Shown: positions 1-64,000 of the stretch, piece after piece | Layout: each line of letters begins with the position of its first letter | How positions within the stretch are numbered: position 1 is the first letter of the stretch | NCBI GenBank assembly: GCA_012960315.1 | Contig: DUBN01000068.1 | Location: 128,498 to 192,497, forward strand | Source of the DNA: Acidimicrobiia bacterium | GTDB lineage: Bacteria > Actinomycetota > Acidimicrobiia > Acidimicrobiales > Poriferisodalaceae | Direction: 5' to 3' | Length of the DNA stretch: 64,000 nt | Notes under the pieces: generated by a model | What the model was told of the DNA's origin: nothing | Databases searched by the model: none | What the model saw: only the letters and a program-made list of their open reading frames with translations | Position numbers and translations under genes: made by a program

Positions 1-548
1 CGATAAGACGTTATGACTGCTGTTTGGAGACCGACTGTGCCGCAGCTGTCATCCTCACCAGCCCCGAAAGAGCTAAAGATCTTCGACATCAACCTGTCGC
101 TTATTTGGGTGGAGCGGAGGGACATCCACACCCCGCAGATGACATAACTAACCGCTCTGACATGCTTCGTCTTGGCCTGCACTCGGCCGCTCCTCGCGCT
201 TTTGCTATGGCCGGACTTCAACTATCTGACGTTGATTTTCTCGAGGTATACGACTGCTATTCACATGTGGTTCTCCTGCAATTGGAGGCTTTGGGTTTGG
301 CTGAAGCTGGGGGTGCCGCTGACTTTGTTGCGAACGAAGGAATTGGGCTTGACGGTTCGATGCCTGTCAACACGCATGGTGGGCTGCTAAGTCACGGTCA
401 TGGATGGGGAATGAACCACATTGTCGAAGCGGTCCGACAGTTAAGACATGAGCGTGGTTCCGCCCAAGTTTCAGGAGCCCAAGTGGGAGTGGTCACCGGA
501 TACGGCGACCTCGGGGACGGATCCATAGCGATATTGGGGCGGGGGTGA
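1..548 (+). CDS. Thiolase / SCP-x-type acyl-CoA acetyltransferase, C-terminal part
   Basis: The reading frame is open from the window edge, so the N-terminal domain with the nucleophilic Cys is missing. The visible part begins [19 protein letters not shown], the junction typical of SCP2-type thiolases, and carries [14 protein letters not shown], which fits the NxxGG..s.GHP block with the active-site His. At the C-terminus the usual Cys-containing segment reads [16 protein letters not shown], with no Cys, as in lipid-transfer-type thiolases that act as retro-aldolases or partner subunits. It overlaps the next gene, a DUF35 protein, by 4 nt. Such thiolase-DUF35 pairs act in side-chain or ring degradation of sterol-like CoA thioesters; the substrate here is unknown. 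Confidence 0.82.
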
Positions 549-988
549 ATGTGACTAGTCGACCAGCGGGTATCTACAGACCAAAATCTTTTGGATTGGA
601 CCTGGATTTTTATGCTCATGCCGCGGCATCGGGTGTTGTTCATATTCAGCGGTGCGAAGCGTGCAGAAATTTTCAGCACCCTCCCCGGTTTTTGTGCTTC
701 ACATGTAGTTCGAAGGAATTCCAGTGGGAAGCAATTGAAGGAACCGGAACGATTTATTCGTGGTCGCTCTCTCATTTCACCATCGATACAGCGTGGAGCG
801 ATTCCTTGCCGTATGCGACCGTGGTGGTTGAGAGCCTAGAAGGTGTCCGATTTGTGGGTACTTTCTCGGGACCCGAAAATGACTTAATGATTAGCCTCCC
901 GGTGAATATTCGAGCGGAATCCATTGATGAGAATTTCGCCTATATCTGGTTTGACCCGATCTTGGAAGTTGTCAAAAAAAATGGTTGA
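545..988 (+). CDS. DUF35 OB-fold zinc-ribbon protein (thiolase partner)
   Basis: This 147-residue protein has an N-terminal rubredoxin-like zinc ribbon (CEAC near residue 37 and CFTC near residue 51) followed by an OB-fold with the GTGTIYSWS strand, the DUF35 architecture. Known relatives bind SCP2-type thiolases or aldolases and are needed for their activity. The GTG start overlaps the thiolase stop (GTGA), implying coupled translation and a complex of the two products. The 3' end overlaps the next gene by 8 nt. The family call is firm; the pathway is inferred from context. Confidence 0.82.
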
Positions 989-2141
989 TGAACCTCTCGT
1001 GAGTGCAGCGAAAGGCGTCGCAAAGGTTTTTGGGGACGAAGCTAGGGAAAGCGAAAAAAGACGTCAACTTAGCGACACAGCCTTGGCAGCAGTTGAACAC
1101 TCTGGTTTGTTTTCGGCTCTCGTTCCGCAGCGATTCGGAGGCGCTGAGATCGATTTTCATATCATTCCGCAATTGGTGCGCGAACTCGCTAAGGGCGATA
1201 CATCAAGCGCCTGGGTTACTGCATTCCTCATTCACCACAACTGGCAGTTCGCGCTTTACCCACTTGAAACTCAAGAGGAACTGTGGGCTGAACGTAACTA
1301 TGCGCTGGCTCCCGCGACTCTTGCTCCGACCGGGCGAGCAGAACGTGTCGACGGTGGCTGGAACCTGAGTGGCCGGTGGCAATGGGCGACCGGGGTAATG
1401 CATTCCCAATGGGCCTTGGTCACTGCCATCGCTGCTGTTCAAGAAGTGGAAGAAATGGCGCTCATGTTGCTGCCGATAGAAGACGTCGAAGTTGTTGATG
1501 TTTGGCACACCGAAGGAATGCGAGCGACGGGTAGCAATGACATGGTGATTACAGAAGCGTTCGTACCCGACCGGAGAGCAATCACTTATCGTGCAATATC
1601 AAAGCGGGAGGCCCCCGGCCAGATCGCTTCATCCAATCCTCTGTACAAGTTGGACATGCTTGCTTTGTTGTCGGTTGACGCGACCGCGACTTCAGTTGGA
1701 GCGGGGGAACGTTCACTAGAACTGTTCACAGAACGACTACATGAAAGAAAGCTGATGTTTGGTGGACGGCAGAAAGATTCCAGCACAGCCCAAGTGCGTC
1801 TTGCCCGAGCCGCGTCAATCATGCGCTCCGCGCGGTTGATGTTCGACGCCGCAGTGCACGATCTATGTGCGCCACTTCGTGACGAGCCGTTTCCTTCGCC
1901 AGAAAAACGAGTGCGCATTCGGATGGATTGTGCCCACGTGGTGGACTTAGTGAAGCAGGGCTTAGCTTTGATTAGCGACGGAGCAGGAGCTACAAGTCAT
2001 TTTCTGGAATCGCCTCTGCAACGATTCCGGCGAGACGTATCGACTCTTTCAGGCCACATTCTCTTTGATTACGACCGGGCGGCAGAATTGCAAGGTCAGA
2101 TGATGCTGGGAATCAAGCCGCCCTCAGGGACACTCTTTTGA
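981..2141 (+). CDS. Acyl-CoA dehydrogenase-fold flavin monooxygenase (HsaA/DszC-like)
   Basis: The 386-residue protein has the acyl-CoA dehydrogenase fold, but its motifs fit group D flavin monooxygenases such as HsaA and DszC: SGRWQWATG near residue 125, then DVWHTEGMRATGSND near 170 and an arginine-rich four-helix C-terminal domain. These enzymes hydroxylate aromatic or heterocyclic rings with reduced flavin supplied by a separate reductase, none of which is seen nearby. The frame is open further upstream, but ATG at 981 gives a family-like N-terminus ([11 protein letters not shown]) and overlaps the DUF35 gene by only 8 nt. It is probably the third gene of a thiolase-DUF35-oxygenase operon. 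An acyl-CoA dehydrogenase role is a less likely alternative. Confidence 0.75.
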   Translation: MVDEPLVSAAKGVAKVFGDEARESEKRRQLSDTALAAVEHSGLFSALVPQRFGGAEIDFHIIPQLVRELAKGDTSSAWVTAFLIHHNWQFALYPLETQEELWAERNYALAPATLAPTGRAERVDGGWNLSGRWQWATGVMHSQWALVTAIAAVQEVEEMALMLLPIEDVEVVDVWHTEGMRATGSNDMVITEAFVPDRRAITYRAISKREAPGQIASSNPLYKLDMLALLSVDATATSVGAGERSLELFTERLHERKLMFGGRQKDSSTAQVRLARAASIMRSARLMFDAAVHDLCAPLRDEPFPSPEKRVRIRMDCAHVVDLVKQGLALISDGAGATSHFLESPLQRFRRDVSTLSGHILFDYDRAAELQGQMMLGIKPPSGTLF

Positions 2142-2310
2142 CACCGCTGTCATAAGGCGGAACATCGAGGCGAGGAGGGAGACCTTCTTTTCGATCGAAC
2201 GTTCCAAGCGGTTCGAGGATTCGTCGCATCTTCCCTCCGACTAGGTTTGTTTGCACCGGTCGTGCTGTTTTGACCGACAACAATAAAAATTTTCAATCAG
2301 GGGGGGCCTG

Positions 2311-3951
2311 ATGCAGACATCAAAGGGCGGTTTTTACCGTCTCGTAATTGCGTTATTGGCGATGTTCATGATCGCTGCGGCTTGTGGTGGAGGTGATGAC
2401 GCGTTGTCAGGATCTGACGCAGCACAAGCAACAGCATCCGATAGTGGGGGAGACGACGCCGAGGAAGACGAAGGAGAAGACGAAGGTGGTGGCCTTTCTC
2501 AAGACGCAGTAGAGAAGGCCGTATCCGGCGACGCTGAAGAAGAAGAAGTTGACGCTGACGCGCCGACATTCGATCGTTCAACCCTTGATGGCATATGGGA
2601 AGAAGCTGCCTACAACCGCCAACTGATGATCGATGAGATCACCGAGAAGGTGAATGCAGGAGAGTGGGGTGTCGGCGACGACAACGTTCTGCGCGGCCCA
2701 ACAGGCTACGAGATTGACCTGAATGGCTGTCCAGGAGACTGGAGCAACACTCAAGGCGTCTCAGACAGCGAGTTAAGGCTCGGACACACTCTCGTGCAGT
2801 CCGGCAACTTGGCTGCCTACGGCAACATCACCCATGGAATGGTCAACTACTTCGATTGGGTCAATGACAATGGAGGCATTGGCGGACGCGCGATCAACAT
2901 GATCGTGTTCGACGACGGCTATGTCGCGGCTCAGACAATCGAGTATGTGGACGAGTTGATCGAATCCGAAAACGTCTTCGCCATCCAGAACGGCGGGTCA
3001 CCAAACGGCCTCGCGGTGTACGACAAGATCAACGAAGAGTGCATTCCTCACCCGTTCTACATTTCAGGTCATCCCGCGTGGGGTGACCCGGTGAATCATC
3101 CTTGGACGACCTCGATGCAGATGTCGTATGCGACTGAGGCCATGCTGTGGGGAACCTGGATCAAGAGCAACTTGACAGATCAGCTTCCGGTCAAAGTTGC
3201 GGGACTAGTCATGGATAACGACTTCGGTCTTGCCTACGAGATTGGTTTCGAGAACTACGCCGAGGCCAATCCGGATGTGGTTAGCGAATACCTTCCGGTT
3301 CGTCATGACCCGGCAGCGCCTACGTTGACCAATGAGGTCACGACTATTGCTGCCTTCGATCCTGACGTGTTCATATCGATGACCGCGGGAAATCCATGCT
3401 TGCTGGCGATCCAAGAAGTCGAAGCTGCAGGTCTGTTGGAGACAATGTCTGCGGCATTCACTCCGTCGGTCTGTAAAGGGATTGCTGCTTACATGGCGCC
3501 AGCTGGAATGGGAGCCGACAAGTGGTGGGTCGTTGGAGGCGGATTGAAGGACACGAGCGATCCCAAGTACATCGACGAGCCCTTCATCAGTTTCCTCAAC
3601 GACAATCTCACTGCCGCGGGACTTGATCCAGCAATCTCGCTTCTTGGTACCGGTTACATGTTCGGCTACCCATACGTTGAGGCTCTTCGAGTCGCTAACG
3701 AACTCCCCGGAGGGCTCACAAGGACCAACTTCATGTTGGCTCTGCGCAACTTCCGCATCTACCACCCCCAGACAATGGCAGGCATCACCAATGAGATGAT
3801 TGGTGCCACAGATGCCTACTTTGTTGAGGGATCGGACTTCAGCCAGTTCGACGCCACTGCGCAAACCTGGAACCAGGTAGGCGAACTCGTCGACGCCAAT
3901 GGCGGAACACCCAACTGCGCATGGGACAAAGCCAACGGTGGGTGCAAATAG
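2311..3951 (+). CDS. Branched-chain amino-acid-type ABC substrate-binding lipoprotein
   Basis: The 546-residue product begins with a lipoprotein signal (hydrophobic residues 10-24, lipobox IAAAC) followed by about 65 residues of very acidic Asp/Glu/Ser/Gly linker. The rest is a Peripla_BP_6 (LivK-like) domain starting at about residue 150 (ELRLGHTLVQSG). It should bind small amino-acid-like or aromatic solutes at the outer face of the membrane. The start follows a G-rich Shine-Dalgarno run. No LivH/M permease or LivF/G ATPase lies nearby, so it is an orphan receptor in this window. A strong hairpin follows it. The ligand cannot be read from the sequence. Confidence 0.85.
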   Translation: MQTSKGGFYRLVIALLAMFMIAAACGGGDDALSGSDAAQATASDSGGDDAEEDEGEDEGGGLSQDAVEKAVSGDAEEEEVDADAPTFDRSTLDGIWEEAAYNRQLMIDEITEKVNAGEWGVGDDNVLRGPTGYEIDLNGCPGDWSNTQGVSDSELRLGHTLVQSGNLAAYGNITHGMVNYFDWVNDNGGIGGRAINMIVFDDGYVAAQTIEYVDELIESENVFAIQNGGSPNGLAVYDKINEECIPHPFYISGHPAWGDPVNHPWTTSMQMSYATEAMLWGTWIKSNLTDQLPVKVAGLVMDNDFGLAYEIGFENYAEANPDVVSEYLPVRHDPAAPTLTNEVTTIAAFDPDVFISMTAGNPCLLAIQEVEAAGLLETMSAAFTPSVCKGIAAYMAPAGMGADKWWVVGGGLKDTSDPKYIDEPFISFLNDNLTAAGLDPAISLLGTGYMFGYPYVEALRVANELPGGLTRTNFMLALRNFRIYHPQTMAGITNEMIGATDAYFVEGSDFSQFDATAQTWNQVGELVDANGGTPNCAWDKANGGCK

Positions 3952-3990
3952 CCACTAGCTGACAAATATCCCAATCCAATAAAGACGGGA

Positions 3991-4024
3991 AATGGGGCCG
4001 ACAGGTAAACCTGTCGGCCCCATT
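3991..4024. terminator. Bidirectional hairpin terminator
   Basis: A perfect 15-bp stem (AATGGGGCCGACAGG and its complement) closes a TAAA loop between two convergent genes. On the minus strand it is followed by a T-rich stretch (TCTTTATT); on the plus strand the downstream stretch is T/C-rich. It probably ends transcription of both the binding protein and the CaiB gene. Confidence 0.85.
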
Positions 4025-4037
4025 CTCTCATCTCGGG

Positions 4038-5291
4038 CTAAGAATCAGCGTGTTGGAGAGGGCCTTCTCCGATGACCTTTTGCTGTTGAAAGCTTTCAAT
4101 TTCTTGTGGGCTGTAACCAAGCTCAGAGAGAATCTCGTTGGTGTGGGCACCCAATTTGGCCGCAGCGCTTCGAACCTTTGTTTGGGTTCGAGAGAACTTG
4201 GCAGCGGGCCCCACTATCGGAGCCACACTCCCGTCCTCTAGCTCGATTTCCTGCAACATTTCTCTCTCAATGACGTGCGGCATTCGCGCTGCGTCAGCGA
4301 ACGTGTTGACAGGAGATACCGCTACACCGCTCTCGGCGGCCAGGCGTACGGACTCCTCGACAGTATGTTCAGCGAACCACGCGGAAAGCGCCTGATTGAT
4401 GTCGTCCCGGCGAGCTACTCGTCCCCTGTTGGAGGCCAGTCCTTCGTCCTCGACTAAATCCTCCCGACCCATCAGATTCGCGAGCGCGGTCCAATGGCTG
4501 TCCAAGATCAACGCGATGAACACATCGCCGTTGGTGCAGCGATAGGTGTTACAGGGCGCGGCGACAGGCACTTCCGATCCCATACGAGGTAGCGGGGCGT
4601 TCATCGCTCCGAGAGTTAGGAAACCATTCGATTGGAAAAGCAGCGAATCTAGCAATGCCACATCAATATGTTGGCCTTCGCCAGAAACCTCTCGGTGTCG
4701 GAGTGCCGCAAGAACTGAGACCGCTCCGTGCAGCCCCGCCAAGTCGTCCGCCAGAAAAGTTGGGGCCTTAACCGCGACCCCCTCGGGTTCTCCGTTTAAA
4801 GACATCCATCCGCTTACCGCCTGAGTGGCCGGGTCGTAGCCGGGTCTATCTGAAAGCTCTCCGTACTGACCCCAACCAGAGATGGAAAGGTAAATGCAAT
4901 CAGGTCGAACAGCCTCAACATCAGAGAAACCAATCCCCCAAGATTCCAAGGTTCCCGGCAAAAAGTTTTCGATGACGACGTCTGCTCGAGTCGCGAGTTT
5001 CAAAAACACTTGAGCGCCTTGGGTTGTGCGTAGGTCTAAGGCGAGTGACCGTTTGTTCCGGTTGACAGTTTGGTGAGCGAATGAAAGCTGGGTGTCGGGG
5101 AGAAGCGGCGGAGCGAACCGAGTCACATCACCGGGAGGGAGTTCGACCTTAATGACATCGGCTCCGAGGTCCGCGAGGATGCAGCCGGCCATAGGTCCAG
5201 ACCATGTCGTGGTTGCCTCGAGGACGAGCAGCCCTTGGAGCGGTCCCGTACTGTTTTTGTCGGTGTTTTTGAAGAAATCTTGGCGTTCCAA
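4038..5291 (-). CDS. CaiB/BaiF family CoA-transferase
   Basis: A 417-residue class III CoA-transferase. The N-terminal Rossmann part reads GLLVLEATTTWSGPMAG and ADLGADVIKVE; the centre has PGYDPATQAVSG and FLADDLAGLHGA, which carries the conserved Asp that forms the acyl-aspartyl intermediate; then GEGQHIDVALLDS. It moves CoA between organic acids or an acid and an acyl-CoA. The TTG start is preceded by GAGGAG. It lies 30 bp behind a crotonase gene on the same strand, so the two probably activate and then hydrate or isomerise one carboxylic acid. The substrate is unknown. Confidence 0.88.
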   Translation of the reverse strand: MERQDFFKNTDKNSTGPLQGLLVLEATTTWSGPMAGCILADLGADVIKVELPPGDVTRFAPPLLPDTQLSFAHQTVNRNKRSLALDLRTTQGAQVFLKLATRADVVIENFLPGTLESWGIGFSDVEAVRPDCIYLSISGWGQYGELSDRPGYDPATQAVSGWMSLNGEPEGVAVKAPTFLADDLAGLHGAVSVLAALRHREVSGEGQHIDVALLDSLLFQSNGFLTLGAMNAPLPRMGSEVPVAAPCNTYRCTNGDVFIALILDSHWTALANLMGREDLVEDEGLASNRGRVARRDDINQALSAWFAEHTVEESVRLAAESGVAVSPVNTFADAARMPHVIEREMLQEIELEDGSVAPIVGPAAKFSRTQTKVRSAAAKLGAHTNEILSELGYSPQEIESFQQQKVIGEGPLQHADS

Positions 5292-5321
5292 GTTTTTCTC
5301 CTCGTCAAGGATTGATAGGTG

Positions 5322-6104
5322 CTAGGCGTCCGGCAGAGCGGAGCGCCCCTTGATTCCTTTGCGGGTGCCTTCAAGAAAGGCCGCCCGAGCAGCGGAACCG
5401 CTTCCTTCCATATTTAATTGAAAAATAAAACCTTGTTCGAAACGCATGGCGTTTTCAACCTCGAACGCTTCGATGGCATCCATCGAGGCTTTGAGATGTC
5501 GGACCAGGTTGGGTGACTTACTCGCGATGGTTTGAGCGATTTCTTGTGCTCGCGCATCAAGGTCTGCAATTGGCATCACCTCCGTGAGTGCTCCTCTGAC
5601 CCATAAGTCTCGAGCGGTTATTGGCTCAGCTGTAAACATGAGGTGGCGTAACACTTGGGGTGGGAGCATTCGAAAACCCTGCGCTGCACCCCCGACGGTT
5701 CCGTTATCGACTTCTGTCCATTGAAATAGAGCGGCTTCGTTTGCTAGCGCGATATCGGCGCTGCCCACAAGCTCTATTCCGACTCCCAAGCAGTAATCGT
5801 GTACGACAACAATGACGGGGACAGAGCAGCGAGATATGGCGGTGCATGCTCTCGCCGACTCCAGGCATTGACCCAGGATTCCTTCATGGCCGTCAAGCCG
5901 ATCCATTTCTTTCAAGTCCCCGCCAGCGCTGAAGCCCTTTCCATGAGCAGAAATCACTATGACCCTGTCTTCTTGGGTCACGTCCTCGATGGTGTCTGCA
6001 ATGGAACAGAGATCTTCGATGGACGTAGCGTTGGCCGGCGGGTTAGACAAAACCAGCCGCACTACTCCTGGGGAGTCAGAGGGACGTTGAACTTCTAAGG
6101 TCAC
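5322..6104 (-). CDS. Enoyl-CoA hydratase/isomerase (crotonase) family protein
   Basis: A 260-residue crotonase. The first oxyanion loop is GFSAGGDLKE (near residue 57), the second is CLGVGIELVGSADIAL. Both Glu residues used by hydratases are present: one in GVGIEL and one in FQWTEV. The loop before the second helix is atypical (GTVGGAAQGFRML). It should act on an acyl-CoA made by the neighbouring CaiB transferase. The GTG start has no Shine-Dalgarno but lies 8 nt after a TACGCT hexamer, consistent with a leaderless message. Confidence 0.85.
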   Translation of the reverse strand: MTLEVQRPSDSPGVVRLVLSNPPANATSIEDLCSIADTIEDVTQEDRVIVISAHGKGFSAGGDLKEMDRLDGHEGILGQCLESARACTAISRCSVPVIVVVHDYCLGVGIELVGSADIALANEAALFQWTEVDNGTVGGAAQGFRMLPPQVLRHLMFTAEPITARDLWVRGALTEVMPIADLDARAQEIAQTIASKSPNLVRHLKASMDAIEAFEVENAMRFEQGFIFQLNMEGSGSAARAAFLEGTRKGIKGRSALPDA

Positions 6105-6112
6105 CGCGCTTC

Positions 6113-6118
6113 AGCGTA
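6113..6118 (-). promoter_or_regulatory. Putative -10 element, leaderless crotonase start
   Basis: TACGCT on the minus strand ends 8 nt before the GTG start at 6104, with no Shine-Dalgarno in between. The -35 region is not recognisable. Confidence 0.35.
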
Positions 6119-6229
6119 GTTGTTGACCAGCGCGCGTTCTTTGGTAGTTCTGCTGTTGGCTTCGGGAGCGGCGCGATTTGGCATCGTTTCGGGGAGTCGA
6201 ACCTTTTGACTAATCCTGGATGCAGAGTC

Positions 6230-7021
6230 CTAAAAGGTGTTGGTGACCTCGGCAAACTGGTGGGCCGTGTGCGGGTAGCCCGCGACGGCTTTTATTACGC
6301 GACCTGAGTGCCCGGATATGGCGATGCCTAAATGCGCGGTAGCTATATGTTGAGGGTCTGCCATTCCTTCAGGAACCGAGCCATCGAACACTCTGGTCAT
6401 CGGGGTTGCGACGCCCCCAGGGCACACAGCATTAATGGTGATGCCCTTTCGCCTTAAAGAAGTTGTAGCTGCGCGAACTAGACCAACTGCTGCCCATTTC
6501 GTCATACTGTAAACGGGGTCTGGCGACCACGGAATGAGCCCTGCGAGGCTCGCTGTCACGGTAATAGCTCCGCCACCCAACCGATCGAATACCGGCACGA
6601 GAGCATGCAGACCAAAAGCCACTCCGTCAACATTTACGCCTCGGGCCCGCATGTATAAATCAAGATCCCATTCGCCGGGATCGTCCGCCGTTCTCGAGAA
6701 ATCGGCTGGATCCCTAAATTCGACTCCAGCGTTAAGAATTGCGATATCGAGTTGATCTAAATCAGCGACGGCCGAAGCCCAATCCTCAGGTGAGGTCACA
6801 TCTAGAGGAATGAATCGCCCCCCTGTTTCCTCAGCTATTGCTCGTCCGTTGCTTCCATCAAGGTCGCATACAAGGACCTGGGCGCCATCAGCTGATGCTA
6901 AACGTGCAGTCGCGGCACCAATACCCGACGCGCCGCCAGTGATTAAGACAACTTTCCCTGCAAGACCCCAGGTCTTAAGGTCCGGTAGCTCAAGCATTAG
7001 CGGGTCGGTAGAACTAGTCAT
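6230..7021 (-). CDS. Short-chain dehydrogenase/reductase
   Basis: A classical SDR of 263 residues: cofactor motif TGGASGIG near residue 29, acidic residue after the second strand (CDLDGS, suggesting NAD(H)), NAG near 97, catalytic Ser in TVTASLAG and YSMTK near 170. The C-terminal tail is longer than usual and lacks the typical final DGG strand, ending HTAHQFAEVTNTF. It probably oxidises or reduces a hydroxyacyl or alcohol intermediate. It is separated by 125 bp from the crotonase gene and has its own start signals. Confidence 0.88.
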   Translation of the reverse strand: MTSSTDPLMLELPDLKTWGLAGKVVLITGGASGIGAATARLASADGAQVLVCDLDGSNGRAIAEETGGRFIPLDVTSPEDWASAVADLDQLDIAILNAGVEFRDPADFSRTADDPGEWDLDLYMRARGVNVDGVAFGLHALVPVFDRLGGGAITVTASLAGLIPWSPDPVYSMTKWAAVGLVRAATTSLRRKGITINAVCPGGVATPMTRVFDGSVPEGMADPQHIATAHLGIAISGHSGRVIKAVAGYPHTAHQFAEVTNTF

Positions 7022-7027
7022 CGCGCG

Positions 7028-7033
7028 ATCCTA
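7028..7033 (-). promoter_or_regulatory. Putative -10 element, leaderless SDR start
   Basis: TAGGAT on the minus strand lies 6 nt before ATG at 7021 with no Shine-Dalgarno between them, fitting the leaderless pattern seen repeatedly in this window. Confidence 0.5.
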
Positions 7034-7060
7034 AGCTCAATTTCTTCTCACAGCCGTTGA

Positions 7061-7855
7061 TTAGTCGTAACGCCTGACTGCACGCATCTGGTCTCCGCTG
7101 ATGGTTTTGTGTTCCAAGACAAGTTCGGTTACTTCATCGACCCATCCTAAATTTGTGAGGAGTTGGGCCTTCACCTCGTCGTCCCACCTCTCCCGTGCAC
7201 GCAGCACCACACGCGTGAGGTCTTCGATTTCCATGCCGAGGTCAACGTCGTAATAGATCTCGCTAGTGAGTCGTTCGTCAAGATGCGGACCTTGTAATCC
7301 AAATACGTTGCGAATAATGACGCTGATCATGTTCAAGTCGGTAGTGGCCCAAGTCAAGTTGTAGCTGCCGGTGACTCTTTCTTCGGCCAGAGCACCCGCC
7401 AAATATGACTTGATTTTGCGTGTGACCCAGTTTTCTATCTCACCAAATTGACGATCTGCGGGGCCGTAACTTTGAAATTGCAGCTGTTGGAAAACTGTTT
7501 CTGGCATGACTGGCCATCGACAGACGCCGAGATGTTGGTCGGTCCAACGGATCGTTAGACCGAGACATTCGAAGCCCATAATTTCACCCACCACACCGTG
7601 GCCAGCTACATGGGCTGCTGCTGCTCGATCCTGGTCCATGCGGTGATGGTAGACCTGAGTCATGTGCAGGGTGCCTCTAAAAGCACCCTTGTACGGGGTT
7701 TCGGCTGTGACTTTGACCTCGTATACCCGATACACCGATTCGCCCGTATCCCCATTGAGTTGGCCATCTGCAACGGCCTGAACTCTGCAGTGGGCATACC
7801 GGTTCTTTCGATATTCGCCCGAGTGTTCGGGTGGAAGAGAGCAGGTGTTACACAT
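7061..7855 (-). CDS. FtsH peptidase M41-like protein lacking the catalytic Glu
   Basis: The protein (264 residues from ATG 7855; 270 from an upstream TTG at 7873) matches the layout of the FtsH M41 domain without any AAA+ ATPase. It has AAAAHVAGHGVVGE near residue 82, where FtsH has HEAGH, then YLAGALAEERVTG and TTDLNMISVIIRN, the helix with the third zinc ligand Asp, and a closing TISGDQMRAVRRY helix. The zinc ligands His, His and Asp are kept, but the catalytic Glu is Val (codon GTA at 7607-7609). A Cys/His-rich N-terminus (CNTC, later HC) may bind metal. No membrane segment is visible. It is probably a non-proteolytic relative; function unknown. Confidence 0.62.
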   Translation of the reverse strand: MCNTCSLPPEHSGEYRKNRYAHCRVQAVADGQLNGDTGESVYRVYEVKVTAETPYKGAFRGTLHMTQVYHHRMDQDRAAAAHVAGHGVVGEIMGFECLGLTIRWTDQHLGVCRWPVMPETVFQQLQFQSYGPADRQFGEIENWVTRKIKSYLAGALAEERVTGSYNLTWATTDLNMISVIIRNVFGLQGPHLDERLTSEIYYDVDLGMEIEDLTRVVLRARERWDDEVKAQLLTNLGWVDEVTELVLEHKTISGDQMRAVRRYD

Positions 7856-7873
7856 GCCGATAAATTTGAGCAA

Positions 7874-8557
7874 TGGTACATAGACCTACTAAACGTTTGC
7901 TAAGTTAGTTTCATGTTGGATATCCCACCTGCATCGATCCCTCCGCGAGGTCCGCGAGGAGTTAGTCAACGAAAATCAGTCGCCCGAGATGGATGGTTGA
8001 CGCGGTTAGCGCGCCGTTTGGTTTTTCGGATGGAAGTTGGGACACCCCAGCGACCAGCAACCCTTTATCTGTCGTCATTCGACATGGTGCCCACCGGAAG
8101 CTGGGTCATTGTGACTGAAGAAAATCAAAACCCTGACTAGCTGCTACGGATTGAGTTGACGCCCAGTAGAAGCCACGAAGAAACACAGTTCCGCGACCGG
8201 TTGCATGGTGTTTAAAGTCGTTGCGGGATCAAGTTTCGTGTAGGCACGGAGTTGCCTTTGGAAATGGGGCCTGTTCCAAGTTGGCCCAGGCCCGGGTGGC
8301 AATAGCAACAGCGATCTCGAGTTAGACGAGTTGGGCAAGTAAAGGTGGTGGAGGACCTACCGAAACTTCCACGAAATTTTCGAACTCGCGGATCGTCCTC
8401 GAAACCCTTACGTAATTCCTTACTGACCCTTTCAAGGGGCGAAAAGTCAACGCCGAGGACTCGTAGTGAAAGTCGTCCGGTAAAGCGGGATACCCCAGAG
8501 GCCGACGTCTCAGCTTCCGTGGCTCCTGCTTTTCACTAAACGACTGAGTCTTGGCCT
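7874..8557. other. 684-bp stretch without a convincing gene
   Basis: Only three short frames exist: 75 codons at 7913-8140 (+), 64 at 8144-8338 (-) and 64 at 8345-8539 (+). Their products are Arg/Pro/Ser-rich, have no recognisable domain and lack good ribosome sites, so I do not call them. The stretch holds the candidate operator at 7887-7902 and a short CCCTT/AAGGG hairpin near 8431 without a T-tract. It could be decayed coding DNA or contain an unrecognised RNA. Confidence 0.5.
7887..7902. promoter_or_regulatory. Imperfect palindrome around AAACGTTT, candidate operator
   Basis: TACTAAACGTTTGCTA is symmetric at 12 of 16 positions around the perfect core AAACGTTT (7891-7898). It lies upstream of the M41-like gene, in the position of its promoter, and resembles TetR-family operators in size and shape. 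No regulator gene is close by. Confidence 0.3.
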
Positions 8558-9010
8558 TTATCGTTGACCTATACGTTGCTGGAATTTGCCTTTGCGGTCC
8601 GCCATCTTCGCGCGGATGTCGTCTGCCTCGGCTTGGGTGATCTCGCCGGACTCGACTCTGTTGGCTAAGCGCTCTTGCATCTCAGCTTTACGAGCGTCGA
8701 TGTCAACGTTCGATGGTCGTTCTCCGCGTTGGAATTTGCCTTTGCGGTCCGCCATCTTCGCGCGGATGTCGTCTGCCTCGGCTTGGGTGATCTCGCCGGA
8801 CTCGACTCTGTTGGCTAAGCGCTCTTGCATCTCAGCTTTACGAGCGTCGATGTCAACGTCCGATGGCTTGGACCACGAAGAACCCTCCGTTACCTTGATT
8901 TGACTGTCGTTACTCCAAGGCGCGGCGGCGATGGCAGCGGAACCGCCGGCGATCACGACTCCAGCGAGAACGATTGGGGCGACCCATTTCATCGTCGAAT
9001 TTCGCATCAT
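8558..9010 (-). CDS. Secreted or anchored protein with two near-identical 50-residue repeats
   Basis: The 150-residue product starts at ATG 9010 behind AGGAG with 7-nt spacing; an upstream frame extension to 9040 is less likely. Residues 6-30 are a hydrophobic signal or anchor ending in Ala-rich AAIAAAP. The remainder is two copies of a charged helical unit that starts NVDIDARKAEMQERLANRVE and runs through GEITQAEADDIRAKMADRKG. The helix pattern recalls small exported DUF2680-like proteins, but I do not claim membership. The repeat at DNA level differs by one base in 136. Direct CTCTCA repeats upstream suggest control by an OmpR-type response regulator. A role in envelope stress is a guess. 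Confidence 0.7.
   Translation of the reverse strand: MMRNSTMKWVAPIVLAGVVIAGGSAAIAAAPWSNDSQIKVTEGSSWSKPSDVDIDARKAEMQERLANRVESGEITQAEADDIRAKMADRKGKFQRGERPSNVDIDARKAEMQERLANRVESGEITQAEADDIRAKMADRKGKFQQRIGQR
8581..8866. repeat. 150-bp tandem duplication inside the gene at 8558-9010
   Basis: Bases 8581-8716 and 8731-8866 are identical except for one position (T at 8710, C at 8860), giving a 136-bp match with a 150-bp (50-codon) period. The frame is kept. Such identity, including third codon positions, points to a recent duplication or ongoing homogenisation. Confidence 0.95.
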
Positions 9011-9073
9011 ATTTGAACTCCTAGGTGTGGTTTCCGTCACCTGAAATCTTGTCTAACGAATCTGAACTTAAGC

Positions 9074-9090
9074 TGAGAGCTTCATGAGAG
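9074..9090 (-). promoter_or_regulatory. CTCTCA direct repeats, 11-bp period, candidate response-regulator site
   Basis: Read on the minus strand, CTCTCA occurs twice exactly 11 bp apart, 64-80 bp upstream of the ATG at 9010. One-turn-spaced hexamer direct repeats are the usual site for dimers of OmpR/PhoB-type regulators. The regulator is not in this window. Confidence 0.45.
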
Positions 9091-9191
9091 TTGGATAAGA
9101 AACAACTGGCCGAGACGCTCTGTATCAAAACAGTGTGAACCAACCGGACCGTTATTGGGTGTCGCACAGAAATCCAGGATCCCAGTTGGCT

Positions 9192-9593
9192 CTAGGGGGC
9201 CGAAATTTGGGCTCGTACCTGGCCAGCATCTACAAACGCTTCGTATTCCACCAGCATGCCCTCGCGAAGCCGGAACACGCTCAGAACACGGCGCGGAAAG
9301 ACAGGGTTGCCATTAGACGAATGTCCCATTGATTGAACGGGTTCGCCCTTCCAACTCCATATACCGAATGCGGCGTCTTCCGTAGCGAAGATGTTTTCGA
9401 TCTCAATTTCTACCCCGGGAATATTGTCGCAAAACCCGGTCGCGTGGGTATGAAGCGCTTCTGGTCCACGCATACCGGTCGCGTGGTCGAGCATCTCTTG
9501 AGCCACGAAATCTGGAATCAATTCAAACCTTCGCTTTCCGAGGACCTCTCCCAAATACATCCTCATGACCTCGGCAGAGCGCTCTACATCCAT
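9192..9593 (-). CDS. SnoaL-like (NTF2-fold) protein
   Basis: A 133-residue single-domain protein with the ester-cyclase/SnoaL pattern: N-terminal helix with YLGEVLGKRRFELIPDFV, a DHATGM turn, and a strand pair ending with RLREGMLVEYEAFVDAG. These NTF2-like proteins bind small hydrophobic ligands; some cyclise or isomerise polyketides, many have no known reaction. ATG at 9593 follows GAGGGG. It is a single gene with no clear operon partner. Two other SnoaL-type proteins in this window (27929, 40794) are not close copies. Confidence 0.72.
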   Translation of the reverse strand: MDVERSAEVMRMYLGEVLGKRRFELIPDFVAQEMLDHATGMRGPEALHTHATGFCDNIPGVEIEIENIFATEDAAFGIWSWKGEPVQSMGHSSNGNPVFPRRVLSVFRLREGMLVEYEAFVDAGQVRAQISAP

Positions 9594-9728
9594 GACATCC
9601 CCTCAGAAGTAACCCCGATGATCTGACACCGGACCCTAGTTCGACATCGCCCAGTATCCAGGCCGTGGATAGAGGCCTCCTGCTCGTGAAATGACTCAGG
9701 ACCTCCTACTGTCGCCTTCAGGTTGCAG

Positions 9729-10001
9729 TTATCCAAAAATCGTCGCGGCACCGACCAACAACCCCAGCGATCTGCGCCATGGGTTGACTCCGCGAAATAA
9801 TTCGTCGCACGACCACAACAACCACAACGCTTTGCTGACCATCAAAACCCCATAGCTATCCCCGAATAACCGAGTGGCGATGAACCCGGCGATGCACGCT
9901 CCAATCAAAAGATTTGGGCGCTGAGCGACCACAATCTCCCCGGTGGTTCTATCTTCGAACCACCATTTCAGAGACATCGGGCTGTATTTACGGTTTGGCA
10001 C
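9729..10001 (-). CDS. Small conserved membrane protein
   Basis: A 90-residue protein beginning with a charged stretch containing WWFEDRTTGEIVVAQRPN, followed by hydrophobic segments at about residues 30-45, 50-65 and 76-90. The WFEDRTTG..v.aQ.PN motif recurs in small bacterial membrane proteins of unknown function. GTG at 10001 lies 6 nt after a TAGGGT hexamer and has no Shine-Dalgarno. It is divergent from the acyl-CoA dehydrogenase gene. Confidence 0.65.
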   Translation of the reverse strand: MPNRKYSPMSLKWWFEDRTTGEIVVAQRPNLLIGACIAGFIATRLFGDSYGVLMVSKALWLLWSCDELFRGVNPWRRSLGLLVGAATIFG

Positions 10002-10007
10002 ACCGTG

Positions 10008-10013
10008 ACCCTA
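10008..10013 (-). promoter_or_regulatory. Putative -10 element, leaderless small membrane protein start
   Basis: TAGGGT on the minus strand, 6 nt before the GTG at 10001, with no ribosome-binding site between. Confidence 0.4.
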
Positions 10014-10098
10014 TGGGCAGAAATTTCGCCCTCCTCAAAAAATACGGCCCCGAATAAGTAGCCCGGTTTGTGGATCGCTTTAGCGCGATGATGTTGTC

Positions 10099-11355
10099 AT
10101 GAAATCAACAACCCCCGAAGCTGTTAGAGCTGACGCAACAAAATGGTTTCAACAGCATTGGGATCCAGAACTCTCACTGGGTCGATGGTGGCAGCTTCTT
10201 GCGGACGCAGGTTGGGCGTTCCCATCATGGCCGGAAGGGTGCGGAGGAAGAGCGCTTCCAACGAGCGCGACCAAGGCCGCTATACAAGCACGCCGTGACG
10301 CAGGAGCCTTTGGCCCACCAAATGGTGTAGCTACGTTCTTGGCCGCCCCGACGATCATGCATTATGGAACGGAAGCGCAACGGGAGAAATACCTCCCCCA
10401 AATAGTGAACGGTCAAGATCGTTGGTGCCAACTTTTTTCAGAACCCGGTGCTGGGTCCGATATGGCTGGATTAGCAACGAGAGCAATTCGCGACGGCGAT
10501 GAGTGGGTCGTAAGCGGACAAAAAGTTTGGAACTCAGGCGCTCAGTGGGCCAAATACGGCATCCTCATCGCGAGAACAGACCCACAACAGCCCAAGCATC
10601 GTGGGATTACCTATTTCCTCATCGATATGGAGCAAGAAGGCGTGGACGTTCGCCCCCTCCGAGAAATGACAGGCGACGCTGCATTCAATGAGGTCTTTCT
10701 TAATGAAGCACGAGTTGCTGAAAGCGATCGGCTAGGAGATCTTGGCGACGGTTGGCGCGTTGCGATGACGACGCTGTCACACGAACGAGACCCCGATAAC
10801 GCGGGATTGGGAGAAACAGCTGCTTTCGGTTCGGTTGATCTGGAGGTGACTGTGAATGATCATCTCTCAGACCTTGAATCAAAGGTCGACGGCTTTTCGC
10901 TTGCCCTAAGTGGAGGGGTCACCATGGTACTTGACGACGTCACGAACCAGTTCGACGCTTTAGATGACCCAATTAAGCGACAGCGAATGGCCAAAATCAT
11001 GGAAATGCGTAGGACCTCCAAGTGGTCCGGTATGCGCACTGCTGCAAGTCTAAAATCTGGGGGTCAGCCAGGCCCCGAGGTGTCTATGTTGAAGCTTCTT
11101 GGTGCCGAAATGAACCGACAAATCCGCGACGTGGGACTCGAGACGATGGGACCTCACGGCATGCTTTACGGAGAAGACGCGCCCACCGGCGGTCTTTTCC
11201 ACGCCTATGCAATGTTTACTCCCGCCCTATCTATTGCGGGCGGAAGTGATGAAGTTCAGCGAAACATCATGGGCGAACGAGTTCACGGCCTACCGCGCGA
11301 ACCTGGCGAGAAAGAACAACGAGAGCTTCCCTGGTCGGAGCTACCACGCAGCTAA
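10099..11355 (+). CDS. Acyl-CoA dehydrogenase
   Basis: A 418-residue FadE-type flavoenzyme. It shows WCQLFSEPGAGSD near residue 112 (FAD/acyl contact), WVVSGQKVWNS, the GIT..LID beta domain and a C-terminal IAGGSDEVQRNIMGER. The Glu of the MCAD-type YEGT motif is Gly here, so the catalytic base must sit elsewhere or on a partner subunit, as in some actinobacterial FadE enzymes. It is a clear paralogue of the protein at 38777 but has a different middle segment (residues 230-300). It is a single gene convergent with an epimerase gene; the stop codons overlap. The substrate is unknown. Confidence 0.85.
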   Translation: MKSTTPEAVRADATKWFQQHWDPELSLGRWWQLLADAGWAFPSWPEGCGGRALPTSATKAAIQARRDAGAFGPPNGVATFLAAPTIMHYGTEAQREKYLPQIVNGQDRWCQLFSEPGAGSDMAGLATRAIRDGDEWVVSGQKVWNSGAQWAKYGILIARTDPQQPKHRGITYFLIDMEQEGVDVRPLREMTGDAAFNEVFLNEARVAESDRLGDLGDGWRVAMTTLSHERDPDNAGLGETAAFGSVDLEVTVNDHLSDLESKVDGFSLALSGGVTMVLDDVTNQFDALDDPIKRQRMAKIMEMRRTSKWSGMRTAASLKSGGQPGPEVSMLKLLGAEMNRQIRDVGLETMGPHGMLYGEDAPTGGLFHAYAMFTPALSIAGGSDEVQRNIMGERVHGLPREPGEKEQRELPWSELPRS

Positions 11356-12284
11356 GCGCTAGTTGCCTCAGCAATAACGGCATCAACCATTCCCTCAGTA
11401 TCGAAGTTCGGTACCCACCCCCACTCGTCGCGCGCCGCGCTGTCGTCTATTCGCACCGATCCAGCAACAGCGTCCGCTGGTGCAGAAAAATTGATCTCGG
11501 CATCAGGGATTCGCGAACGAACCACGTCAGCTAATTCACCAGCGGTAGGCGTGGGACGAACGCCATCAACAAGGTAATTAATTGACCGAATAGCGTCGCT
11601 CGGCGCATCAGACAACTCGATAGCTGCTCGAGCAGCATCCTGGTAATGGAGAACCGCCACCACCGCTTCGGGTGGTACCCACACATCGAACGGTTCCCCT
11701 AAAGCCGGTTTCTCAATCATCCAACTGGTGTATTGGGCCACACTCCAGGTAGTGACCCCAGGTCCCACGATGGACGGATACCGCAAACCCCGAAAATCCA
11801 ACCCATATTTTTGCCGATAATAGGCACCGAGGTTTTCGCCCAAGACTTTCGTGACCCCATAGACGCTTCCGGGCCGCTGGAGAGTCAAGTCATTAATGAT
11901 CCCTCCACCTGTGTCGCGACCATACGTCCCGATGGAACTCGCAAAAATCATCTGCCGGGTTCCGGCCAACCGAGCGGCCTCAATGGTTTCGATGAAACCC
12001 ACAGCGTTGGCTTGCAGTAACGCTTGCGGGTCCTGCTCACCAGGGGCAGTAAGAATGGCACCGAAGTGAAAGAGCCGGTCAGGAGCAACTTCAGACAAGA
12101 GCGATGCCGCGCTTCCCGGAACTGACAGATCGAATTGATGAAGTTGGACACGGTCGGCTATGCCTTCAAGTCGACCAAGATTCCCCGACCTATGTGCAAC
12201 ATGGACATCCTCGTCGCTCTCGACAAGCATTCGAGCGATTTCTGCTCCAATAAACCCGGTGCCACCAGTAATCAAAGTACTCAT
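11352..12284 (-). CDS. NAD-dependent epimerase/dehydratase, L-threonine 3-dehydrogenase-like
   Basis: An extended SDR of 310 residues with LITGGTGFIG at the N-terminus, a Ser pair in FASSIGTYG and catalytic YGVTK near residue 145. The C-terminal half (RYPSIVGPGVTTWSV, then SINYLVDG..PTAGELADVV and DDSAARDEWGW) fits the SDR-type threonine dehydrogenase branch better than sugar epimerases. That activity would turn threonine into 2-amino-3-ketobutyrate, but it is only inferred. The start at ATG 12284 is chosen because it places the GGTGFIG motif at the usual distance; a GTG at 12314 is possible. Confidence 0.75.
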   Translation of the reverse strand: MSTLITGGTGFIGAEIARMLVESDEDVHVAHRSGNLGRLEGIADRVQLHQFDLSVPGSAASLLSEVAPDRLFHFGAILTAPGEQDPQALLQANAVGFIETIEAARLAGTRQMIFASSIGTYGRDTGGGIINDLTLQRPGSVYGVTKVLGENLGAYYRQKYGLDFRGLRYPSIVGPGVTTWSVAQYTSWMIEKPALGEPFDVWVPPEAVVAVLHYQDAARAAIELSDAPSDAIRSINYLVDGVRPTPTAGELADVVRSRIPDAEINFSAPADAVAGSVRIDDSAARDEWGWVPNFDTEGMVDAVIAEATSA

Positions 12285-12325
12285 AAGAACACAATGACAC
12301 GGTGAGTCAATCACTGTCGCCCTAG

Positions 12326-12331
12326 TAGATT
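12326..12331 (+). promoter_or_regulatory. Putative -10 element, leaderless peptidase start
   Basis: TAGATT lies 6 nt before ATG at 12338 in the short divergent gap. There is no Shine-Dalgarno. Confidence 0.5.
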
Positions 12332-12337
12332 CCCTTT

Positions 12338-13621
12338 ATGGGCAATAGCGACCATCAAGCAGCACTCGAACGCCGCCGCCAACTTGTGGTTGAACAGTGG
12401 AATCTCGAACACGAGGTCGTATTGGTTCGTTCCGGGCAAGCATTGTCAATTGCGGGAAGCGATCTCCACCATGAATTTCGGCCGCACCCCGACTTCGCCT
12501 ATCTCGCAGGGTATGGCGTACCAGAATCGGTTTTGGCATATGACGCGAAGGCCCGGCAATGGCAGCTCTTTGGTCCCCGATCCACGGCGGACGAGATGGT
12601 GTGGCATCAGCCAGCAAACGAGATCGGCTTGCCAATAGATAACCTCGACGACTGGCTTGGCAGTCGTGAACGACAGCCGCTCATTGAGGGCTGGGATGAC
12701 AGAAAAATTCAATCGGGAATTGCTGAGACCCGGCTCCAAAAAGATGAGCTTGAACTTTCAGCGCTGAGATCTGCTGCTGCGACGAGCGAAGCAGGGTTTT
12801 CCTGGGTTTATGAAAACGCCCGTGCGGGTATGACCGAGCGAGAGGTGCAGATTGCCATCGAGGCCGAGTTCTTTCGCGCTGGAGCGGTACGAACCGCGTA
12901 TCCGAGCATTGTCGCCAGCGGACCGAACGGCGCCTACCTCCACTATGTCTACGGGCAAGATGACAGTTTGAACCCGACGACTCGCACCATTCAGAAGGGA
13001 GAACTGCTGCTCATTGACGCGGGAGGCGAGTTTGGTGGATACGCCAGCGACGTCACTCGCACCATGGTCGTGGGTGACGAACCCACCGACGTTCAGTCCT
13101 TTTTGTGGCAGTTAGTGTTTCGAGCCCAAGAATTAGCGATCGATCGCTGTCGGCCAGGTGAGGAGTGGCGTGAAGTGCACCTCGACTCGGCTCGGGTAAT
13201 TGGCTCAGGTCTCGTCGAGCTTGAGATTTTGCGTGGCGAAGTGGATGCTTTGGTTGCATCGGGCGCTGTGGCCCTGTTCTATCCCCATGGACTTGGTCAC
13301 CTTATTGGGCTTACCGTTCACGACGCTGGTGGTTACCCGCCAGGTCGAGAGCCTGGTTCTCACCCTCAGTCGCGATACTTGCGGATGGACAGAACCCTCG
13401 AAGCTGGGATGATCACCAGCGTCGAACCGGGGGTTTACTTCATCGACGCGCTTCTCGCTGACCCTTCGGTGCGTCAACAATTTGAAACCGAAGTCATATG
13501 GGACACAGTTGATCTTCTACGGGGTTTCGGCGGAATCAGAATCGAAGATGATGTTCACGTCACCAATGGTGAGCCAGAAGTACTGAGTGGAGCTATCGCG
13601 AAACCGCTTCGTATTGGATGA
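12338..13621 (+). CDS. M24 metallopeptidase, Xaa-Pro aminopeptidase/prolidase-like
   Basis: A 427-residue pita-bread peptidase. The N-terminal domain (FRPHPDFAYLAGYGVPES) is that of aminopeptidase P. All five metal ligands are visible: Asp in LLIDAGGEF, Asp in SDVTRTM, His in HGLGHLIGLTVHD, Glu in TSVEPGVYF and Glu in GIRIEDDVHV. It should cleave X-Pro bonds with two Mn or other divalent ions, in the cytoplasm. The HGLGHLIGLTVHDAGGY block resembles eukaryotic-type prolidase. It lies 36 bp before an FAD oxidoreductase, possibly co-transcribed; together they could process N-substituted amino acids or proline peptides. Confidence 0.88.
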   Translation: MGNSDHQAALERRRQLVVEQWNLEHEVVLVRSGQALSIAGSDLHHEFRPHPDFAYLAGYGVPESVLAYDAKARQWQLFGPRSTADEMVWHQPANEIGLPIDNLDDWLGSRERQPLIEGWDDRKIQSGIAETRLQKDELELSALRSAAATSEAGFSWVYENARAGMTEREVQIAIEAEFFRAGAVRTAYPSIVASGPNGAYLHYVYGQDDSLNPTTRTIQKGELLLIDAGGEFGGYASDVTRTMVVGDEPTDVQSFLWQLVFRAQELAIDRCRPGEEWREVHLDSARVIGSGLVELEILRGEVDALVASGAVALFYPHGLGHLIGLTVHDAGGYPPGREPGSHPQSRYLRMDRTLEAGMITSVEPGVYFIDALLADPSVRQQFETEVIWDTVDLLRGFGGIRIEDDVHVTNGEPEVLSGAIAKPLRIG

Positions 13622-13657
13622 AGATCCGTCAATCCTCAAGCTGATAGGTGCGAAACT

Positions 13658-14968
13658 GTGGCGATGTCTGGGAAAACCTATGACGCTGTAGTGATCGGTT
13701 CAGGAGTCATCGGGTCGTCGATCACCTATGAACTTGCGCGACGCGGAATGCGCACGCTGACAATTGATCGCAATGGTGGCGCCGGGTTGGGCTCCACCAG
13801 CTTTTCCTCGGCCATTGTTCGCTTCACATATTCCACGTACCCGGGCGTTGCCATGTCATATGAAGGGTTGCGTTACTGGGAGAACTGGGCAGACCATCTG
13901 CAGTTGTCCGACGAGGCCGACCTCGCAAAGTTCCGACAATGCGGGATGGTGACTCTCAAGACTGTCGGAGGTCATCACCTCAAGGTGGTGCCACACTTTG
14001 ACTCAATCGAAATTCCCTACGAGGACTGGGACCTCGAAGCATTCGAAACGCATCTGCCTGAGCTTGATCTCCGTAAATTCGGACCTCCGAAACGACCTGA
14101 CGACGACGAATTTTGGAACGAACCCAGTGAATTCCTTGAAGGAGGGCTTTTTACACCCGAAGCCGGTTACGTAAGCGACCCGCAACTCGCGGCATACAAC
14201 CTTTATCTCGCCGCAACGACACTGGGCTGTGAATTTCGCTTCAAAACCGAAGTCACCGCAATCACTCGAAGCGATGCAAGAGTCACTGGCGTTTGCTTGG
14301 GCGACGGGAGCTTGGTCTCAACTCCAATTGTGGTCAACGCTGCAGGACCCCATAGTCGATCCGTCAACGAAATGGCCGGAGCGTTGGACGATATGTCCAT
14401 TCACACAACCCCTCTTCGTCAAGAAGTCCATCACGTTCCCATCCCAGTTGAACTTGATTTTGAACACCGTGGATTCAGCCTCGCAGACGACGACAACGGC
14501 ATATACGTCAGACCGGATGTGGGCGACAACGTTTTGGTGGGAAGTACCGAACCTGATTGTGATCCCCTGCATTGGGTGGACCCTGACTACGAAGGGCAAA
14601 TAGATGTCCAGCAGTGGGAGACGCAGGTCTTGCGACTCAACCGCCGGCTCCCCACCGTCGGCATTCCCCACCAGAGGCGGGGAATCGTTGGGGTATATGA
14701 CGTTTCCGATGACTGGATACCGATCTACGACCGAACTTGTGTTGACGGGTTTTACGTAGCAATTGGAACGAGCGGTAACCAATTTAAGAATGCGGGGATC
14801 GCAGGGCATTGCATGTCTGAACTCATATATGCCGTCGAAAACGGTCAGGATCACGATTCAGATCCAGTGTCAGTCACAGGTCCACACACTGGCCTGAGCA
14901 TCGACATGAGCAATTTTCGTCGCAGCCGAACTATCAATCCAGAATCATCGATGTCGGTGCATGGCTGA
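13658..14968 (+). CDS. FAD-dependent amine oxidoreductase (DAO / sarcosine oxidase-like)
   Basis: A 436-residue DAO-family protein with the Rossmann FAD motif VIGSGVIGSSITYELARRG at residue 12, the TLTIDRN acidic strand, VVNAAGPHS near 230 and a C-terminal YVAIGTSGNQFKNAGIAG flavin contact. It probably oxidises a secondary or tertiary amine such as an N-methyl amino acid. The start may be GTG 13658 or ATG 13664; neither has a clear ribosome site. A prolidase-like peptidase gene precedes it closely. Confidence 0.82.
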   Translation: MAMSGKTYDAVVIGSGVIGSSITYELARRGMRTLTIDRNGGAGLGSTSFSSAIVRFTYSTYPGVAMSYEGLRYWENWADHLQLSDEADLAKFRQCGMVTLKTVGGHHLKVVPHFDSIEIPYEDWDLEAFETHLPELDLRKFGPPKRPDDDEFWNEPSEFLEGGLFTPEAGYVSDPQLAAYNLYLAATTLGCEFRFKTEVTAITRSDARVTGVCLGDGSLVSTPIVVNAAGPHSRSVNEMAGALDDMSIHTTPLRQEVHHVPIPVELDFEHRGFSLADDDNGIYVRPDVGDNVLVGSTEPDCDPLHWVDPDYEGQIDVQQWETQVLRLNRRLPTVGIPHQRRGIVGVYDVSDDWIPIYDRTCVDGFYVAIGTSGNQFKNAGIAGHCMSELIYAVENGQDHDSDPVSVTGPHTGLSIDMSNFRRSRTINPESSMSVHG

Positions 14969-14997
14969 ATAAGCAAATTTGATCTGCAACGTCAACG

Positions 14998-15783
14998 TCA
15001 ACGCCAAGCAAAAACTGGTTGCTCTAATTCATCGACGCGGACGCTATTCCCATCGAAAGCGACTGCCCGGAACTGATACAGCACCGCTCCCGTTGGGGCA
15101 TGAATCAAATCTCCTCCGATCGGTAGTTGGACGACGGGGCGATCACTTTCGGGAATCTTCACGAAACGCGGCGAGTCTGGTCGCGTCAATTCTTTAATAG
15201 AAATTCGGTGGATAGACGCCACTTCCGTAGGATTTGCCACCGGCTCGAGCTCACCATCGATCCAAAACACAAAGGGGCTGATTACATAACCCGAACGGGT
15301 GGGATAGTCATCCAATCGCCCAAGCAGGTTGTCGGAAGTCAAATTCAAGCCGACTTCTTCGGAAGCTTCGCGCATGGCTGCCTGAAGAGAAGTCTCACCG
15401 GAATCAACGCGGCCTCCGGGGAGAGCCCATTGCCCCGGATGGTCCTTAAGCCTCGACCCTCGCCGAGTAAGTAAAACTGCGGCACCACCCGCCGTGTCTT
15501 GAATGCTCCCAGTCAACTCGACATCATTTGTACTCCCAGGGATCTCGGCCAACAACCGTTTACGGTCCGACGTGGACTCGTCACTCGCGAGAGGATCATC
15601 TCCATGAATAAGGGCGTCGCTGTCAAGCACGACTACACAAACAGCAGCCCGAGTTAAACCCTCATCTGAATGCTCACGGACCTGGTGCCTATCTAGGTTC
15701 GAACGCAGGCGCCGTCGCAATGAAAGATCGAACACAACTTCGCTAGTCACGCGAGCAGTCTCGCGCACAGCACGGCCCGTCAT
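14998..15783 (-). CDS. Nudix hydrolase, CoA pyrophosphatase-like
   Basis: A 261-residue protein with a full Nudix box GX5EX7REUXEEXGU, the REASEEVGL end being near residue 140. Just before it AVLLTRRGSRLKDHPGQWALPGG resembles the UPF0035 signature of CoA diphosphatases (NudL type), which cut CoA or acyl-CoA into phosphopantetheine and 3',5'-ADP. The first 80 residues are an added Arg-rich part without a known domain. The gene converges with the FAD oxidase and is divergent from the dioxygenase gene, 40 bp away. Confidence 0.78.
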   Translation of the reverse strand: MTGRAVRETARVTSEVVFDLSLRRRLRSNLDRHQVREHSDEGLTRAAVCVVVLDSDALIHGDDPLASDESTSDRKRLLAEIPGSTNDVELTGSIQDTAGGAAVLLTRRGSRLKDHPGQWALPGGRVDSGETSLQAAMREASEEVGLNLTSDNLLGRLDDYPTRSGYVISPFVFWIDGELEPVANPTEVASIHRISIKELTRPDSPRFVKIPESDRPVVQLPIGGDLIHAPTGAVLYQFRAVAFDGNSVRVDELEQPVFAWR

Positions 15784-15823
15784 GGGCTCGCTACGCTTGA
15801 GATATCGTCATCAAGAAGGACCT

Positions 15824-16750
15824 ATGACAACAATGCGAGTGGAGCACCTCAAAGAAGCGACATTTGGTTCGGTCGTCACAAAAATCGACCTCGAAGCAAT
15901 GGATGACTCCACATGGAGCGAACTACACGAACTCTGGATCGACCGCGCCCTATTAATTTTTCCTGGCGCATTTCTCAGTGCCGAAGGACAAGATACTTTC
16001 GCCCGCCGATTCGGTGACCTGGAGTTTCCCCGCGCCGCTATCTCAAATATTGGGAAAGACGGCAAAGTGCATCACCAAAGTGATGATGAAGTCGTCAAGT
16101 CGTTGAGAGGTAACGAAGGTTGGCACATCGACAGCACCTATATGCCAATGCAGGCCAAAGGCGCGGTGTTCACTGCCGAGATCGTCCCCAGTTCAGGTGC
16201 TGCCACAGGTTGGGCAGATATGCGAGCCGCATACGAAGAACTTGATGACAAAACCCGGGAGCGTATTTCGGATCTCCAGGCGCACCATTCGCTGTATTAC
16301 AGCCAGGGACGGAGCGGAAATCTCCCCAATAAATCCAACGAAGACGGCACATATAACCTCTACGGCTATCACGACATGGAGGTTTCACTCCGGCCTCTTA
16401 TAAAGGTTCACCCGGCTACAGGGCGGCCAAGTCTCTTGATCGGTCGCCACGCCCACGACATCGTGGGTATGGACCCCGCTGAGTCCGAATCACTTCTCGA
16501 TGAACTAAACAACTGGGCTTGCCAACCGCCGCGTGTGTATCACCATCAATGGGAAGTAGGGGACGCTGTCATCTGGGACAACCGACGGTTACAACACCGA
16601 GGAACCCCGTTCGACATGACAGAACCGCGGCGCATGTGGCACACCAGAATAGCGGGCGAGCCCGCCTCAGAATTAGCCGTGAATCACCGGATCGACGCGA
16701 TCCCTAGCGATGATGTTGAACGGCATCCAACGGGCACATGGGCCTGTTAG
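15824..16750 (+). CDS. TauD/TfdA family Fe(II)/2-oxoglutarate dioxygenase
   Basis: A 308-residue enzyme with the facial triad: HID in GWHIDSTYMP near residue 102 and the distal His in RRLQHRGTPF near 265, followed by RRMWHTRIAG with the 2-oxoglutarate-binding Arg. Such enzymes hydroxylate taurine, alkyl sulfates or aryloxyacetates with release of CO2 and succinate. ATG 15824 follows AAGAAGGA; the frame is open further upstream but would overlap the Nudix gene. It may feed the DszA/NtaA-type monooxygenase two genes downstream (organosulfur or chelator use), which is inference. Confidence 0.88.
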   Translation: MTTMRVEHLKEATFGSVVTKIDLEAMDDSTWSELHELWIDRALLIFPGAFLSAEGQDTFARRFGDLEFPRAAISNIGKDGKVHHQSDDEVVKSLRGNEGWHIDSTYMPMQAKGAVFTAEIVPSSGAATGWADMRAAYEELDDKTRERISDLQAHHSLYYSQGRSGNLPNKSNEDGTYNLYGYHDMEVSLRPLIKVHPATGRPSLLIGRHAHDIVGMDPAESESLLDELNNWACQPPRVYHHQWEVGDAVIWDNRRLQHRGTPFDMTEPRRMWHTRIAGEPASELAVNHRIDAIPSDDVERHPTGTWAC

Positions 16751-17187
16751 AGGACATCCGAGCCGACCTAACGGAGGCTATGAAAGCTAAGGACAAACTC
16801 ACTGTTTCAACATTGAGATTGGTTGTCGCTGCCGTTCAGGAAGCCGAAGTAGCTGGCGCTTCCTCGACCACGCTCGATGATGAACAGGTCCAAAAAGTAA
16901 TCGCGGCTCAAGCGAAACGAAGAGTCGAAGCCGCAGAAGCTTTTGAACAGGGCGATAGAGCGGAAAAAGCCGCCGATGAACGAGCCGAATTAGCAGTTCT
17001 CAAGCGTTACCTCCCCGAACAAATGGACGAAAGTGCATTAGTTGAGATCGTAGAACGCGTCTTAGCCGAAGGCGGTCACTCGACAATGGCAGACATGGGT
17101 CAGGTAATGAAAGCCGTGAACGAACAAGTCGCAGGTCGGGCAGAAGGACGAATCGTTGCCGACTTGGTCAAGTCTCGTTTGTCGTGA
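16738..17187 (+). CDS. yqeY: YqeY-like GatB/Yqey domain protein
   Basis: The 149-residue helical protein matches YqeY: N-terminal LLEDIRADLTEAMKAKDK, central AKRRVEAAEAFEQGDR, LKRYLPEQMDE and C-terminal KSRLS. It corresponds to the tail domain of GatB that contacts tRNA, but as a stand-alone protein its function is uncertain. It overlaps the dioxygenase gene by 13 nt and the next gene by 4 nt, so it sits in one operon with two oxygenases, an unusual place for a tRNA-linked protein. Confidence 0.85.
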   Translation: MGLLEDIRADLTEAMKAKDKLTVSTLRLVVAAVQEAEVAGASSTTLDDEQVQKVIAAQAKRRVEAAEAFEQGDRAEKAADERAELAVLKRYLPEQMDESALVEIVERVLAEGGHSTMADMGQVMKAVNEQVAGRAEGRIVADLVKSRLS

Positions 17188-18536
17188 ACTCAACCCGTCA
17201 GATTGCCCTTATCGGGTTCCTTCAGGCACAAAATTGCACCACCATTCCAGCAGCATGGCGACACCCCAAAGCGCGACACGACGTCACCAACGTTGATTTC
17301 TATCGACACATAGCGCAAGTGTTAGAAAGCGGACTCTTTGATCTTGGGTTCTTCGACGACCGTCTGGCCATGCCCGATATGTACGGCGGGGACCACCGTC
17401 ACACCGTTGAACATGGGATCCGATGTGTAAAGCTTGATGCAGTCACTGTTTTAACCACAATGGGGATGGCTACCTCCCAGCTGGGTTTAGGAGCGACATA
17501 CTCAACCACCTATTTCCCGCCCTTCCATGTCGCTCGGGTCTTTGCAACGCTTGACCATATGACTGGAGGCAGGGCGGCATGGAACGTCGTGACGTCGGTC
17601 AATGACAATGAGGCGCGCAACATGGGGCTCCTAGCAGCGCCTCCTCACGATGTTCGATATGACCGAGCCGATGAATTTATGGAGATTGTTCATGGGCATT
17701 GGGATAGCTGGGAAGCCGATGCGATCGTCGCTGACCGTGCCTCCGGCTTATATGCCCATGGAGACAAGGTCCACCGACTCGACCATGACGGTGAGCACTA
17801 TCGCTCACGTGGACCGTTTACCGTGCCGCGCACCCCTCAAGGCCACCCGGTAATTATCCAAGCGGGTCAAAGTGGCAGAGGTATCGAATTCGCCTCACGC
17901 TGGGGCGAGCTCCTATTCATGGCAAACCCCAATCTCTCTAGGGCTACCGATAATTACAAAGCCGTCAAGTCTGCCGTCGTTGCCGCAGGCCGCGACCCCG
18001 AGCAGGTCAAAATAGCTAATTTGACCTTCCCAGTAGTGGGTCGGACATTGTCCGAAGCCGAGGACCGGCGAGCGGCTTATGATCTCCTCCCGAACCTCGT
18101 GGATGACCTTTCGCTGCTCTCGGAGGGATTGAACTTCGACTTCTCCGACAAAGAACTCGACGAACCTCTTTCTGCTGAAGATGTTGCGGCGATGACAGGT
18201 ATTCAGGGAATTCGAAACCAGGTCATCGAAGCAACCGGGAAAGACAATCCGACGGTTCGCGATTTTGTAACAGTTTCTGGGCGCGGACGCCTCGCCCATC
18301 CGGTCGTCGGTGGCCCTAACGAACTAGCTGATTATTTCGAAGAGTGGTTCACGACTCCAGCGTGTGATGGTTTCGTGATAGCGGGGACACATATGCCTGG
18401 CGCTTTTGAAGACTTTGTAGAACTCGTGGTGCCGGAACTTCAGCGGCGAGGTCTTTTCCGCACTGAATATTCGGGCAACACATTACGCGACCATCTTGGT
18501 TTGCCTCAACCCCAGCCAGGCGCCTGGCGGCAATAA
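17184..18536 (+). CDS. NtaA/SnaA/DszA-family FMN-dependent monooxygenase
   Basis: A 450-residue luciferase-like TIM barrel. Family marks are the N-terminal WRHPKARHDVTNVDFYRHIA, LTTMGMATSQLGLGATYSTTYFPPFHVARVFATLDHMTGGRAAWNVVTS (quoted by landmarks near residues 85-130 only as TYFPPFHVARVFATLDH) and VIIQAGQSGRGIEFASRWGE. DszA oxidises dibenzothiophene sulfone and NtaA oxidises nitrilotriacetate, using FMNH2 from a separate reductase that is not seen here. The GTG start overlaps yqeY (GTGA). It is the last gene of the dioxygenase-yqeY operon. Confidence 0.85.
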   Translation: MNSTRQIALIGFLQAQNCTTIPAAWRHPKARHDVTNVDFYRHIAQVLESGLFDLGFFDDRLAMPDMYGGDHRHTVEHGIRCVKLDAVTVLTTMGMATSQLGLGATYSTTYFPPFHVARVFATLDHMTGGRAAWNVVTSVNDNEARNMGLLAAPPHDVRYDRADEFMEIVHGHWDSWEADAIVADRASGLYAHGDKVHRLDHDGEHYRSRGPFTVPRTPQGHPVIIQAGQSGRGIEFASRWGELLFMANPNLSRATDNYKAVKSAVVAAGRDPEQVKIANLTFPVVGRTLSEAEDRRAAYDLLPNLVDDLSLLSEGLNFDFSDKELDEPLSAEDVAAMTGIQGIRNQVIEATGKDNPTVRDFVTVSGRGRLAHPVVGGPNELADYFEEWFTTPACDGFVIAGTHMPGAFEDFVELVVPELQRRGLFRTEYSGNTLRDHLGLPQPQPGAWRQ

Positions 18537-18537
18537 C

Positions 18538-19449
18538 CTAGCTATCGGTGTTGTTGAAGGCGGCAATGAGTTCGCTGCCGTGAACTGGCCACACCCCTTC
18601 GAGGCTCATTACCTGAGCTAACGCGCGGTCAAGTGCGCGAATGCGAAATGGTTGACCTGTGAGCCAAGGCCTCAACGTAAACATCATGTGGCGAGCTGAA
18701 CGGCGACCATCGCTGTGGAGTCGATGAGCGGCCGAAACAATCATGTTTTCCCAGCTAGCGAGACTCGCTCGCCGATTCCAAAGAGCAAACTCGTCGTCAA
18801 TCTCGAGGAACAACGGAAGAGAGGTCAAATTTCCGTTCGGAGTTGTCATGGTGTACGGCTGCTCGTCATTGGGCCAATCGCACACGTATTGGATTCCAGC
18901 TGCCGCTAATAGTTCTGGTGTTCGAGCCGACTCGACACCCTCGGGCGAAAACCATCCGATGGGGCGAACTCCGGTCGCTTGTTCAAGCATGTCAAGAGCG
19001 TTGGCGATTACTTCCGCTTCAGTGCCGCGATCCATCTTCGATGTAATAAGCCTGCTGGCTGATATGCCGTGTCCGACGATCTCGCAGTTGCGTTCACCGA
19101 GGTGTTTCATGAGCCACGGATAATGCAGCGCGGTAAGCGCGTCCACCGCGACGGTGACCGGAATTTTGTAACGTTCCAATGTGTCGAGTAGACGGAAAAT
19201 CCCTACTCGATGGCCGTATTCTCGGTGAGTTAATTGAACGTAATCGGGAGCTGGCAATTTGATGAGTCCGCCGCTGGCATTTCTGAGGCTGTAAGCGTCC
19301 TGTGGCGGGTCCCATTCATAATGTTCCAACAGCACCAAGGCCCCCACAGCGAGAGGCTTTTCATTTGGCCACTTAAGGGCATTTCTGCTTGGGAGCGGTG
19401 AATACGAATAATGAGAGTGATCCATGCCTGGAGAGCGATCAGCGGGCAT
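18538..19449 (-). CDS. Polysaccharide deacetylase-fold protein, PuuE/allantoinase-like (copy 2)
   Basis: A 303-residue NodB-fold protein. Typical marks are THREYGHRVGIFRLLDTLERY, EIVGHGISASRLI and GWFSPEGVESARTPELLAAAGIQYVCDW. The TFDDG and HSxxH metal motifs of chitin deacetylases are absent, as in the cofactor-independent PuuE allantoinases, so hydrolysis of a cyclic amide such as allantoin is more likely than sugar deacetylation. ATG 19449 follows AGGAGG at 7 nt and overlaps the upstream paralogue by 11 nt. The two products may form a heteromer. Confidence 0.75.
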   Translation of the reverse strand: MPADRSPGMDHSHYSYSPLPSRNALKWPNEKPLAVGALVLLEHYEWDPPQDAYSLRNASGGLIKLPAPDYVQLTHREYGHRVGIFRLLDTLERYKIPVTVAVDALTALHYPWLMKHLGERNCEIVGHGISASRLITSKMDRGTEAEVIANALDMLEQATGVRPIGWFSPEGVESARTPELLAAAGIQYVCDWPNDEQPYTMTTPNGNLTSLPLFLEIDDEFALWNRRASLASWENMIVSAAHRLHSDGRRSARHMMFTLRPWLTGQPFRIRALDRALAQVMSLEGVWPVHGSELIAAFNNTDS

Positions 19450-20362
19450 CGTTGACCTCCTGTAGTGACACTGCATGGTCAACGAAATCTTCGTAATGAT
19501 GTTCTATGAAGTGGTCAGCTATTTCCGACGCCGTGGCTTGCCACACCAACTCATGACCCAACACATAATCCAGCATCTCATCGAGGCCATCGATTCGGTG
19601 AGGCATACCCATCAAATAAGGATGAAGAGCGAGAGCCATCACTCGCCCTGAGCCAGCTCCTTCTTCATAGAGCGTGTCGAATTGCGCTTTCACTATTTCG
19701 ACAAAGTCAGATGTGTCGTGGTGGTGAAGAAACACCGGAACATCATTTAACTCGATGCTGTAAGGAACTGAAACTAGGCGGCCACCATCAACCCTGATAG
19801 GGACAGGTTGATCGTCGTGCAGCCAATCAGCGTGATAGGTAAGACCGGCTTCAGCCATCAGGTCGGGGGTGCGAAGGTTGTTAGAAACCGCGGGTCCGAG
19901 CATGCCGCGCAGCTTTTGACCCGTGTGTCGATGCAGCGTGTCGATGCAATCTTGATAAAACTCCCGTTCATCTTGATCACTCATCGAAGAGAGGTAGCGA
20001 GTGTTGTAAATACCGTGGCTCATGATTTCCCAACCTCGGTCGGCCATCGATTTGCCGATGTCGGGATAATGCTCGAAGACAGCGAGGTTTGTTGAAGCTG
20101 TGCAGCGAACGTCGTGCTGATCGAGCACCTCGAGCATTCGCCAAAACCCGACTCGGTTTCCGTAGTCACGGTGGGAATAGCCTTGAACGTCAGGATGGGG
20201 AGATCGGGGCCAGGGGTTACGACGCGCGTCGCGCGGCGGCAGGTACTCATAGTGTTCAACGTTGGGGGCGACCCACAACGCGACGCGAGCTCCATTGGGC
20301 CAACTGATGTTTGGCCGGTCAGCCATCGGCAAATAGTCAACGCGGTGTGGAGGTAAAGACAT
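19439..20362 (-). CDS. Polysaccharide deacetylase-fold protein, PuuE/allantoinase-like (copy 1)
   Basis: A 307-residue paralogue of the downstream gene, with YSHRDYGNRVGFWRMLEVLDQ, EIMSHGIYNTRYLSS, GMLGPAVSNNLRTPDLMAEAGLTYHADW and ALHPYLMGMPHRI. The PuuE-like branch opens allantoin or related ureide rings, but substrates differ widely. It is the first gene of the pair; ATG 20362 lies 6 nt behind TACGGT, suggesting a leaderless message. It is divergent from the double CaiB gene, and a 14-bp palindrome lies between them. Confidence 0.77.
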   Translation of the reverse strand: MSLPPHRVDYLPMADRPNISWPNGARVALWVAPNVEHYEYLPPRDARRNPWPRSPHPDVQGYSHRDYGNRVGFWRMLEVLDQHDVRCTASTNLAVFEHYPDIGKSMADRGWEIMSHGIYNTRYLSSMSDQDEREFYQDCIDTLHRHTGQKLRGMLGPAVSNNLRTPDLMAEAGLTYHADWLHDDQPVPIRVDGGRLVSVPYSIELNDVPVFLHHHDTSDFVEIVKAQFDTLYEEGAGSGRVMALALHPYLMGMPHRIDGLDEMLDYVLGHELVWQATASEIADHFIEHHYEDFVDHAVSLQEVNDAR

Positions 20363-20368
20363 ACAAGC

Positions 20369-20374
20369 ACCGTA
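20369..20374 (-). promoter_or_regulatory. Putative -10 element, leaderless deacetylase operon
   Basis: TACGGT on the minus strand, 6 nt before ATG 20362, no Shine-Dalgarno in between. Confidence 0.5.
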
Positions 20375-20383
20375 GTCAGATAG

Positions 20384-20397
20384 GCCCCCTAGGGGGC
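20384..20397. promoter_or_regulatory. Perfect 14-bp palindrome, candidate shared operator
   Basis: GCCCCCTAGGGGGC is fully self-complementary. It begins 10 bp upstream of the -10 hexamer of the minus-strand operon and ends 41 bp before the ATG of the plus-strand CaiB gene, so one bound protein could control both. Confidence 0.4.
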
Positions 20398-20438
20398 GCT
20401 AACGTCCCAAGTGACTACTGGGAGTTCGAGGGGGAGAC

Positions 20439-22874
20439 ATGCTCAGTGAATACCGAGTGCTCGATTTGACCGACGAACGCGGTCATCTTGCCGCTTTCAT
20501 GCTTGCCCAGATGGGAGCTGAGGTCATCGCGATTGAGCCGCATTCAGGTTCGCATGCCCGCCAACTTGCACCATTTGCCGAAGGAATCGATGACGGTGAG
20601 CACTCACTTCATCACTGGGCCTATAACCGCGGCAAGAAAAGCGTTGTCCTGGATTTAGACACACCTGACGGCATTAGCGAACTTCGACGTCTTATAGCGG
20701 GGGCAGACGTCATGTTCGACTCGTTTGATCCCGGAGTCATGGCGTCATTGGGGCTTACACCTTCAGAGATCGCTGAACTCAATCCCCATATGATTGATGT
20801 TTCCATTACCGCGTTTGGCGGCGACGGCCCCAAAGCGAACTGGGAACACAGCGACCTTACGCTTCAGGCAGCCGCTGGAAACATGGTGTTGACCGGTGAC
20901 GACGACCGGTCTCCGCTGCGAGCCGGAGGTACCCTGCCCCAAGCGTTCGGTAACGCGGCGTCGGAGGCAGCCGGTGCGGCGCTGATAGCTCTATTTGAGC
21001 GACAGTCGACATCTGGACTGGGACAGCACATTGATGTATCAGCTCAGCACTCAATGAACCAATGCACCCAGTCGAACTCTTTAGCGACCCCGTTGGGAGC
21101 AACCCCGCCCACCAGGCTTGCTGGTGGAGTGGAACTTGGAGGGATTCGCATCCAAATCATGTGGCCGTGTCTAGACGGCTATGCGTCGGTCAGCTTCTTG
21201 TTTGGACCCGCCTTCGCCCCCTTCACACGGAACCTTATGGCTTGGGTATGTGAGGAAGGTTTCTGTGACGAGGCCACCCGAGACAAAGATTGGGTCGAAT
21301 ATGCGCTGATGCTCCTCGACGGCCGAGAATCGAAGGAGGAGTACGAACGAGTTAAAGACATCCTCACCAAATTCTTTGCTACGAAGACCAAAGCTGAACT
21401 TTTGGAGGCGGCGATGAAACGTCGCGTCCTCATTACTCCGGTGACTACGACCGAAGAGGTTGTCAACAGCGAACAACTCGACTTTCGTGGCTATTGGGAG
21501 ACGGTCGAACATGGTGACGGCTCCATGGTCGATTACCCAGGAGCCTTCGCTAAGTTCGCTGAAACTCCGTTGAAGGTACTGGCTGAAGCCCCGCGCCTAG
21601 GTGAGCACACCGTGCAGGTGCTAAGTGAACCCGACCGCGGCGCTGATGTCGCCATAACCGAGCCGATTGCCTCGACAACGCTTCCACTTAAAGGGGTAAA
21701 AGTTTTGGATTTCATGTGGGCCATGGCAGGGCCCGCTGCTTCACGAGTACTGGCCGACTACGGCGCTGAGATCGTGCGAGTGGAATCTTCGAACAAACTT
21801 GATGCCGTCAGAAGCATCTCGCCATTTCCGGCTGATGTTGCTGACCCTGACAAGTCAGGGATTTATCACAACATGAACGCCGGAAAGCGAGGGCTCACCC
21901 TCGATATGGCGAAACCGGGAGCCGTGGACGTCATATGGGATCTCATTGACTGGGCGGATGTGGTGCTCGAATCGTTCTCTCCCAAGGCAATGACCGCTTG
22001 GGATCTCGACTACCAACAGATTCAGAAGCGGCGGCCCGACATCATTATGGCTTCAAGCTGTCTTATGGGTCAGACAGGTCCTCTGGCAATGTTGGCTGGT
22101 TTCGGAACTATGGCCGCAGCAATATCAGGCTTCTTTTACCCGGTCGGTTGGACAGATCGGGCGCCAACCGGCCCTTACAGCGCGTACACCGACTACACCT
22201 CACCGCGTTGGCTTGTCGCATCCGTTATGGGAGCACTTGAACACAAGAGACGAACCGGTCAGGGCCAGTACATAGATCTCTCTCAGGCCGAAGCAGCCCT
22301 GCATCTTATGACGCCAGCGCTTCTCGAATATTCGGTCAACGGAAACGTTTGGGAACGAGCCGGTAACCGAGACATTGTTTTTGCCCCACAGGGCGGATAC
22401 CCCACAAGCGGCAACGACAACTGGATAGCGATCTCATGCAAAGACGACGACCAATGGCAGTCTTTGGCACAGGAGATGAACCGCGGTGATCTCGCAGACC
22501 TCACCGCCGATGAGCGACACGCTCAACACGACGAACTTGACTCGGTCATTTCCGCGTGGACTGTCGAACAAGAAGGCGTTGAGCTCATGGAGAGACTCCA
22601 AACTCTTGGGGTAGCAGCCCACATTGTCCAAAACTCGCCTGAACTAGTTGCCGACGAACAAATGACCCATCGCGGTTGTTTCGTCGAAGTCGCCCACGCA
22701 AGCCACGAACCTTTCTTTGTTGACGGAACCCGCTTTCACATGTCGCGCACCCCGGCTCAGGTCACACATGCCGGTCCGATTTTCGGTGAGCACACCTTTG
22801 AGGTTCTGATGGAATGCGCCGGCTACGACCCCGACCAGATAGCAGAACTCGCGGTGGCGGAACTTCTGGAATAA
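20439..22874 (+). CDS. Double-length CaiB/BaiF CoA-transferase (two fused domains)
   Basis: An 811-residue protein made of two class III CoA-transferase units. The first (about 1-390) starts YRVLDLTDERGHLAAFMLAQ and has GLGQHIDVSAQHS; the second (about 405-811) starts GVKVLDFMWAMAGPAASRVLA and has GQGQYIDLSQAEA. In the second, YTDYTSPRW holds the Asp expected to carry the acyl group. In the first, the aligned stretch is QAFGNAASEAAG, with Gly or Asn in place of Asp. So only the C-terminal half looks catalytic, while the N-terminal half may replace the second subunit of the usual interlocked dimer. ATG 20439 follows GAGGGGGAG. The substrate is unknown. Confidence 0.85.
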   Translation: MLSEYRVLDLTDERGHLAAFMLAQMGAEVIAIEPHSGSHARQLAPFAEGIDDGEHSLHHWAYNRGKKSVVLDLDTPDGISELRRLIAGADVMFDSFDPGVMASLGLTPSEIAELNPHMIDVSITAFGGDGPKANWEHSDLTLQAAAGNMVLTGDDDRSPLRAGGTLPQAFGNAASEAAGAALIALFERQSTSGLGQHIDVSAQHSMNQCTQSNSLATPLGATPPTRLAGGVELGGIRIQIMWPCLDGYASVSFLFGPAFAPFTRNLMAWVCEEGFCDEATRDKDWVEYALMLLDGRESKEEYERVKDILTKFFATKTKAELLEAAMKRRVLITPVTTTEEVVNSEQLDFRGYWETVEHGDGSMVDYPGAFAKFAETPLKVLAEAPRLGEHTVQVLSEPDRGADVAITEPIASTTLPLKGVKVLDFMWAMAGPAASRVLADYGAEIVRVESSNKLDAVRSISPFPADVADPDKSGIYHNMNAGKRGLTLDMAKPGAVDVIWDLIDWADVVLESFSPKAMTAWDLDYQQIQKRRPDIIMASSCLMGQTGPLAMLAGFGTMAAAISGFFYPVGWTDRAPTGPYSAYTDYTSPRWLVASVMGALEHKRRTGQGQYIDLSQAEAALHLMTPALLEYSVNGNVWERAGNRDIVFAPQGGYPTSGNDNWIAISCKDDDQWQSLAQEMNRGDLADLTADERHAQHDELDSVISAWTVEQEGVELMERLQTLGVAAHIVQNSPELVADEQMTHRGCFVEVAHASHEPFFVDGTRFHMSRTPAQVTHAGPIFGEHTFEVLMECAGYDPDQIAELAVAELLE

Positions 22875-22916
22875 CGCCGATGATTCGCCCATGTCGCTGG
22901 CGGGGCAAATGAGCAG

Positions 22917-25900
22917 CTACCAGGTGTCAATCATCGGGCGTTTCTTGCCCTCTCGCGGCGCTGGCTTCGGAGCTGATCGCAGTGCCATCGATATCCAAGT
23001 ACGCGTCTCTGCTGGATCAATGACGTCATCAAGTTCGAAGAAAGTTGCTGTGCTGACGGCTTTGCCGTTCTCGTACAGCTTGGCCACCATCTGTTCGTAA
23101 TACGCGATCCGCTCTTCGGGGTCCTCGATCGCCTCGAGCTCTTTGCGATATCCGAGCTTGACGAAGCCTTCCAACCCCATTCCACCGAATTCGCCAGTTG
23201 GCCACGAAACGCAAAACACTGGGGCTTTGAAACTTCCACCGGCCATTGCCTGGGCCCCTAATCCGTAGCCTTTCCGCAAAACGACGGTCATGAAGGGAAC
23301 GGTGACGCTTGCCGATGTAACGAACATCCGGCTGGCGTGACGAACCGTTGCGTCGTATTCAGCTTGGGGGCCGACCATGATGCCTGGCGTATCGCACAAA
23401 AACATGAGTGGAATATCGTGCGCATCGCAGAGTTGCATAAATCGACTGCCTTTGTCCCCTACATCGGCGTCGATAGCCCCACCTAAATGATGGTTGTTGT
23501 TTGCGATAATCCCTATCGGCCGGCCTTCGATTCGAGCGAGCGAAGTGACACACCCCGGCCCCCATCCCTTACGAATTTCTAGGACCGAGTCGACATCGCA
23601 CATCGTTTCGATGACTTCACGGACGTCATACGCGCGCAGACGGTTCTCGGGAACAATGTGCCTCAACAAACGTTGATCAGGTGCTGCCCATGTCTCGATC
23701 GGACCTTGAAAATATGACAAATATTTCTTGGCGACGTCCATTGCTTCGTCTTCGTCTTCGACGAGAACGTCGATCACTCCGTTGGGGTATTGGACCTCAA
23801 CGGGACCCACTTCCTCGGGGCGAAACACCCCAAGGCCGCCACCTTCGATCATTGCGGGGCCGCCTATGCCAATATTTGACCCCTTCGTTGCGATAATCAC
23901 GTCGCAACACCCAAGCAAAACGGCGTTGCCGGCGAAACATCTGCCGTTCGTGATCCCGACGAGTGGAACCAGACCGGAAAGTTTGGCGAAGAAGGTGAAC
24001 GCCCAACAATCCAAGCCAGCGCCACCCATCGTGTCAGTGTCACCTGGCCGGCCGCCCCCGCCCTCGGCTAGCAGCACTGTTGGAAGTTTGTTGTCCTCAG
24101 CAATCTCGAAGAGCCGATCTTTCTTTCGATGATTTTGAAGCCCCTGAGTACCCGCCAAAACCATGTAGTCATATGACATGACCATGGTTTGTGAAGTTTG
24201 TTCGTCGAAGAGATCACCGTTGACACTCCCGACTCCTGCGACCATACCGTCGCCTTGAGTGTTGTCGATCAAATCGTCCAGACTTCGCCGCCTGCGCTGA
24301 GCAGCGACCATTAGCGGGCCGTATTCAACGAAAGTATTTTCATCAACCAGTCGCGAAAGATTTTCGCGCGCTGTGCGATGTCCTCGACCATGTCGCTTTG
24401 ACACTGCCGACGGTTTGGCTTCATCGGTTCCCCTGTAGTGGCGATCGAAGACCTCTTGCAGGTCTGGACGTATTAAGTCAAGATCAACCGCCGCTTCGGC
24501 TTCGCTGGCTTCGATGTCCAGATCCGCTTCTTCGATAAACAGCAATGGGTGACCCTCATACACGGTGTCACCTTGACTGACGCCCAAAGCTCTAACAATG
24601 CCAGTCACGTTTGACACAATGACGTGCTCCATCTTCATCGCTTCCATTACCGCAACTGGCTGCCCTTCAGCGACTTCGTCATCGGGTGACACGTCAATCG
24701 AGATGATGGTGCCCTGAAGCGGCGCCTCGACCGGCCGAGTGCCGTCTGGGCCCATCGCAGAGGAACTGTCCAGCGAACCAGACATCGAAGGAGGTTCCCT
24801 TCCATCGATGTCGCCGTGTGTGAGTACCGCCAAGGGGTCACTGCTGACCTTTACCCCTGCCAATGACGGTCCCAAAAGATCGGAAGAAGTGTGCGAAACA
24901 CGGTTGAGTTCCACTTGTTCAGCAGCGTGAACTAGCTCAGCGCCGTATTCGTTGATGAAACCTGTGGTGATTTCATTGGACTGGACTTCAGGCCGATCCA
25001 ATAAAGCCAACAGGTAAGGAATGTTGGTGAGAACACCTTCGACTCTGAACTCAGAAAGAGCTCGTCTGACTCTTTTTATGGCATCTCGATAGTTGTTGGT
25101 GGGGGAGTGTCCGATGATTTTGGCGAGGAGAGAATCAAAGCTGGGATTGGTCGAATAACCCTGATACCCGTACGTATCGGTCCGAATGCCGGGACCGCTG
25201 GGAGTCTCGAACGCGGTAATTGTGCCTCCGGCGGGTTTCGCGAACCCCTCCTCGGTCATTGTTTCGGTATTCACCCGACATTGAATTGCGTATCCCCGCG
25301 CAGTGGGCAACTCATCTTGCGAGAGACCCAAGTCGACGAGCGAAGCCCCTCCTGCTATGAGAATTTGATTTCGAACCAGGTCGATTCCAGTCACCTCTTC
25401 AGTCACTGTGTGCTCGACCTGCAGCCGAGCGTTGGTTTCGATAAATGCGACTGCGGATGGGTTCTCGGCTTCAACTAGAAATTCCCAGGTACCCAGCCCT
25501 CGATAATTAGCGTGAGAAGCCATACGGACCGCAGAGTTCGTCAACACGTCTCGTGTTGTGCTCTCGATAGAGGGAGATGGCGCGACTTCAATGATCTTCT
25601 GGTTCTGTCGTTGCAGAGTGCATTCCCGTTCACCCAAATGAACCACGGATGTTCCGTCACCAATGATTTGAACTTCGATGTGACGAGCACGCTCTATAAG
25701 TCGTTCTGCGTAAAGGTCACCGTTACCAAAAGCGGATTGTGCTTCGCTTTGACATCGTTCAAACGCGGCGGCTACGTCATCGTCCTGTAGCACGGTGCGC
25801 ATGCCGCGACCTCCGCCCCCGGCGACAGCCTTAATCATGATTGCGCGATACTCGGAAAGAAAAGCTTCGACTTCTTTGAGCGTCGCCGCTCCCTCCGTGG

Positions 25901-26297
25901 CTGGAGCTAGTGGCACATCGAGCTCGGCGGCTAGGGCTCGGGCGGAAAGTTTGTCGCCGAAGAGAGCGAGCTGTTCAGAAGATGGCCCAACGAAAACGAT
26001 GCCAGCGGCTTCTAACGCGCGCGCAAAGTCGGCGTTCTCGGCCAAAAAGCCGTAACCGGGGTGAATCGCGTCGCAACCTGCGGCGAGGGCCGTATCGACG
26101 ATCTGATCAATGTCGAGATAAGCGGCAACTCCGCGATTGTTCAGCTCTATCGATTCGTTCGTTGCGCGAGTATGTAACGACGAGCCGTCGTCTTCGCTGT
26201 GAATGGCCACCGTGTCGATATCGAGTTCATCCGCCGCTCGAGCGATACGTATGGCTATCTCACCGCGATTAGCAATAAGAAGCTTTTCCACGGACAT
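22917..26297 (-). CDS. Single-chain acyl-CoA carboxylase (BC-BCCP-CT)
   Basis: A 1126-residue biotin enzyme. Residues 1-450 are biotin carboxylase (KLLIANRGEIAIRIARA, ATP-grasp AVAGGGGRGMR, ETNARLQVEHTVTEE). A biotinyl domain has EAMKMEH with the biotin Lys at residue 555. Residues 600-1126 are carboxyltransferase with both halves (GITNGRCFAGNAVLLGCCD; FLCDTPGIMVGPQAE). It should carboxylate an acyl-CoA. One-polypeptide long-chain acyl-CoA carboxylases are known from mycobacteria and other bacteria; most actinobacterial complexes use separate alpha and beta chains. ATG 26297 sits behind AGGGGG. A MaoC-dienelactone hydrolase-SnoaL operon lies upstream on the same strand and may share its pathway. 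Confidence 0.9.
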   Translation of the reverse strand: MSVEKLLIANRGEIAIRIARAADELDIDTVAIHSEDDGSSLHTRATNESIELNNRGVAAYLDIDQIVDTALAAGCDAIHPGYGFLAENADFARALEAAGIVFVGPSSEQLALFGDKLSARALAAELDVPLAPATEGAATLKEVEAFLSEYRAIMIKAVAGGGGRGMRTVLQDDDVAAAFERCQSEAQSAFGNGDLYAERLIERARHIEVQIIGDGTSVVHLGERECTLQRQNQKIIEVAPSPSIESTTRDVLTNSAVRMASHANYRGLGTWEFLVEAENPSAVAFIETNARLQVEHTVTEEVTGIDLVRNQILIAGGASLVDLGLSQDELPTARGYAIQCRVNTETMTEEGFAKPAGGTITAFETPSGPGIRTDTYGYQGYSTNPSFDSLLAKIIGHSPTNNYRDAIKRVRRALSEFRVEGVLTNIPYLLALLDRPEVQSNEITTGFINEYGAELVHAAEQVELNRVSHTSSDLLGPSLAGVKVSSDPLAVLTHGDIDGREPPSMSGSLDSSSAMGPDGTRPVEAPLQGTIISIDVSPDDEVAEGQPVAVMEAMKMEHVIVSNVTGIVRALGVSQGDTVYEGHPLLFIEEADLDIEASEAEAAVDLDLIRPDLQEVFDRHYRGTDEAKPSAVSKRHGRGHRTARENLSRLVDENTFVEYGPLMVAAQRRRRSLDDLIDNTQGDGMVAGVGSVNGDLFDEQTSQTMVMSYDYMVLAGTQGLQNHRKKDRLFEIAEDNKLPTVLLAEGGGGRPGDTDTMGGAGLDCWAFTFFAKLSGLVPLVGITNGRCFAGNAVLLGCCDVIIATKGSNIGIGGPAMIEGGGLGVFRPEEVGPVEVQYPNGVIDVLVEDEDEAMDVAKKYLSYFQGPIETWAAPDQRLLRHIVPENRLRAYDVREVIETMCDVDSVLEIRKGWGPGCVTSLARIEGRPIGIIANNNHHLGGAIDADVGDKGSRFMQLCDAHDIPLMFLCDTPGIMVGPQAEYDATVRHASRMFVTSASVTVPFMTVVLRKGYGLGAQAMAGGSFKAPVFCVSWPTGEFGGMGLEGFVKLGYRKELEAIEDPEERIAYYEQMVAKLYENGKAVSTATFFELDDVIDPAETRTWISMALRSAPKPAPREGKKRPMIDTW

Positions 26298-26364
26298 TTC
26301 CAATCCCCCTCGAGAGACGCTTTGGCATGCCCGTTCTACAACATGTTGCCCCTGGTGTTCTTAC

Positions 26365-27198
26365 TCAGTTGCGAGGAAGTAAAGGAAGGATCACAGCGAC
26401 CTGCCTCACCAAGGCAACTTCCGTGCCTCGCGAATCAACAAAAACTGCGTCACTCGTCGACCAAGGTTTATTTTTTCGCACCTCCACGTCACCCCAACGG
26501 CCGGCTACCGTTACCGCACCGTTTGCTTGAAACGGGCTTAAATGCTGCACCCGTCCTGAAGCGTGAACGCCTGCCGGCATGCGGTAAGAATGTCTAATCA
26601 AGGGTGTCATCTGACCCAAAACCCAGGACGGGTGTGCCAATGGCATGTCTCCCTCAACCCATAATGGATCGTCGTCATGGATCCTTTCACTCATCCAAGT
26701 TCTCGCGTCACTTGCGTCGAAAGGAACTGACATCGCTGGGTAATCAAGGTCGCTAGGAATTTCGTCGAGACCGAGAAACGGCCGATGGTCAGCTTCAGGT
26801 ACAGGCGAGCGACCGTGTGGTAAGACGAACTCGTTTTTCCATGACGCGTCGCCAAGGCCAACCTTTCCCTCAATGGTGACGCGCCCATCAGAGACAACTG
26901 TTTGAGTCATCACGCCGATGCTCGGGTCATCGGGAGCCGGCTTGACTTCAGTAAGAAGTTCGTCTCCAGCGTAAACAGGTCGAGGGAGTCGAAATTCGGA
27001 CCAACCATGAGAGAGCCAACCTGCGCCGAGAGCATCCAGAATCGCTGGAACCATCCAGCCGTAGGTGTGGATGCCCGCGACAATTCCTCCGGCGTACCCG
27101 TATCCCGTAGCGCTCTCATCGTGAACCGGATTGGCGGCCGAGACTTCGGGCGGATCGGCGACGGCTAGACGGACACATGATGCTGACACAACTGTCAT
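26365..27198 (-). CDS. MaoC-like hot-dog protein (acyl dehydratase-like)
   Basis: A 277-residue protein with N-terminal hot-dog features: NPVHDESATGYGYAGGIVAG resembles the hydratase-2 motif with Asp and His, followed by SEFRLPRPVYAGDELLTEV. The C-terminal half (RHSYRMPAGVHASGRVQHLSP) may be a second, diverged hot-dog. It could hydrate an enoyl-CoA, but the catalytic pair is not certain. It overlaps the dienelactone hydrolase gene by 4 nt. Confidence 0.68.
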   Translation of the reverse strand: MTVVSASCVRLAVADPPEVSAANPVHDESATGYGYAGGIVAGIHTYGWMVPAILDALGAGWLSHGWSEFRLPRPVYAGDELLTEVKPAPDDPSIGVMTQTVVSDGRVTIEGKVGLGDASWKNEFVLPHGRSPVPEADHRPFLGLDEIPSDLDYPAMSVPFDASDARTWMSERIHDDDPLWVEGDMPLAHPSWVLGQMTPLIRHSYRMPAGVHASGRVQHLSPFQANGAVTVAGRWGDVEVRKNKPWSTSDAVFVDSRGTEVALVRQVAVILPLLPRN

Positions 27199-27932
27199 GA
27201 GCGCGACTTTAGAGTCCGGTCAAACATCGAATGCAGCAATTCCCAATGACGCTCAGCGGCGATCTTGTCGTATTTCGGTCGTTGCGGAAACACGAATCCG
27301 TGATGAACACCTTCTATCCATTCGGACTGGTGGGTCACTCCAGCGTCGTTGAACGCGGTGACGATGCGATCAAAATGAGGCCGATCGACCCAGTCATCAA
27401 ACTCAGCGGCCAACAGAAGTATCTCACCGGTGATGTCACCTGCTCTCGCGTGGGGCGAATCATGAGCATCGGTGGCGAGCCGAACTCCATGTACCGAAGC
27501 GGCCGCTTTCACCGTTTCCGGATATTCCGCTGCCAACCACAAAGCAAAAGGTCCACTCATGCAATAGCCCGTGGTGCCGACGGTCGTTGCATCGGCTAAC
27601 GGGTCTGCTGTTGCGTGAGCGAGCAACGCAGCAGCGTCTCGCGCCACCATCGCATTTGACAGATTTCCCATCAACTGGGCCATATATTTTGCGCTCGCCG
27701 GATCTTCTCGATGAATAGTGAACGAGGGAGTATCTCGGTAGTAGAGATTGGGCAACATGACGTAGTAGCCAGTGGCAGCGATTCGGCGTGCCATGTCGTG
27801 AAGTTCCTCACGTTTCCCTGGCGCGTCCATAAGAAACAAAATGACAGGCTGAACTTCATCCGATTCAGGGCGAACAACAAACGTTGCCATTTGGCCTTCA
27901 CCGGTGTCGATACTGAGATGTTGCTCGATCAC
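27195..27932 (-). CDS. Dienelactone hydrolase family protein
   Basis: A 245-residue alpha/beta hydrolase. The catalytic triad of this family is visible: Cys in GTTGYCMSGPFAL (residue near 122), Asp in LLAAEFDDWVD and His in EGVHHGFVFPQR. It may open lactones from aromatic ring cleavage or hydrolyse other esters. It overlaps both neighbours by 4 nt (MaoC downstream, SnoaL upstream), so the three genes form a tight operon. Confidence 0.88.
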   Translation of the reverse strand: MIEQHLSIDTGEGQMATFVVRPESDEVQPVILFLMDAPGKREELHDMARRIAATGYYVMLPNLYYRDTPSFTIHREDPASAKYMAQLMGNLSNAMVARDAAALLAHATADPLADATTVGTTGYCMSGPFALWLAAEYPETVKAAASVHGVRLATDAHDSPHARAGDITGEILLLAAEFDDWVDRPHFDRIVTAFNDAGVTHQSEWIEGVHHGFVFPQRPKYDKIAAERHWELLHSMFDRTLKSRS

Positions 27933-28384
27933 TGCTCTTCACCTTCAAGTTTCCAACCCATTGTTCGAGCAGCATAAAGGGTGTCGGCATACTCCTCGAT
28001 ATGACTGATCTCGCCACCTGGGCATGAGTACACCCAACAATATTGATTGTCGTACGCCTCCCCTTTCGCTTTAGTGGTGGCGGTGAGTCGCTGTTGAACA
28101 GCAGCCAGTTCGCCATCGACGATCATGCTTCGGATTTCAAGGGCAAACGGTTTCGAGGTATCAAAAGTTTCTTTGATTGTGCGACCTCCAAGTTCAGCTG
28201 CGACGGCTTCTCGGCCGCGAACGCAGCCGTCTTGGTCTGCGCCTCCGGTCCCTGTTTCTCCTGCCGTCTGTGGAAGCCTCCAGATCACATCGCTACTCAA
28301 GCAAGCTCTGATGTCCTCGCGATCTCCGTTGGTCAGTGCACTGTAAAAGCGCTCAATTAATGATCGTGTTTGTTCTGTACTCAT
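27929..28384 (-). CDS. SnoaL-like (NTF2-fold) protein
   Basis: A 151-residue single-domain protein: RSLIERFYSALTNGDREDIRACLSSDVIWRLP, whose first half is the typical SnoaL helix and DVxW strand, then a core ending with GEISHIEEYADTLYAA. It has the NTF2 fold and may bind a small ligand or act as a cyclase or epoxide hydrolase. It is the first gene of the leftward operon with dienelactone hydrolase and MaoC. ATG 28384 follows a G-rich run. It is divergent from a crotonase gene. Confidence 0.72.
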   Translation of the reverse strand: MSTEQTRSLIERFYSALTNGDREDIRACLSSDVIWRLPQTAGETGTGGADQDGCVRGREAVAAELGGRTIKETFDTSKPFALEIRSMIVDGELAAVQQRLTATTKAKGEAYDNQYCWVYSCPGGEISHIEEYADTLYAARTMGWKLEGEEQ

Positions 28385-28428
28385 ACCCCCCAGTCCAGCA
28401 CGTCCGACCTAGCTAGTGCATAGCTGCC

Positions 28429-28434
28429 TACGAT
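28429..28434 (+). promoter_or_regulatory. Putative -10 element, leaderless crotonase start
   Basis: TACGAT lies 6 nt before ATG 28441 with no Shine-Dalgarno. The 56-bp divergent gap must hold both promoters. Confidence 0.5.
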
Positions 28435-28440
28435 CGACTC

Positions 28441-29256
28441 ATGCAGCAGCTTGATTGGACCCCCCAATATTTCCTTTACGGAATGTCTCGGCCACACGTA
28501 GCCCGAATAACTATTAACCGTCCAGAAGTCCGAAACGCGATCAACACCCCGGCCCATAAAGAATGGAGCGATCTACTGGATCACGCCGCCGAGGACGACG
28601 ACGTTTGGATTGTCGTGGTGACCGGGATTGGAGATAAAGCCTTCTGCGCAGGACGCGATCTTAAGTACCTGTCACAGATTCAACATTCTTCTGAAGCCGA
28701 AAAAGAGGCCGATTCGCTACTGATGAGCCAAGTAACCAAGTTGATTGAGCGGTTTGACTACCCCAAACCTCTCATAGCTCGCGTGAACGGAATCGCACTC
28801 GGCGGTGGCTTTGAAGTCGCAATGGCATGCGACCTGGTGATCGCGGCCGAACATGTCGAATTTGGGCTGCCCGAACCACGACGTGGCATTTATGCAGGGG
28901 GCGGGGGAGTTCATCGGTTACCGCGACAAGTTCCCCTGAAGCTAGCGATGGAGTACCTACTAACAGGGAAGTCAATGACAGCCATGCGAGCACAGGCAAT
29001 TGGGATCGTCAACGAAGTAGTCCCATATGAGGAACTCGACGGCGCAGTAGATCAGTTGATTGACGACATTATGCTGGGTGCTCCGCTTTCGATTAGAGCT
29101 ACTAAACAGTCCTCAATGCGAGGACTGAATCTTCCGCTTGGGGATGCCTTTTACGCCGAGTACCCAGCTGTCCGATCGATGATGGAAAGCGAAGACGCGC
29201 GGGAAGGACCCAAAGCCTTCGCCGAAAAGCGTCGGCCGGAATGGAAGGGTCGATGA
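28441..29256 (+). CDS. Enoyl-CoA hydratase/isomerase (crotonase) family protein
   Basis: A 271-residue crotonase with AFCAGRDLKYL near residue 67, and both catalytic Glu residues: GGGFEVAMACD and GLPEPRRGIYAG. The following GGGGVHRLPRQV helix is normal for hydratases. It fits enoyl-CoA hydratase of beta-oxidation or a related isomerase. It stands alone, with a transporter gene converging 2 bp downstream. Confidence 0.88.
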   Translation: MQQLDWTPQYFLYGMSRPHVARITINRPEVRNAINTPAHKEWSDLLDHAAEDDDVWIVVVTGIGDKAFCAGRDLKYLSQIQHSSEAEKEADSLLMSQVTKLIERFDYPKPLIARVNGIALGGGFEVAMACDLVIAAEHVEFGLPEPRRGIYAGGGGVHRLPRQVPLKLAMEYLLTGKSMTAMRAQAIGIVNEVVPYEELDGAVDQLIDDIMLGAPLSIRATKQSSMRGLNLPLGDAFYAEYPAVRSMMESEDAREGPKAFAEKRRPEWKGR

Positions 29257-29258
29257 TC

Positions 29259-30152
29259 TCAGTCGATGTCGCTCTTGGTCGACTTGGGTCGGCCAAGAAC
29301 GATGCCGCCTAGGGCGAAAAGCACAACCGCCATTCCCAAAAGCTGAAGAGCAACTATCTCTTCGCCGAGAAAAGCCCAGGCCATTAACGTTGCGGTGACA
29401 GGGATAGCCAGAGTCAACGTTGACCCCAACCATGCGGGTATCTGAACTAACGCCCAATTCATCAACATGTGGGAGGTGAACCCGGGGCCCACTGAAAGGA
29501 CAACTAGCCATATCCACGCGTTCGTTGAAGGCATATCAAACACCTGACCAGAAGCCAAAGCGAACGGGGTTGCAAACAGTGCACAGATCAACGCTGTTGC
29601 ACCGGTGTATTGAGAAGATTCGATGTGTTGGCTACTTAATTTTGAAAAGACGAAGTAGCCCGTCCATGCCACAACCGTGGCCACCGCCAAGAGGTCACCC
29701 CGGGGGCTCCAGCCAGGAACACCCGTCGAACCAAACATGACTATTCCCACCCCACAAATGGCGACAAGCGCCAAAATCCAGTCATTGCGTTTCGGACGCT
29801 CTCCGAAGATGCGTCCGACAATGAGCAGCATGACTAGTGGTTGACACGAGCCAATAACCGTCGCATTCGCGACAGTGGTCAACCGTAACGCTGTGAAGAA
29901 CAACATGATGTCAGCGCCCAAAGAAATGCCTCCGCGCCAAGACACGCGTATCGACTCCTTTCGGAGAGGGGTCCCGCGGAGCTTCAAAAAAATGAGGACA
30001 ATCACGGCGTAAATCCACATTCGCCAAAAAACCACTGCAAGAGGGCCTAGCTCTGAGATTCCTTTAGCAATAACCCCCGACGCCGCCCATCCGACCATCG
30101 CCAGGGCCGCCGCTGGAATCCCACGTTTTTCGTTGCTTGGCGTGTTATTCAA
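29259..30152 (-). CDS. EamA-family (DMT superfamily) transporter
   Basis: A 297-residue integral membrane protein with about ten hydrophobic segments in two EamA halves; the first starts AALAMVGWAASGVIAKGISELGP (residues 15-35) and the second near residue 157 (GDLLAVATVVAWTGYFVFSKLSS). Such proteins export amino acids or metabolites driven by the proton gradient. TTG 30152 is the only start giving the full first helix; the ribosome site is poor. The substrate is unknown. Confidence 0.85.
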   Translation of the reverse strand: MNNTPSNEKRGIPAAALAMVGWAASGVIAKGISELGPLAVVFWRMWIYAVIVLIFLKLRGTPLRKESIRVSWRGGISLGADIMLFFTALRLTTVANATVIGSCQPLVMLLIVGRIFGERPKRNDWILALVAICGVGIVMFGSTGVPGWSPRGDLLAVATVVAWTGYFVFSKLSSQHIESSQYTGATALICALFATPFALASGQVFDMPSTNAWIWLVVLSVGPGFTSHMLMNWALVQIPAWLGSTLTLAIPVTATLMAWAFLGEEIVALQLLGMAVVLFALGGIVLGRPKSTKSDID

Positions 30153-30288
30153 CGCAAAATCGATTCAAGACTTTTGCTGAATGTGAGATTGGGCACTTGA
30201 TCAGGATGCCATCTCGGCGCGTAACCGGCCCAGAAAGTGCTGTGAGGGCTACATTTACCTTTGGAACCACCACTTCTAGGGAGCCACC

Positions 30289-31572
30289 GTGAAGAGCATT
30301 TTCTTCCACCTCATGCCGTACCCGGAATTGCCACCTGATTTCGCAGAGGAGCATCGATCCGTGTGGGTCGACATTGACCCTGCTCTATACGACCCAGAGG
30401 TCGGTAATCGCACCTACAACGAATACCTGGATGAACTCGAGTTCGCGGCTGGTTGTGGGTTCGATGCTGTAGGTGTGAACGAGCACCATTCAAATGGATA
30501 TGGCTTGATGCCGAGCCCCAACATCATTGCCGCTGCCCTGAGCCGCAATTGTCCTGACACCAACATCGTGGTTTTAGGAGACTCCGTCGCGCTCTATAAC
30601 CCGCCCTTGAGAGTTGCAGAAGAAATAGCGATGTTGGATGGCATCACCGGGGGACGCATGGTCGCTGGGTTTCCAGTCGGTTCCCCCATGGACACCATCT
30701 TTGCCTACGGGCAGAATCCGGCAACCCTTCGCGAGCGCTATCACGAAGGAGTAGATCTCATTCGGCAAGCATGGACTCGAGACGAAGTATTTTCCTTCAA
30801 CGGTAAGTACAACAAACTCCGATATGTCAATGTGTGGCCCCGTCCGGTCCAACAACCGCATCCACCAATATGGATACCTGGAGGTGGCTCAGTCGATACG
30901 TGGGATTGGTGCGCGCAAGAAGATCTTGTTTATTGCTATCTCAGCTACTTCGGTTACAAAGCGGGCCTGAAAACAATGCAAGGTTTCTGGAAAAAGGTTC
31001 AAGAGACCGGGAAAGAAGCGAACCCTTTCCAAGGGGGGTTCGCTCAGTTCATTGCAGTAGCCGACACAGAAAAAGAAGCATGGGATCTCTATCGTGAACC
31101 CGCCGAATATTTCTTCAACACTTGTTTGCACGTCTATGCAGGCTTTGCCGACCCCCCTGGTTATAAAACCCCGAACACTGTTCGGGCAGGAGTGGAAGGA
31201 ATGGTTGAGCGCGCGGCTAGAGAAGCTACGGCTCGCGCCGAAGCAAAAAAGTCAAGTCCTGGAGGTGGCTATCCCAAAGGGTTGAGCTTCGAAGAAATGG
31301 TCGAGAAGGGCTACGTGATCCTCGGGAATCCGACTCAGGTAGCGGAGCAAGTACATGAATTAGCGACCACGATGCATATTGGCCACCTCATGACCTTCTG
31401 TCACTTCGGAAACATGAACAAAGATCTGGTGCGTTACAACACAGAAATGTATGCCACCAAAGTGATGCCGGAGGTCTGTGACCTTTTCGAGGATGAGTAC
31501 GAGGATCTCTGGTGGCCTCAACCTCTCGACCAACCGGCCCGGCGAGACGTACCGGAGGTATCGGTCAGTTGA
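30289..31572 (+). CDS. Luciferase-like (LLM class) flavin-dependent oxidoreductase
   Basis: A 427-residue bacterial-luciferase-type barrel: GFDAVGVNEHHSNGYGLMPSPN near residue 56, GRMVAGFPVGSPMD near 122 and PIWIPGGGSVDTWDWC near 200. It needs reduced FMN or F420; the sequence alone does not decide. The GTG start follows AGGGAG. It overlaps the alpha/beta hydrolase gene by 4 nt (TTGA), so the two are one operon: a monooxygenase making an ester or ketone and a hydrolase acting next is a plausible pairing. Confidence 0.87.
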   Translation: MKSIFFHLMPYPELPPDFAEEHRSVWVDIDPALYDPEVGNRTYNEYLDELEFAAGCGFDAVGVNEHHSNGYGLMPSPNIIAAALSRNCPDTNIVVLGDSVALYNPPLRVAEEIAMLDGITGGRMVAGFPVGSPMDTIFAYGQNPATLRERYHEGVDLIRQAWTRDEVFSFNGKYNKLRYVNVWPRPVQQPHPPIWIPGGGSVDTWDWCAQEDLVYCYLSYFGYKAGLKTMQGFWKKVQETGKEANPFQGGFAQFIAVADTEKEAWDLYREPAEYFFNTCLHVYAGFADPPGYKTPNTVRAGVEGMVERAAREATARAEAKKSSPGGGYPKGLSFEEMVEKGYVILGNPTQVAEQVHELATTMHIGHLMTFCHFGNMNKDLVRYNTEMYATKVMPEVCDLFEDEYEDLWWPQPLDQPARRDVPEVSVS

Positions 31573-32360
31573 GCGCCTACGCGGCTGAAACGCTGCCATT
31601 TCGAGAAGGCCACTTAGCTCTTGTGTCCTGTGGCGAAGGTAGCCCGGTGACCTACCTACACGGAATGCTGGGTAATCCGGGTGAACATGCTTTCCTCAGT
31701 GCGCTGGCAAATAACGGCTGGAGCGTAACGGCACCAAGTCTTCCGGGTTTCACTGGTTCCAGCGAACCGAGCGGGCTAAGAAATCTGCACGATTGGGTTG
31801 TTGCAGCCAGTGAGTTGATTGATCTAGCCGGTGTTACCGGACATCCGGTTGTTGCCTCAAGCGTGGGCGCGATGATTGCTCTTGAACTTGCAACGATTCG
31901 ACCTGAGGCTTTCGACGCGATGGTGCTGATCGCTCCCTTTGGATTGTGGGACCCGCAAGACCCAGTCGCTGACCCCTTCGCCACCACTTTGAGTAATCAA
32001 CGCAGAATGTTGACCGCGGATCCGGCAGCATCGGCCAGCTTCTTCGACGACCCAGAAGAAATGCCTGCCGATCTACTCGTTGAACATGGCGTTGACCGGT
32101 ACCTCACACGGTCCGCCTCTGCTCAACTCATATGGCCAATACCTGAATTCGGTATCAGTGAACGACTCCATCTAGTCAAAAATCCCGTGACATTGGTGCA
32201 CGGCGCGAAAGATGCCATTATTCCGGCCTCATATCTGAACAAATGGGAGCAAATTCTTCCCAACGTTGTTGGCGTTCATTGCGTCGAAGAAGCAGGGCAT
32301 CAAGCAGAGTTCGATAGGCCTGAGGACATTGCAGCTATTGCGACATCTGCGTTGAGTTGA
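31569..32360 (+). CDS. Alpha/beta hydrolase
   Basis: A 263-residue alpha/beta hydrolase from a TTG start that overlaps the preceding stop and has GGAGG 10 nt upstream. It shows the oxyanion motif LHGMLGNPGEH, the nucleophile elbow VVASSVGAM (Ser near 112), Asp in LVHGAKDAIIP and His in EEAGHQAEF. The elbow reads SSVG rather than the usual GxSxG. It fits C-C bond or ester hydrolases of aromatic and terpenoid breakdown. The substrate is unknown. Confidence 0.85.
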   Translation: MSAYAAETLPFREGHLALVSCGEGSPVTYLHGMLGNPGEHAFLSALANNGWSVTAPSLPGFTGSSEPSGLRNLHDWVVAASELIDLAGVTGHPVVASSVGAMIALELATIRPEAFDAMVLIAPFGLWDPQDPVADPFATTLSNQRRMLTADPAASASFFDDPEEMPADLLVEHGVDRYLTRSASAQLIWPIPEFGISERLHLVKNPVTLVHGAKDAIIPASYLNKWEQILPNVVGVHCVEEAGHQAEFDRPEDIAAIATSALS

Positions 32361-32415
32361 CGCGACAGCAACAACGTAAAGGGCGGATTTCGTGAGTGTG
32401 TAGCCCAGTGGCTGG

Positions 32416-34356
32416 TTACCTCAGAGCTGGATGGTCACGAAAATGATCCAATGCTTCAGGATCGTCTATCGCTTCGATGTTTTTCACCACTTCACCATGA
32501 ACCGCGTCGCGAACGGCAAGCTCAACAAGTTTGCCGCTACGAGTTCGCGGAATGCTAGGTACCTGCGCGACTACTGCTGGAACATGACGTGGCGATGCGC
32601 CAACCCGAATTTGCCTTCGGATGCGTTCTTTCAACCCATCGCTCAGATGTAGGCCATCGCGAAGTCGAACGAAAAGAACCACTCGCGTGTCTGACTCAAC
32701 GTGTTGTCCGATCACGATGCTTTCGAGCACTTCATCGATCAGGTCCACCTGGCGATAAATTTCCGCGGTTCCAATTCGAACTCCGCCCGGATTCAACGTT
32801 GCGTCGGACCTTCCTGAAATAACCATTCCCCCGTTGGTGGTCCACTCAGCGAAGTCTCCGTGGTGCCAGACACCAGAAAAGCGAGCGAAATAGGCGTCGT
32901 GATATTTTCGTCCCCCCGGGTCGTCCCAAAATTCGAGAGGCATGGAGGGAAAAGCGTTGCGACACACCAACTCGCCTTGTTCTCCTTCAGAAAGTGGACG
33001 TCCCCCATCATCGAAAACTGCCACGTCCATACCCAACGCCGGGACCTGAATTTCTCCTCTGTGAACAGGCCCCGTCGGGTCGCCAATCACGAAACAACCG
33101 CAGATATCTGTACCTCCCGAAAAAGACGCGAGGTGTACCTCAGACTTCACATTTTCGTAAACCCAATCAAATCCCTCAGGTGCGAGGGGTGAACCTGTTG
33201 AGGTGAAGGTTTCGATGCTTGCGAGCCGGTGCGTATCGACGGGCCGCAGTCCTTCTTTCATCGCAGCTTCAATATATTTTGCGCTGACCCCGAACAGGCG
33301 TGGACTTAGCTCATCGGCGATATCGAATAATCGCGACGGCCCTGGAAAAAATGGGGAACCGTCATAGAGAACTAGTGAAACGCCACAAGCGAGGCCGGCG
33401 ACTAGCCAATTCCACATCATCCAGCCAGTAGTAGTGAAATACATGAGTCGGTCGCCAGTGCGAAGATCGCAATGAAGAAGGTGTTCAGACCAGTGCTTCA
33501 GCAGTACTCCACCGGCTCTGTGGACGATGCACTTCGGTTTTCCTGTCGTTCCTGAGGAATACAGGACATAGATCGGATGATCGAAACCTAAACGCACAAA
33601 ATCTGGTTCCGTGTTTGCTGGCCCAGTCACCCACTCATGGAACCCAATCGAGTTAGGAATCAACGACGGGCTTAGCTCGCGGTCACCATATGGAACCAGC
33701 ACAACGCGCTTCAAAGAGTTGAGCCCTCGTGCGATCTCGGCGACCTTGCCAGTGACGTCGTGGCGCACCCCTGAATAGAAATAGCTGTCAGTAGCTACAA
33801 GTACCTTCGGTTCGATCTGACCGAAACGGTCGAGCACCCCGTCTGCACCAAAATCTGGGCTTGTCGACGAATAGATGGCGCCAATGCTTGCCGCCGCCAA
33901 GAAGACGATGACCGCTTCGGGGCTGTTAGGCAAAAGCGTCGCTACGCGATCACCTGACTGAACACCTTCTGAACGCAGAGCGAGTTGAACCCGACCAACT
34001 TCCGTACGTAACTGACCAAAGGTCAGATTTCGTTCGACAACGTTCTCGCCGCGATAGCTGATAGCCACGGCGTCATCACTGCGCTTCAGGTAATTTGCAG
34101 CCAAATTAAAGCTGGCGTTAGGAAAAAAACGCGACTCAGGGCCGTCACCCTTTTCGAGATCAATATCTCCGAGGTCACCTATCCCAGCGGCGAAGTTCCA
34201 CACCGCTCTCCAAAATTCTCCACTTGACCGAATAGACCAACGGTGCAGGTCCTGGTAACTCTCGTTGCGGAGTGAGACACCTACCTGTTCAGCGAAAGCC
34301 CACAAGTTGGTGGACTCGCGACGAACATTGTTGGGGCTCCAAAGAGGCTGACTCAC
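32416..34356 (-). CDS. acsA: Acetoacetyl-CoA synthetase
   Basis: A 646-residue adenylate-forming enzyme. The N-terminus (PLWSPNNVRRESTNLWAF) and length match acetoacetate-CoA ligases. P-loop YSSGTTGKPK near residue 270, FSGGTDICGCF near 385, YHDAYFARFSGVWHHGDF and the C-terminal catalytic Lys in PRTRSGKLVE are present. It turns acetoacetate, ATP and CoA into acetoacetyl-CoA for ketone-body use or polyester turnover. GTG 34356 lies 3 nt after GGAGGG and is preferred over the longer frame to 34410. It is divergent from the TIGR03084 gene. Confidence 0.88.
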   Translation of the reverse strand: MSQPLWSPNNVRRESTNLWAFAEQVGVSLRNESYQDLHRWSIRSSGEFWRAVWNFAAGIGDLGDIDLEKGDGPESRFFPNASFNLAANYLKRSDDAVAISYRGENVVERNLTFGQLRTEVGRVQLALRSEGVQSGDRVATLLPNSPEAVIVFLAAASIGAIYSSTSPDFGADGVLDRFGQIEPKVLVATDSYFYSGVRHDVTGKVAEIARGLNSLKRVVLVPYGDRELSPSLIPNSIGFHEWVTGPANTEPDFVRLGFDHPIYVLYSSGTTGKPKCIVHRAGGVLLKHWSEHLLHCDLRTGDRLMYFTTTGWMMWNWLVAGLACGVSLVLYDGSPFFPGPSRLFDIADELSPRLFGVSAKYIEAAMKEGLRPVDTHRLASIETFTSTGSPLAPEGFDWVYENVKSEVHLASFSGGTDICGCFVIGDPTGPVHRGEIQVPALGMDVAVFDDGGRPLSEGEQGELVCRNAFPSMPLEFWDDPGGRKYHDAYFARFSGVWHHGDFAEWTTNGGMVISGRSDATLNPGGVRIGTAEIYRQVDLIDEVLESIVIGQHVESDTRVVLFVRLRDGLHLSDGLKERIRRQIRVGASPRHVPAVVAQVPSIPRTRSGKLVELAVRDAVHGEVVKNIEAIDDPEALDHFRDHPALR

Positions 34357-34435
34357 TGACCCTCCGAGGTCGTGGTTGTGTCGTTCACGGTAGCCGCCAT
34401 AGCCGTTCAATCAGAAGCGAACAGCCGTGTCGGTG

Positions 34436-34441
34436 TAGGGT
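34436..34441 (+). promoter_or_regulatory. Putative -10 element, leaderless TIGR03084-type gene
   Basis: TAGGGT lies 7 nt before ATG 34449, with no Shine-Dalgarno. This supports ATG 34449 over the long upstream extension of the same frame. Confidence 0.45.
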
Positions 34442-34448
34442 CCCAACA

Positions 34449-35231
34449 ATGAGGGGAATTTGCGACGATCTTGATGCCGAAACACAGGCGCTACGCGAAG
34501 TGGTTGAGGGACTGACAGAGGATGAGTGGCGCTTGCCGACACCGGCTGACGGCTGGGATACGCACGAGACAATCATCCACTTGGGGATGGCAGATGTAGC
34601 TGCAAGCCTCGCCGTTCTTGATGCGACCGCCTTTGAAGAAATCAAACAAAAGATGCTTCGAGGCGACGGTGATCTCCATAGCTTCGATGGTGTTGATGTG
34701 CATGCTCTGACCGGCGTCGAACTGTGGGAGTGGTTTGAGGGTGAGCGCAATCGAATGACCGGAGCATTCCGTGACCTGGGCCCCAAAGATCGAATCCCGT
34801 GGTTTGGGCCTGACATGAGTGCCCTTTCTTTTGCTACCGCTCGGTTAATGGAAACGTGGTCTCACAGTCATGACGTTGCGGACACCTTTGGGGCGGGCTA
34901 CCCACAAACGGAACGTCTGCGCCATGTTGCCCATATTGGGATAACGACAAGAGGCTGGAGTTATGCCAATAGAGGGCTCGAACTTCCCCAAGGACCAGTC
35001 CGAGTAGAACTGACCTCTCCCAGCGGTGAATTGTGGACGTGGGGACCTGAGGAATGCGAAGACGTGGTCATCGCCGACTCATACCAATTTTGTCTTGTCG
35101 TCACCCAACGACGTCGCCCTCAAGAAGCGGACCTCGAGATCCAAGGAGATCTCGCCGCAGAATGGATGGAAATTGCTCAAGCCTTCGCTGGACCTCCGAC
35201 TGACGCACCCGAAGGGCGTGTCGGCGGTTAA
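34449..35231 (+). CDS. TIGR03084-type DinB/maleylpyruvate isomerase-like metal-binding protein
   Basis: A 260-residue actinobacterial protein. The first half has the mycothiol-dependent maleylpyruvate isomerase/DinB four-helix pattern (LTEDEWRLPTPADGWDTHETIIHLGMAD cited only as WRLPTPADGWDTHETIIHL near residue 28) with His residues that can bind zinc, and ETWSHSHDVADTFG near 140. The second half is the SCP2-like part of TIGR03084 proteins. Relatives use mycothiol as cofactor or nucleophile, so the organism may make mycothiol; that is inference. coaE follows 13 bp downstream. Confidence 0.8.
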   Translation: MRGICDDLDAETQALREVVEGLTEDEWRLPTPADGWDTHETIIHLGMADVAASLAVLDATAFEEIKQKMLRGDGDLHSFDGVDVHALTGVELWEWFEGERNRMTGAFRDLGPKDRIPWFGPDMSALSFATARLMETWSHSHDVADTFGAGYPQTERLRHVAHIGITTRGWSYANRGLELPQGPVRVELTSPSGELWTWGPEECEDVVIADSYQFCLVVTQRRRPQEADLEIQGDLAAEWMEIAQAFAGPPTDAPEGRVGG

Positions 35232-35244
35232 CGCCATCTAGAAG

Positions 35245-35868
35245 ATGCTGATCGTCGGTGTGACTGGCGGCATGGGCGCAGGCAAGTCCACTGTCGCCGA
35301 ATTCCTTTCCGCTCTCGGAGCTGAAGTAATTGACGTTGACGCGCTCGGCCGACAGGTCATTGAGCCAGGAGGTACAGCGGTATCTTCCGTTGTGGCTCGA
35401 TTCGGAGATAGCGTTTTGGGCTCCGATGGAGGTATCGACCGAGCCGCTTTAGCTTCAATTGTTTTCGATGACGAAGAACAACTAACCGCGCTTGAAGAAA
35501 TCTCCCACCCAGCGATCAACCAGTTACTCGACCGCTGCGTCGAAACGATTAGAGAACCAAACACCATCGTTGTCTATGACATGGCCGTCCTTGTTGAAAG
35601 CCGACTGGGATACGCCAACACACACCCTTACGAAGTTGTTGTGGTTGTCGAGGCGCCAATGCCTGATCGCCTTAATCGTTTAGAAACTCATAGGGGTGTT
35701 TCACGAGAAGATGCGTTGGCGCGTATCGAATCTCAAGCATCGGACGAAGAACGCCGTTCGGTGGCCCAGTTCGTCATCGCTAACGGCGGAGATCTCGTCT
35801 CGTTGGCAGCCGCCGTCGATGAACTGTGGAACGAACTAGAGCGGCTTCTAGCATCGAAGGGAGGCTGA
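35245..35868 (+). CDS. coaE: Dephospho-CoA kinase
   Basis: A 207-residue P-loop kinase: Walker A GGMGAGKST at residue 8, IDVDALGRQVI, HPAIN near 90 and a conserved DMAVLVES. It phosphorylates dephospho-CoA at the 3' hydroxyl, the final step of CoA synthesis, in the cytoplasm. Its location among CoA-thioester genes fits heavy CoA demand. A double hot-dog thioesterase gene follows after 1 bp, so the genes are probably co-transcribed. Confidence 0.93.
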   Translation: MLIVGVTGGMGAGKSTVAEFLSALGAEVIDVDALGRQVIEPGGTAVSSVVARFGDSVLGSDGGIDRAALASIVFDDEEQLTALEEISHPAINQLLDRCVETIREPNTIVVYDMAVLVESRLGYANTHPYEVVVVVEAPMPDRLNRLETHRGVSREDALARIESQASDEERRSVAQFVIANGGDLVSLAAAVDELWNELERLLASKGG

Positions 35869-35869
35869 A

Positions 35870-36682
35870 TTGGCTCGGTCGTATCCTCCAACGCGACATA
35901 TCCTCCGACATCTACGGCTGTGTCACACAGTGGATGATGGAGGCAACATCAGCGCCACGATGCCAATTCTCCCCGACCTTCTCGATCAAGGAGGCTGGCT
36001 TCGCTTAGGCGCCATCGCCACCCTGGTCGACTCGGTCGCAGGCCATCACGGTGTGATGCAAGTTGCTCCCGACTGGGTAGCTACGTTGCAATTAGGCACA
36101 GTGCTCAGTCGAAAGGCGGAAGGAACAGAAGTAACGGCTGAATGTCGTCCGTTGCGAATTGGCCGAAACAACGTCGTTACAGAAACCGCCATACATGATT
36201 TATCGGGTGAAATTGCGCGAGCGACCTGCACGTACGCCCGGCTACCCGCCCGCACTGACAATCCAAGCGTGGGTACTGGCAAGGGACAGATAGTGGATTA
36301 CGCGGAGGATAATGAAGAGCATCCACGACCGATGCTTGACGACTACCTCCGTATTTCCATCGAGCCAGATGAACCTCTCATTGAACTGCCGCTCCACTCT
36401 CGTATCCACAATTCTTTTGGGTCAATTCAGGGTGGTGCCGTTGCGGTCTTGGTTGATGCGATGGCTGTGCACTTGGCTCGTCTTACGTTCTCAGCGCCGG
36501 CGCGATGCATAAGTGCTGATGTTCACTACCTCGCTCAAGCTAAGACCGGACCGTTCAAAGTAGAGGGCGAGCCTCTACGGATTGACCAAAACACCGTGAC
36601 AAGCAGGATAAGAATCACCGATGTCGGCAATGATGACCGGTTGCTTGATGTAGCGACTGCTACAGCGACAACGATTGACTAG
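35870..36682 (+). CDS. Double hot-dog PaaI-like thioesterase
   Basis: A 270-residue protein of two hot-dog units. The first has LRLGAIATLVDSVAGHHG near residue 44, the second IQGGAVAVLVDAMAVHLA near 185; both match the GG..A.l.D helix of PaaI/YbgC-type thioesterases, with Asp as the likely catalytic residue. It probably hydrolyses acyl-CoA. The TTG start follows GGGAGG. It sits between coaE and an SDR gene on the same strand. Confidence 0.82.
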   Translation: MARSYPPTRHILRHLRLCHTVDDGGNISATMPILPDLLDQGGWLRLGAIATLVDSVAGHHGVMQVAPDWVATLQLGTVLSRKAEGTEVTAECRPLRIGRNNVVTETAIHDLSGEIARATCTYARLPARTDNPSVGTGKGQIVDYAEDNEEHPRPMLDDYLRISIEPDEPLIELPLHSRIHNSFGSIQGGAVAVLVDAMAVHLARLTFSAPARCISADVHYLAQAKTGPFKVEGEPLRIDQNTVTSRIRITDVGNDDRLLDVATATATTID

Positions 36683-36699
36683 AGAGTGGGAGGTTCGCT

Positions 36700-37491
36700 G
36701 TGGAATTGGGCCTAAAAGGCAAGGTGGTTTTGATCTCAGGCTCGTACCGCGGAACTGGAGCAGGAACGGCGAAAGTTTTTGCTGAGGAAGGTGCCCTTGT
36801 TGGTGTCCATGGCCATGAGTTAGGTCAAGCCGATGAGGTGGTCGCTGATATCACTGCCAACAAAGGCAGCGCTGTCGCTGTGCATGGTGATTTAGGAACG
36901 TCTGAGGGAGCAGACGAAGTAGTTAGCCAAGTAGAAGCGACCTATGGTCCAGTCGATGTGCTTGTAAATAATCACGGAGCTCCAGGCGGTACCAATTGGA
37001 CGGATCCAGCTGAAGCTTGGAAAGAGGGTTGGGAAACCAATGTCCTAACCGGAATTCGGCTTACTCAACGGGTGCTTCCCTCCATGCGAGAACGGGGATG
37101 GGGCCGAATAATTTTCCTAGGGACAGTCGGCACGGAACGACCTAGCGAACGCAATCCCGACTACTACGGGTCGAAAGGCTCGTTGCCTGTAGTAGTGCGC
37201 AGTCTTGCAAAAGAGCTCGCCGGTTCGGGGATCACAGCGAACCTAGTGAGTCCGGGCATGATCGCGACATCAGAGGTGCGCGAGATGCTCCAGCGACGTG
37301 CGGCACGTCACGACATTCACGGATGGGACGAAGTGCAACGCTGGGCTCTCGAAAACTCTATGCCTAACTTGACGGGTCGCATTCCCGAACCGGAGGACAT
37401 TGGCCGATATGTCGTATTTATGGCTAGTGACGTTGCCTGGCACCTAACTGGAATTGATTTTAAAACCGATGGCGGGGCGATCGACGCATAG
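36700..37491 (+). CDS. Short-chain dehydrogenase/reductase
   Basis: A 263-residue SDR with a slightly altered cofactor loop (ISGSYRGTGAGTA instead of TGxxxGIG), NNHG instead of NNAG, YYGSKG as the catalytic Tyr/Lys and a final DFKTDGGAIDA. At the usual Ser position it has IIFLGTVGT, a Thr or Gly. It resembles FabG-type reductases of unknown substrate. GTG 36700 follows GGGAGG. Its stop codon forms part of the -10 hexamer of the next gene. Confidence 0.87.
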   Translation: MELGLKGKVVLISGSYRGTGAGTAKVFAEEGALVGVHGHELGQADEVVADITANKGSAVAVHGDLGTSEGADEVVSQVEATYGPVDVLVNNHGAPGGTNWTDPAEAWKEGWETNVLTGIRLTQRVLPSMRERGWGRIIFLGTVGTERPSERNPDYYGSKGSLPVVVRSLAKELAGSGITANLVSPGMIATSEVREMLQRRAARHDIHGWDEVQRWALENSMPNLTGRIPEPEDIGRYVVFMASDVAWHLTGIDFKTDGGAIDA

Positions 37492-37494
37492 CTT
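37489..37494 (+). promoter_or_regulatory. Putative -10 element, leaderless HAD gene
   Basis: TAGCTT begins with the stop codon of the SDR gene and lies 7 nt before ATG 37502. It supports that start over the longer frame from 37454. Confidence 0.4.
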
Positions 37495-37501
37495 TCGCTA
37501 T

Positions 37502-38326
37502 ATGAATCTAGGTGTACGTTTCAAGATCGTGGATTCTTTCCCCAGGTTGGTGGCGTTCGATTTAGATGGCACATTGCTTCGCTCCGATGGCACTGTTGCT
37601 CCCAGAGTTCGCGCGGCTATCAGTTCTTTAAAACACCGTGGATGTGTTCTGGTGTTAGCAACTGGGCGTCCGTGGGCTCAGGTAGAGCGGATAGCTGAAG
37701 ACATTGGCGGTGTCGACTACTACGTCTGTCTGAACGGAGCGGTGGTCGTAGGAGATGACGGTTCGCGACTAACAGAGCGAACCATGAGCCGAAAACAGAC
37801 CCGAACTAGTGCTGAGTTAGCCCGGCAGCTCATACCTGGTATTGCGTTAGCAGCCGACATGGCGGACGGCCGTCTCATTTGGGACGAACATTTTACTCAC
37901 GATTTCCCATCTGACTTCGCGATGGAAGTAATGCGAGTGCCCGATGCCGTTGTTGCGGTTGATGGTCCGGTGCTGACGTGGTTGCTTGATTGCAAAGAAT
38001 TTGATCCGCGGCTGGCTATTGAAATTCTGAAACCGCGTATGCCACCAGGTACTGAAGTTCGACCATCGGGCCTTGAGACCCCAGAAATTGTCGCTTCAGG
38101 AGTTAACAAAGCGAGTGGGTTGACAGAAGTAGCGAAGATTTGTGGCGTCGACGCGTCAGACGCTTGGGTGTTCGGTGATGGACTAAACGATCTCGATATG
38201 TTTGGTTGGGCAGGATGTTGCGTCGCGATGGGCAACGCCCACGCCGATGTTGTAGCCAAGGCCGACCTCGTAGCGTCCAGTAATGACGAAGATGGGGTGG
38301 CCGTGATACTGGAATCCCTTCTTTAG
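37502..38326 (+). CDS. HAD-superfamily (Cof-type) phosphatase
   Basis: A 274-residue HAD hydrolase: motif I VAFDLDGTLL near residue 18, motif II LATGRPWAQ, Lys in GVNKASGL near 203 and motif IV FGDGLNDLDMF. The C2 cap places it in the Cof family, which dephosphorylates sugar phosphates, nucleotides or PLP. A GTG at 37529 is an alternative start. It is convergent with a small beta protein gene, overlapping 4 nt. Confidence 0.87.
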   Translation: MNLGVRFKIVDSFPRLVAFDLDGTLLRSDGTVAPRVRAAISSLKHRGCVLVLATGRPWAQVERIAEDIGGVDYYVCLNGAVVVGDDGSRLTERTMSRKQTRTSAELARQLIPGIALAADMADGRLIWDEHFTHDFPSDFAMEVMRVPDAVVAVDGPVLTWLLDCKEFDPRLAIEILKPRMPPGTEVRPSGLETPEIVASGVNKASGLTEVAKICGVDASDAWVFGDGLNDLDMFGWAGCCVAMGNAHADVVAKADLVASSNDEDGVAVILESLL

Positions 38327-38643
38327 GAATCAGAATTCACAGCTTCAAGAAACATCGCAGTGTGAGGTGCAAGATAAATGCGCCAAGCCTGCGTTATTCC
38401 GCCGTTGGGGCCGGTGCGTAGAAGCACTTCGTCTCCTGCCTCAACCCTGAGTTCGACCGGAGGACTCTGGAGCCACATCAATCGCACCCTGACTTCGTGA
38501 ATTCCTGGTTTAATCTCGAAGGTCTCGGATTTGTCGTCCTTGACGCGTCCGACCCGATGGCCGTCCACCCGCACTTGGTACGCCCTGACGGTGTCTCGGT
38601 AATGATGTATACGATCGACGGTTAATCGAGCTTCTCCGGTCAA
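38323..38643 (-). CDS. Small PEGA-like beta-sandwich protein
   Basis: A 106-residue protein without signal or membrane segment. The core (VDGHRVGRVKDDKSETFEIKPG then HEVRVRLMWLQSPPVELRV) resembles PEGA-like or carrier-type beta folds that decorate other proteins. No function is known. The TTG start follows GGGAG. Confidence 0.6.
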   Translation of the reverse strand: MTGEARLTVDRIHHYRDTVRAYQVRVDGHRVGRVKDDKSETFEIKPGIHEVRVRLMWLQSPPVELRVEAGDEVLLRTGPNGGITQAWRIYLAPHTAMFLEAVNSDS

Positions 38644-38776
38644 GGCTGCTCCCGGTGGGTTAATTGGTAACCCTGAAGTTAGCTCCGAGGTGAGCTGTTC
38701 CCTACCCTGTCGTCGCAGCTAGCGTGAAAGCCGTAGTTAGTTCTCGCCTACATAAAACTTCTATCGGAGCTTTTCA

Positions 38777-40021
38777 ATGAGTAATGAGTTGCGCGAAGAA
38801 TTGGACGCATGGATTGATTACAACTGGGACCCTGATCTAACAGTGCGTGAATGGTGGCAGCGCCTGTCCTCGGCGGGTTTCTCAAACCCTGGCCTAGCTA
38901 AGCCCTTCGGCCAGGATTGGGGCCGAGCTGAAACCCGTGTGCTCGCTGCTGCGCTACGTGAGCGAAGAGCTATTGGATCGCCAGCTGGCTTGGGCATGTT
39001 GCTAGCGGCCCCGACAATTCTTGTTCACGGAAACGAATCTCAAATCGAGCGGTATGTTCCTCGCATCCTTGACGGCACTGACGCCTGGTGCCAGCTTTTC
39101 TCGGAGCCGGGTGCCGGGAGTGATTTGGCCGGTCTGCAAACCAAGGCAGTCCGGGATGGGGACGAATGGATTATCAGCGGTCAAAAGGTATGGACATCAG
39201 AAGGGAAGCACGCCGATCTAGGAATGCTCATTGCGCGAACTGACCCGAATGCACCTAAACATCGGGGAATCAGTTGGTTTGCATTCCCCATGAACCAAGA
39301 GGGCGTCGAAGTTCGGCCATTGCGCGAAATGACGGGTAGATCTTTGTTCAACGAAGTATTTATTGATGAAGCTCGCGTGTCCCACGGCGACTTGATCGGC
39401 GAACTGAATGACGGTTGGCGCGTAGCGAACACAACTCTGATGGTTGAACGTGCCGGGATTGGTGGCGGACATGGGATGGCGTATGCAGCGGCGCACCCGG
39501 GCAGCATTGCTGGTCATCTAGAAAAGCCAGCGGGGTCGTTCGTCGGAAAGCGTTTGGCGTTAGCTGCCGGGGGAGTCGGTCCAGGAACCTTCCAGCTACT
39601 TAGAGAACTTGCTGAGGAACGAGAAAAACTTGGTGATGGCCGTATTCGACAGGAGCTTGCGCGGCTACATACCGAACTCGAGTTGATGCGGATGAATTCT
39701 CAGCGCACTCGTCAAAAAAATCAGCAGACCGGCGGTGAGGGCAATCTTTCCAAACTCCTCATGACTTCAGCGCTTCATCGAACTCGTGAGCTAGCTGGTT
39801 CAATACTTGGACCAGATATGGCTCTATGGGGTGACGAATCTGTTACCGGTGGAATGATCCAAGAAATGGCTGTGTTCTCTCCTGCTCCGTCGATTTATGG
39901 GGGCACAGATGAAGTGCAGCGAAACATCATTGGCGAAAGGGTGCTGGGTCTTCCCAAAGAACCGGGACCGGATAAGGGCACTTCATTCGCTGAATTGTTG
40001 CAGAACAAGACGGACTGGTGA
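38777..40021 (+). CDS. Acyl-CoA dehydrogenase
   Basis: A 414-residue FadE-type enzyme, paralogous to the one at 10099: both start with a WDPxL.x.xWWQ.L..AG segment. It has WCQLFSEPGAGSDLAGL near residue 108, ISGQKVWTS and SIYGGTDEVQRNIIGERVLGLP near 375. As in its paralogue, the Glu of YEGT is Gly, so the base lies elsewhere. ATG 38777 follows GGAG at 8 nt. It stands alone. Confidence 0.87.
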   Translation: MSNELREELDAWIDYNWDPDLTVREWWQRLSSAGFSNPGLAKPFGQDWGRAETRVLAAALRERRAIGSPAGLGMLLAAPTILVHGNESQIERYVPRILDGTDAWCQLFSEPGAGSDLAGLQTKAVRDGDEWIISGQKVWTSEGKHADLGMLIARTDPNAPKHRGISWFAFPMNQEGVEVRPLREMTGRSLFNEVFIDEARVSHGDLIGELNDGWRVANTTLMVERAGIGGGHGMAYAAAHPGSIAGHLEKPAGSFVGKRLALAAGGVGPGTFQLLRELAEEREKLGDGRIRQELARLHTELELMRMNSQRTRQKNQQTGGEGNLSKLLMTSALHRTRELAGSILGPDMALWGDESVTGGMIQEMAVFSPAPSIYGGTDEVQRNIIGERVLGLPKEPGPDKGTSFAELLQNKTDW

Positions 40022-40114
40022 CTGCGACAGGTCGCGTCCGTCAAAGAAACTTTAGGTGAGTTTTTGCTCCAACCCAAATGCCGACTTTGTGGATAAAAGC
40101 GAACGACGTGGCGG

Positions 40115-40801
40115 CTATGCGGACCCTCGGGTCGGAATAATGAAGAGACCTTCGGCGGTGATCAAAGGGTCGGCAAGTTGATCGGGAGCACCATCGTCGT
40201 CTTGACGAACAGTCAGTTCAACTTTGAGTTTGCGACCCTCGCGGCTGGCTTCCCATGCTTCGAACCACACGGGATGATCAACCGGCACTCCTTCTCGATA
40301 GTCGACTTCAAGGCGCGCTGTATAGGCAGCCTCGCCGATCACCACCATTAGATACCCCATGGTGTCGTCTACCAAGGCCGAAACCGCACCTCCGTGAACT
40401 CTGCCGGGGGCACTTTCAAACGCAGCACCGAAAACAACTTTGCTCAGTACTCGATCGCCAGCACGACGCAGCTCAACGTCGACACCCATGGGATTGGCAG
40501 GGCCGCTAAAAGTTCGGTCGCTGAAAGCGATGACTTCAGCCCCATCGATGGGTTGAGGGTCGCTATAGCGCCGCTCAAAATAGTCTGTTGGTCGAGCTAT
40601 CGGGTCTGAGCGTTCAAAATTTGAAACGGCGATATCGGCCCATTCGGTGAGCGTTTCTAATTCAGAGTCACTAATCCGATGGCGGACGAATGCGTTGCCC
40701 AGCCTACGCAACGCCTGGGCTGAACGACTTCGCAGAAGAAACTGCGAATCCGGGTAAATCAGATGAAACCCTTCCGACGGATGATCTTCAGCTTCAGTCA
40801 T
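40115..40801 (-). CDS. PaaI-like hot-dog thioesterase
   Basis: A 228-residue protein whose C-terminal half is a hot-dog with RVHGGAVSALVDDTMGYLM (near residue 135), the HGG..a.l.D motif with a catalytic Asp. The N-terminal 90 residues are a helical region not recognised. It probably cleaves an acyl-CoA. It overlaps the SnoaL gene upstream by 8 nt. Confidence 0.8.
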   Translation of the reverse strand: MTEAEDHPSEGFHLIYPDSQFLLRSRSAQALRRLGNAFVRHRISDSELETLTEWADIAVSNFERSDPIARPTDYFERRYSDPQPIDGAEVIAFSDRTFSGPANPMGVDVELRRAGDRVLSKVVFGAAFESAPGRVHGGAVSALVDDTMGYLMVVIGEAAYTARLEVDYREGVPVDHPVWFEAWEASREGRKLKVELTVRQDDDGAPDQLADPLITAEGLFIIPTRGSA

Positions 40802-41210
40802 GGGAACCTATGCGATTGGGCTGATCGTAGGGGTAGTCAATGAGGCCACCACCCGGGTTCTCTGGGTCAAAGATCCAGTACTGACGGATCTCCTCAATGA
40901 GATTTCCGCGGAAGCGGTAGTGCTCACTTCCCCGTACTGCAAAATTTTTTCCAAGATGCTCACCTTCCATCGTCCATTCAATCGCCGCTGAATCGCCGCT
41001 CTCTATTACTCGTTCCACGACCCACCTAGCACCGGTCCATTTGGTCCGAATCTGATTCCAAAAGTTCCCGATGGAAATAGCGGTTGTAACCGGTGAATGA
41101 TTCGTGTCGTAGATGACAGCGTCCTCAGTGAAATGCTTCGCAACGGCCTCTCCTGAACCTGAAGTGCATGCTTCAAAATAAGAATGAATGTGGTCTTCGT
41201 GGGTAGTCAT
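40794..41210 (-). CDS. SnoaL-like (NTF2-fold) protein
   Basis: A 138-residue NTF2-fold protein: HSYFEACTSGSGEAVAKHF, DTNHSPVTT and FRGNLIEEIRQYWIF. It may bind or convert a small hydrophobic ligand. It is the upstream partner of the thioesterase gene, which starts within its 3' end. Confidence 0.72.
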   Translation of the reverse strand: MTTHEDHIHSYFEACTSGSGEAVAKHFTEDAVIYDTNHSPVTTAISIGNFWNQIRTKWTGARWVVERVIESGDSAAIEWTMEGEHLGKNFAVRGSEHYRFRGNLIEEIRQYWIFDPENPGGGLIDYPYDQPNRIGSHD

Positions 41211-41222
41211 AGTGAGATTTTC

Positions 41223-42029
41223 TCAGACGGACAGCTTCGCTGCGTAAGCATGTGTGGTGAAAGACTGCCGATAGTTCCCCCCAACTAAATCGATCTGTTC
41301 AGCGACTTGTTTCAAAAGATCATCTAACACCGATGGCTTAAGCATCCGGTGGTCAGATTGGGTCCGTAAATTTTGTATGTGCTCATGGGTACTTATCTCA
41401 ATCTCCCATGCCATCTGAAATTCCTCCACCGGCCCAAATAGGCCACTGAGCTCGATTTCTTTTGTGGGAGTCTCCGCGCTAATTGCTGCTTTAGAACCCG
41501 GTAACCGAACTGGGTACGGTTTGTTGTTGAACTCGGGCGCGAGTTCGGCGTAAATCAGATCAGTAGCCGCGTCGAATAGCCGCTCTCCTAGTTCAGGTCG
41601 GTTCCAAAAAACGCATAACCAACCGTTCAAACCAAGCATCGACTTCACGCGCTGAAAACGGGTAGCTGGGTTTGTCCAATGCCACGATTGTCCAGCTATC
41701 ACCAAACCCGCTTTCCTCGCTGTACCGGTCCAATCATCAAGCGTGGCTTCTTCGACAGAAAACAAACCAGATTCTTGAAACTCTCGTAGTGCTATCGAAG
41801 CCATAGCCGGATCCGGCTCCAAACCTACGATCTCATAGCCCCGTCCGATGAGAGGAGCGGACGCTTTACCTGTGCCACACCCAACATCAACAACGAGATC
41901 AGTAGTTAAGGTCTCACAGGTCGTCAACATCCATTCGAAAAGCTCGTCAGGATATCCCGGTCGGTAACGGTGATAAATCTCTGCTACTTCACCAAAAACT
42001 AACGACTGCGGCTTACGTTCAAACGGCAT
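41223..42029 (-). CDS. Class I SAM-dependent methyltransferase
   Basis: A 268-residue methyltransferase with motif I LVVDVGCGTGKAS near residue 44, acidic motif II VGLEPDPAMA and post-motif GQSWHWTNPATR. This fits the UbiE/Trans-aconitate methyltransferase-like group that methylates small molecules. It starts 8 bp behind the ABC ATPase gene, but a link is not evident. Confidence 0.85.
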   Translation of the reverse strand: MPFERKPQSLVFGEVAEIYHRYRPGYPDELFEWMLTTCETLTTDLVVDVGCGTGKASAPLIGRGYEIVGLEPDPAMASIALREFQESGLFSVEEATLDDWTGTARKAGLVIAGQSWHWTNPATRFQRVKSMLGLNGWLCVFWNRPELGERLFDAATDLIYAELAPEFNNKPYPVRLPGSKAAISAETPTKEIELSGLFGPVEEFQMAWEIEISTHEHIQNLRTQSDHRMLKPSVLDDLLKQVAEQIDLVGGNYRQSFTTHAYAAKLSV

Positions 42030-42037
42030 GACCGACG

Positions 42038-42832
42038 TCAGTTAGTAGCCCATGAAAGCCAACGGCCATCTCGGTTCTCTAAACGAAGATTTAGCCCAAA
42101 ACACTTCGAAAGAGACTCAGCGGTCAAGACTTGATCGAGAGCTCCGCAGGCCATAACTGCACCATCCTTGAGCAACAAGCCGTGAGTAAATCCGGGAGGA
42201 ATCTCGTCAGTGTGGTGAGTGACCAGCACTGTCGCTGGTGTATCAGGGTCTGCAGCGACGGCAGCCAAACTATTGACGAGTTGTTCTCTCCCAGCTAGAT
42301 CAAGCCCAGCCGTCGGTTCATCCAGCAACAGTAAACCCGGATTGCCCATAAGAGTTCGTGCCAACTGCACCCGTTGCTGCTCTCCCGAGGACATTGTGTG
42401 AAATCGGCGGGTAGCAAGTGCTCCCGCATCGACTCGGATCAGGCATTCCACCGCGGCTGCATGGTCCTCGTCTGAGTAATCATGCCACCAGGTTTCAAGC
42501 GCAGCGTGTCGAGCAGTCATAACGATGTCGACTCCCTGAATGTCTGGCCTGAACTGGTCTCTAAGTGACGATGAAGCCAGACCGATGCGTTGACGGAGTG
42601 TCCGCACATCAGTAGCGCCCCACGTCTCTCCCAGAACCTCAACAGTGCCTGTAGTGGGGAAGCGGTAAAGCGATAAAACTCTTATGAGACTGGTTTTCCC
42701 GCTGCCGTTTGGACCTAGGACCACCCACCGTTCCGAAGGTAAAATATCGAGATCTAATGGTCCTAAAACTGTTGTGCCCTCGTATTTAACGGAAACGTCT
42801 CGCAGCACGACGGTGGAAGAGGCGGCGGTCAC
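42038..42832 (-). CDS. Orphan ABC transporter ATP-binding protein (iron-siderophore/Mod-like)
   Basis: A 264-residue NBD with Walker A GPNGSGKTS, Q-loop IGLASSSLRDQ, signature MSSGEQQRVQLA, Walker B LLLLDEPTAGLD and H-loop VLVTHHTDEIP. The length and the late ECFGL-like end (SKCFGLNLRLENRDGRWLSW) resemble stand-alone ModF or YlmA-type proteins. No permease or binding protein lies next to it, so it may energise a permease elsewhere or have a non-transport role. Confidence 0.85.
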   Translation of the reverse strand: MTAASSTVVLRDVSVKYEGTTVLGPLDLDILPSERWVVLGPNGSGKTSLIRVLSLYRFPTTGTVEVLGETWGATDVRTLRQRIGLASSSLRDQFRPDIQGVDIVMTARHAALETWWHDYSDEDHAAAVECLIRVDAGALATRRFHTMSSGEQQRVQLARTLMGNPGLLLLDEPTAGLDLAGREQLVNSLAAVAADPDTPATVLVTHHTDEIPPGFTHGLLLKDGAVMACGALDQVLTAESLSKCFGLNLRLENRDGRWLSWATN

Positions 42833-42858
42833 AATGCCAGCTTGCCAGATTGAGTGGG

Positions 42859-44808
42859 CTAATCCGAAAGGGGAGACGATTCAGTCGATGTATCGCTCTC
42901 GGCGTGAGATGACCAAGTACGAAACATCTCCGAGTAGCGGCCACCTAGCTCAACTAACTCTTCATGTGTTCCCAACTCGATGATTTTTCCATCATCGACC
43001 ACAGCTACTCGGTCGGCTTTCATCGCCGTTGCTAGGCGGTGAGCGATCAGCACCGCTGTACGGCCCTCAAGCAAGTGCTCTAAAGCACGTTCTATTTGTG
43101 CCTCGGAACGGAGATCTAAGCTCGATGTTGCTTCGTCGAGAACAATTACACGTGGCCGCGCTACGAAAGCTCTGGCTAATGCGAGCAATTGCCGTTCCCC
43201 TGCTGACAAAGACACGCCGCGTTCATGTACCAGGGTGTCGATGCCATCAGCTAGTTGGTCGACCACCTCGTTGAGCCCAACACCACGGATTGCTTCGTTA
43301 ATTTCTTCAGTCGTCGCGTCGGGGCGAGCGAACGCGATGTTGTCGCGAATCGTTCCGTGGAAAAGAAACGGTTCTTGGGGGACGACACCCAATTGCACTC
43401 GCAAAGAGTCGATGTCCACTGCTCGGAGATCGTGGCCATCAATGGTTACTGAACCGGAACTGGGGTCGTAGAAACGGGTGATTAGTTTTGCGATCGTACT
43501 TTTGCCCGCTCCGGTAGCGCCCACCAGGGCGAAAGTCTCGCCAGGTTCAATCGACAAATCGACGTCACATAAAACATCGCTTCCTTCGCTGTAGGCAAAA
43601 GTCACAGACTTGAATTCGATGTGGCCTTCTATCGGCGGAAGTAAAGGAGCATCAGGTGCTTGAGTGATGGCTGGTTCAGTCTGGAGAATGTCTCCTATCT
43701 TCTGCAGTCCCGACTGTCCTTGTTGATACGTATTGTACAACTGCACCATCTGCTGAATTGGTGCAAAAAAAGTGTTCACAAAGAGAACGAAAGCCGTGAG
43801 TTCGCCCAGTTGGAGCGACCCATCTATCACCATCCAACCACCCGTCAGCAGCACGATCGCTTGAGCTGCTATGCCTATGCCTTCGGTGGCAGGACCGTAA
43901 ATCGCTCCAGCTCGTGCGGTGTACAAGTTGGCGTCAAGATAGGCACCGACGACGTTCCTGTGAAGTTCCGCATTTTGGCGACGTCGGTTTAGCGCAGCGA
44001 TGACGCGAACTCCCGCAAGGTTCTCTGAGAGATCAGCTAAGACGGAAGCGATTCGATCGCGCACCTCGAAATAGCCGCGTTCGCTGACACCTCGGAACCA
44101 CAGTGTCATAACAACCAGCGGAGGTAGCACGAGAGCTAGGAGGAGAATCGCCAAAAGTGGGTTGTAGTAAAAGAGCACCACCGTGACCACCGAAATAGTG
44201 AGGGCCTGAATCACGAGGTTCACAAAGCCTTCGTTGACTAGCAGAGTCAGAGCCTCTACATCTGAGGTCATTCTGCTGAGCAGCACCCCTGACTTCTCAG
44301 AGGTGTACCAATCGAGCCCCATCCGTTGGTAGTGACTGAATAGCTTTATACGAACGTCGTACATGATGTCTTCGCCAAGTCGCCCGTTCCAACGCTGACG
44401 AAAAAAACTGGTGATGGCGTTCACAAGGATGATCAATCCGAAAAGCCAAACTGTCCCGTACAGCGCATTGCGATCACGTTGCATGACGCCGTTATCGATG
44501 CCCTGCTGAGTCAATACGGGACCCAGAAGAGCGGTAACGGTTTCGATGGCTAGAAGAACCAGGCCCCAAAGAGCAACTGCGCGGCGTTTCTCAAACAATG
44601 CTCGAAGATTGAATCTTGTGTGATCGCTAACAAATCGTTCGAATGAAAAAACGGGATCAGAGTGTTCGGGTTCCCCTCGCAGAATTCGTTCGGCCCCATC
44701 TTGCATCTCTGAAGGAACTCCAGCGAACGGCAAGCCGGCGCTCGCGCTTGATTGGGTTGCGCTTGGACCCCCAAAAACTCCGCCCCCCGACGGCCCCATC
44801 ATCACCAT
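42859..44808 (-). CDS. Heterodimeric ABC exporter subunit with canonical Walker B
   Basis: A 649-residue half-transporter: a 70-residue N-terminal part, six membrane helices (about residues 75-350), then an NBD with Walker A VGATGAGKST, signature SLSAGERQLLALA and Walker B VIVLDEATSSLD (catalytic Glu kept). The signature LSAGE differs from LSGGQ. Paired with the partner upstream, its Walker B and the partner LSGGQ make the active ATP site. It fits BmrCD/TM287-288-type exporters of drugs or lipids. It overlaps the upstream gene by 7 nt. Confidence 0.88.
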   Translation of the reverse strand: MVMMGPSGGGVFGGPSATQSSASAGLPFAGVPSEMQDGAERILRGEPEHSDPVFSFERFVSDHTRFNLRALFEKRRAVALWGLVLLAIETVTALLGPVLTQQGIDNGVMQRDRNALYGTVWLFGLIILVNAITSFFRQRWNGRLGEDIMYDVRIKLFSHYQRMGLDWYTSEKSGVLLSRMTSDVEALTLLVNEGFVNLVIQALTISVVTVVLFYYNPLLAILLLALVLPPLVVMTLWFRGVSERGYFEVRDRIASVLADLSENLAGVRVIAALNRRRQNAELHRNVVGAYLDANLYTARAGAIYGPATEGIGIAAQAIVLLTGGWMVIDGSLQLGELTAFVLFVNTFFAPIQQMVQLYNTYQQGQSGLQKIGDILQTEPAITQAPDAPLLPPIEGHIEFKSVTFAYSEGSDVLCDVDLSIEPGETFALVGATGAGKSTIAKLITRFYDPSSGSVTIDGHDLRAVDIDSLRVQLGVVPQEPFLFHGTIRDNIAFARPDATTEEINEAIRGVGLNEVVDQLADGIDTLVHERGVSLSAGERQLLALARAFVARPRVIVLDEATSSLDLRSEAQIERALEHLLEGRTAVLIAHRLATAMKADRVAVVDDGKIIELGTHEELVELGGRYSEMFRTWSSHAESDTSTESSPLSD

Positions 44809-46655
44809 GTTTCGCCCTCATCGTCGGCAACCGTCGCCGCGAGTGTTTCTGCGTAACGGGGTTCGGTGTCTAGCAAGTACTGATGAGAACCGTCGGCAAC
44901 GACGCGGCCGTCTTCCACCAGAACAACTCGTTCGGCCAGCGCAATTGTGGAAAGGCGATGTGCGATGACGACCGTGGTGCGCTCCCTCAGCAACTTGTTG
45001 AGAGATCCGTGGATCCGCTCCTCAATCTCGACATCTATCGAGCTGGTGGAGTCATCTAAAATTACGACCGTTGGATCTTGAAGGAAAAGGCGGGCAAGCG
45101 AAATCCGCTGCCGTTGCCCGCCCGAGAGGTCGTAGCCCCGCTCCCCAATAATTGTGTCGTAGCCGTTCTCTAATCCGACGATGAAATCGTGCGCTTGGGC
45201 TGCGCGTGCCGCTTCTTCCACTGATTCTCTTGTGGAGCCAGGCCGGCCATAGGCGATGTTCTCGTGGACGCTGGTAGAGAACAGAAAGGGTTCGTCTGGA
45301 ACCAGTGCTACGGCGCTGCGAAGACTTGCTTGAGTAACAGACGAAATGTTTTGCCCATCCAACAAAATTGAGCCTTGTTGAATGTTGTAAAAGCGCATCA
45401 ATAGCCGCGCGATGGTCGATTTGCCAGATCCGGTTCGGCCGACGATGGCGATGCTTTGCCCAGCGGGAATTTCGAGCTCGAAATCGTTAAGAACCTTCGG
45501 CGGGTTCTCTACACCCGGAGATCCACCGACGGTTTCAGTTCCGTATCCGAAGGTGACTCTGGAAAAAGAAATGTTCCCACCGGATGGAACTAGATCAACC
45601 GCTCCAGGTTTGTCGTCGACAGCCAGAGGCTCGTCGAGTACCTCAAAGATGCGTTCCGCTGATGCTTTAGCTCTTTGACCCAGAATTAACAGCATTCCAA
45701 TAAATCGGAACGGAGCTTGCAGAAGAAGGATGTACAAGTTGAAGGACACCAAATCACCGACACTGAGTGAGCCATCGATGGTTTGCAACCCCCCAATCAG
45801 TAGCACCGCTGCCAATGCCAGTCTGGGGAAGTTCTCTATGAACGGTGTGTGGGAGGCTCGGGTTCTGTGTTGAACAAGGTTCGCCCACCGCAAGCGTTCC
45901 GCCCCCCGCGCTAGAGCCTCAATCTGTTGACGCTCTGCCGCGAATGCTTTGACTACTCGAACCCCGTTCACTGATTCATCAACGACGGTTGCTATTTCGG
46001 CTTGCCGTGACTGAACCACCCACGAAAGTGGGAACATGATCGTTCTTAGCCGTTGACCAATAGCGAAGACTCCAGGTAGAGCGATCATTGTGATTGCCGT
46101 TAAAGAGAGGCTGATGTTGGCCATTAGACCGATCGCAACAACGAAACTTAAAAATTGCACCGCCATGATTGGAGCAAAGGCCATAAACATTTGAACTGAT
46201 CTGATGTCGGAGTTAGCTCGACTAATTATTTGACCGCTTTGGACTCGGTCATAGAAGGCAAAAGACAATCGTCCAAGGTGTTGGAAAAGCATGGTCCGCA
46301 GTTGGTACTCAACTTTGAAAGCCATCCCGTAAAGGCCATACCTGTACCCAAAGGTCGCGCCTGCTCGAGCTACCCCCAAAACCAACAGGGCCAAGACGAA
46401 GACCCATAGGCTCCGGCTTTGGTCAATGAGCGCACCATCGATCGCTAACCCGATCACCCTAGGAACGAGAATTTGGGCGGACATCGCCACTAGGGCGGCG
46501 AGCACTGACCAAAAAATTCTGCGGCGGTGAGTTACGACGATCGGGCTGATGCGTCTCAGCCAGCCCTGAGATACGTCAGCGGTTATGGCAACATTTACAG
46601 GAGGATAAGTGGACCAGTCGCGCACCGGTTCGAAGGTGGCGTCGTCCATATGCAT
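44802..46655 (-). CDS. Heterodimeric ABC exporter subunit with degenerate Walker B
   Basis: A 617-residue half-transporter with six membrane helices (about 40-320) and an NBD with Walker A VGRTGSGKST, signature YDLSGGQRQRISLA and Walker B VVILDDSTSSID. The catalytic Glu after Walker B is Asp, so its own ATP site with the partner's LSAGE is degenerate. This asymmetric pattern is established for heterodimeric exporters. It is the first gene of the pair and has its own leaderless-type start. Confidence 0.88.
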   Translation of the reverse strand: MHMDDATFEPVRDWSTYPPVNVAITADVSQGWLRRISPIVVTHRRRIFWSVLAALVAMSAQILVPRVIGLAIDGALIDQSRSLWVFVLALLVLGVARAGATFGYRYGLYGMAFKVEYQLRTMLFQHLGRLSFAFYDRVQSGQIISRANSDIRSVQMFMAFAPIMAVQFLSFVVAIGLMANISLSLTAITMIALPGVFAIGQRLRTIMFPLSWVVQSRQAEIATVVDESVNGVRVVKAFAAERQQIEALARGAERLRWANLVQHRTRASHTPFIENFPRLALAAVLLIGGLQTIDGSLSVGDLVSFNLYILLLQAPFRFIGMLLILGQRAKASAERIFEVLDEPLAVDDKPGAVDLVPSGGNISFSRVTFGYGTETVGGSPGVENPPKVLNDFELEIPAGQSIAIVGRTGSGKSTIARLLMRFYNIQQGSILLDGQNISSVTQASLRSAVALVPDEPFLFSTSVHENIAYGRPGSTRESVEEAARAAQAHDFIVGLENGYDTIIGERGYDLSGGQRQRISLARLFLQDPTVVILDDSTSSIDVEIEERIHGSLNKLLRERTTVVIAHRLSTIALAERVVLVEDGRVVADGSHQYLLDTEPRYAETLAATVADDEGETW

Positions 46656-46662
46656 TGTGCTG

Positions 46663-46668
46663 AGGGTA
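46663..46668 (-). promoter_or_regulatory. Putative -10 element, leaderless ABC exporter operon
   Basis: TACCCT on the minus strand lies 7 nt before ATG 46655 with no Shine-Dalgarno. Confidence 0.45.
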
Positions 46669-46710
46669 CCTTGGCGCTAAGCAAGCGCGGATAGAGGTTG
46701 ATTTGCGGAG

Positions 46711-48036
46711 GTGTTGGTCATCGACCCCACTTTGGGCGTAGCTGCAGTGCTAGTTCTCGTCGCTCTCAACGGCATTTTTGTTGCCGGCGAGTTCTCTCTT
46801 GTCGCGGTTGACGTCGAACGCGTCGAGCTAATGGCTGACGGAGGCCATCGACGAGCGCGCCTCATGAGACGGCTACTGAGTCGGCTCAGTTTCCACCTCG
46901 GAGGAGCCCAGTTAGGCATTACCGTCACCTCTTTGCTTTTGGGTTTACTTGCTGAAGACACCATTGGGCCCTTACTTGACTACGTGCCGGGCGTGGGTCT
47001 GATATCGGGGCCCGCGCGAGCGGTGACAGCCATCGGAATCGCCGCTCTCATTCAGATGGTTTTTGGCGAACTTGCCCCGAAAAATCTTGCAATATCAAGA
47101 CCTCTGAGCACAGGTCTATGGCTCGCCCCCATTCTTCGCGCCTACGGCCTCCTAGTAGCGCCGGTCACTTTGGCTTTCAATGGATTGGCAAATTTACTTC
47201 TCCGCGCTGGAGGTATCGAACCGGTTGAGGAGTTACGTTCGCTTCGATCACTTGAAGATCTCGAGCACTTAGTTCGAGTGTCAAGCGCACGAACTCTGGG
47301 CGAAGATGAGGCAATTCTCATTTCGCGTACGCTGCGTTTATCCGGGAAAGATGCCGCGGATGCTCTAACCCCGCGAACGTCGATGGTCGTCTTGGAACGC
47401 TCCGCGAAAATCTCTGACCTCGTCAAGGCGTGCAAAGAAAGCGGCTATTCACGGTTCCCTGTAGTGGGCGACGACGTCGATGACATTGTCGGAATCGTCG
47501 AGGTGAGAGACGTTTTTGCTATCACTGCCACAGGTCGGGAAAGCGCTCCTCTGTCAGAAATTTTGCGATCGGTTGTTGTTGTTCCTGAGCACCGAGAACT
47601 TGATGGCGTCCTAGTTGACCTAGAAGCCGCAAGCAGTCGGCTCGCGGTGGTAGTTGATGAACATGGAGGTACCGCTGGACTCATCACCCGAGAAGATATT
47701 TTGGAGGAACTGGTTGGCGACATAGCAGACGAGTACGACGAACCTGCCCCGGTTACAGCGAGTCGGTCCGACGGTCAAATGGTTGTGGCAGGAACGAGTT
47801 CAAAGGACGAAGTTGAAGAGCTTCTAGGTTTACGTTTGCCTCAAGGACCGTTCGAAACTCTCGCCGGGTTTGTTTTGCAGCAGTTCGGCGCGATTCCTGA
47901 AATCGGGCAAAGCATCGAATGGCATGGTTGGGTTTTTGAGGTGGTGCGAAAGGACAATCTAAGACTCGCTGAGATTGCCATTGAAAGTGTCAATGTTTCG
48001 CGGAGTCACGCCCCTGAAGGTGGGACAACCCAATGA
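46711..48036 (+). CDS. CNNM/CorC-type membrane protein with CBS pair and CorC_HlyC domain
   Basis: A 441-residue protein: DUF21/CNNM membrane domain (residues 1-190, with LNGIFVAGEFSLVAV and GGAQLGITVTSLLLG), two CBS domains (205-335, RTSMVVLERSAK and EHGGTAGLITREDILEELVGDI) and the CorC_HlyC domain (350-430). Relatives move or sense Mg2+ or other divalent ions. A start at GTG 46711 or TTG 46714 is unclear, as GGAG lies directly upstream. It overlaps its paralogue by 4 nt. Whether it transports is inferred. Confidence 0.87.
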   Translation: MLVIDPTLGVAAVLVLVALNGIFVAGEFSLVAVDVERVELMADGGHRRARLMRRLLSRLSFHLGGAQLGITVTSLLLGLLAEDTIGPLLDYVPGVGLISGPARAVTAIGIAALIQMVFGELAPKNLAISRPLSTGLWLAPILRAYGLLVAPVTLAFNGLANLLLRAGGIEPVEELRSLRSLEDLEHLVRVSSARTLGEDEAILISRTLRLSGKDAADALTPRTSMVVLERSAKISDLVKACKESGYSRFPVVGDDVDDIVGIVEVRDVFAITATGRESAPLSEILRSVVVVPEHRELDGVLVDLEAASSRLAVVVDEHGGTAGLITREDILEELVGDIADEYDEPAPVTASRSDGQMVVAGTSSKDEVEELLGLRLPQGPFETLAGFVLQQFGAIPEIGQSIEWHGWVFEVVRKDNLRLAEIAIESVNVSRSHAPEGGTTQ

Positions 48037-49058
48037 CGCTTTTGGCTATTGCGGTCGGATCACTCTTGATTGCGTTCAACGGTGCGTTCGTTGCTTTGGA
48101 GTTTGGTCTAATCGGAGCCATGCGGTCAGCGGTCGACTCAGCAGCCCGTCAAGGCAGCCGTTCAGCGCTTGCAGCGCAACGCCTTCAAAGGGATGTCCTA
48201 ACGACGTTAGGTGGCGCACAGTTAGGGATCACGATCTGCTCGCTGATAGTTGGGCGATTGGCCGAACCAGCCGTAGCGTCGGTAGTGGAGAGTCTTGTGT
48301 CTCGGTTCGTTGAGATCAGCGAGACGTTCTTGCATTCAATCAGCTTCGCTTTTGCATTAGGCCTGGTCGTAATAGTGCACATGGTTATAGGTGAGATGGT
48401 CCCCAAGAACCTTGCCATCACCGGCCCGGAACGAACATTGCTGTTCTTAGCTCGACCGATGGCGGCCTATCTGTTGGTAGCGCGGCCCATTGTTGGCTCC
48501 CTCTTGTGGTTTTCGAATGGGGTTCTTCGCTTAGTGCGTGTCGAGCCAGCATCGGAGATCGATGAGGCCGCGACCAGTGCCGAACTTTCGTTAATGATCG
48601 ATGAATCTCATGACCAGGGACTCATTGATCACGAGGAATACGCATTGATCGAGAGTGCACTGGCGTTTAGCGAAACGCTCGCGACTGCAGTAATGGCGGA
48701 AATGAATCAGGTGCACTCCGTTGCCGTGAACTGTCCGATATCAGAAGTTGAGAGTCGAATTGTGGCAACGGGACACACACGGCTTGTTGTGCATGGTCGC
48801 GACATTCATGATGTTCGCGGCTTCGTGCACAGCAAAGACCTCTTGACTCTGGAAGGACCGAATCAGCTATTGAACTCAGATCTCATTAGGCCCATGTTGC
48901 GAGTCGACCCTGACGCTACTTTGCCTGATGTGTTGCAACTCATGCGACAATCACAGATCCATCTAGCGCTCGTTACCTCCGAAGGAACCAACTACGGAGT
49001 GCTAACCCTGGACGATGTTATGCGAGGGCTCGTAGGCGGATTAATCGAAGAAGGTTAG
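48033..49058 (+). CDS. CNNM-type membrane protein with CBS pair (short paralogue)
   Basis: A 341-residue paralogue of the preceding protein: DUF21/CNNM membrane domain (LIAFNGAFVALEFGLIGAM, TTLGGAQLGITICSLIVG) and two CBS domains ending GVLTLDDVMRGLVGGLIEEG. It lacks the CorC_HlyC domain. The ATGA overlap implies coupled translation and a likely hetero-oligomer. Tandem long and short CNNM genes are frequent in actinobacteria. Confidence 0.85.
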   Translation: MTLLAIAVGSLLIAFNGAFVALEFGLIGAMRSAVDSAARQGSRSALAAQRLQRDVLTTLGGAQLGITICSLIVGRLAEPAVASVVESLVSRFVEISETFLHSISFAFALGLVVIVHMVIGEMVPKNLAITGPERTLLFLARPMAAYLLVARPIVGSLLWFSNGVLRLVRVEPASEIDEAATSAELSLMIDESHDQGLIDHEEYALIESALAFSETLATAVMAEMNQVHSVAVNCPISEVESRIVATGHTRLVVHGRDIHDVRGFVHSKDLLTLEGPNQLLNSDLIRPMLRVDPDATLPDVLQLMRQSQIHLALVTSEGTNYGVLTLDDVMRGLVGGLIEEG

Positions 49059-49086
49059 AGACTTAAGTCGCGGTTTGACCCGTCAT

Positions 49087-49857
49087 TTAGGCACCCACAG
49101 CGTGATACCCGCCGTCGACGTGGACGATTTCGCCAGTCGTCATTGGAAACCAATCTGACATCATCGCCAGCGTCGTTCGAGCAACCGAATTCTGGTCGTG
49201 GACATCCCAGCCCATGGGTGCTCGTTCCTGCCACGCGTCTTCAAAGTCGCCAAATCCGGGAATGGACTTAGCTGCCATCGTCCGAATTGGCCCAGCCGAT
49301 ACAAGGTTCACTCGTATGCCTTCAGGGCCCAACGACTTCGCGAGATAACGAGCGGTCGATTCAAAGGCAGCTTTAGCGACCCCCATCCAGTCGTAAACAG
49401 GCCAGGCGACAGACGCATCGAAAGTCAGCCCGACGACACTGCCCTTCGCTTCTGCCAGCAGTGGCTGGAGACCTCCAGCAAGTGCCTTAAGACTGTAAGC
49501 AGAGATATGTAACGCGACGCTGACATCCTCCCAATCTGCATTGAGAAAATTGCCACCCAGGCACGATTCAGGAGCGAAACCTATGGCGTGCAACACACCA
49601 TCTAAGCGCCCCCAGCGGTCCTGAAGATCGAAGAAAACGGCCTCAATTTGTTGAGGCTCAGTTACATCCAGAGCTAAGACATCACAAGGTTCAGGCAACT
49701 TACGGGCAGTCCTCTCCGTAAGCCTCATACCTCGGCCAGCGCCGGTGAGCACAACTTCGGCGCCCTCCAATTGGGCCAATTTCGCGACCTCGAATGCTAA
49801 TGAAGCATCCGTTAATACCCCAGTGATCAGCAGCTTTTTGCCGTCCATCAGACCCAT
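49087..49857 (-). CDS. fabI: Enoyl-ACP reductase, InhA-type
   Basis: A 256-residue SDR-like reductase that tracks InhA: LLITGVLTDASLAFEVAKLAQ, LDGVLHAIGFAPES, ISAYSLKALA, GLTFDASVAWPVYDWMGVAK (Tyr and Lys of the active site), LVSAGPIRTMAAKS and DGGYHAVGA. It reduces enoyl-ACP with NADH in fatty-acid elongation. ATG 49857 follows GGAGG; the longer frame to 49962 would overlap the promoter of the divergent F420 reductase. In mycobacteria fabG usually precedes inhA; here it stands alone. Confidence 0.93.
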   Translation of the reverse strand: MGLMDGKKLLITGVLTDASLAFEVAKLAQLEGAEVVLTGAGRGMRLTERTARKLPEPCDVLALDVTEPQQIEAVFFDLQDRWGRLDGVLHAIGFAPESCLGGNFLNADWEDVSVALHISAYSLKALAGGLQPLLAEAKGSVVGLTFDASVAWPVYDWMGVAKAAFESTARYLAKSLGPEGIRVNLVSAGPIRTMAAKSIPGFGDFEDAWQERAPMGWDVHDQNSVARTTLAMMSDWFPMTTGEIVHVDGGYHAVGA

Positions 49858-49951
49858 AAGGGTTGTCCTCCGTTTGGTGCATTGGGCGCCGTGTGTCGGA
49901 GCCATTATCGCAACTCGCGTAATGAAGTCACCGTATCTCTCCCTCGGACAG

Positions 49952-49957
49952 TACCGT
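49952..49957 (+). promoter_or_regulatory. Putative -10 element, leaderless F420 reductase
   Basis: TACCGT lies 8 nt before ATG 49966, no Shine-Dalgarno. The longer frame from 49882 is therefore disfavoured. Confidence 0.35.
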
Positions 49958-49965
49958 GGCACTTC

Positions 49966-50619
49966 ATGCGGATCGGGATCGTTGGCGGAACTGGACCAGC
50001 TGGCTCGGCATTGGCAGCGCGTCTGGCTGATATCGGTTACGAAGTAGTGCTTGGCTCGCGTTCAAAGTATCGCTCCATGGAAGTCGTGGATGCTCTCATC
50101 GAACGGTGGCCTGAACGCGAATTAGCTGTTTCACCATCGGACAACATTGGTGCCGCCGAATGCGAATTTGTAGTGATCGCTACACCTTGGGATGCAGCGG
50201 CGATCACTGCTCGAAGTGTTAAAGACCAGGTTCGAGGCAAAGTAGTGGTGACGATGTCCAACGCTTTAGCGCGCGTTGATGACGAGTTCGTTCCCCTTAT
50301 ACCCCCACGCGGCTCGGTTGCGGCATCCGTGCAGTCGTCGTTGCCTGATTCGAAAGTCGCTGCGACATTGCAGCATGTTCCAGCGCAGGAATTAGGCAAT
50401 CTAGAACAACCGCTCGATAGTGACATTCTTATTTGTAGCGATGACCAGGAAGCCACGGACTTAGTAGCAGAAATCGTAGGCAAGATTCCTGGTGCAAGAG
50501 CTTTGGATTGTGGCAATTTGTCGAACGCCACCGCCATCGAAGCGTTCACGGCGGTTCTCCTTCAACTCAATACTCGATATAGGACCAGAGTCGCCCTGAA
50601 ACTTGTAGGCCTGGAATGA
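49966..50619 (+). CDS. npdG: NADPH-dependent F420 reductase (Fno/NpdG-like)
   Basis: A 217-residue Rossmann protein: MRIGIVGGTGPAGSALAARL, then VVLGSRS (typical NADPH-phosphate contact), VVIATPWDAA and SVAASVQSSLP. It exchanges hydride between NADPH and F420. That implies F420 use in this organism, perhaps by some of the luciferase-like enzymes here. A 25-bp gap separates it from the HIT gene. It could also be another NAD-binding family 2 protein, but the VGGTGPAG..LGSRS pattern favours Fno. Confidence 0.83.
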   Translation: MRIGIVGGTGPAGSALAARLADIGYEVVLGSRSKYRSMEVVDALIERWPERELAVSPSDNIGAAECEFVVIATPWDAAAITARSVKDQVRGKVVVTMSNALARVDDEFVPLIPPRGSVAASVQSSLPDSKVAATLQHVPAQELGNLEQPLDSDILICSDDQEATDLVAEIVGKIPGARALDCGNLSNATAIEAFTAVLLQLNTRYRTRVALKLVGLE

Positions 50620-50644
50620 CGTCTTTCTTGGCGAGGGTCTTCTA

Positions 50645-51151
50645 GTGGATGGCTTTGATCGCATCTGGGCGACTTGGCGCCAGGACTACGTAAGTGGTGA
50701 GACAGGCGAAATCTCGCGCGCCTCTCAAGGCAAATGTGTTCTTTGCTCAGTGTTGGACCTCCGTGCGACCCACCCAGAACAGTTAGTTCACGCCGGAGAA
50801 ACTGCGGCGGTCATCTTGAACGCCTATCCCTACAACACAGGGCATGTCATGGTCCTTCCCTATGGCCACGTGGCTACCTTCGATGATCTAAAAGAGGCAG
50901 AGCGGCGGGAGATGTTCGACTTGGTGGTGAGAGCTATCGCAGCGATCGAAAGTGCTTACACTCCCGACGGAGTGAACATGGGAGCCAACTTGGGCAAGGG
51001 AGCCGGCGCCGGGATACCCGATCATCTTCATGTGCACGTGCTACCGCGCTGGGATGGTGACACGAACTTCATGACCACGGTTGGCGGCGTTCGGGTTTTG
51101 CCTGAATCTCTAGACTCAACGCTTGAACGCCTCCGCTCTGCTTTCGCTTGA
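50645..51151 (+). CDS. HIT-family hydrolase/phosphorylase
   Basis: A 168-residue histidine-triad protein: N-terminal CVLC zinc half-site near residue 31, NAYPYNTGHVMVLPYGHV and the triad HLHVHVLPRW. It fits the actinobacterial Ap4A phosphorylase-like group that precedes pgsA in mycobacteria. GTG 50645 follows GAGG. It begins a run of genes for phosphatidylinositol lipids. Confidence 0.9.
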   Translation: MDGFDRIWATWRQDYVSGETGEISRASQGKCVLCSVLDLRATHPEQLVHAGETAAVILNAYPYNTGHVMVLPYGHVATFDDLKEAERREMFDLVVRAIAAIESAYTPDGVNMGANLGKGAGAGIPDHLHVHVLPRWDGDTNFMTTVGGVRVLPESLDSTLERLRSAFA

Positions 51152-51184
51152 ACGCTTACTAAATATTGACTGGCGACAGGTAGC

Positions 51185-51712
51185 GTGAAGCACGTGGACA
51201 ACCGCGAAGTGGGTGATGAACTCCCCGAGGATCTCGACCGCGGGTTCGTTGGTGCTTACAAGTTCCCCGATAATAATCGCCGACGACTAACAGGCGCTCT
51301 CTATCTAGCGATCGCAATCGCGGTAGGAACCGGGTCAGTTTTGGTGCCCGGCGATCCCGTACTTGTTAACGCCGGACTGTTGATTGGATGCAGCGGACTT
51401 GGTCTTTTCGGTTTGTACAGCCTTGCAGCAGGACGCGGATTCAGTCTTGATGAGAACGCAGCGCTGGTGTCAGCTAACCAGGCGGTTGGTTTCCCTGTTG
51501 GTCATGCCAGTGCGCAACTAGGTTGGCGAGGCTTAATGAGCCGTCCCACGTGGAAGATGCTCGTGTACTCAGCCGAGGATCCGCCGGTCAGCAGGGGACT
51601 TGTCCTGGTTGATGCCATCAATGGAACCATCGTTGACGCATACGTAGAGGACAACCCAGAAGATTGGATCCGAACAGCGGAACCCGACGACGACTCGGAA
51701 AGCCGTATCTGA
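51185..51712 (+). CDS. Conserved membrane-associated protein, unknown function
   Basis: A 175-residue protein with two hydrophobic segments at about 38-55 and 60-80 and a C-terminal cytosolic part (VSANQAVGFPVGHASAQLGWRGLMSRPTW cited as VGHASAQLGWRGLMSRPTW near residue 100). No domain is recognised. It sits between the HIT gene and the phosphatidyltransferase gene, with which its stop overlaps (TGATG). GTG 51194 is an alternative start. Position suggests a lipid-linked role; inference only. Confidence 0.7.
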   Translation: MKHVDNREVGDELPEDLDRGFVGAYKFPDNNRRRLTGALYLAIAIAVGTGSVLVPGDPVLVNAGLLIGCSGLGLFGLYSLAAGRGFSLDENAALVSANQAVGFPVGHASAQLGWRGLMSRPTWKMLVYSAEDPPVSRGLVLVDAINGTIVDAYVEDNPEDWIRTAEPDDDSESRI

Positions 51713-52320
51713 TGTTTGACGGAAATTTTCGCAATGGGGTTGATCGCATAGTTGGGCCCATTGGACGAGGACTGTCTCGACTTGGCATAAGTGCCGATCT
51801 GCTCACTTGCATCGGACTGTTGATGTCAGTTGCAGCTTGCGTGTTGATCGGTCAAGGACAACTGCGTTTGGGCCTCACATTTCTAATTCTGACAGCCATC
51901 CCAGATCTATTAGACGGCGCAGTCGCCTCAGCGGCCGGCACTTCCTCAAAACGAGGCGCTTTCTTCGATTCGACAGCCGATCGTGTGACCGACGGCTTGT
52001 TGTTGTGCGGCATTGGATGGCACCTGGCTGAAAGTAACGGCGGGAAGATAGTGCTGCTCCCGATGGCCGTTCTAGCGGTCTCCTCGCTGATCAGCTATGA
52101 GAGAGCAAAAGCGGAATTGTTGGGATACCAAGCCAAAGGTGGCTTGATGGAACGCGCCGAAAGGATGGTCGTCCTCGGTTTTGGGTTGTGTTTCGAAGCC
52201 ATCCTCGTTCCAGTGCTATGGGTCATGCTTGTACTGACCTCAGTGACCGCGGTGCAGAGGTTCTTTAAGGTGTGGCGCCAAGCCAGCCGCGATATTCACT
52301 CCCCCAACCGTCAGGACTGA
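51712..52320 (+). CDS. pgsA: CDP-alcohol phosphatidyltransferase (phosphatidylinositol-phosphate synthase-like)
   Basis: A 202-residue membrane enzyme with the CDP-alcohol motif: DLLDGAVASAAGTSSKRG then AFFDSTADRVTD, near residues 64-95. All four Asp are present, but the Arg of DGxxAR is Ser. It likely makes PI-phosphate from CDP-diacylglycerol and inositol phosphate, as its place before PatA- and PimA-like genes matches the mycobacterial pgsA locus. ATG 51712 overlaps the preceding stop. A phosphatidylglycerol-phosphate synthase role is the main alternative. Confidence 0.85.
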   Translation: MFDGNFRNGVDRIVGPIGRGLSRLGISADLLTCIGLLMSVAACVLIGQGQLRLGLTFLILTAIPDLLDGAVASAAGTSSKRGAFFDSTADRVTDGLLLCGIGWHLAESNGGKIVLLPMAVLAVSSLISYERAKAELLGYQAKGGLMERAERMVVLGFGLCFEAILVPVLWVMLVLTSVTAVQRFFKVWRQASRDIHSPNRQD

Positions 52321-52322
52321 TC

Positions 52323-53216
52323 TTGTCGGGCCGAGGTGTCACGACGCTTTACCGAGTCGGAGCTACCGCCGCCCGGGCCCTGCCTGGCCCGTTAGCCGCC
52401 GTTCTACCGAAGGTGGCTGCTCTTCCCCTCAGCAGGTTCCTTCCTCAAAAGCGGCGGATGGTCGAACGTCATATGAGGCGAGCGATGGGTAGCAGCGCGA
52501 CTGCTGATGCAGTCAAACGTGCGACAAAAAACGCGTTCGCTTCATATTGCCGTTACTGGATCGAATCGTTTCGTTTGCCCTCTATCAACAAATCGCGGCT
52601 CTCCAGCGGCATAGAAGTTCCCGATTACCAATATGTCGAACAGGCACTGCAACGCGGCAAGGGGGTCATCCTTGCCCTTCCGCACTTAGGTGGCTGGGAA
52701 TGGGCCGGATTTTGGATGGCGACGGTTAACAAACTACCGATCACTGTCGTCGTCGAGCCGATTGAACCCCCGCAACTGTTTGACTGGTTCGCTGGCTTTC
52801 GGTCAAAACTGGGAATGAAAGTTGTTCCTATTGGCCCATCAGCAGGAGCTGAAATCGCATCCGCCTTGAAACGAAACGAGATTGTTTGTCTCCTCTGCGA
52901 CCGCGATATTTCCGGGAGCGGCATCGAAGTCGACTTCATGGGAGAACACACCACTTTGCCGGGTGGGCCGGCACTCCTGGCCCTTCGTACCGGAGCCACG
53001 GTTCTTCCAACGGCGGTTTACTTCCAACCCCGAGGCCAACATATTGGGGTTGTTCGGCCGCCGCTCAACACCAATCGTCAAGCAACAATTAGAGAAGACG
53101 TCAAGCGAGTGACAGCTCACTTAGCCGACGAACTAGCGCTTCTTATCCAACGCGCGCCCGAACAATGGCATCTCTTCCAACCTAATTGGCCGAGCGATTT
53201 ATCTCCGGAGGCATAA
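52323..53216 (+). CDS. PatA/HtrB-family acyltransferase (PIM acyltransferase-like)
   Basis: A 297-residue lysophospholipid acyltransferase-fold protein: LALPHLGGWEWAGFW has the HX4E motif (His near residue 117), and LLCDRDISGSGIEVDFMG is the typical second block. In mycobacteria the gene in this place acylates phosphatidylinositol mannosides at the inner face of the membrane. TTG 52323 starts 2 bp after the pgsA stop with AGGA upstream. Function by synteny and family. Confidence 0.85.
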   Translation: MSGRGVTTLYRVGATAARALPGPLAAVLPKVAALPLSRFLPQKRRMVERHMRRAMGSSATADAVKRATKNAFASYCRYWIESFRLPSINKSRLSSGIEVPDYQYVEQALQRGKGVILALPHLGGWEWAGFWMATVNKLPITVVVEPIEPPQLFDWFAGFRSKLGMKVVPIGPSAGAEIASALKRNEIVCLLCDRDISGSGIEVDFMGEHTTLPGGPALLALRTGATVLPTAVYFQPRGQHIGVVRPPLNTNRQATIREDVKRVTAHLADELALLIQRAPEQWHLFQPNWPSDLSPEA

Positions 53217-53257
53217 AAGTCACTCGAATTCTGGTGGGTCTTTGCACCTCCATCACG

Positions 53258-53263
53258 TAGCGT
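53258..53263 (+). promoter_or_regulatory. Possible -10 element, leaderless pimA start
   Basis: TAGCGT lies 8 nt before GTG 53272 with no Shine-Dalgarno. It may be a promoter inside the operon. Confidence 0.25.
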
Positions 53264-53271
53264 TGGTCGCC

Positions 53272-54405
53272 GTGAGGATCGGAATTGTCTCGCCCTACAG
53301 TCTCACCAGTCCGGGAGGCGTCCAGTCTCAGGTTCTCGGATTAGGTAGAGCCCTGGGTCGCCTTGGGCATCGGGTACGAATTTTGGGTCCGTGTGATGGA
53401 GCCCCTCCCGAACCCGGAGTGACTCCTTTAGGCGCGAGCATCCCAACATTTGCTAACGGATCCGTCGCACCGATAGCTCCCGATTTAGCCTGCACTCTTC
53501 GGACGATTCGTGCTCTACGCGACGAAGAATTTGATGTCATACATATCCACGAACCGATCTGTCCGGGACCCTGCCAAACGGCATTATTTCTCCGAAACGC
53601 ACCGATCGTGGGGACCTGGCACGCAGCTGGAGGCAGCAAGGCCTACCTCACGCCCGGTGTTCAATGGCTTGCCACTCGAATGAATGTTCGGGTAGCGGTC
53701 TCCAAAGAAGCGAGGGATATGGCGCGCGAGGCCCTCGGAGGTGACTACGAGGTGGCCTTCAACGGCATCGAGATCGAAACCTTCCACAACTCGTCAGCGA
53801 AACACACCTCAGGTCCGACTATCGCATATCTAGGACGGCACGAACCGCGCAAAGGTTTAGAGGTGCTACTCCAATCAGTCGTGTCAATGCCAGAGAAAGT
53901 AACGCTGTGGGTTATGTCCGACGGCCCTCAAACCGAAGAACTGCGTTCACGGTACGGCTCTGATGAACGGGTGAAGTGGCTGGGAGCAGTAAGCGATGAA
54001 GAGAAAATTTCAAGATTGAAGGGGGCCGATGTTTTTTGCGTGCCTTCCCTCCGAGGGGAGAGCTTCGGAATTGTGCTTCTCGAAGGAATGGCGGCGGGCA
54101 CACCGGTTGTAGCGAGTGACCTGCCGGGCTATCGCAATGTCGCTAAAGGAGGCGACGAGGCATATTTGGTTACACCTGGCGATGTTCAAGCGCTGAGTTC
54201 GGGGTTGAGACGTGTGCTCGAAGATAAGCAACTAGCAAGCCAACTGTCAGAAGCGGGGTTGAGCCGAGCAGAAGAGTTCTCGATGGCTCGACTTGCCGAG
54301 ATTTATGTTGAGTTGTACCAGCGCGCGATCGAAATCGAACTCAAAGATCCCCAAAGAGGTGGTTGGCGCGGACAGTTGAGTCGGATGATCGGCCACTCGA
54401 CATGA
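53272..54405 (+). CDS. pimA: GT4 glycosyltransferase, PimA-like phosphatidylinositol mannosyltransferase
   Basis: A 377-residue GT-B enzyme: N-terminal RIGIVSPYSLTSPGGVQSQV with the GGVQ loop, VIHIHEPICPGPCQTALF, YLGRHEPRKGLEVLL and the EX7E motif in ESFGIVLLEGMAAGTPVVAS (near residue 268). It matches PimA, which puts the first mannose on phosphatidylinositol. GTG 53272 is chosen because it places RIGIV at the N-terminus. It directly follows the acyltransferase gene. Confidence 0.85.
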   Translation: MRIGIVSPYSLTSPGGVQSQVLGLGRALGRLGHRVRILGPCDGAPPEPGVTPLGASIPTFANGSVAPIAPDLACTLRTIRALRDEEFDVIHIHEPICPGPCQTALFLRNAPIVGTWHAAGGSKAYLTPGVQWLATRMNVRVAVSKEARDMAREALGGDYEVAFNGIEIETFHNSSAKHTSGPTIAYLGRHEPRKGLEVLLQSVVSMPEKVTLWVMSDGPQTEELRSRYGSDERVKWLGAVSDEEKISRLKGADVFCVPSLRGESFGIVLLEGMAAGTPVVASDLPGYRNVAKGGDEAYLVTPGDVQALSSGLRRVLEDKQLASQLSEAGLSRAEEFSMARLAEIYVELYQRAIEIELKDPQRGGWRGQLSRMIGHST

Positions 54406-54511
54406 ACAGGCCACTGTTTCCACCTGATTGAGCGGGTATCAATGCCCCGCTGCTCGGACCCCTACACTGCGACTTCGAGCCGCTGACCGACATCGGAGAT
54501 ACGAAAAGCAA

Positions 54512-55303
54512 ATGGAGAACTGGAGCGATAGAAACCAACAGCGCGCAGTTCGACTCAACATCATATTTTGGTTATCGGTCTTGTTGATTTCTGTCGCCAT
54601 ATGCGCGGTTGGGCAGTTGGTGAAACTCGTACCAATTTGGATATCAGTGCCGGCTGGCTTAGCAACCTTTGGTGCGGTTGCGTGGTCGTCTAAAGAAGCA
54701 GAGCGTCGGCTCATAGCAGGGTGCGGAGAAACCGAAGTAGCGACAGATAGCTACCCACGGTTGGAGAATCTGGTCGACGCCTTATGTCTGACTACCGGTA
54801 CCTCACCCCCTGAGATTCGCGTACTTCGATCACCAGGGCGCAATATCGCCGCTGTTGGACGTCAGCCCCACAAATCAACGCTGCTCATCACTACCGGACT
54901 TCTTGAGAACACCAGCCGTATAGAACTCGAAGCAGCGCTCGCTAATCGGATCGCTCAAATAGCGAATCATCGAGTGGCCGTGATCAGCACGACGCTCAGT
55001 ACCTTTTGCTTAACCTTGGGATCCTCGCGCTTTCGAGTTCAACCTTTTCTCCTATTGGACCTCTTAACGAGGGGCCGACTGACTAGCGACCTTGAGACCA
55101 GCAACGATTTCTATGGCGACTCAGCGGGAGTAGCGGTTACCCGATATCCACCTGGGATGATTGAGGCGCTTGAGGTTTTCGAGAATCAACACCATTTGCC
55201 CGAAGTCGACCCCATCACAGCACCGCTATGGCTGGTCGACCCGTCAAGCGCGGGAGAGCAAACGAGTATTCAAGCTCGGATCGCCTCGCTCCGCGAGATG
55301 TGA
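54512..55303 (+). CDS. M48 (HtpX-like) membrane protein lacking the HExxH motif
   Basis: A 263-residue protein with two hydrophobic segments (about 18-37 and 43-58) and an HtpX-like core: PPEIRVLRSPGRNIAAVGR, LLITTGLLENTSRIELEAALANRIAQIANH. In active M48 proteins the ELEAVLAHELSH segment holds the zinc ligands; here it reads NRIAQ at residues 145-149. The third ligand region is DFYGDSAGVAVTRYP, without the Glu. So it cannot bind zinc in the normal way and is likely a pseudo-protease. It lies between pimA and a DUF3048 gene, 8-107 bp from each. Function unknown. Confidence 0.7.
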   Translation: MENWSDRNQQRAVRLNIIFWLSVLLISVAICAVGQLVKLVPIWISVPAGLATFGAVAWSSKEAERRLIAGCGETEVATDSYPRLENLVDALCLTTGTSPPEIRVLRSPGRNIAAVGRQPHKSTLLITTGLLENTSRIELEAALANRIAQIANHRVAVISTTLSTFCLTLGSSRFRVQPFLLLDLLTRGRLTSDLETSNDFYGDSAGVAVTRYPPGMIEALEVFENQHHLPEVDPITAPLWLVDPSSAGEQTSIQARIASLREM

Positions 55304-55313
55304 TTTCCAGACG

Positions 55314-56486
55314 ATGCGACGCGGAATTGCATTTGGATTCTCCGCGGCACTTCTAGTCTCCTGCGGCGCTGATTTACGTGACGACGTCAAGGGAGTCACT
55401 AACAACTCGGCAGTAACGACATCTGCGATTGCTGCAACCACGACATCGATCAACGAGCATCTCCGCCAACCTGAGGGTGATGAGCCCCAAACAACGACGA
55501 CGACTTCAGTCGCTTCATCTCCCACCACCAGGTTCCAATCCTCAGACAATCAACAACAAACAGAAGGGCCCCAAGCGCCTTATAGGGGGACACCAATATC
55601 CGAAGCCACCCTTGCGGCACCGCGTTTGGCCTTGAAGATTGATAATGCACCAACTGCAGTGCCCCAACAAGGGATTCAAGAAGCCGACCTTGTCTTCGAA
55701 GAACTAGTCGAAGGGGGACTGACGAGGTTTCTAGCGATCTTTCATACACAAGTGCCTGAGATGGCCGGGCCCGTGCGCTCCGGTCGCTCAACCGACATCC
55801 CACTCTTAATGCCCTTCGACGGAGCACTATTTGGATGGAGCGGAGCAAACTGGGCGTTTCGCAGATTGCTTGACTCAGTGGCAGTGACTGACGTTGGGGT
55901 GTACCGCAAACCCTCCGATTACTGGCGGCGAACGGATCGGACCACGCCTAGCAACTTATGGGCGCATAGCGAGAAACTACTTCGACATGCACCCGACGAC
56001 CTCCCTCCCGCAGAACCGATATGGCCCTTTCGCGCTGTTGGTCAGCCAGTCATTTCAGAAGCTGAACCCACCGACGGTGTCGACATCACCTGGGGTTCAA
56101 CCGACGTGTCGTTTAGATGGGCCGCTGCACTGGGCGGGTGGCAACGATTCCAGAACGGTGAGCAACACCTAGTCGCTGACGACGAAGGTGATCTAGTTGC
56201 CCTGGCTCCTGAGAATGTTGTCGTTCAGTTCACCAAATACGTCCTCAGCAACGAAATCGATTCGAACGGTGCACGAATTCCGATTGCTCAGCTAACTGAA
56301 GGAAAAGGAAGGGCGTGGATACTTACCGACGGCAAAGTCATCGAGGGCCGCTGGGACAAACCCAATATCACGGTCCACACTCAATTCACTGATGCCACAG
56401 GGAGCGCAGTAGCTATGGCACCAGGATCAACGTGGATTTTGCTCGTTCCAAGGGATGCTGCCACTTTGATCAACGAGAGCGACTAG
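55314..56486 (+). CDS. DUF3048 (YerB-like) lipoprotein
   Basis: A 390-residue lipoprotein: signal with lipobox LLVSC near residue 16, a Thr/Ser-rich linker to about residue 90, then DUF3048: RLALKIDNAPTAVPQQGIQEADLVFEELVEGG (cited by RLALKIDNAP and EADLVFEELVEGG) and PVRSGRSTDIPLL. It is placed at the outer membrane face of the cell. The family binds or remodels cell-wall material by proposal, but has no firm function. ATG 55314 is chosen because it gives the signal peptide. Confidence 0.85.
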   Translation: MRRGIAFGFSAALLVSCGADLRDDVKGVTNNSAVTTSAIAATTTSINEHLRQPEGDEPQTTTTTSVASSPTTRFQSSDNQQQTEGPQAPYRGTPISEATLAAPRLALKIDNAPTAVPQQGIQEADLVFEELVEGGLTRFLAIFHTQVPEMAGPVRSGRSTDIPLLMPFDGALFGWSGANWAFRRLLDSVAVTDVGVYRKPSDYWRRTDRTTPSNLWAHSEKLLRHAPDDLPPAEPIWPFRAVGQPVISEAEPTDGVDITWGSTDVSFRWAAALGGWQRFQNGEQHLVADDEGDLVALAPENVVVQFTKYVLSNEIDSNGARIPIAQLTEGKGRAWILTDGKVIEGRWDKPNITVHTQFTDATGSAVAMAPGSTWILLVPRDAATLINESD

Positions 56487-56518
56487 ATAGACCTGACTTG
56501 TTCGGCAATCTGCGGGCT

Positions 56519-56524
56519 TAGACT
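56519..56524 (+). promoter_or_regulatory. Putative -10 element, leaderless pdxS
   Basis: TAGACT lies 6 nt before ATG 56531; a CTTGTT-like -35 lies 16 bp upstream. No Shine-Dalgarno. It favours ATG 56531 over GTG 56525. Confidence 0.55.
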
Positions 56525-56530
56525 GTGAGG

Positions 56531-57433
56531 ATGGCTGAAAGTAACAGCGGTTCGAACTCTCAAATCGGCACCGTGCGTGTTAAAAGAGGATTAGCTGACA
56601 TGCTTCGCGGCGGCGTGATTATGGATGTGGTTAATCCAGCCGAAGCAAAAATTGCAGAGGACGCTGGCGCCGTAGCGGTGATGGCACTAGAGAGAGTCCC
56701 TGCCGACATACGACGCGATGGCGGAGTCGCTCGAATGAGTGACCCTTCAATGATTGAAGCGATACAAGAAACAGTCACAATTCCCGTAATGGCTAAAGCT
56801 CGGATTGGTCATTTCGCTGAAGCTCAGGTGCTTGAGTCGCTTGGGGTCGACTACGTCGACGAATCGGAAGTGCTGACCCCAGCTGACGAAGCTCACCACA
56901 TTGACAAATGGGCGTTCACTGTTCCGTTCGTGTGCGGCGCTACCAACCTCGGTGAAGCATTGCGCCGAATTTCCGAAGGTGCATGCTTGATCCGGTCAAA
57001 AGGCGAGGCTGGAACAGGAAACATCGTCGAAGCAGTCCGTCACTTGCGTTCAATTCTGGGGGATATTCGTAAACTCACCCAAGCTGACGCAGCCGAATTG
57101 TTTGACTGGGCGAAACGTTTGCAAGCTCCGCTGGGTCTCGTACAAGAGGTTGCTGAGACAGGGACGTTGCCTGTGCCGATGTTTTGCGCTGGCGGTATCG
57201 CTACTCCCGCAGATGCCTCTCTAGTGATGCAGCTAGGAGCCCAATCGGTTTTTGTCGGCTCGGGGATCTTCAAAAGCGAAGACCCGGCACCTCGAGCTAA
57301 AGCCATCGTCGAAGCAACCACGCACTACCGGGACCCAGCAATGGTCGCGAAAGTGAGCCGAGGGTTGGGAGACGCGATGCCCGGTCTAGAAATCGGCGAG
57401 CTTGACACAAAGCTTTCCGAACGCGGCTGGTAG
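56531..57433 (+). CDS. pdxS: Pyridoxal 5'-phosphate synthase subunit PdxS
   Basis: A 300-residue TIM barrel: [17 protein letters not shown] near residue 30 (catalytic Asp), [14 protein letters not shown] (Schiff-base Lys) and [11 protein letters not shown] (second Lys), ending SERGW. It makes PLP from ribose 5-phosphate, glyceraldehyde 3-phosphate and ammonia delivered by PdxT, whose gene follows 9 bp downstream. Confidence 0.96.
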
Positions 57434-57442
57434 ACGGCCAAG

Positions 57443-58030
57443 TTGTCGCCGCTCGTCGGGGTTCTGGCCTTACAAGGCGCCTCAGGAGAGCACACTGATG
57501 CACTGCGAAAGTTGGGGGTCCGCGCTCAAGAAGTCCGGATGCCAGAAGACCTTGAGACCATTGACGCCATAATCCTGCCAGGCGGCGAGTCAACAACTAT
57601 TTCCATGCTCTTGGAATCGAGTGGAACCTTTGAGCCGTTACAAGAACTTCTTTCTCAAGGCCTTCCCGCTTTCGGTACTTGTGCCGGCATGATCATGTTG
57701 TCCAACAAGGTCTTAGATGGTCGAACTGATCAACGAAGTTTTGACCGGATAGATATCTCCGTACGCCGCAACGCCTTTGGACGTCAGATCGCGAGCTTCG
57801 AAACCGATATTGATGTGATTGGACTAGAGGAGCCCTTCCCGGCGGTGTTCATTCGCGCACCGGGCGTAGAGACAGCTGGTCCTGAAGTTGAGGTTCTAGC
57901 AACGGTCAAACTTGACGAGCAGACCGAAATACCGGTCCTTTGTCGTCAAAACAACGTCTTGGTTTCCAGCTTCCACCCGGAGCTAACGGGGGACCTTCGC
58001 CTGCATCAAATGTTTCTTAGCGAGCTATAA
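57443..58030 (+). CDS. pdxT: Pyridoxal 5'-phosphate synthase glutaminase PdxT
   Basis: A 195-residue class I glutaminase: VGVLALQGASGEH, ILPGGESTTISML, the nucleophile in FGTCAGMIML and the His-Glu pair in SSFHPELTGD. It supplies ammonia to PdxS. TTG 57443 gives the family N-terminus; it overlaps no gene. In mycobacteria a thioesterase gene separates pdxS and pdxT; here they are adjacent. Confidence 0.95.
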   Translation: MSPLVGVLALQGASGEHTDALRKLGVRAQEVRMPEDLETIDAIILPGGESTTISMLLESSGTFEPLQELLSQGLPAFGTCAGMIMLSNKVLDGRTDQRSFDRIDISVRRNAFGRQIASFETDIDVIGLEEPFPAVFIRAPGVETAGPEVEVLATVKLDEQTEIPVLCRQNNVLVSSFHPELTGDLRLHQMFLSEL

Positions 58031-58113
58031 GGGCGGCAGCGAAATGCGGTCCATAGATACGAACGTTCGCATCATGCAATCTCGGTGGCACAATATGACC
58101 CGGAGGTATCCAA

Positions 58114-58866
58114 GTGTCCGGGCATTCCAAATGGGCGACCATCAAACACAAAAAAGGTGCTACTGACAAAGCTCGAGCCAAGCTCTTCGCGAAGCTCATC
58201 CGTCAGGTTGAAGTAGCAGCTCGCGAAGGCGGAGGCGATCTAGATTCGAACGCCAACCTTCGCACGATGTACCAGAAGGCACGCGACAACTCCGTGCCGC
58301 TCGACACCATCGAACGGGCGATCAAACGTGGGACAGGTGAACTCGAAGGGGTTAGCTACGAACAAGTCACCTACGAAGGATACGCGCCACATGGCATAGC
58401 AATGTTCGTTGACGTCTTGACTGACAACCGAAATCGAACAGGGGCGGAGATCCGCAGCGTCTTTACCCGAGCCGGAGGATCTCTAGCTGAACCGGGCGCT
58501 GTTGCATGGCAATTTGACCGCAAAGGAGTGGTGTTGGTACCGGGCAGTCTCGACGAGGACGACGTCATGTTGGCCGCACTAGAAGCTGGAGCCGAAGACG
58601 TTGTAGTTGAGGGTGAACTATGGAGGGTGACAACCGATCCCTCCAACACCATTGCGGTTCGAGACGCGCTCGAAGAATCTGGTATCGAAGTATCTTCCAC
58701 CGATCTCATCTATTTGCCTCAAAATGTCATCGAACTTTCCTCAAGCAACGATGCCCGCCAGGTCATGGCCGTAATGGATGCCCTAGACGACCATGATGAC
58801 GTCCAGGGCGTTTACGCGAACTTTGACGTGCCAGATGAAGTTCTTGCAGAGCTTACGGAAGACTGA
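58114..58866 (+). CDS. yebC: YebC/PmpR-family transcriptional and translational factor
   Basis: A 250-residue YebC (TACO1) protein: SGHSKWATIKHKKGATDKAR at the N-terminus, then YEGYAPHGIAMFVDVLTDNRNRT and LAEPGAVAWQFDRKG. Family members act as DNA-binding regulators or as translation factors for proline runs. GTG 58114 follows CCGGAGG. It precedes ruvC, the common actinobacterial order. Confidence 0.95.
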   Translation: MSGHSKWATIKHKKGATDKARAKLFAKLIRQVEVAAREGGGDLDSNANLRTMYQKARDNSVPLDTIERAIKRGTGELEGVSYEQVTYEGYAPHGIAMFVDVLTDNRNRTGAEIRSVFTRAGGSLAEPGAVAWQFDRKGVVLVPGSLDEDDVMLAALEAGAEDVVVEGELWRVTTDPSNTIAVRDALEESGIEVSSTDLIYLPQNVIELSSSNDARQVMAVMDALDDHDDVQGVYANFDVPDEVLAELTED

Positions 58867-58889
58867 TCGGCACCCTCGGGGTAGTGCGG

Positions 58890-58895
58890 TAGAAT
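58890..58895 (+). promoter_or_regulatory. Putative -10 element, leaderless ruvC
   Basis: TAGAAT lies 7 nt before GTG 58903 with no Shine-Dalgarno, so the ruvCAB operon may have its own promoter behind yebC. Confidence 0.5.
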
Positions 58896-58902
58896 CGAAC
58901 CT

Positions 58903-59403
58903 GTGTTCGTTCTGGGAATTGACCCTGGCCTATCCCGATGTGGGTATGGCGTTGTGGAGCAGGTGGGCAACAAGCCCGAGGCGGTAGCTATCGGTGTGAT
59001 CCGCACTCCTCCCAAAGCCGCGACGGCTAACCGCTTGGCAGCTGTGCATAGAGAATTTCAAGAATTAATTGAGGAACATCGCCCAGATGTGGTGGCAATA
59101 GAGCGAGTTTTTTTTCAGGTGAACGCTCGCACTGCCATGAGTGTTGCCCAAGTAAGTGGTCTTGCTATGGCAGTAGGTGCGGCAGCGGGCGCCGAAGTGG
59201 TCGAATACACACCAAACCAAGTAAAAGAAGCTGTGGCAGGTTGGGGTAACGCGACCAAAGAACAGATGCAGCGTATGGTTCAATCTCTGCTCTCCTTACC
59301 TGATCTTCCAACACCCCCAGACGCAGCTGATGCCGCCGCTGTGGCACTTTGCCACCTCGCTCACGCATCAACTCGCCGGCTCGAAAAGGTTTTTGAGGTC
59401 TGA
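58903..59403 (+). CDS. ruvC: Holliday junction resolvase RuvC
   Basis: A 166-residue RNase H-fold endonuclease: FVLGIDPGLSRCGYG (first Asp), VVAIERVFFQVNARTA (Glu) and PPDAADAAAVALCH (last acidic pair). It cuts Holliday junctions in concert with RuvAB. Its stop overlaps the ruvA start (TGATG). Confidence 0.95.
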   Translation: MFVLGIDPGLSRCGYGVVEQVGNKPEAVAIGVIRTPPKAATANRLAAVHREFQELIEEHRPDVVAIERVFFQVNARTAMSVAQVSGLAMAVGAAAGAEVVEYTPNQVKEAVAGWGNATKEQMQRMVQSLLSLPDLPTPPDAADAAAVALCHLAHASTRRLEKVFEV

Positions 59404-59996
59404 TGATCGGCTCGCTTCGTGGTTCGCTTATAGACAAAGACCCGGAAGGAGAAGTCGTAGTAGAAGTCGGCGGACTCGGGTACCGAGTGACCGTGAACCT
59501 TGGAACTCTGGTGGAACTACCAGAAATAGGCGCCGAGGTATTTGTGCATGTTCATCACCACATCCGAGAGGGTGACCAACAGCTATACGGATTCGCGACG
59601 CTGGCTGAACGAAAGTGCTTCGAATCTGTAATCGGGGCCCATGGAGTGGGTCCAGCGCTGGCGATGGCGGTTCTGGCCACGCTGCCCCCCGACGAACTGC
59701 GCCACGCTGTGGCCAGCGATGACGTGGAAGCCTTGTGTTTGGTGCCCGGGGTTGGAAAAAAAACGGCGCAGAGAATGGTTTTGGAGTTGAAGAATCGCCT
59801 TGAGATCTCCGGGCTTGATAGCGGCGAACTAACGATCGACAACCGGACTGTTTCTACCGCGCTAAGCGATGTCCGTGACGCCTTAACGCAAATGGGTTTC
59901 GCAACCGAAGAAGTGCGGCGCGCGGTGGAGGGCCTCGAAGGAGATGACACTTCGATCATGCTTCGTTCCGCCTTACAGCGTTTGGCGACCAAATGA
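59403..59996 (+). CDS. ruvA: Holliday junction branch migration subunit RuvA
   Basis: A 197-residue protein: OB-fold N-terminus ([21 protein letters not shown]), HhH motifs ([19 protein letters not shown] and [19 protein letters not shown]) and the C-terminal domain III. It binds the four-way junction and loads RuvB. It overlaps ruvB by 4 nt. Confidence 0.95.
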
Positions 59997-61072
59997 CTGA
60001 GAATGATTGGGGCCGAGAAGAGGGATTTCGTCGCACCGAAAGCGAGAATCGGGATGAAATTCTTCGAGCTGACACTGTGGGAGAAGAGCAAGACGAAGTT
60101 GGGTTGAGACCTCGGCTGTTGGAAGAGTTCGTTGGCCAATCTGAGCTTAAAGATCACCTAGGAGTCGTCCTAGACGCGGCACGCGCTCGCGAGCAAACAC
60201 CGGACCATTTGCTCTTTGCGGGCCCTCCAGGCCTTGGCAAAACAACCCTCGCCGGAATTGTGGCGGCGGAACTGGGGGTAGTTATGCACGTGACCTCTGG
60301 TCCAGCCATCGAACGGGCTGGCGATCTCGCCGCGATTCTCACAAATTTAGGCGACCGCGACGTCTTATTTATCGATGAAATTCACCGTCTACCCAAACAA
60401 GTTGAAGAAGTTCTGTATCCGGCGATGGAGGACTTTCAGCTAGATGTTGTGCTTGGCAAAGGGCCCGCGGCTCGGTCTATTCGCTTCGATCTACCAGCTT
60501 TTACTTTGGTGGGCGCCACAACCAGAACTGGATTAATTGCAGGGCCTCTGCGAGATCGTTTCGGCTTGGTGGAGCGTCTCGATTATTACGCCCCTGTTGA
60601 GCTTCAAGCCATCGTTGAAAGGGCGGCAGGCATCCTTTCCGTCTCGATTGATTCTGACGGCGCAGCTGAGATTGCTAGTAGAAGCCGGGGGACCCCGCGA
60701 ATAGCGAACCGTCTACTACGTCGGGTCCGCGATTATGCGGAGGTGCGCGCTGATGGTGTTGTCAATGTCGAAGTAGCACGCGACGGACTAGCCCTGTTCG
60801 GTGTAGATGAACTTGGGCTTGACAAAGTTGACCGGTCGATTCTCGAATCGATCGCTGTGCTGCACGAAGGCGGCCCGGTGGGGTTATCCACTCTTTGCAT
60901 CAGCGTGGGAGAACAACCTGAAACTCTTGAAGATGTCTATGAGCCGTTCTTGATACAGCAAGGACTTCTTCAACGTACGCCGCGGGGTCGGGTGGTCACG
61001 AGAGCAGCATTCACCCACCTAGCAGTCGATCCCCCAGACCGTTTTTCGGCGAGGCGCTCGTTATTCGAATAA
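59993..61072 (+). CDS. ruvB: Holliday junction branch migration ATPase RuvB
   Basis: A 359-residue AAA+ motor: [20 protein letters not shown], Walker [13 protein letters not shown], Walker [13 protein letters not shown], sensor with [18 protein letters not shown] and a winged-helix C-terminus ending [10 protein letters not shown]. It drives branch migration. The first 35 residues are an extra charged tail. An alternative start further in is possible. Confidence 0.95.
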
Positions 61073-61088
61073 TGATGGCTTCGATCAG

Positions 61089-61712
61089 GTGAACTCAGAC
61101 CGTCTTTGGTATGCCGCATACGGATCAAATGTTCTTCGAGCACGATTCCTTCTTTATCTCAAAGGCGGAAGTTACCAGGAGGGTCACCGAGAACATGTGG
61201 GAGCCCGTGACCGTCAAGAACCCGGCCGCGAGTCGCCAGTAATACATGGCCCATGGCATTTGCATTTCGGATTGTCTTCTTCGCGATGGGGCGGAGGTGT
61301 CGCCTTCTTGGACCCCAACAACGACCAAGGTGCAAGTGTTCGTTGTTGGAATATCACGCAGGAACAATTTGTGGACGTTGCCGCTCAAGAGAATGGGATG
61401 CTTCCCGGGGACCTCGAGATAAATATCGAGAAAGTGGTGGCAGAGAAACAGGTCGAAATTGGCACCTCCTGGTACGCCCGCGTCGTTTGTCTCGGTGAAT
61501 ATCGGGGCCAACCAGTGATGACATTCACGAGCTCTCAGCCACCAAAACCGAGCCCGCCAGGAGGGGCATATCTGAAGGTGATTTTGGGAGGCTTCTTGGA
61601 AGCAGAGCCAACCCTGCTTAGTCAGCATGTTGACCGGCTTTTGCGAGCTGAGGGTGTCGCTCCCCAATGGAGTCGGGAAACTCTAGTAGGACTAGTAAAT
61701 CGAGCCACCTAA
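61089..61712 (+). CDS. Gamma-glutamylcyclotransferase-fold protein
   Basis: A 207-residue protein that opens with LWYAAYGSNVLRARFLLYL. The YGSN motif is that of GGCT-fold enzymes, and the length matches actinobacterial homologues often annotated as histone-deacetylase-like without experimental support. GGAVAFLDP corresponds here to GGGVAFLDP near residue 73. It may release 5-oxoproline from gamma-glutamyl peptides or have another role. GTG 61089 lies 16 bp after ruvB. Its place between ruvB and queA is unexplained. Confidence 0.68.
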   Translation: MNSDRLWYAAYGSNVLRARFLLYLKGGSYQEGHREHVGARDRQEPGRESPVIHGPWHLHFGLSSSRWGGGVAFLDPNNDQGASVRCWNITQEQFVDVAAQENGMLPGDLEINIEKVVAEKQVEIGTSWYARVVCLGEYRGQPVMTFTSSQPPKPSPPGGAYLKVILGGFLEAEPTLLSQHVDRLLRAEGVAPQWSRETLVGLVNRAT

Positions 61713-61752
61713 CCTCAATGACATCGTGAGTGCTGAGCGTGCTGTTCAGAAC

Positions 61753-62772
61753 ATGAAGGAATTTGATTATGAACTACCTGAGCGCGCTATTGGCCAATAC
61801 CCGGCCGATCCGCGGGACAGCGCGAAGCTGTTAGTAGACCGGGGAAGCCTGCACGAACCCGAGCACCTCACCGTCGCCAACTTGCCCGAACAGTTAGGTC
61901 CTGGCGATCTGGTAGTTATCAATGAAACCCGAGTTATTCCAGCGCGGCTTCCGCTACGAAAGGTCAGCGGCGGTGCCGTTGAGGTGCTGCTACTTGAGCC
62001 AACTAAACAAGGGTGGACGGCGTTAGTTCGGCCGGGACGTCGAGTGAAGAACGGAACCGAGCTGCGCAGTGATCGAGACCCAGACCTGCAGGTCACCGTT
62101 GGAGAAAAGATCGGCGAGGACGGCCAAAGAGAAGTCATAGTTATTCACGACGGCAAAATCGTGATGGGCCCCCTTGATTGTCACCGCCTATCTCTCGCCG
62201 GTGAACCTCCCCTGCCGCCATACATTGTTTCGACCGGGCATTCACCGGAGAGATACCAGACCATTTACGCCAACTCGCCAGGTTCGGTCGCAGCACCGAC
62301 TGCCGGCCTTCATTTAACGGCCGCCGTGATGAAGAGATTCCATGAACGCGGCGTTGAACTGCGAACAGTAGATCTAGTGGTCGGAATAGATACCTTCCGT
62401 CCAGTGACCGTTGATAATCCCTCCGACCATGTGATGCACAGCGAGGCCTATAAGGTGCCGGAAAGCACCTGGGAGGCCTGCCAAAACGCGAGGCGAGTAG
62501 TTGCCATCGGCACCACCACTGCTCGTTCACTCGAATCCGCGGCAAGGGGCCCACTAGCAGGACGGACGGATCTCTTTCTTCGGCGAGGCATGCCATTCGA
62601 AGTCGTTGACCTCCTGATGACCAACTTCCATCTCCCGCGCTCAACCCTGCTGATAATGATTGACGCGTTTCTAGGACCCCGCTGGAGAGATCTATATAGC
62701 GGAGCTCTTCGGGAGGGCTACCGCTTTCTTTCATTCGGCGACGCAATGCTGCTGGACCGTGCCTCGACATAA
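61753..62772 (+). CDS. queA: tRNA preQ1(34) S-adenosylmethionine ribosyltransferase-isomerase
   Basis: A 339-residue QueA from ATG 61753 (348 from GTG 61726): FDYELPERAIGQYPADPRD, LVVINETRVIPARL, NSPGSVAAPTAGLHLT, GIDTFRPV and TNFHLPRSTLLIM. It moves the ribosyl part of SAM onto preQ1 in tRNA to form epoxyqueuosine. The start is uncertain as neither codon has a good ribosome site. tgt follows 28 bp downstream, so both queuosine steps are adjacent. Confidence 0.95.
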   Translation: MKEFDYELPERAIGQYPADPRDSAKLLVDRGSLHEPEHLTVANLPEQLGPGDLVVINETRVIPARLPLRKVSGGAVEVLLLEPTKQGWTALVRPGRRVKNGTELRSDRDPDLQVTVGEKIGEDGQREVIVIHDGKIVMGPLDCHRLSLAGEPPLPPYIVSTGHSPERYQTIYANSPGSVAAPTAGLHLTAAVMKRFHERGVELRTVDLVVGIDTFRPVTVDNPSDHVMHSEAYKVPESTWEACQNARRVVAIGTTTARSLESAARGPLAGRTDLFLRRGMPFEVVDLLMTNFHLPRSTLLIMIDAFLGPRWRDLYSGALREGYRFLSFGDAMLLDRAST

Positions 62773-62800
62773 CCGCCACCTCTGACATGCTGTAAAGACT

Positions 62801-63895
62801 GTGTCGCTGACTTATGAGTTACTTGCCTCCGATCATCGAGCTCGACGCGGTCGCATTAGCACCCCCCGCGGTTTTATCGAGACGCCTGTTTTCATGCCCG
62901 TGGGAACGAGGGGGGCAGTGATCCACTTAGATCAACGCGACTACTCAGAGCTAGGTATCGAAGTGGTTTTAGGAAACACCTATCACCTGATGTTGCGTCC
63001 GGGTGCAGAAACAATCGATGCGTTAGGAGGCATCCACGCGTTTACCTCCTGGGACGGCCACATGTTGACCGATTCGGGTGGTTTTCAGGTGATGTCGCTT
63101 GACGACAACGTTGAGGTTGACGACGACGGGGTTACTTTCACTTCGATTTACGATGGCCAAAAATTACGGTTCACCCCGGAAGACGCCGTTTGGACACAAG
63201 AACAACTGGGTGCCGATATCCAGATGGCTCTCGATGTGTGTCCGGCCCTGCCGGCACCAGAGAGCGACGTGCTTCGCGCTATGCAACGGACCCACGAATG
63301 GGCAGCGCGAGCAAAGGCAGTACACCAACGAGACGATCAGGCTTTATTCGGAATTGTTCAGGGAGGAATCGACCCTGTTCTACGCGGTCGAAGCGCCAAG
63401 GCACTGGCCTCTCTGGAATTTGCTGGCTATGGAATTGGCGGACTCTCGGTAGGGGAGAGTCATCGTGAGATGATGCCAGCGTTATCCGCAGCCATTGCAG
63501 AATTGCCCGAAGACCGGCCGCGCTACCTAATGGGTGTTGGCGACCCAGTCCGGATTGTCGACGCAATTAGCGTCGGAGTCGACATGTTTGACTGTGTATT
63601 GCCAACCAGACTGGCCCGTCATGGCACAGTCCTCACCAGCCAAGGAAAACTTAACCTCAAGAACGCGAAACATGCCCGAGATGATCAACCGCTCGACCCT
63701 TTAAACCCTATGTCGAACGGCTTTAGTCGGGCTTATCTAAGGCATCTAATGATGGTCAAAGAACCAACCGCCGCGCGTATCGCCACTTTACACAACCTCT
63801 GGTTTTTACTTGACCTGGTGAAACGGGCCCGTACCGCGATCGAAGAGGGTAGATATGAGTCGTTTCGACTTGAAACACTGAAAACTTGGGCATAA
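62801..63895 (+). CDS. tgt: tRNA-guanine(34) transglycosylase without the zinc-site cysteines
   Basis: A 364-residue TIM-barrel Tgt. The catalytic Asp residues are in MLTDSGGFQVMSL and GVDMFDCVLPTRLARHG; GYGIGGLSVGES and FSRAYLRHL are typical. It exchanges guanine 34 for preQ1. Bacterial Tgt binds zinc with CxCxxC plus a later His just before the SRAYL helix; here PLDP is followed by LNPMSNG (residues 301-307), two residues shorter and with no Cys. The later His (ATLHNLWF) remains. So it must fold without that zinc. GTG 62801 is the start. Confidence 0.93.
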   Translation: MSLTYELLASDHRARRGRISTPRGFIETPVFMPVGTRGAVIHLDQRDYSELGIEVVLGNTYHLMLRPGAETIDALGGIHAFTSWDGHMLTDSGGFQVMSLDDNVEVDDDGVTFTSIYDGQKLRFTPEDAVWTQEQLGADIQMALDVCPALPAPESDVLRAMQRTHEWAARAKAVHQRDDQALFGIVQGGIDPVLRGRSAKALASLEFAGYGIGGLSVGESHREMMPALSAAIAELPEDRPRYLMGVGDPVRIVDAISVGVDMFDCVLPTRLARHGTVLTSQGKLNLKNAKHARDDQPLDPLNPMSNGFSRAYLRHLMMVKEPTAARIATLHNLWFLLDLVKRARTAIEEGRYESFRLETLKTWA

Positions 63896-64000
63896 AGGAA
63901 CGATTGCAACAAATGGCTACCTGAGGATTCATGGAGTCCGGAGGTGAGCACAGTACGCTGGCGTCCCGGTCACCTAATTATCTAACCCGGAGTCACCTTC
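63896..64000. other. Intergenic end of window
   Basis: The last 105 bp after tgt hold no clear start or terminator. In many bacteria yajC-secD-secF follows tgt, but no start is visible before the edge. Confidence 0.6.

Follow-up and report, generated by a model that had tools for sequence, protein, structure and literature searches.

A free-standing M41-like protein with HVAGH in place of HExxH, conserved together with its neighbours in one family of Acidimicrobiales

Within the window, the whole 64,000-nucleotide stretch of DNA that was analysed, the minus strand at 7061..7639 encodes a 192-residue protein resembling the peptidase domain of FtsH, listed here as an M41-like pseudopeptidase. 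Residues 10-14, at the place of the HExxH motif, read HVAGH (7598..7612), with the valine at the position of the catalytic glutamate encoded by GTA (7607..7609). A preliminary description had reported this motif, and it was found as described on the minus strand, from 7612 to 7598 with GTA at 7609-7607. The equivalent of the third zinc ligand is Asp101 of the sequence TTDLN (codon at 7337..7339), which both phmmer and hmmsearch align with the aspartate of the NDL/NDI motif of FtsH. Immediately downstream, on the same strand, is a short-chain dehydrogenase (SDR) gene (6230..7021; PF00106, E 8.9e-34), and upstream, on the plus strand, is a small divergent open reading frame of 75 residues (7913..8140), which is conserved at lengths of 72-85 residues among the loci and for which no Pfam family was found over the cut-off. 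Further along, on the minus strand at 8558-9040, a predicted exported protein contains an internal tandem duplication of approximately 38 residues (RKAEMQERLANRVESGEITQAEADDIRAKMADRKGKFQ), and shorter single-copy versions of this protein are present in L002 and L003.

The preliminary description had the protein extend from 7061 to 7855, giving 264 residues with a Cys-rich N-terminus. Comparison with orthologs places the start instead at the ATG at 7639; all 19 orthologs are exactly 192 residues long and begin at the matching ATG, and the 72 residues that precede it in the longer reading show no conservation as an N-terminus. The region upstream contains the remnant of a neighbouring DUF3237 gene (7703..7843, minus strand), which was located by tblastn with residues 98-142 of an intact DUF3237 protein (E 1e-8) and corresponds to the end of that protein. 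Relatives have intact copies of this gene (L012 and L013; PF11578, E 8.8e-28). A genuine Cys-rich N-terminal domain can be ruled out because the region contains this debris, which lies outside the true protein. Between the divergent start codon and the ATG of the pseudopeptidase there are 77-82 bp in genera g4, g5 and g6 as against 273 bp in the window, where the remnant occupies the extra space. A longest-ORF reading can in this way append 72 residues of a dead neighbouring gene to a protein. At another locus (L002, JAAZYR010000008.1, 1-1900) the SDR is cut after residue 206 and fused to the reversed 5' part of a DUF3237 gene, the 3' part of which is at the start of the contig; an inversion could have produced this arrangement, as could a misassembly.

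By comparing the regions upstream of the orthologs we detected a −10-like TANNNT box lying at 7646..7651 (minus strand) in the window. It is found exactly 12 to 7 bases 5' of the ATG in 18 of the 19 orthologs, the exception being GACGCT in g1_G318. The background frequency of TANNNT is 0.0043 per position, though as the upstream sequences are related the 18 boxes do not represent 18 independent events. No promoter of the TTGACA/TATAAT type came up in a simple scan for sigma-70 sites. The position of the box fits a predicted leaderless transcript of the pseudopeptidase.

Assignment to the M41 family is not apparent from single-sequence searches. The 264-residue frame gave no match to Pfam or PHROGs and only weak matches to FtsH among PDB sequences (E 0.046). 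A search against PF01434, which the preliminary description had suggested as a check, gave 13.6 bits (E 0.062) for the trimmed protein, below the cut-off of 29.9, though at a lax limit 14 of the 19 orthologs matched, the best with an E of 9.5e-6. The window protein did not match TIGR01241 of NCBIfam, the best E value among A1 members being 0.025. Where the single sequence fell short, the profile made from the 19 orthologs aligned with six actinobacterial FtsH domains in hhalign with a probability of 95.3 and an E of 2.2e-8. An AlphaFold2 model was of moderate quality (pLDDT 66.5, pTM 0.70), with weak stretches at residues 33-45, 98-109 and 111-139; its input was four rows, drawn from the window and related loci, and an alignment of all 19 might have given it firmer support. 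The 50 PDB matches listed by Foldseek for this model comprised entries of FtsH, AFG3L2, YME1 and FtsHi complexes, with E values from 5.5e-5. With VIA-align the first 22 rows had Z scores of 10.7-14.2, the best being 3kds_F (Z 14.2), followed by 5iqj at 9.4 and then by values of 3.2 or less. Taken together, the hhalign, Foldseek and VIA results make the M41 relationship secure, and the protein is predicted to have the M41 fold.

No AAA+ ATPase domain is present, either in the longer reading frame or in the 192-residue protein, and the earlier proposal of an AAA-less M41 homologue is supported by this together with the hhalign result and the predicted fold. An FtsH would have an AAA+ domain before the M41 domain and a score above the PF01434 or TIGR01241 cut-off, neither of which was seen, and an active M41 peptidase would have HExxH with the catalytic glutamate, where all 19 orthologs have valine. 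Of the features that define FtsHi the protein has the degenerate HExxH (HVAGH or RVAGH) in an M41 domain; the AAA+ domain with Walker motifs is missing. The protein is thus outside the definitions of FtsH and of an active M41 peptidase, and fits the M41 family by its fold.

Of 39 genomes of a single Acidimicrobiales family that were searched, 19, from four genera, carry an ortholog. Val11 is invariant in all 19 and is written with three different codons (GTT in 7, GTA in 6 and GTC in 6). His14 and Asp101 are also invariant, as are Glu19, Cys25 and Cys40. The first histidine is kept in 16 of the 19, and in the remaining three (L027, L033 and L034, all of genus g6) it is replaced by arginine to give RVAGH; these three nevertheless retain the gene at 192 residues and in the conserved gene order. 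The orthologs contain no stops, and the median NG86 dN/dS is 0.117 over 30 pairs, restricted to those with dS below 2. Purifying selection is acting on a pseudopeptidase that has no M41 general base.

These observations bear directly on what had been anticipated from the window alone. A one-off mutation, a sequencing error or a gene in decay might have been suspected, given that in one genome a GAA-to-GTA substitution is all that would be needed and that there is gene debris directly upstream. With valine fixed in 19 species genomes by way of three codons, a dN/dS of approximately 0.12 and neither stops nor changes in length, this explanation is refuted by the ortholog set and we consider it to have virtually no chance of being right. 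Close homologues all carrying HExxH, which would have spoken against the original suggestion, were looked for, and all 19 orthologs have valine. The loss is not a recent one in a single lineage either, since the valine is common to four genera. On the other hand, valine is fixed in a clade without AAA domains, which the preliminary description had named as the sign of a functional loss, and the purifying selection points to the retained non-proteolytic role that had been put forward, for which a sensor or an adaptor had been suggested as possibilities.

Outside the family, searches of the order and class gave only weak matches, the best with an E of 3e-6, mostly to long FtsH-like frames, though an AAA-less protein with intact HEAGH (L037 from G146, see below) was also recovered. 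No relatives were found in viral contigs or phage records, and a phage origin was rejected. A plasmid origin was likewise rejected, the plasmid records yielding one weak match to an unannotated Fusobacterium sequence (E 4e-3), and none for the HEAGH paralog.

In all 19 loci the SDR starts 37-40 bp 3' of the pseudopeptidase stop. A TANNNT box, TAGGAT (7028..7033, minus strand), is situated 6 nt 5' of the SDR ATG in the window and is possibly a leaderless-type promoter belonging to the SDR itself. If the SDR has its own promoter, the two genes may lie side by side without having related functions. Among the family genomes, 21 have an SDR ortholog, two of which (G132 and G303) have no pseudopeptidase, so that the SDR can exist alone; a pseudopeptidase without the SDR was not seen in the family genomes searched. 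The divergent open reading frame lies upstream in all 18 loci with sufficient upstream sequence, in an inverted piece in the case of L002. Between it and the pseudopeptidase is a nearly invariant 20-bp element, CCTACTAAACGTTTGCTAAG (7885..7904, plus strand), that contains the palindrome AAACGTTT. The element is matched exactly at most of the orthologous loci, with small variants at the others, across the four genera, and its 12-base core, CGTTTAGTAGGT, has a single match in the whole of the organism's own genome. It overlaps the −10 region of the divergent gene and is upstream of the predicted pseudopeptidase promoter, which makes it a candidate for a shared operator of the divergent pair. It is tempting, though tentative, to see in this arrangement an undescribed bacterial module that would place the orphan M41 pseudopeptidase, together with the SDR and the small divergent protein, under the control of a conserved bidirectional promoter region; the M41 fold would then have become an adaptor or regulator, without catalysis, that acts on the oxidoreductase or its pathway.

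The same genome encodes one full canonical FtsH (L001) as a separate gene, so the pseudopeptidase is not a replacement for FtsH. It also encodes an AAA-less paralog with intact HEAGH (L035, on G000:C16), which has 41-42% sequence identity with the window protein and likewise has Glu19 and Cys25. Just two of the 19 genomes that carry the ortholog were found to have this paralog (L035/L036) as well. L037 is a further AAA-less HEAGH protein, the longer frame of which scores 36.4 bits against PF01434. These three proteins resemble the window protein in being free-standing M41 domains, but they have kept HEAGH and have different neighbours; those of L035, judged by eye, are Rieske-type oxygenase-like and alpha/beta hydrolase-like. 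In the unconstrained tree the HEAGH paralog falls inside the HVAGH set, while a tree holding the 19 together was not rejected (p-AU 0.31). The paralog may branch within the HVAGH proteins, in which case the sequence of gains and losses would be less simple. Searches with the pseudopeptidase and the paralog also gave weak matches to L045 (G651), L046 (G643) and L048 (G419), a second AAA+ M41 type from the same class that is distinct from the housekeeping FtsH.

In the characterised M41 enzymes the glutamate of HExxH acts as the general base. As this residue is absent, classical peptide hydrolysis would not be expected, and with no motor the protein could not thread substrates. The reading that we favour, with a probability of roughly two in three, is of a clade-specific M41 pseudopeptidase that lost the catalytic glutamate before the four genera diverged and has since been maintained under purifying selection for a role other than proteolysis. 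The most likely such role would seem to be non-catalytic binding: having lost the glutamate, the free-standing domain, still folded, would bind a partner through the peptide-binding edge and the pseudo-active site without cutting it. Given the constant gene neighbourhood, the SDR and the small divergent protein are the suggested partners, though a substrate destined for degradation may also be a candidate, and the protein would then act as an adaptor or regulator.

Three other explanations need to be weighed against this. With both histidines in 16 of the 19 orthologs and the aspartate in all of them, a metal could still bind and an altered chemistry would be possible. The protein might on this basis still be an enzyme, holding zinc through His10, His14 and Asp101 and using other residues, such as Glu19 or Cys25/Cys40, as a non-classical hydrolase or in another metal-dependent reaction. 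The invariance of His14, Asp101, Glu19, Cys25 and Cys40, and the presence of Glu19 and Cys25 in the HEAGH paralog, are in its favour; the arginine at His10 in three orthologs and the function of the missing glutamate as general base make it unlikely. A zinc-binding protein without catalysis, acting as a sensor as proposed in the preliminary description or having a structural role, draws on the same ligand positions. The part of the proposal that stands is the invariance of His14 and Asp101, and 16 of the orthologs could bind zinc. Binding is doubtful in the three g6 proteins, where RVAGH is tolerated with gene, length and synteny intact, which suggests that the orthologs need not all retain a complete set of zinc ligands. 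We consider a sensor or structural metalloprotein to be rather improbable.

Alternatively, the protein could be a partner subunit that pairs with an active M41 protein, either the AAA-less HEAGH paralog or FtsH, and tunes its activity. Both are encoded by this genome, and such pseudo-subunits exist in FtsHi complexes (PMC8197885, PMC11266112). However, the restriction of the HEAGH paralog to two of 19 genomes means that it is not a general partner, and the window protein has no AAA+ domain with which to join an FtsH ring, leaving this explanation with only a small chance of being correct.

The closest parallel is with the FtsHi pseudo-proteases, in which a dead M41 domain is kept for another job (PMC8197885). 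Chloroplast FtsHi1-5 share with the window protein the M41 fold, a degenerate HExxH, the substitutions in which are tabulated in PMC11266112 (Table 2), and a non-proteolytic role, although that of the window protein is inferred; FtsHi motor structures are among its fold matches. Outside chloroplasts, there is a report of FtsHi enzymes from a cyanobacterium, Prochlorococcus marinus SS120 (PMC8197885). The chloroplast FtsHi proteins have AAA+ domains and form ATP-driven import motors, whereas the window protein consists of the M41 domain alone with mainly the glutamate changed. With FtsH itself (MEROPS M41, PF01434, TIGR01241) it shares the order of elements, the fold, the second histidine and the position of the third-ligand aspartate, but at 192 residues it has neither AAA+ domain nor general base and scores far below the Pfam and NCBIfam cut-offs. 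Another small free-standing chain is that of 5iqj, a Vibrio cholerae protein of unknown function; it has 125 residues and gave a VIA Z of 9.4 over 109 residues. No description of AAA-less M41 pseudopeptidases was found among the open-licence papers searched.

The free-standing AAA-less pseudopeptidase is a variant of the FtsHi-like pseudoproteases. Because the best known of these carry an AAA+ motor, the contribution of the dead peptidase domain is difficult to separate out. A conserved M41 domain that stands alone, without the catalytic glutamate and with fixed neighbours, makes the role of such a dead domain directly testable.
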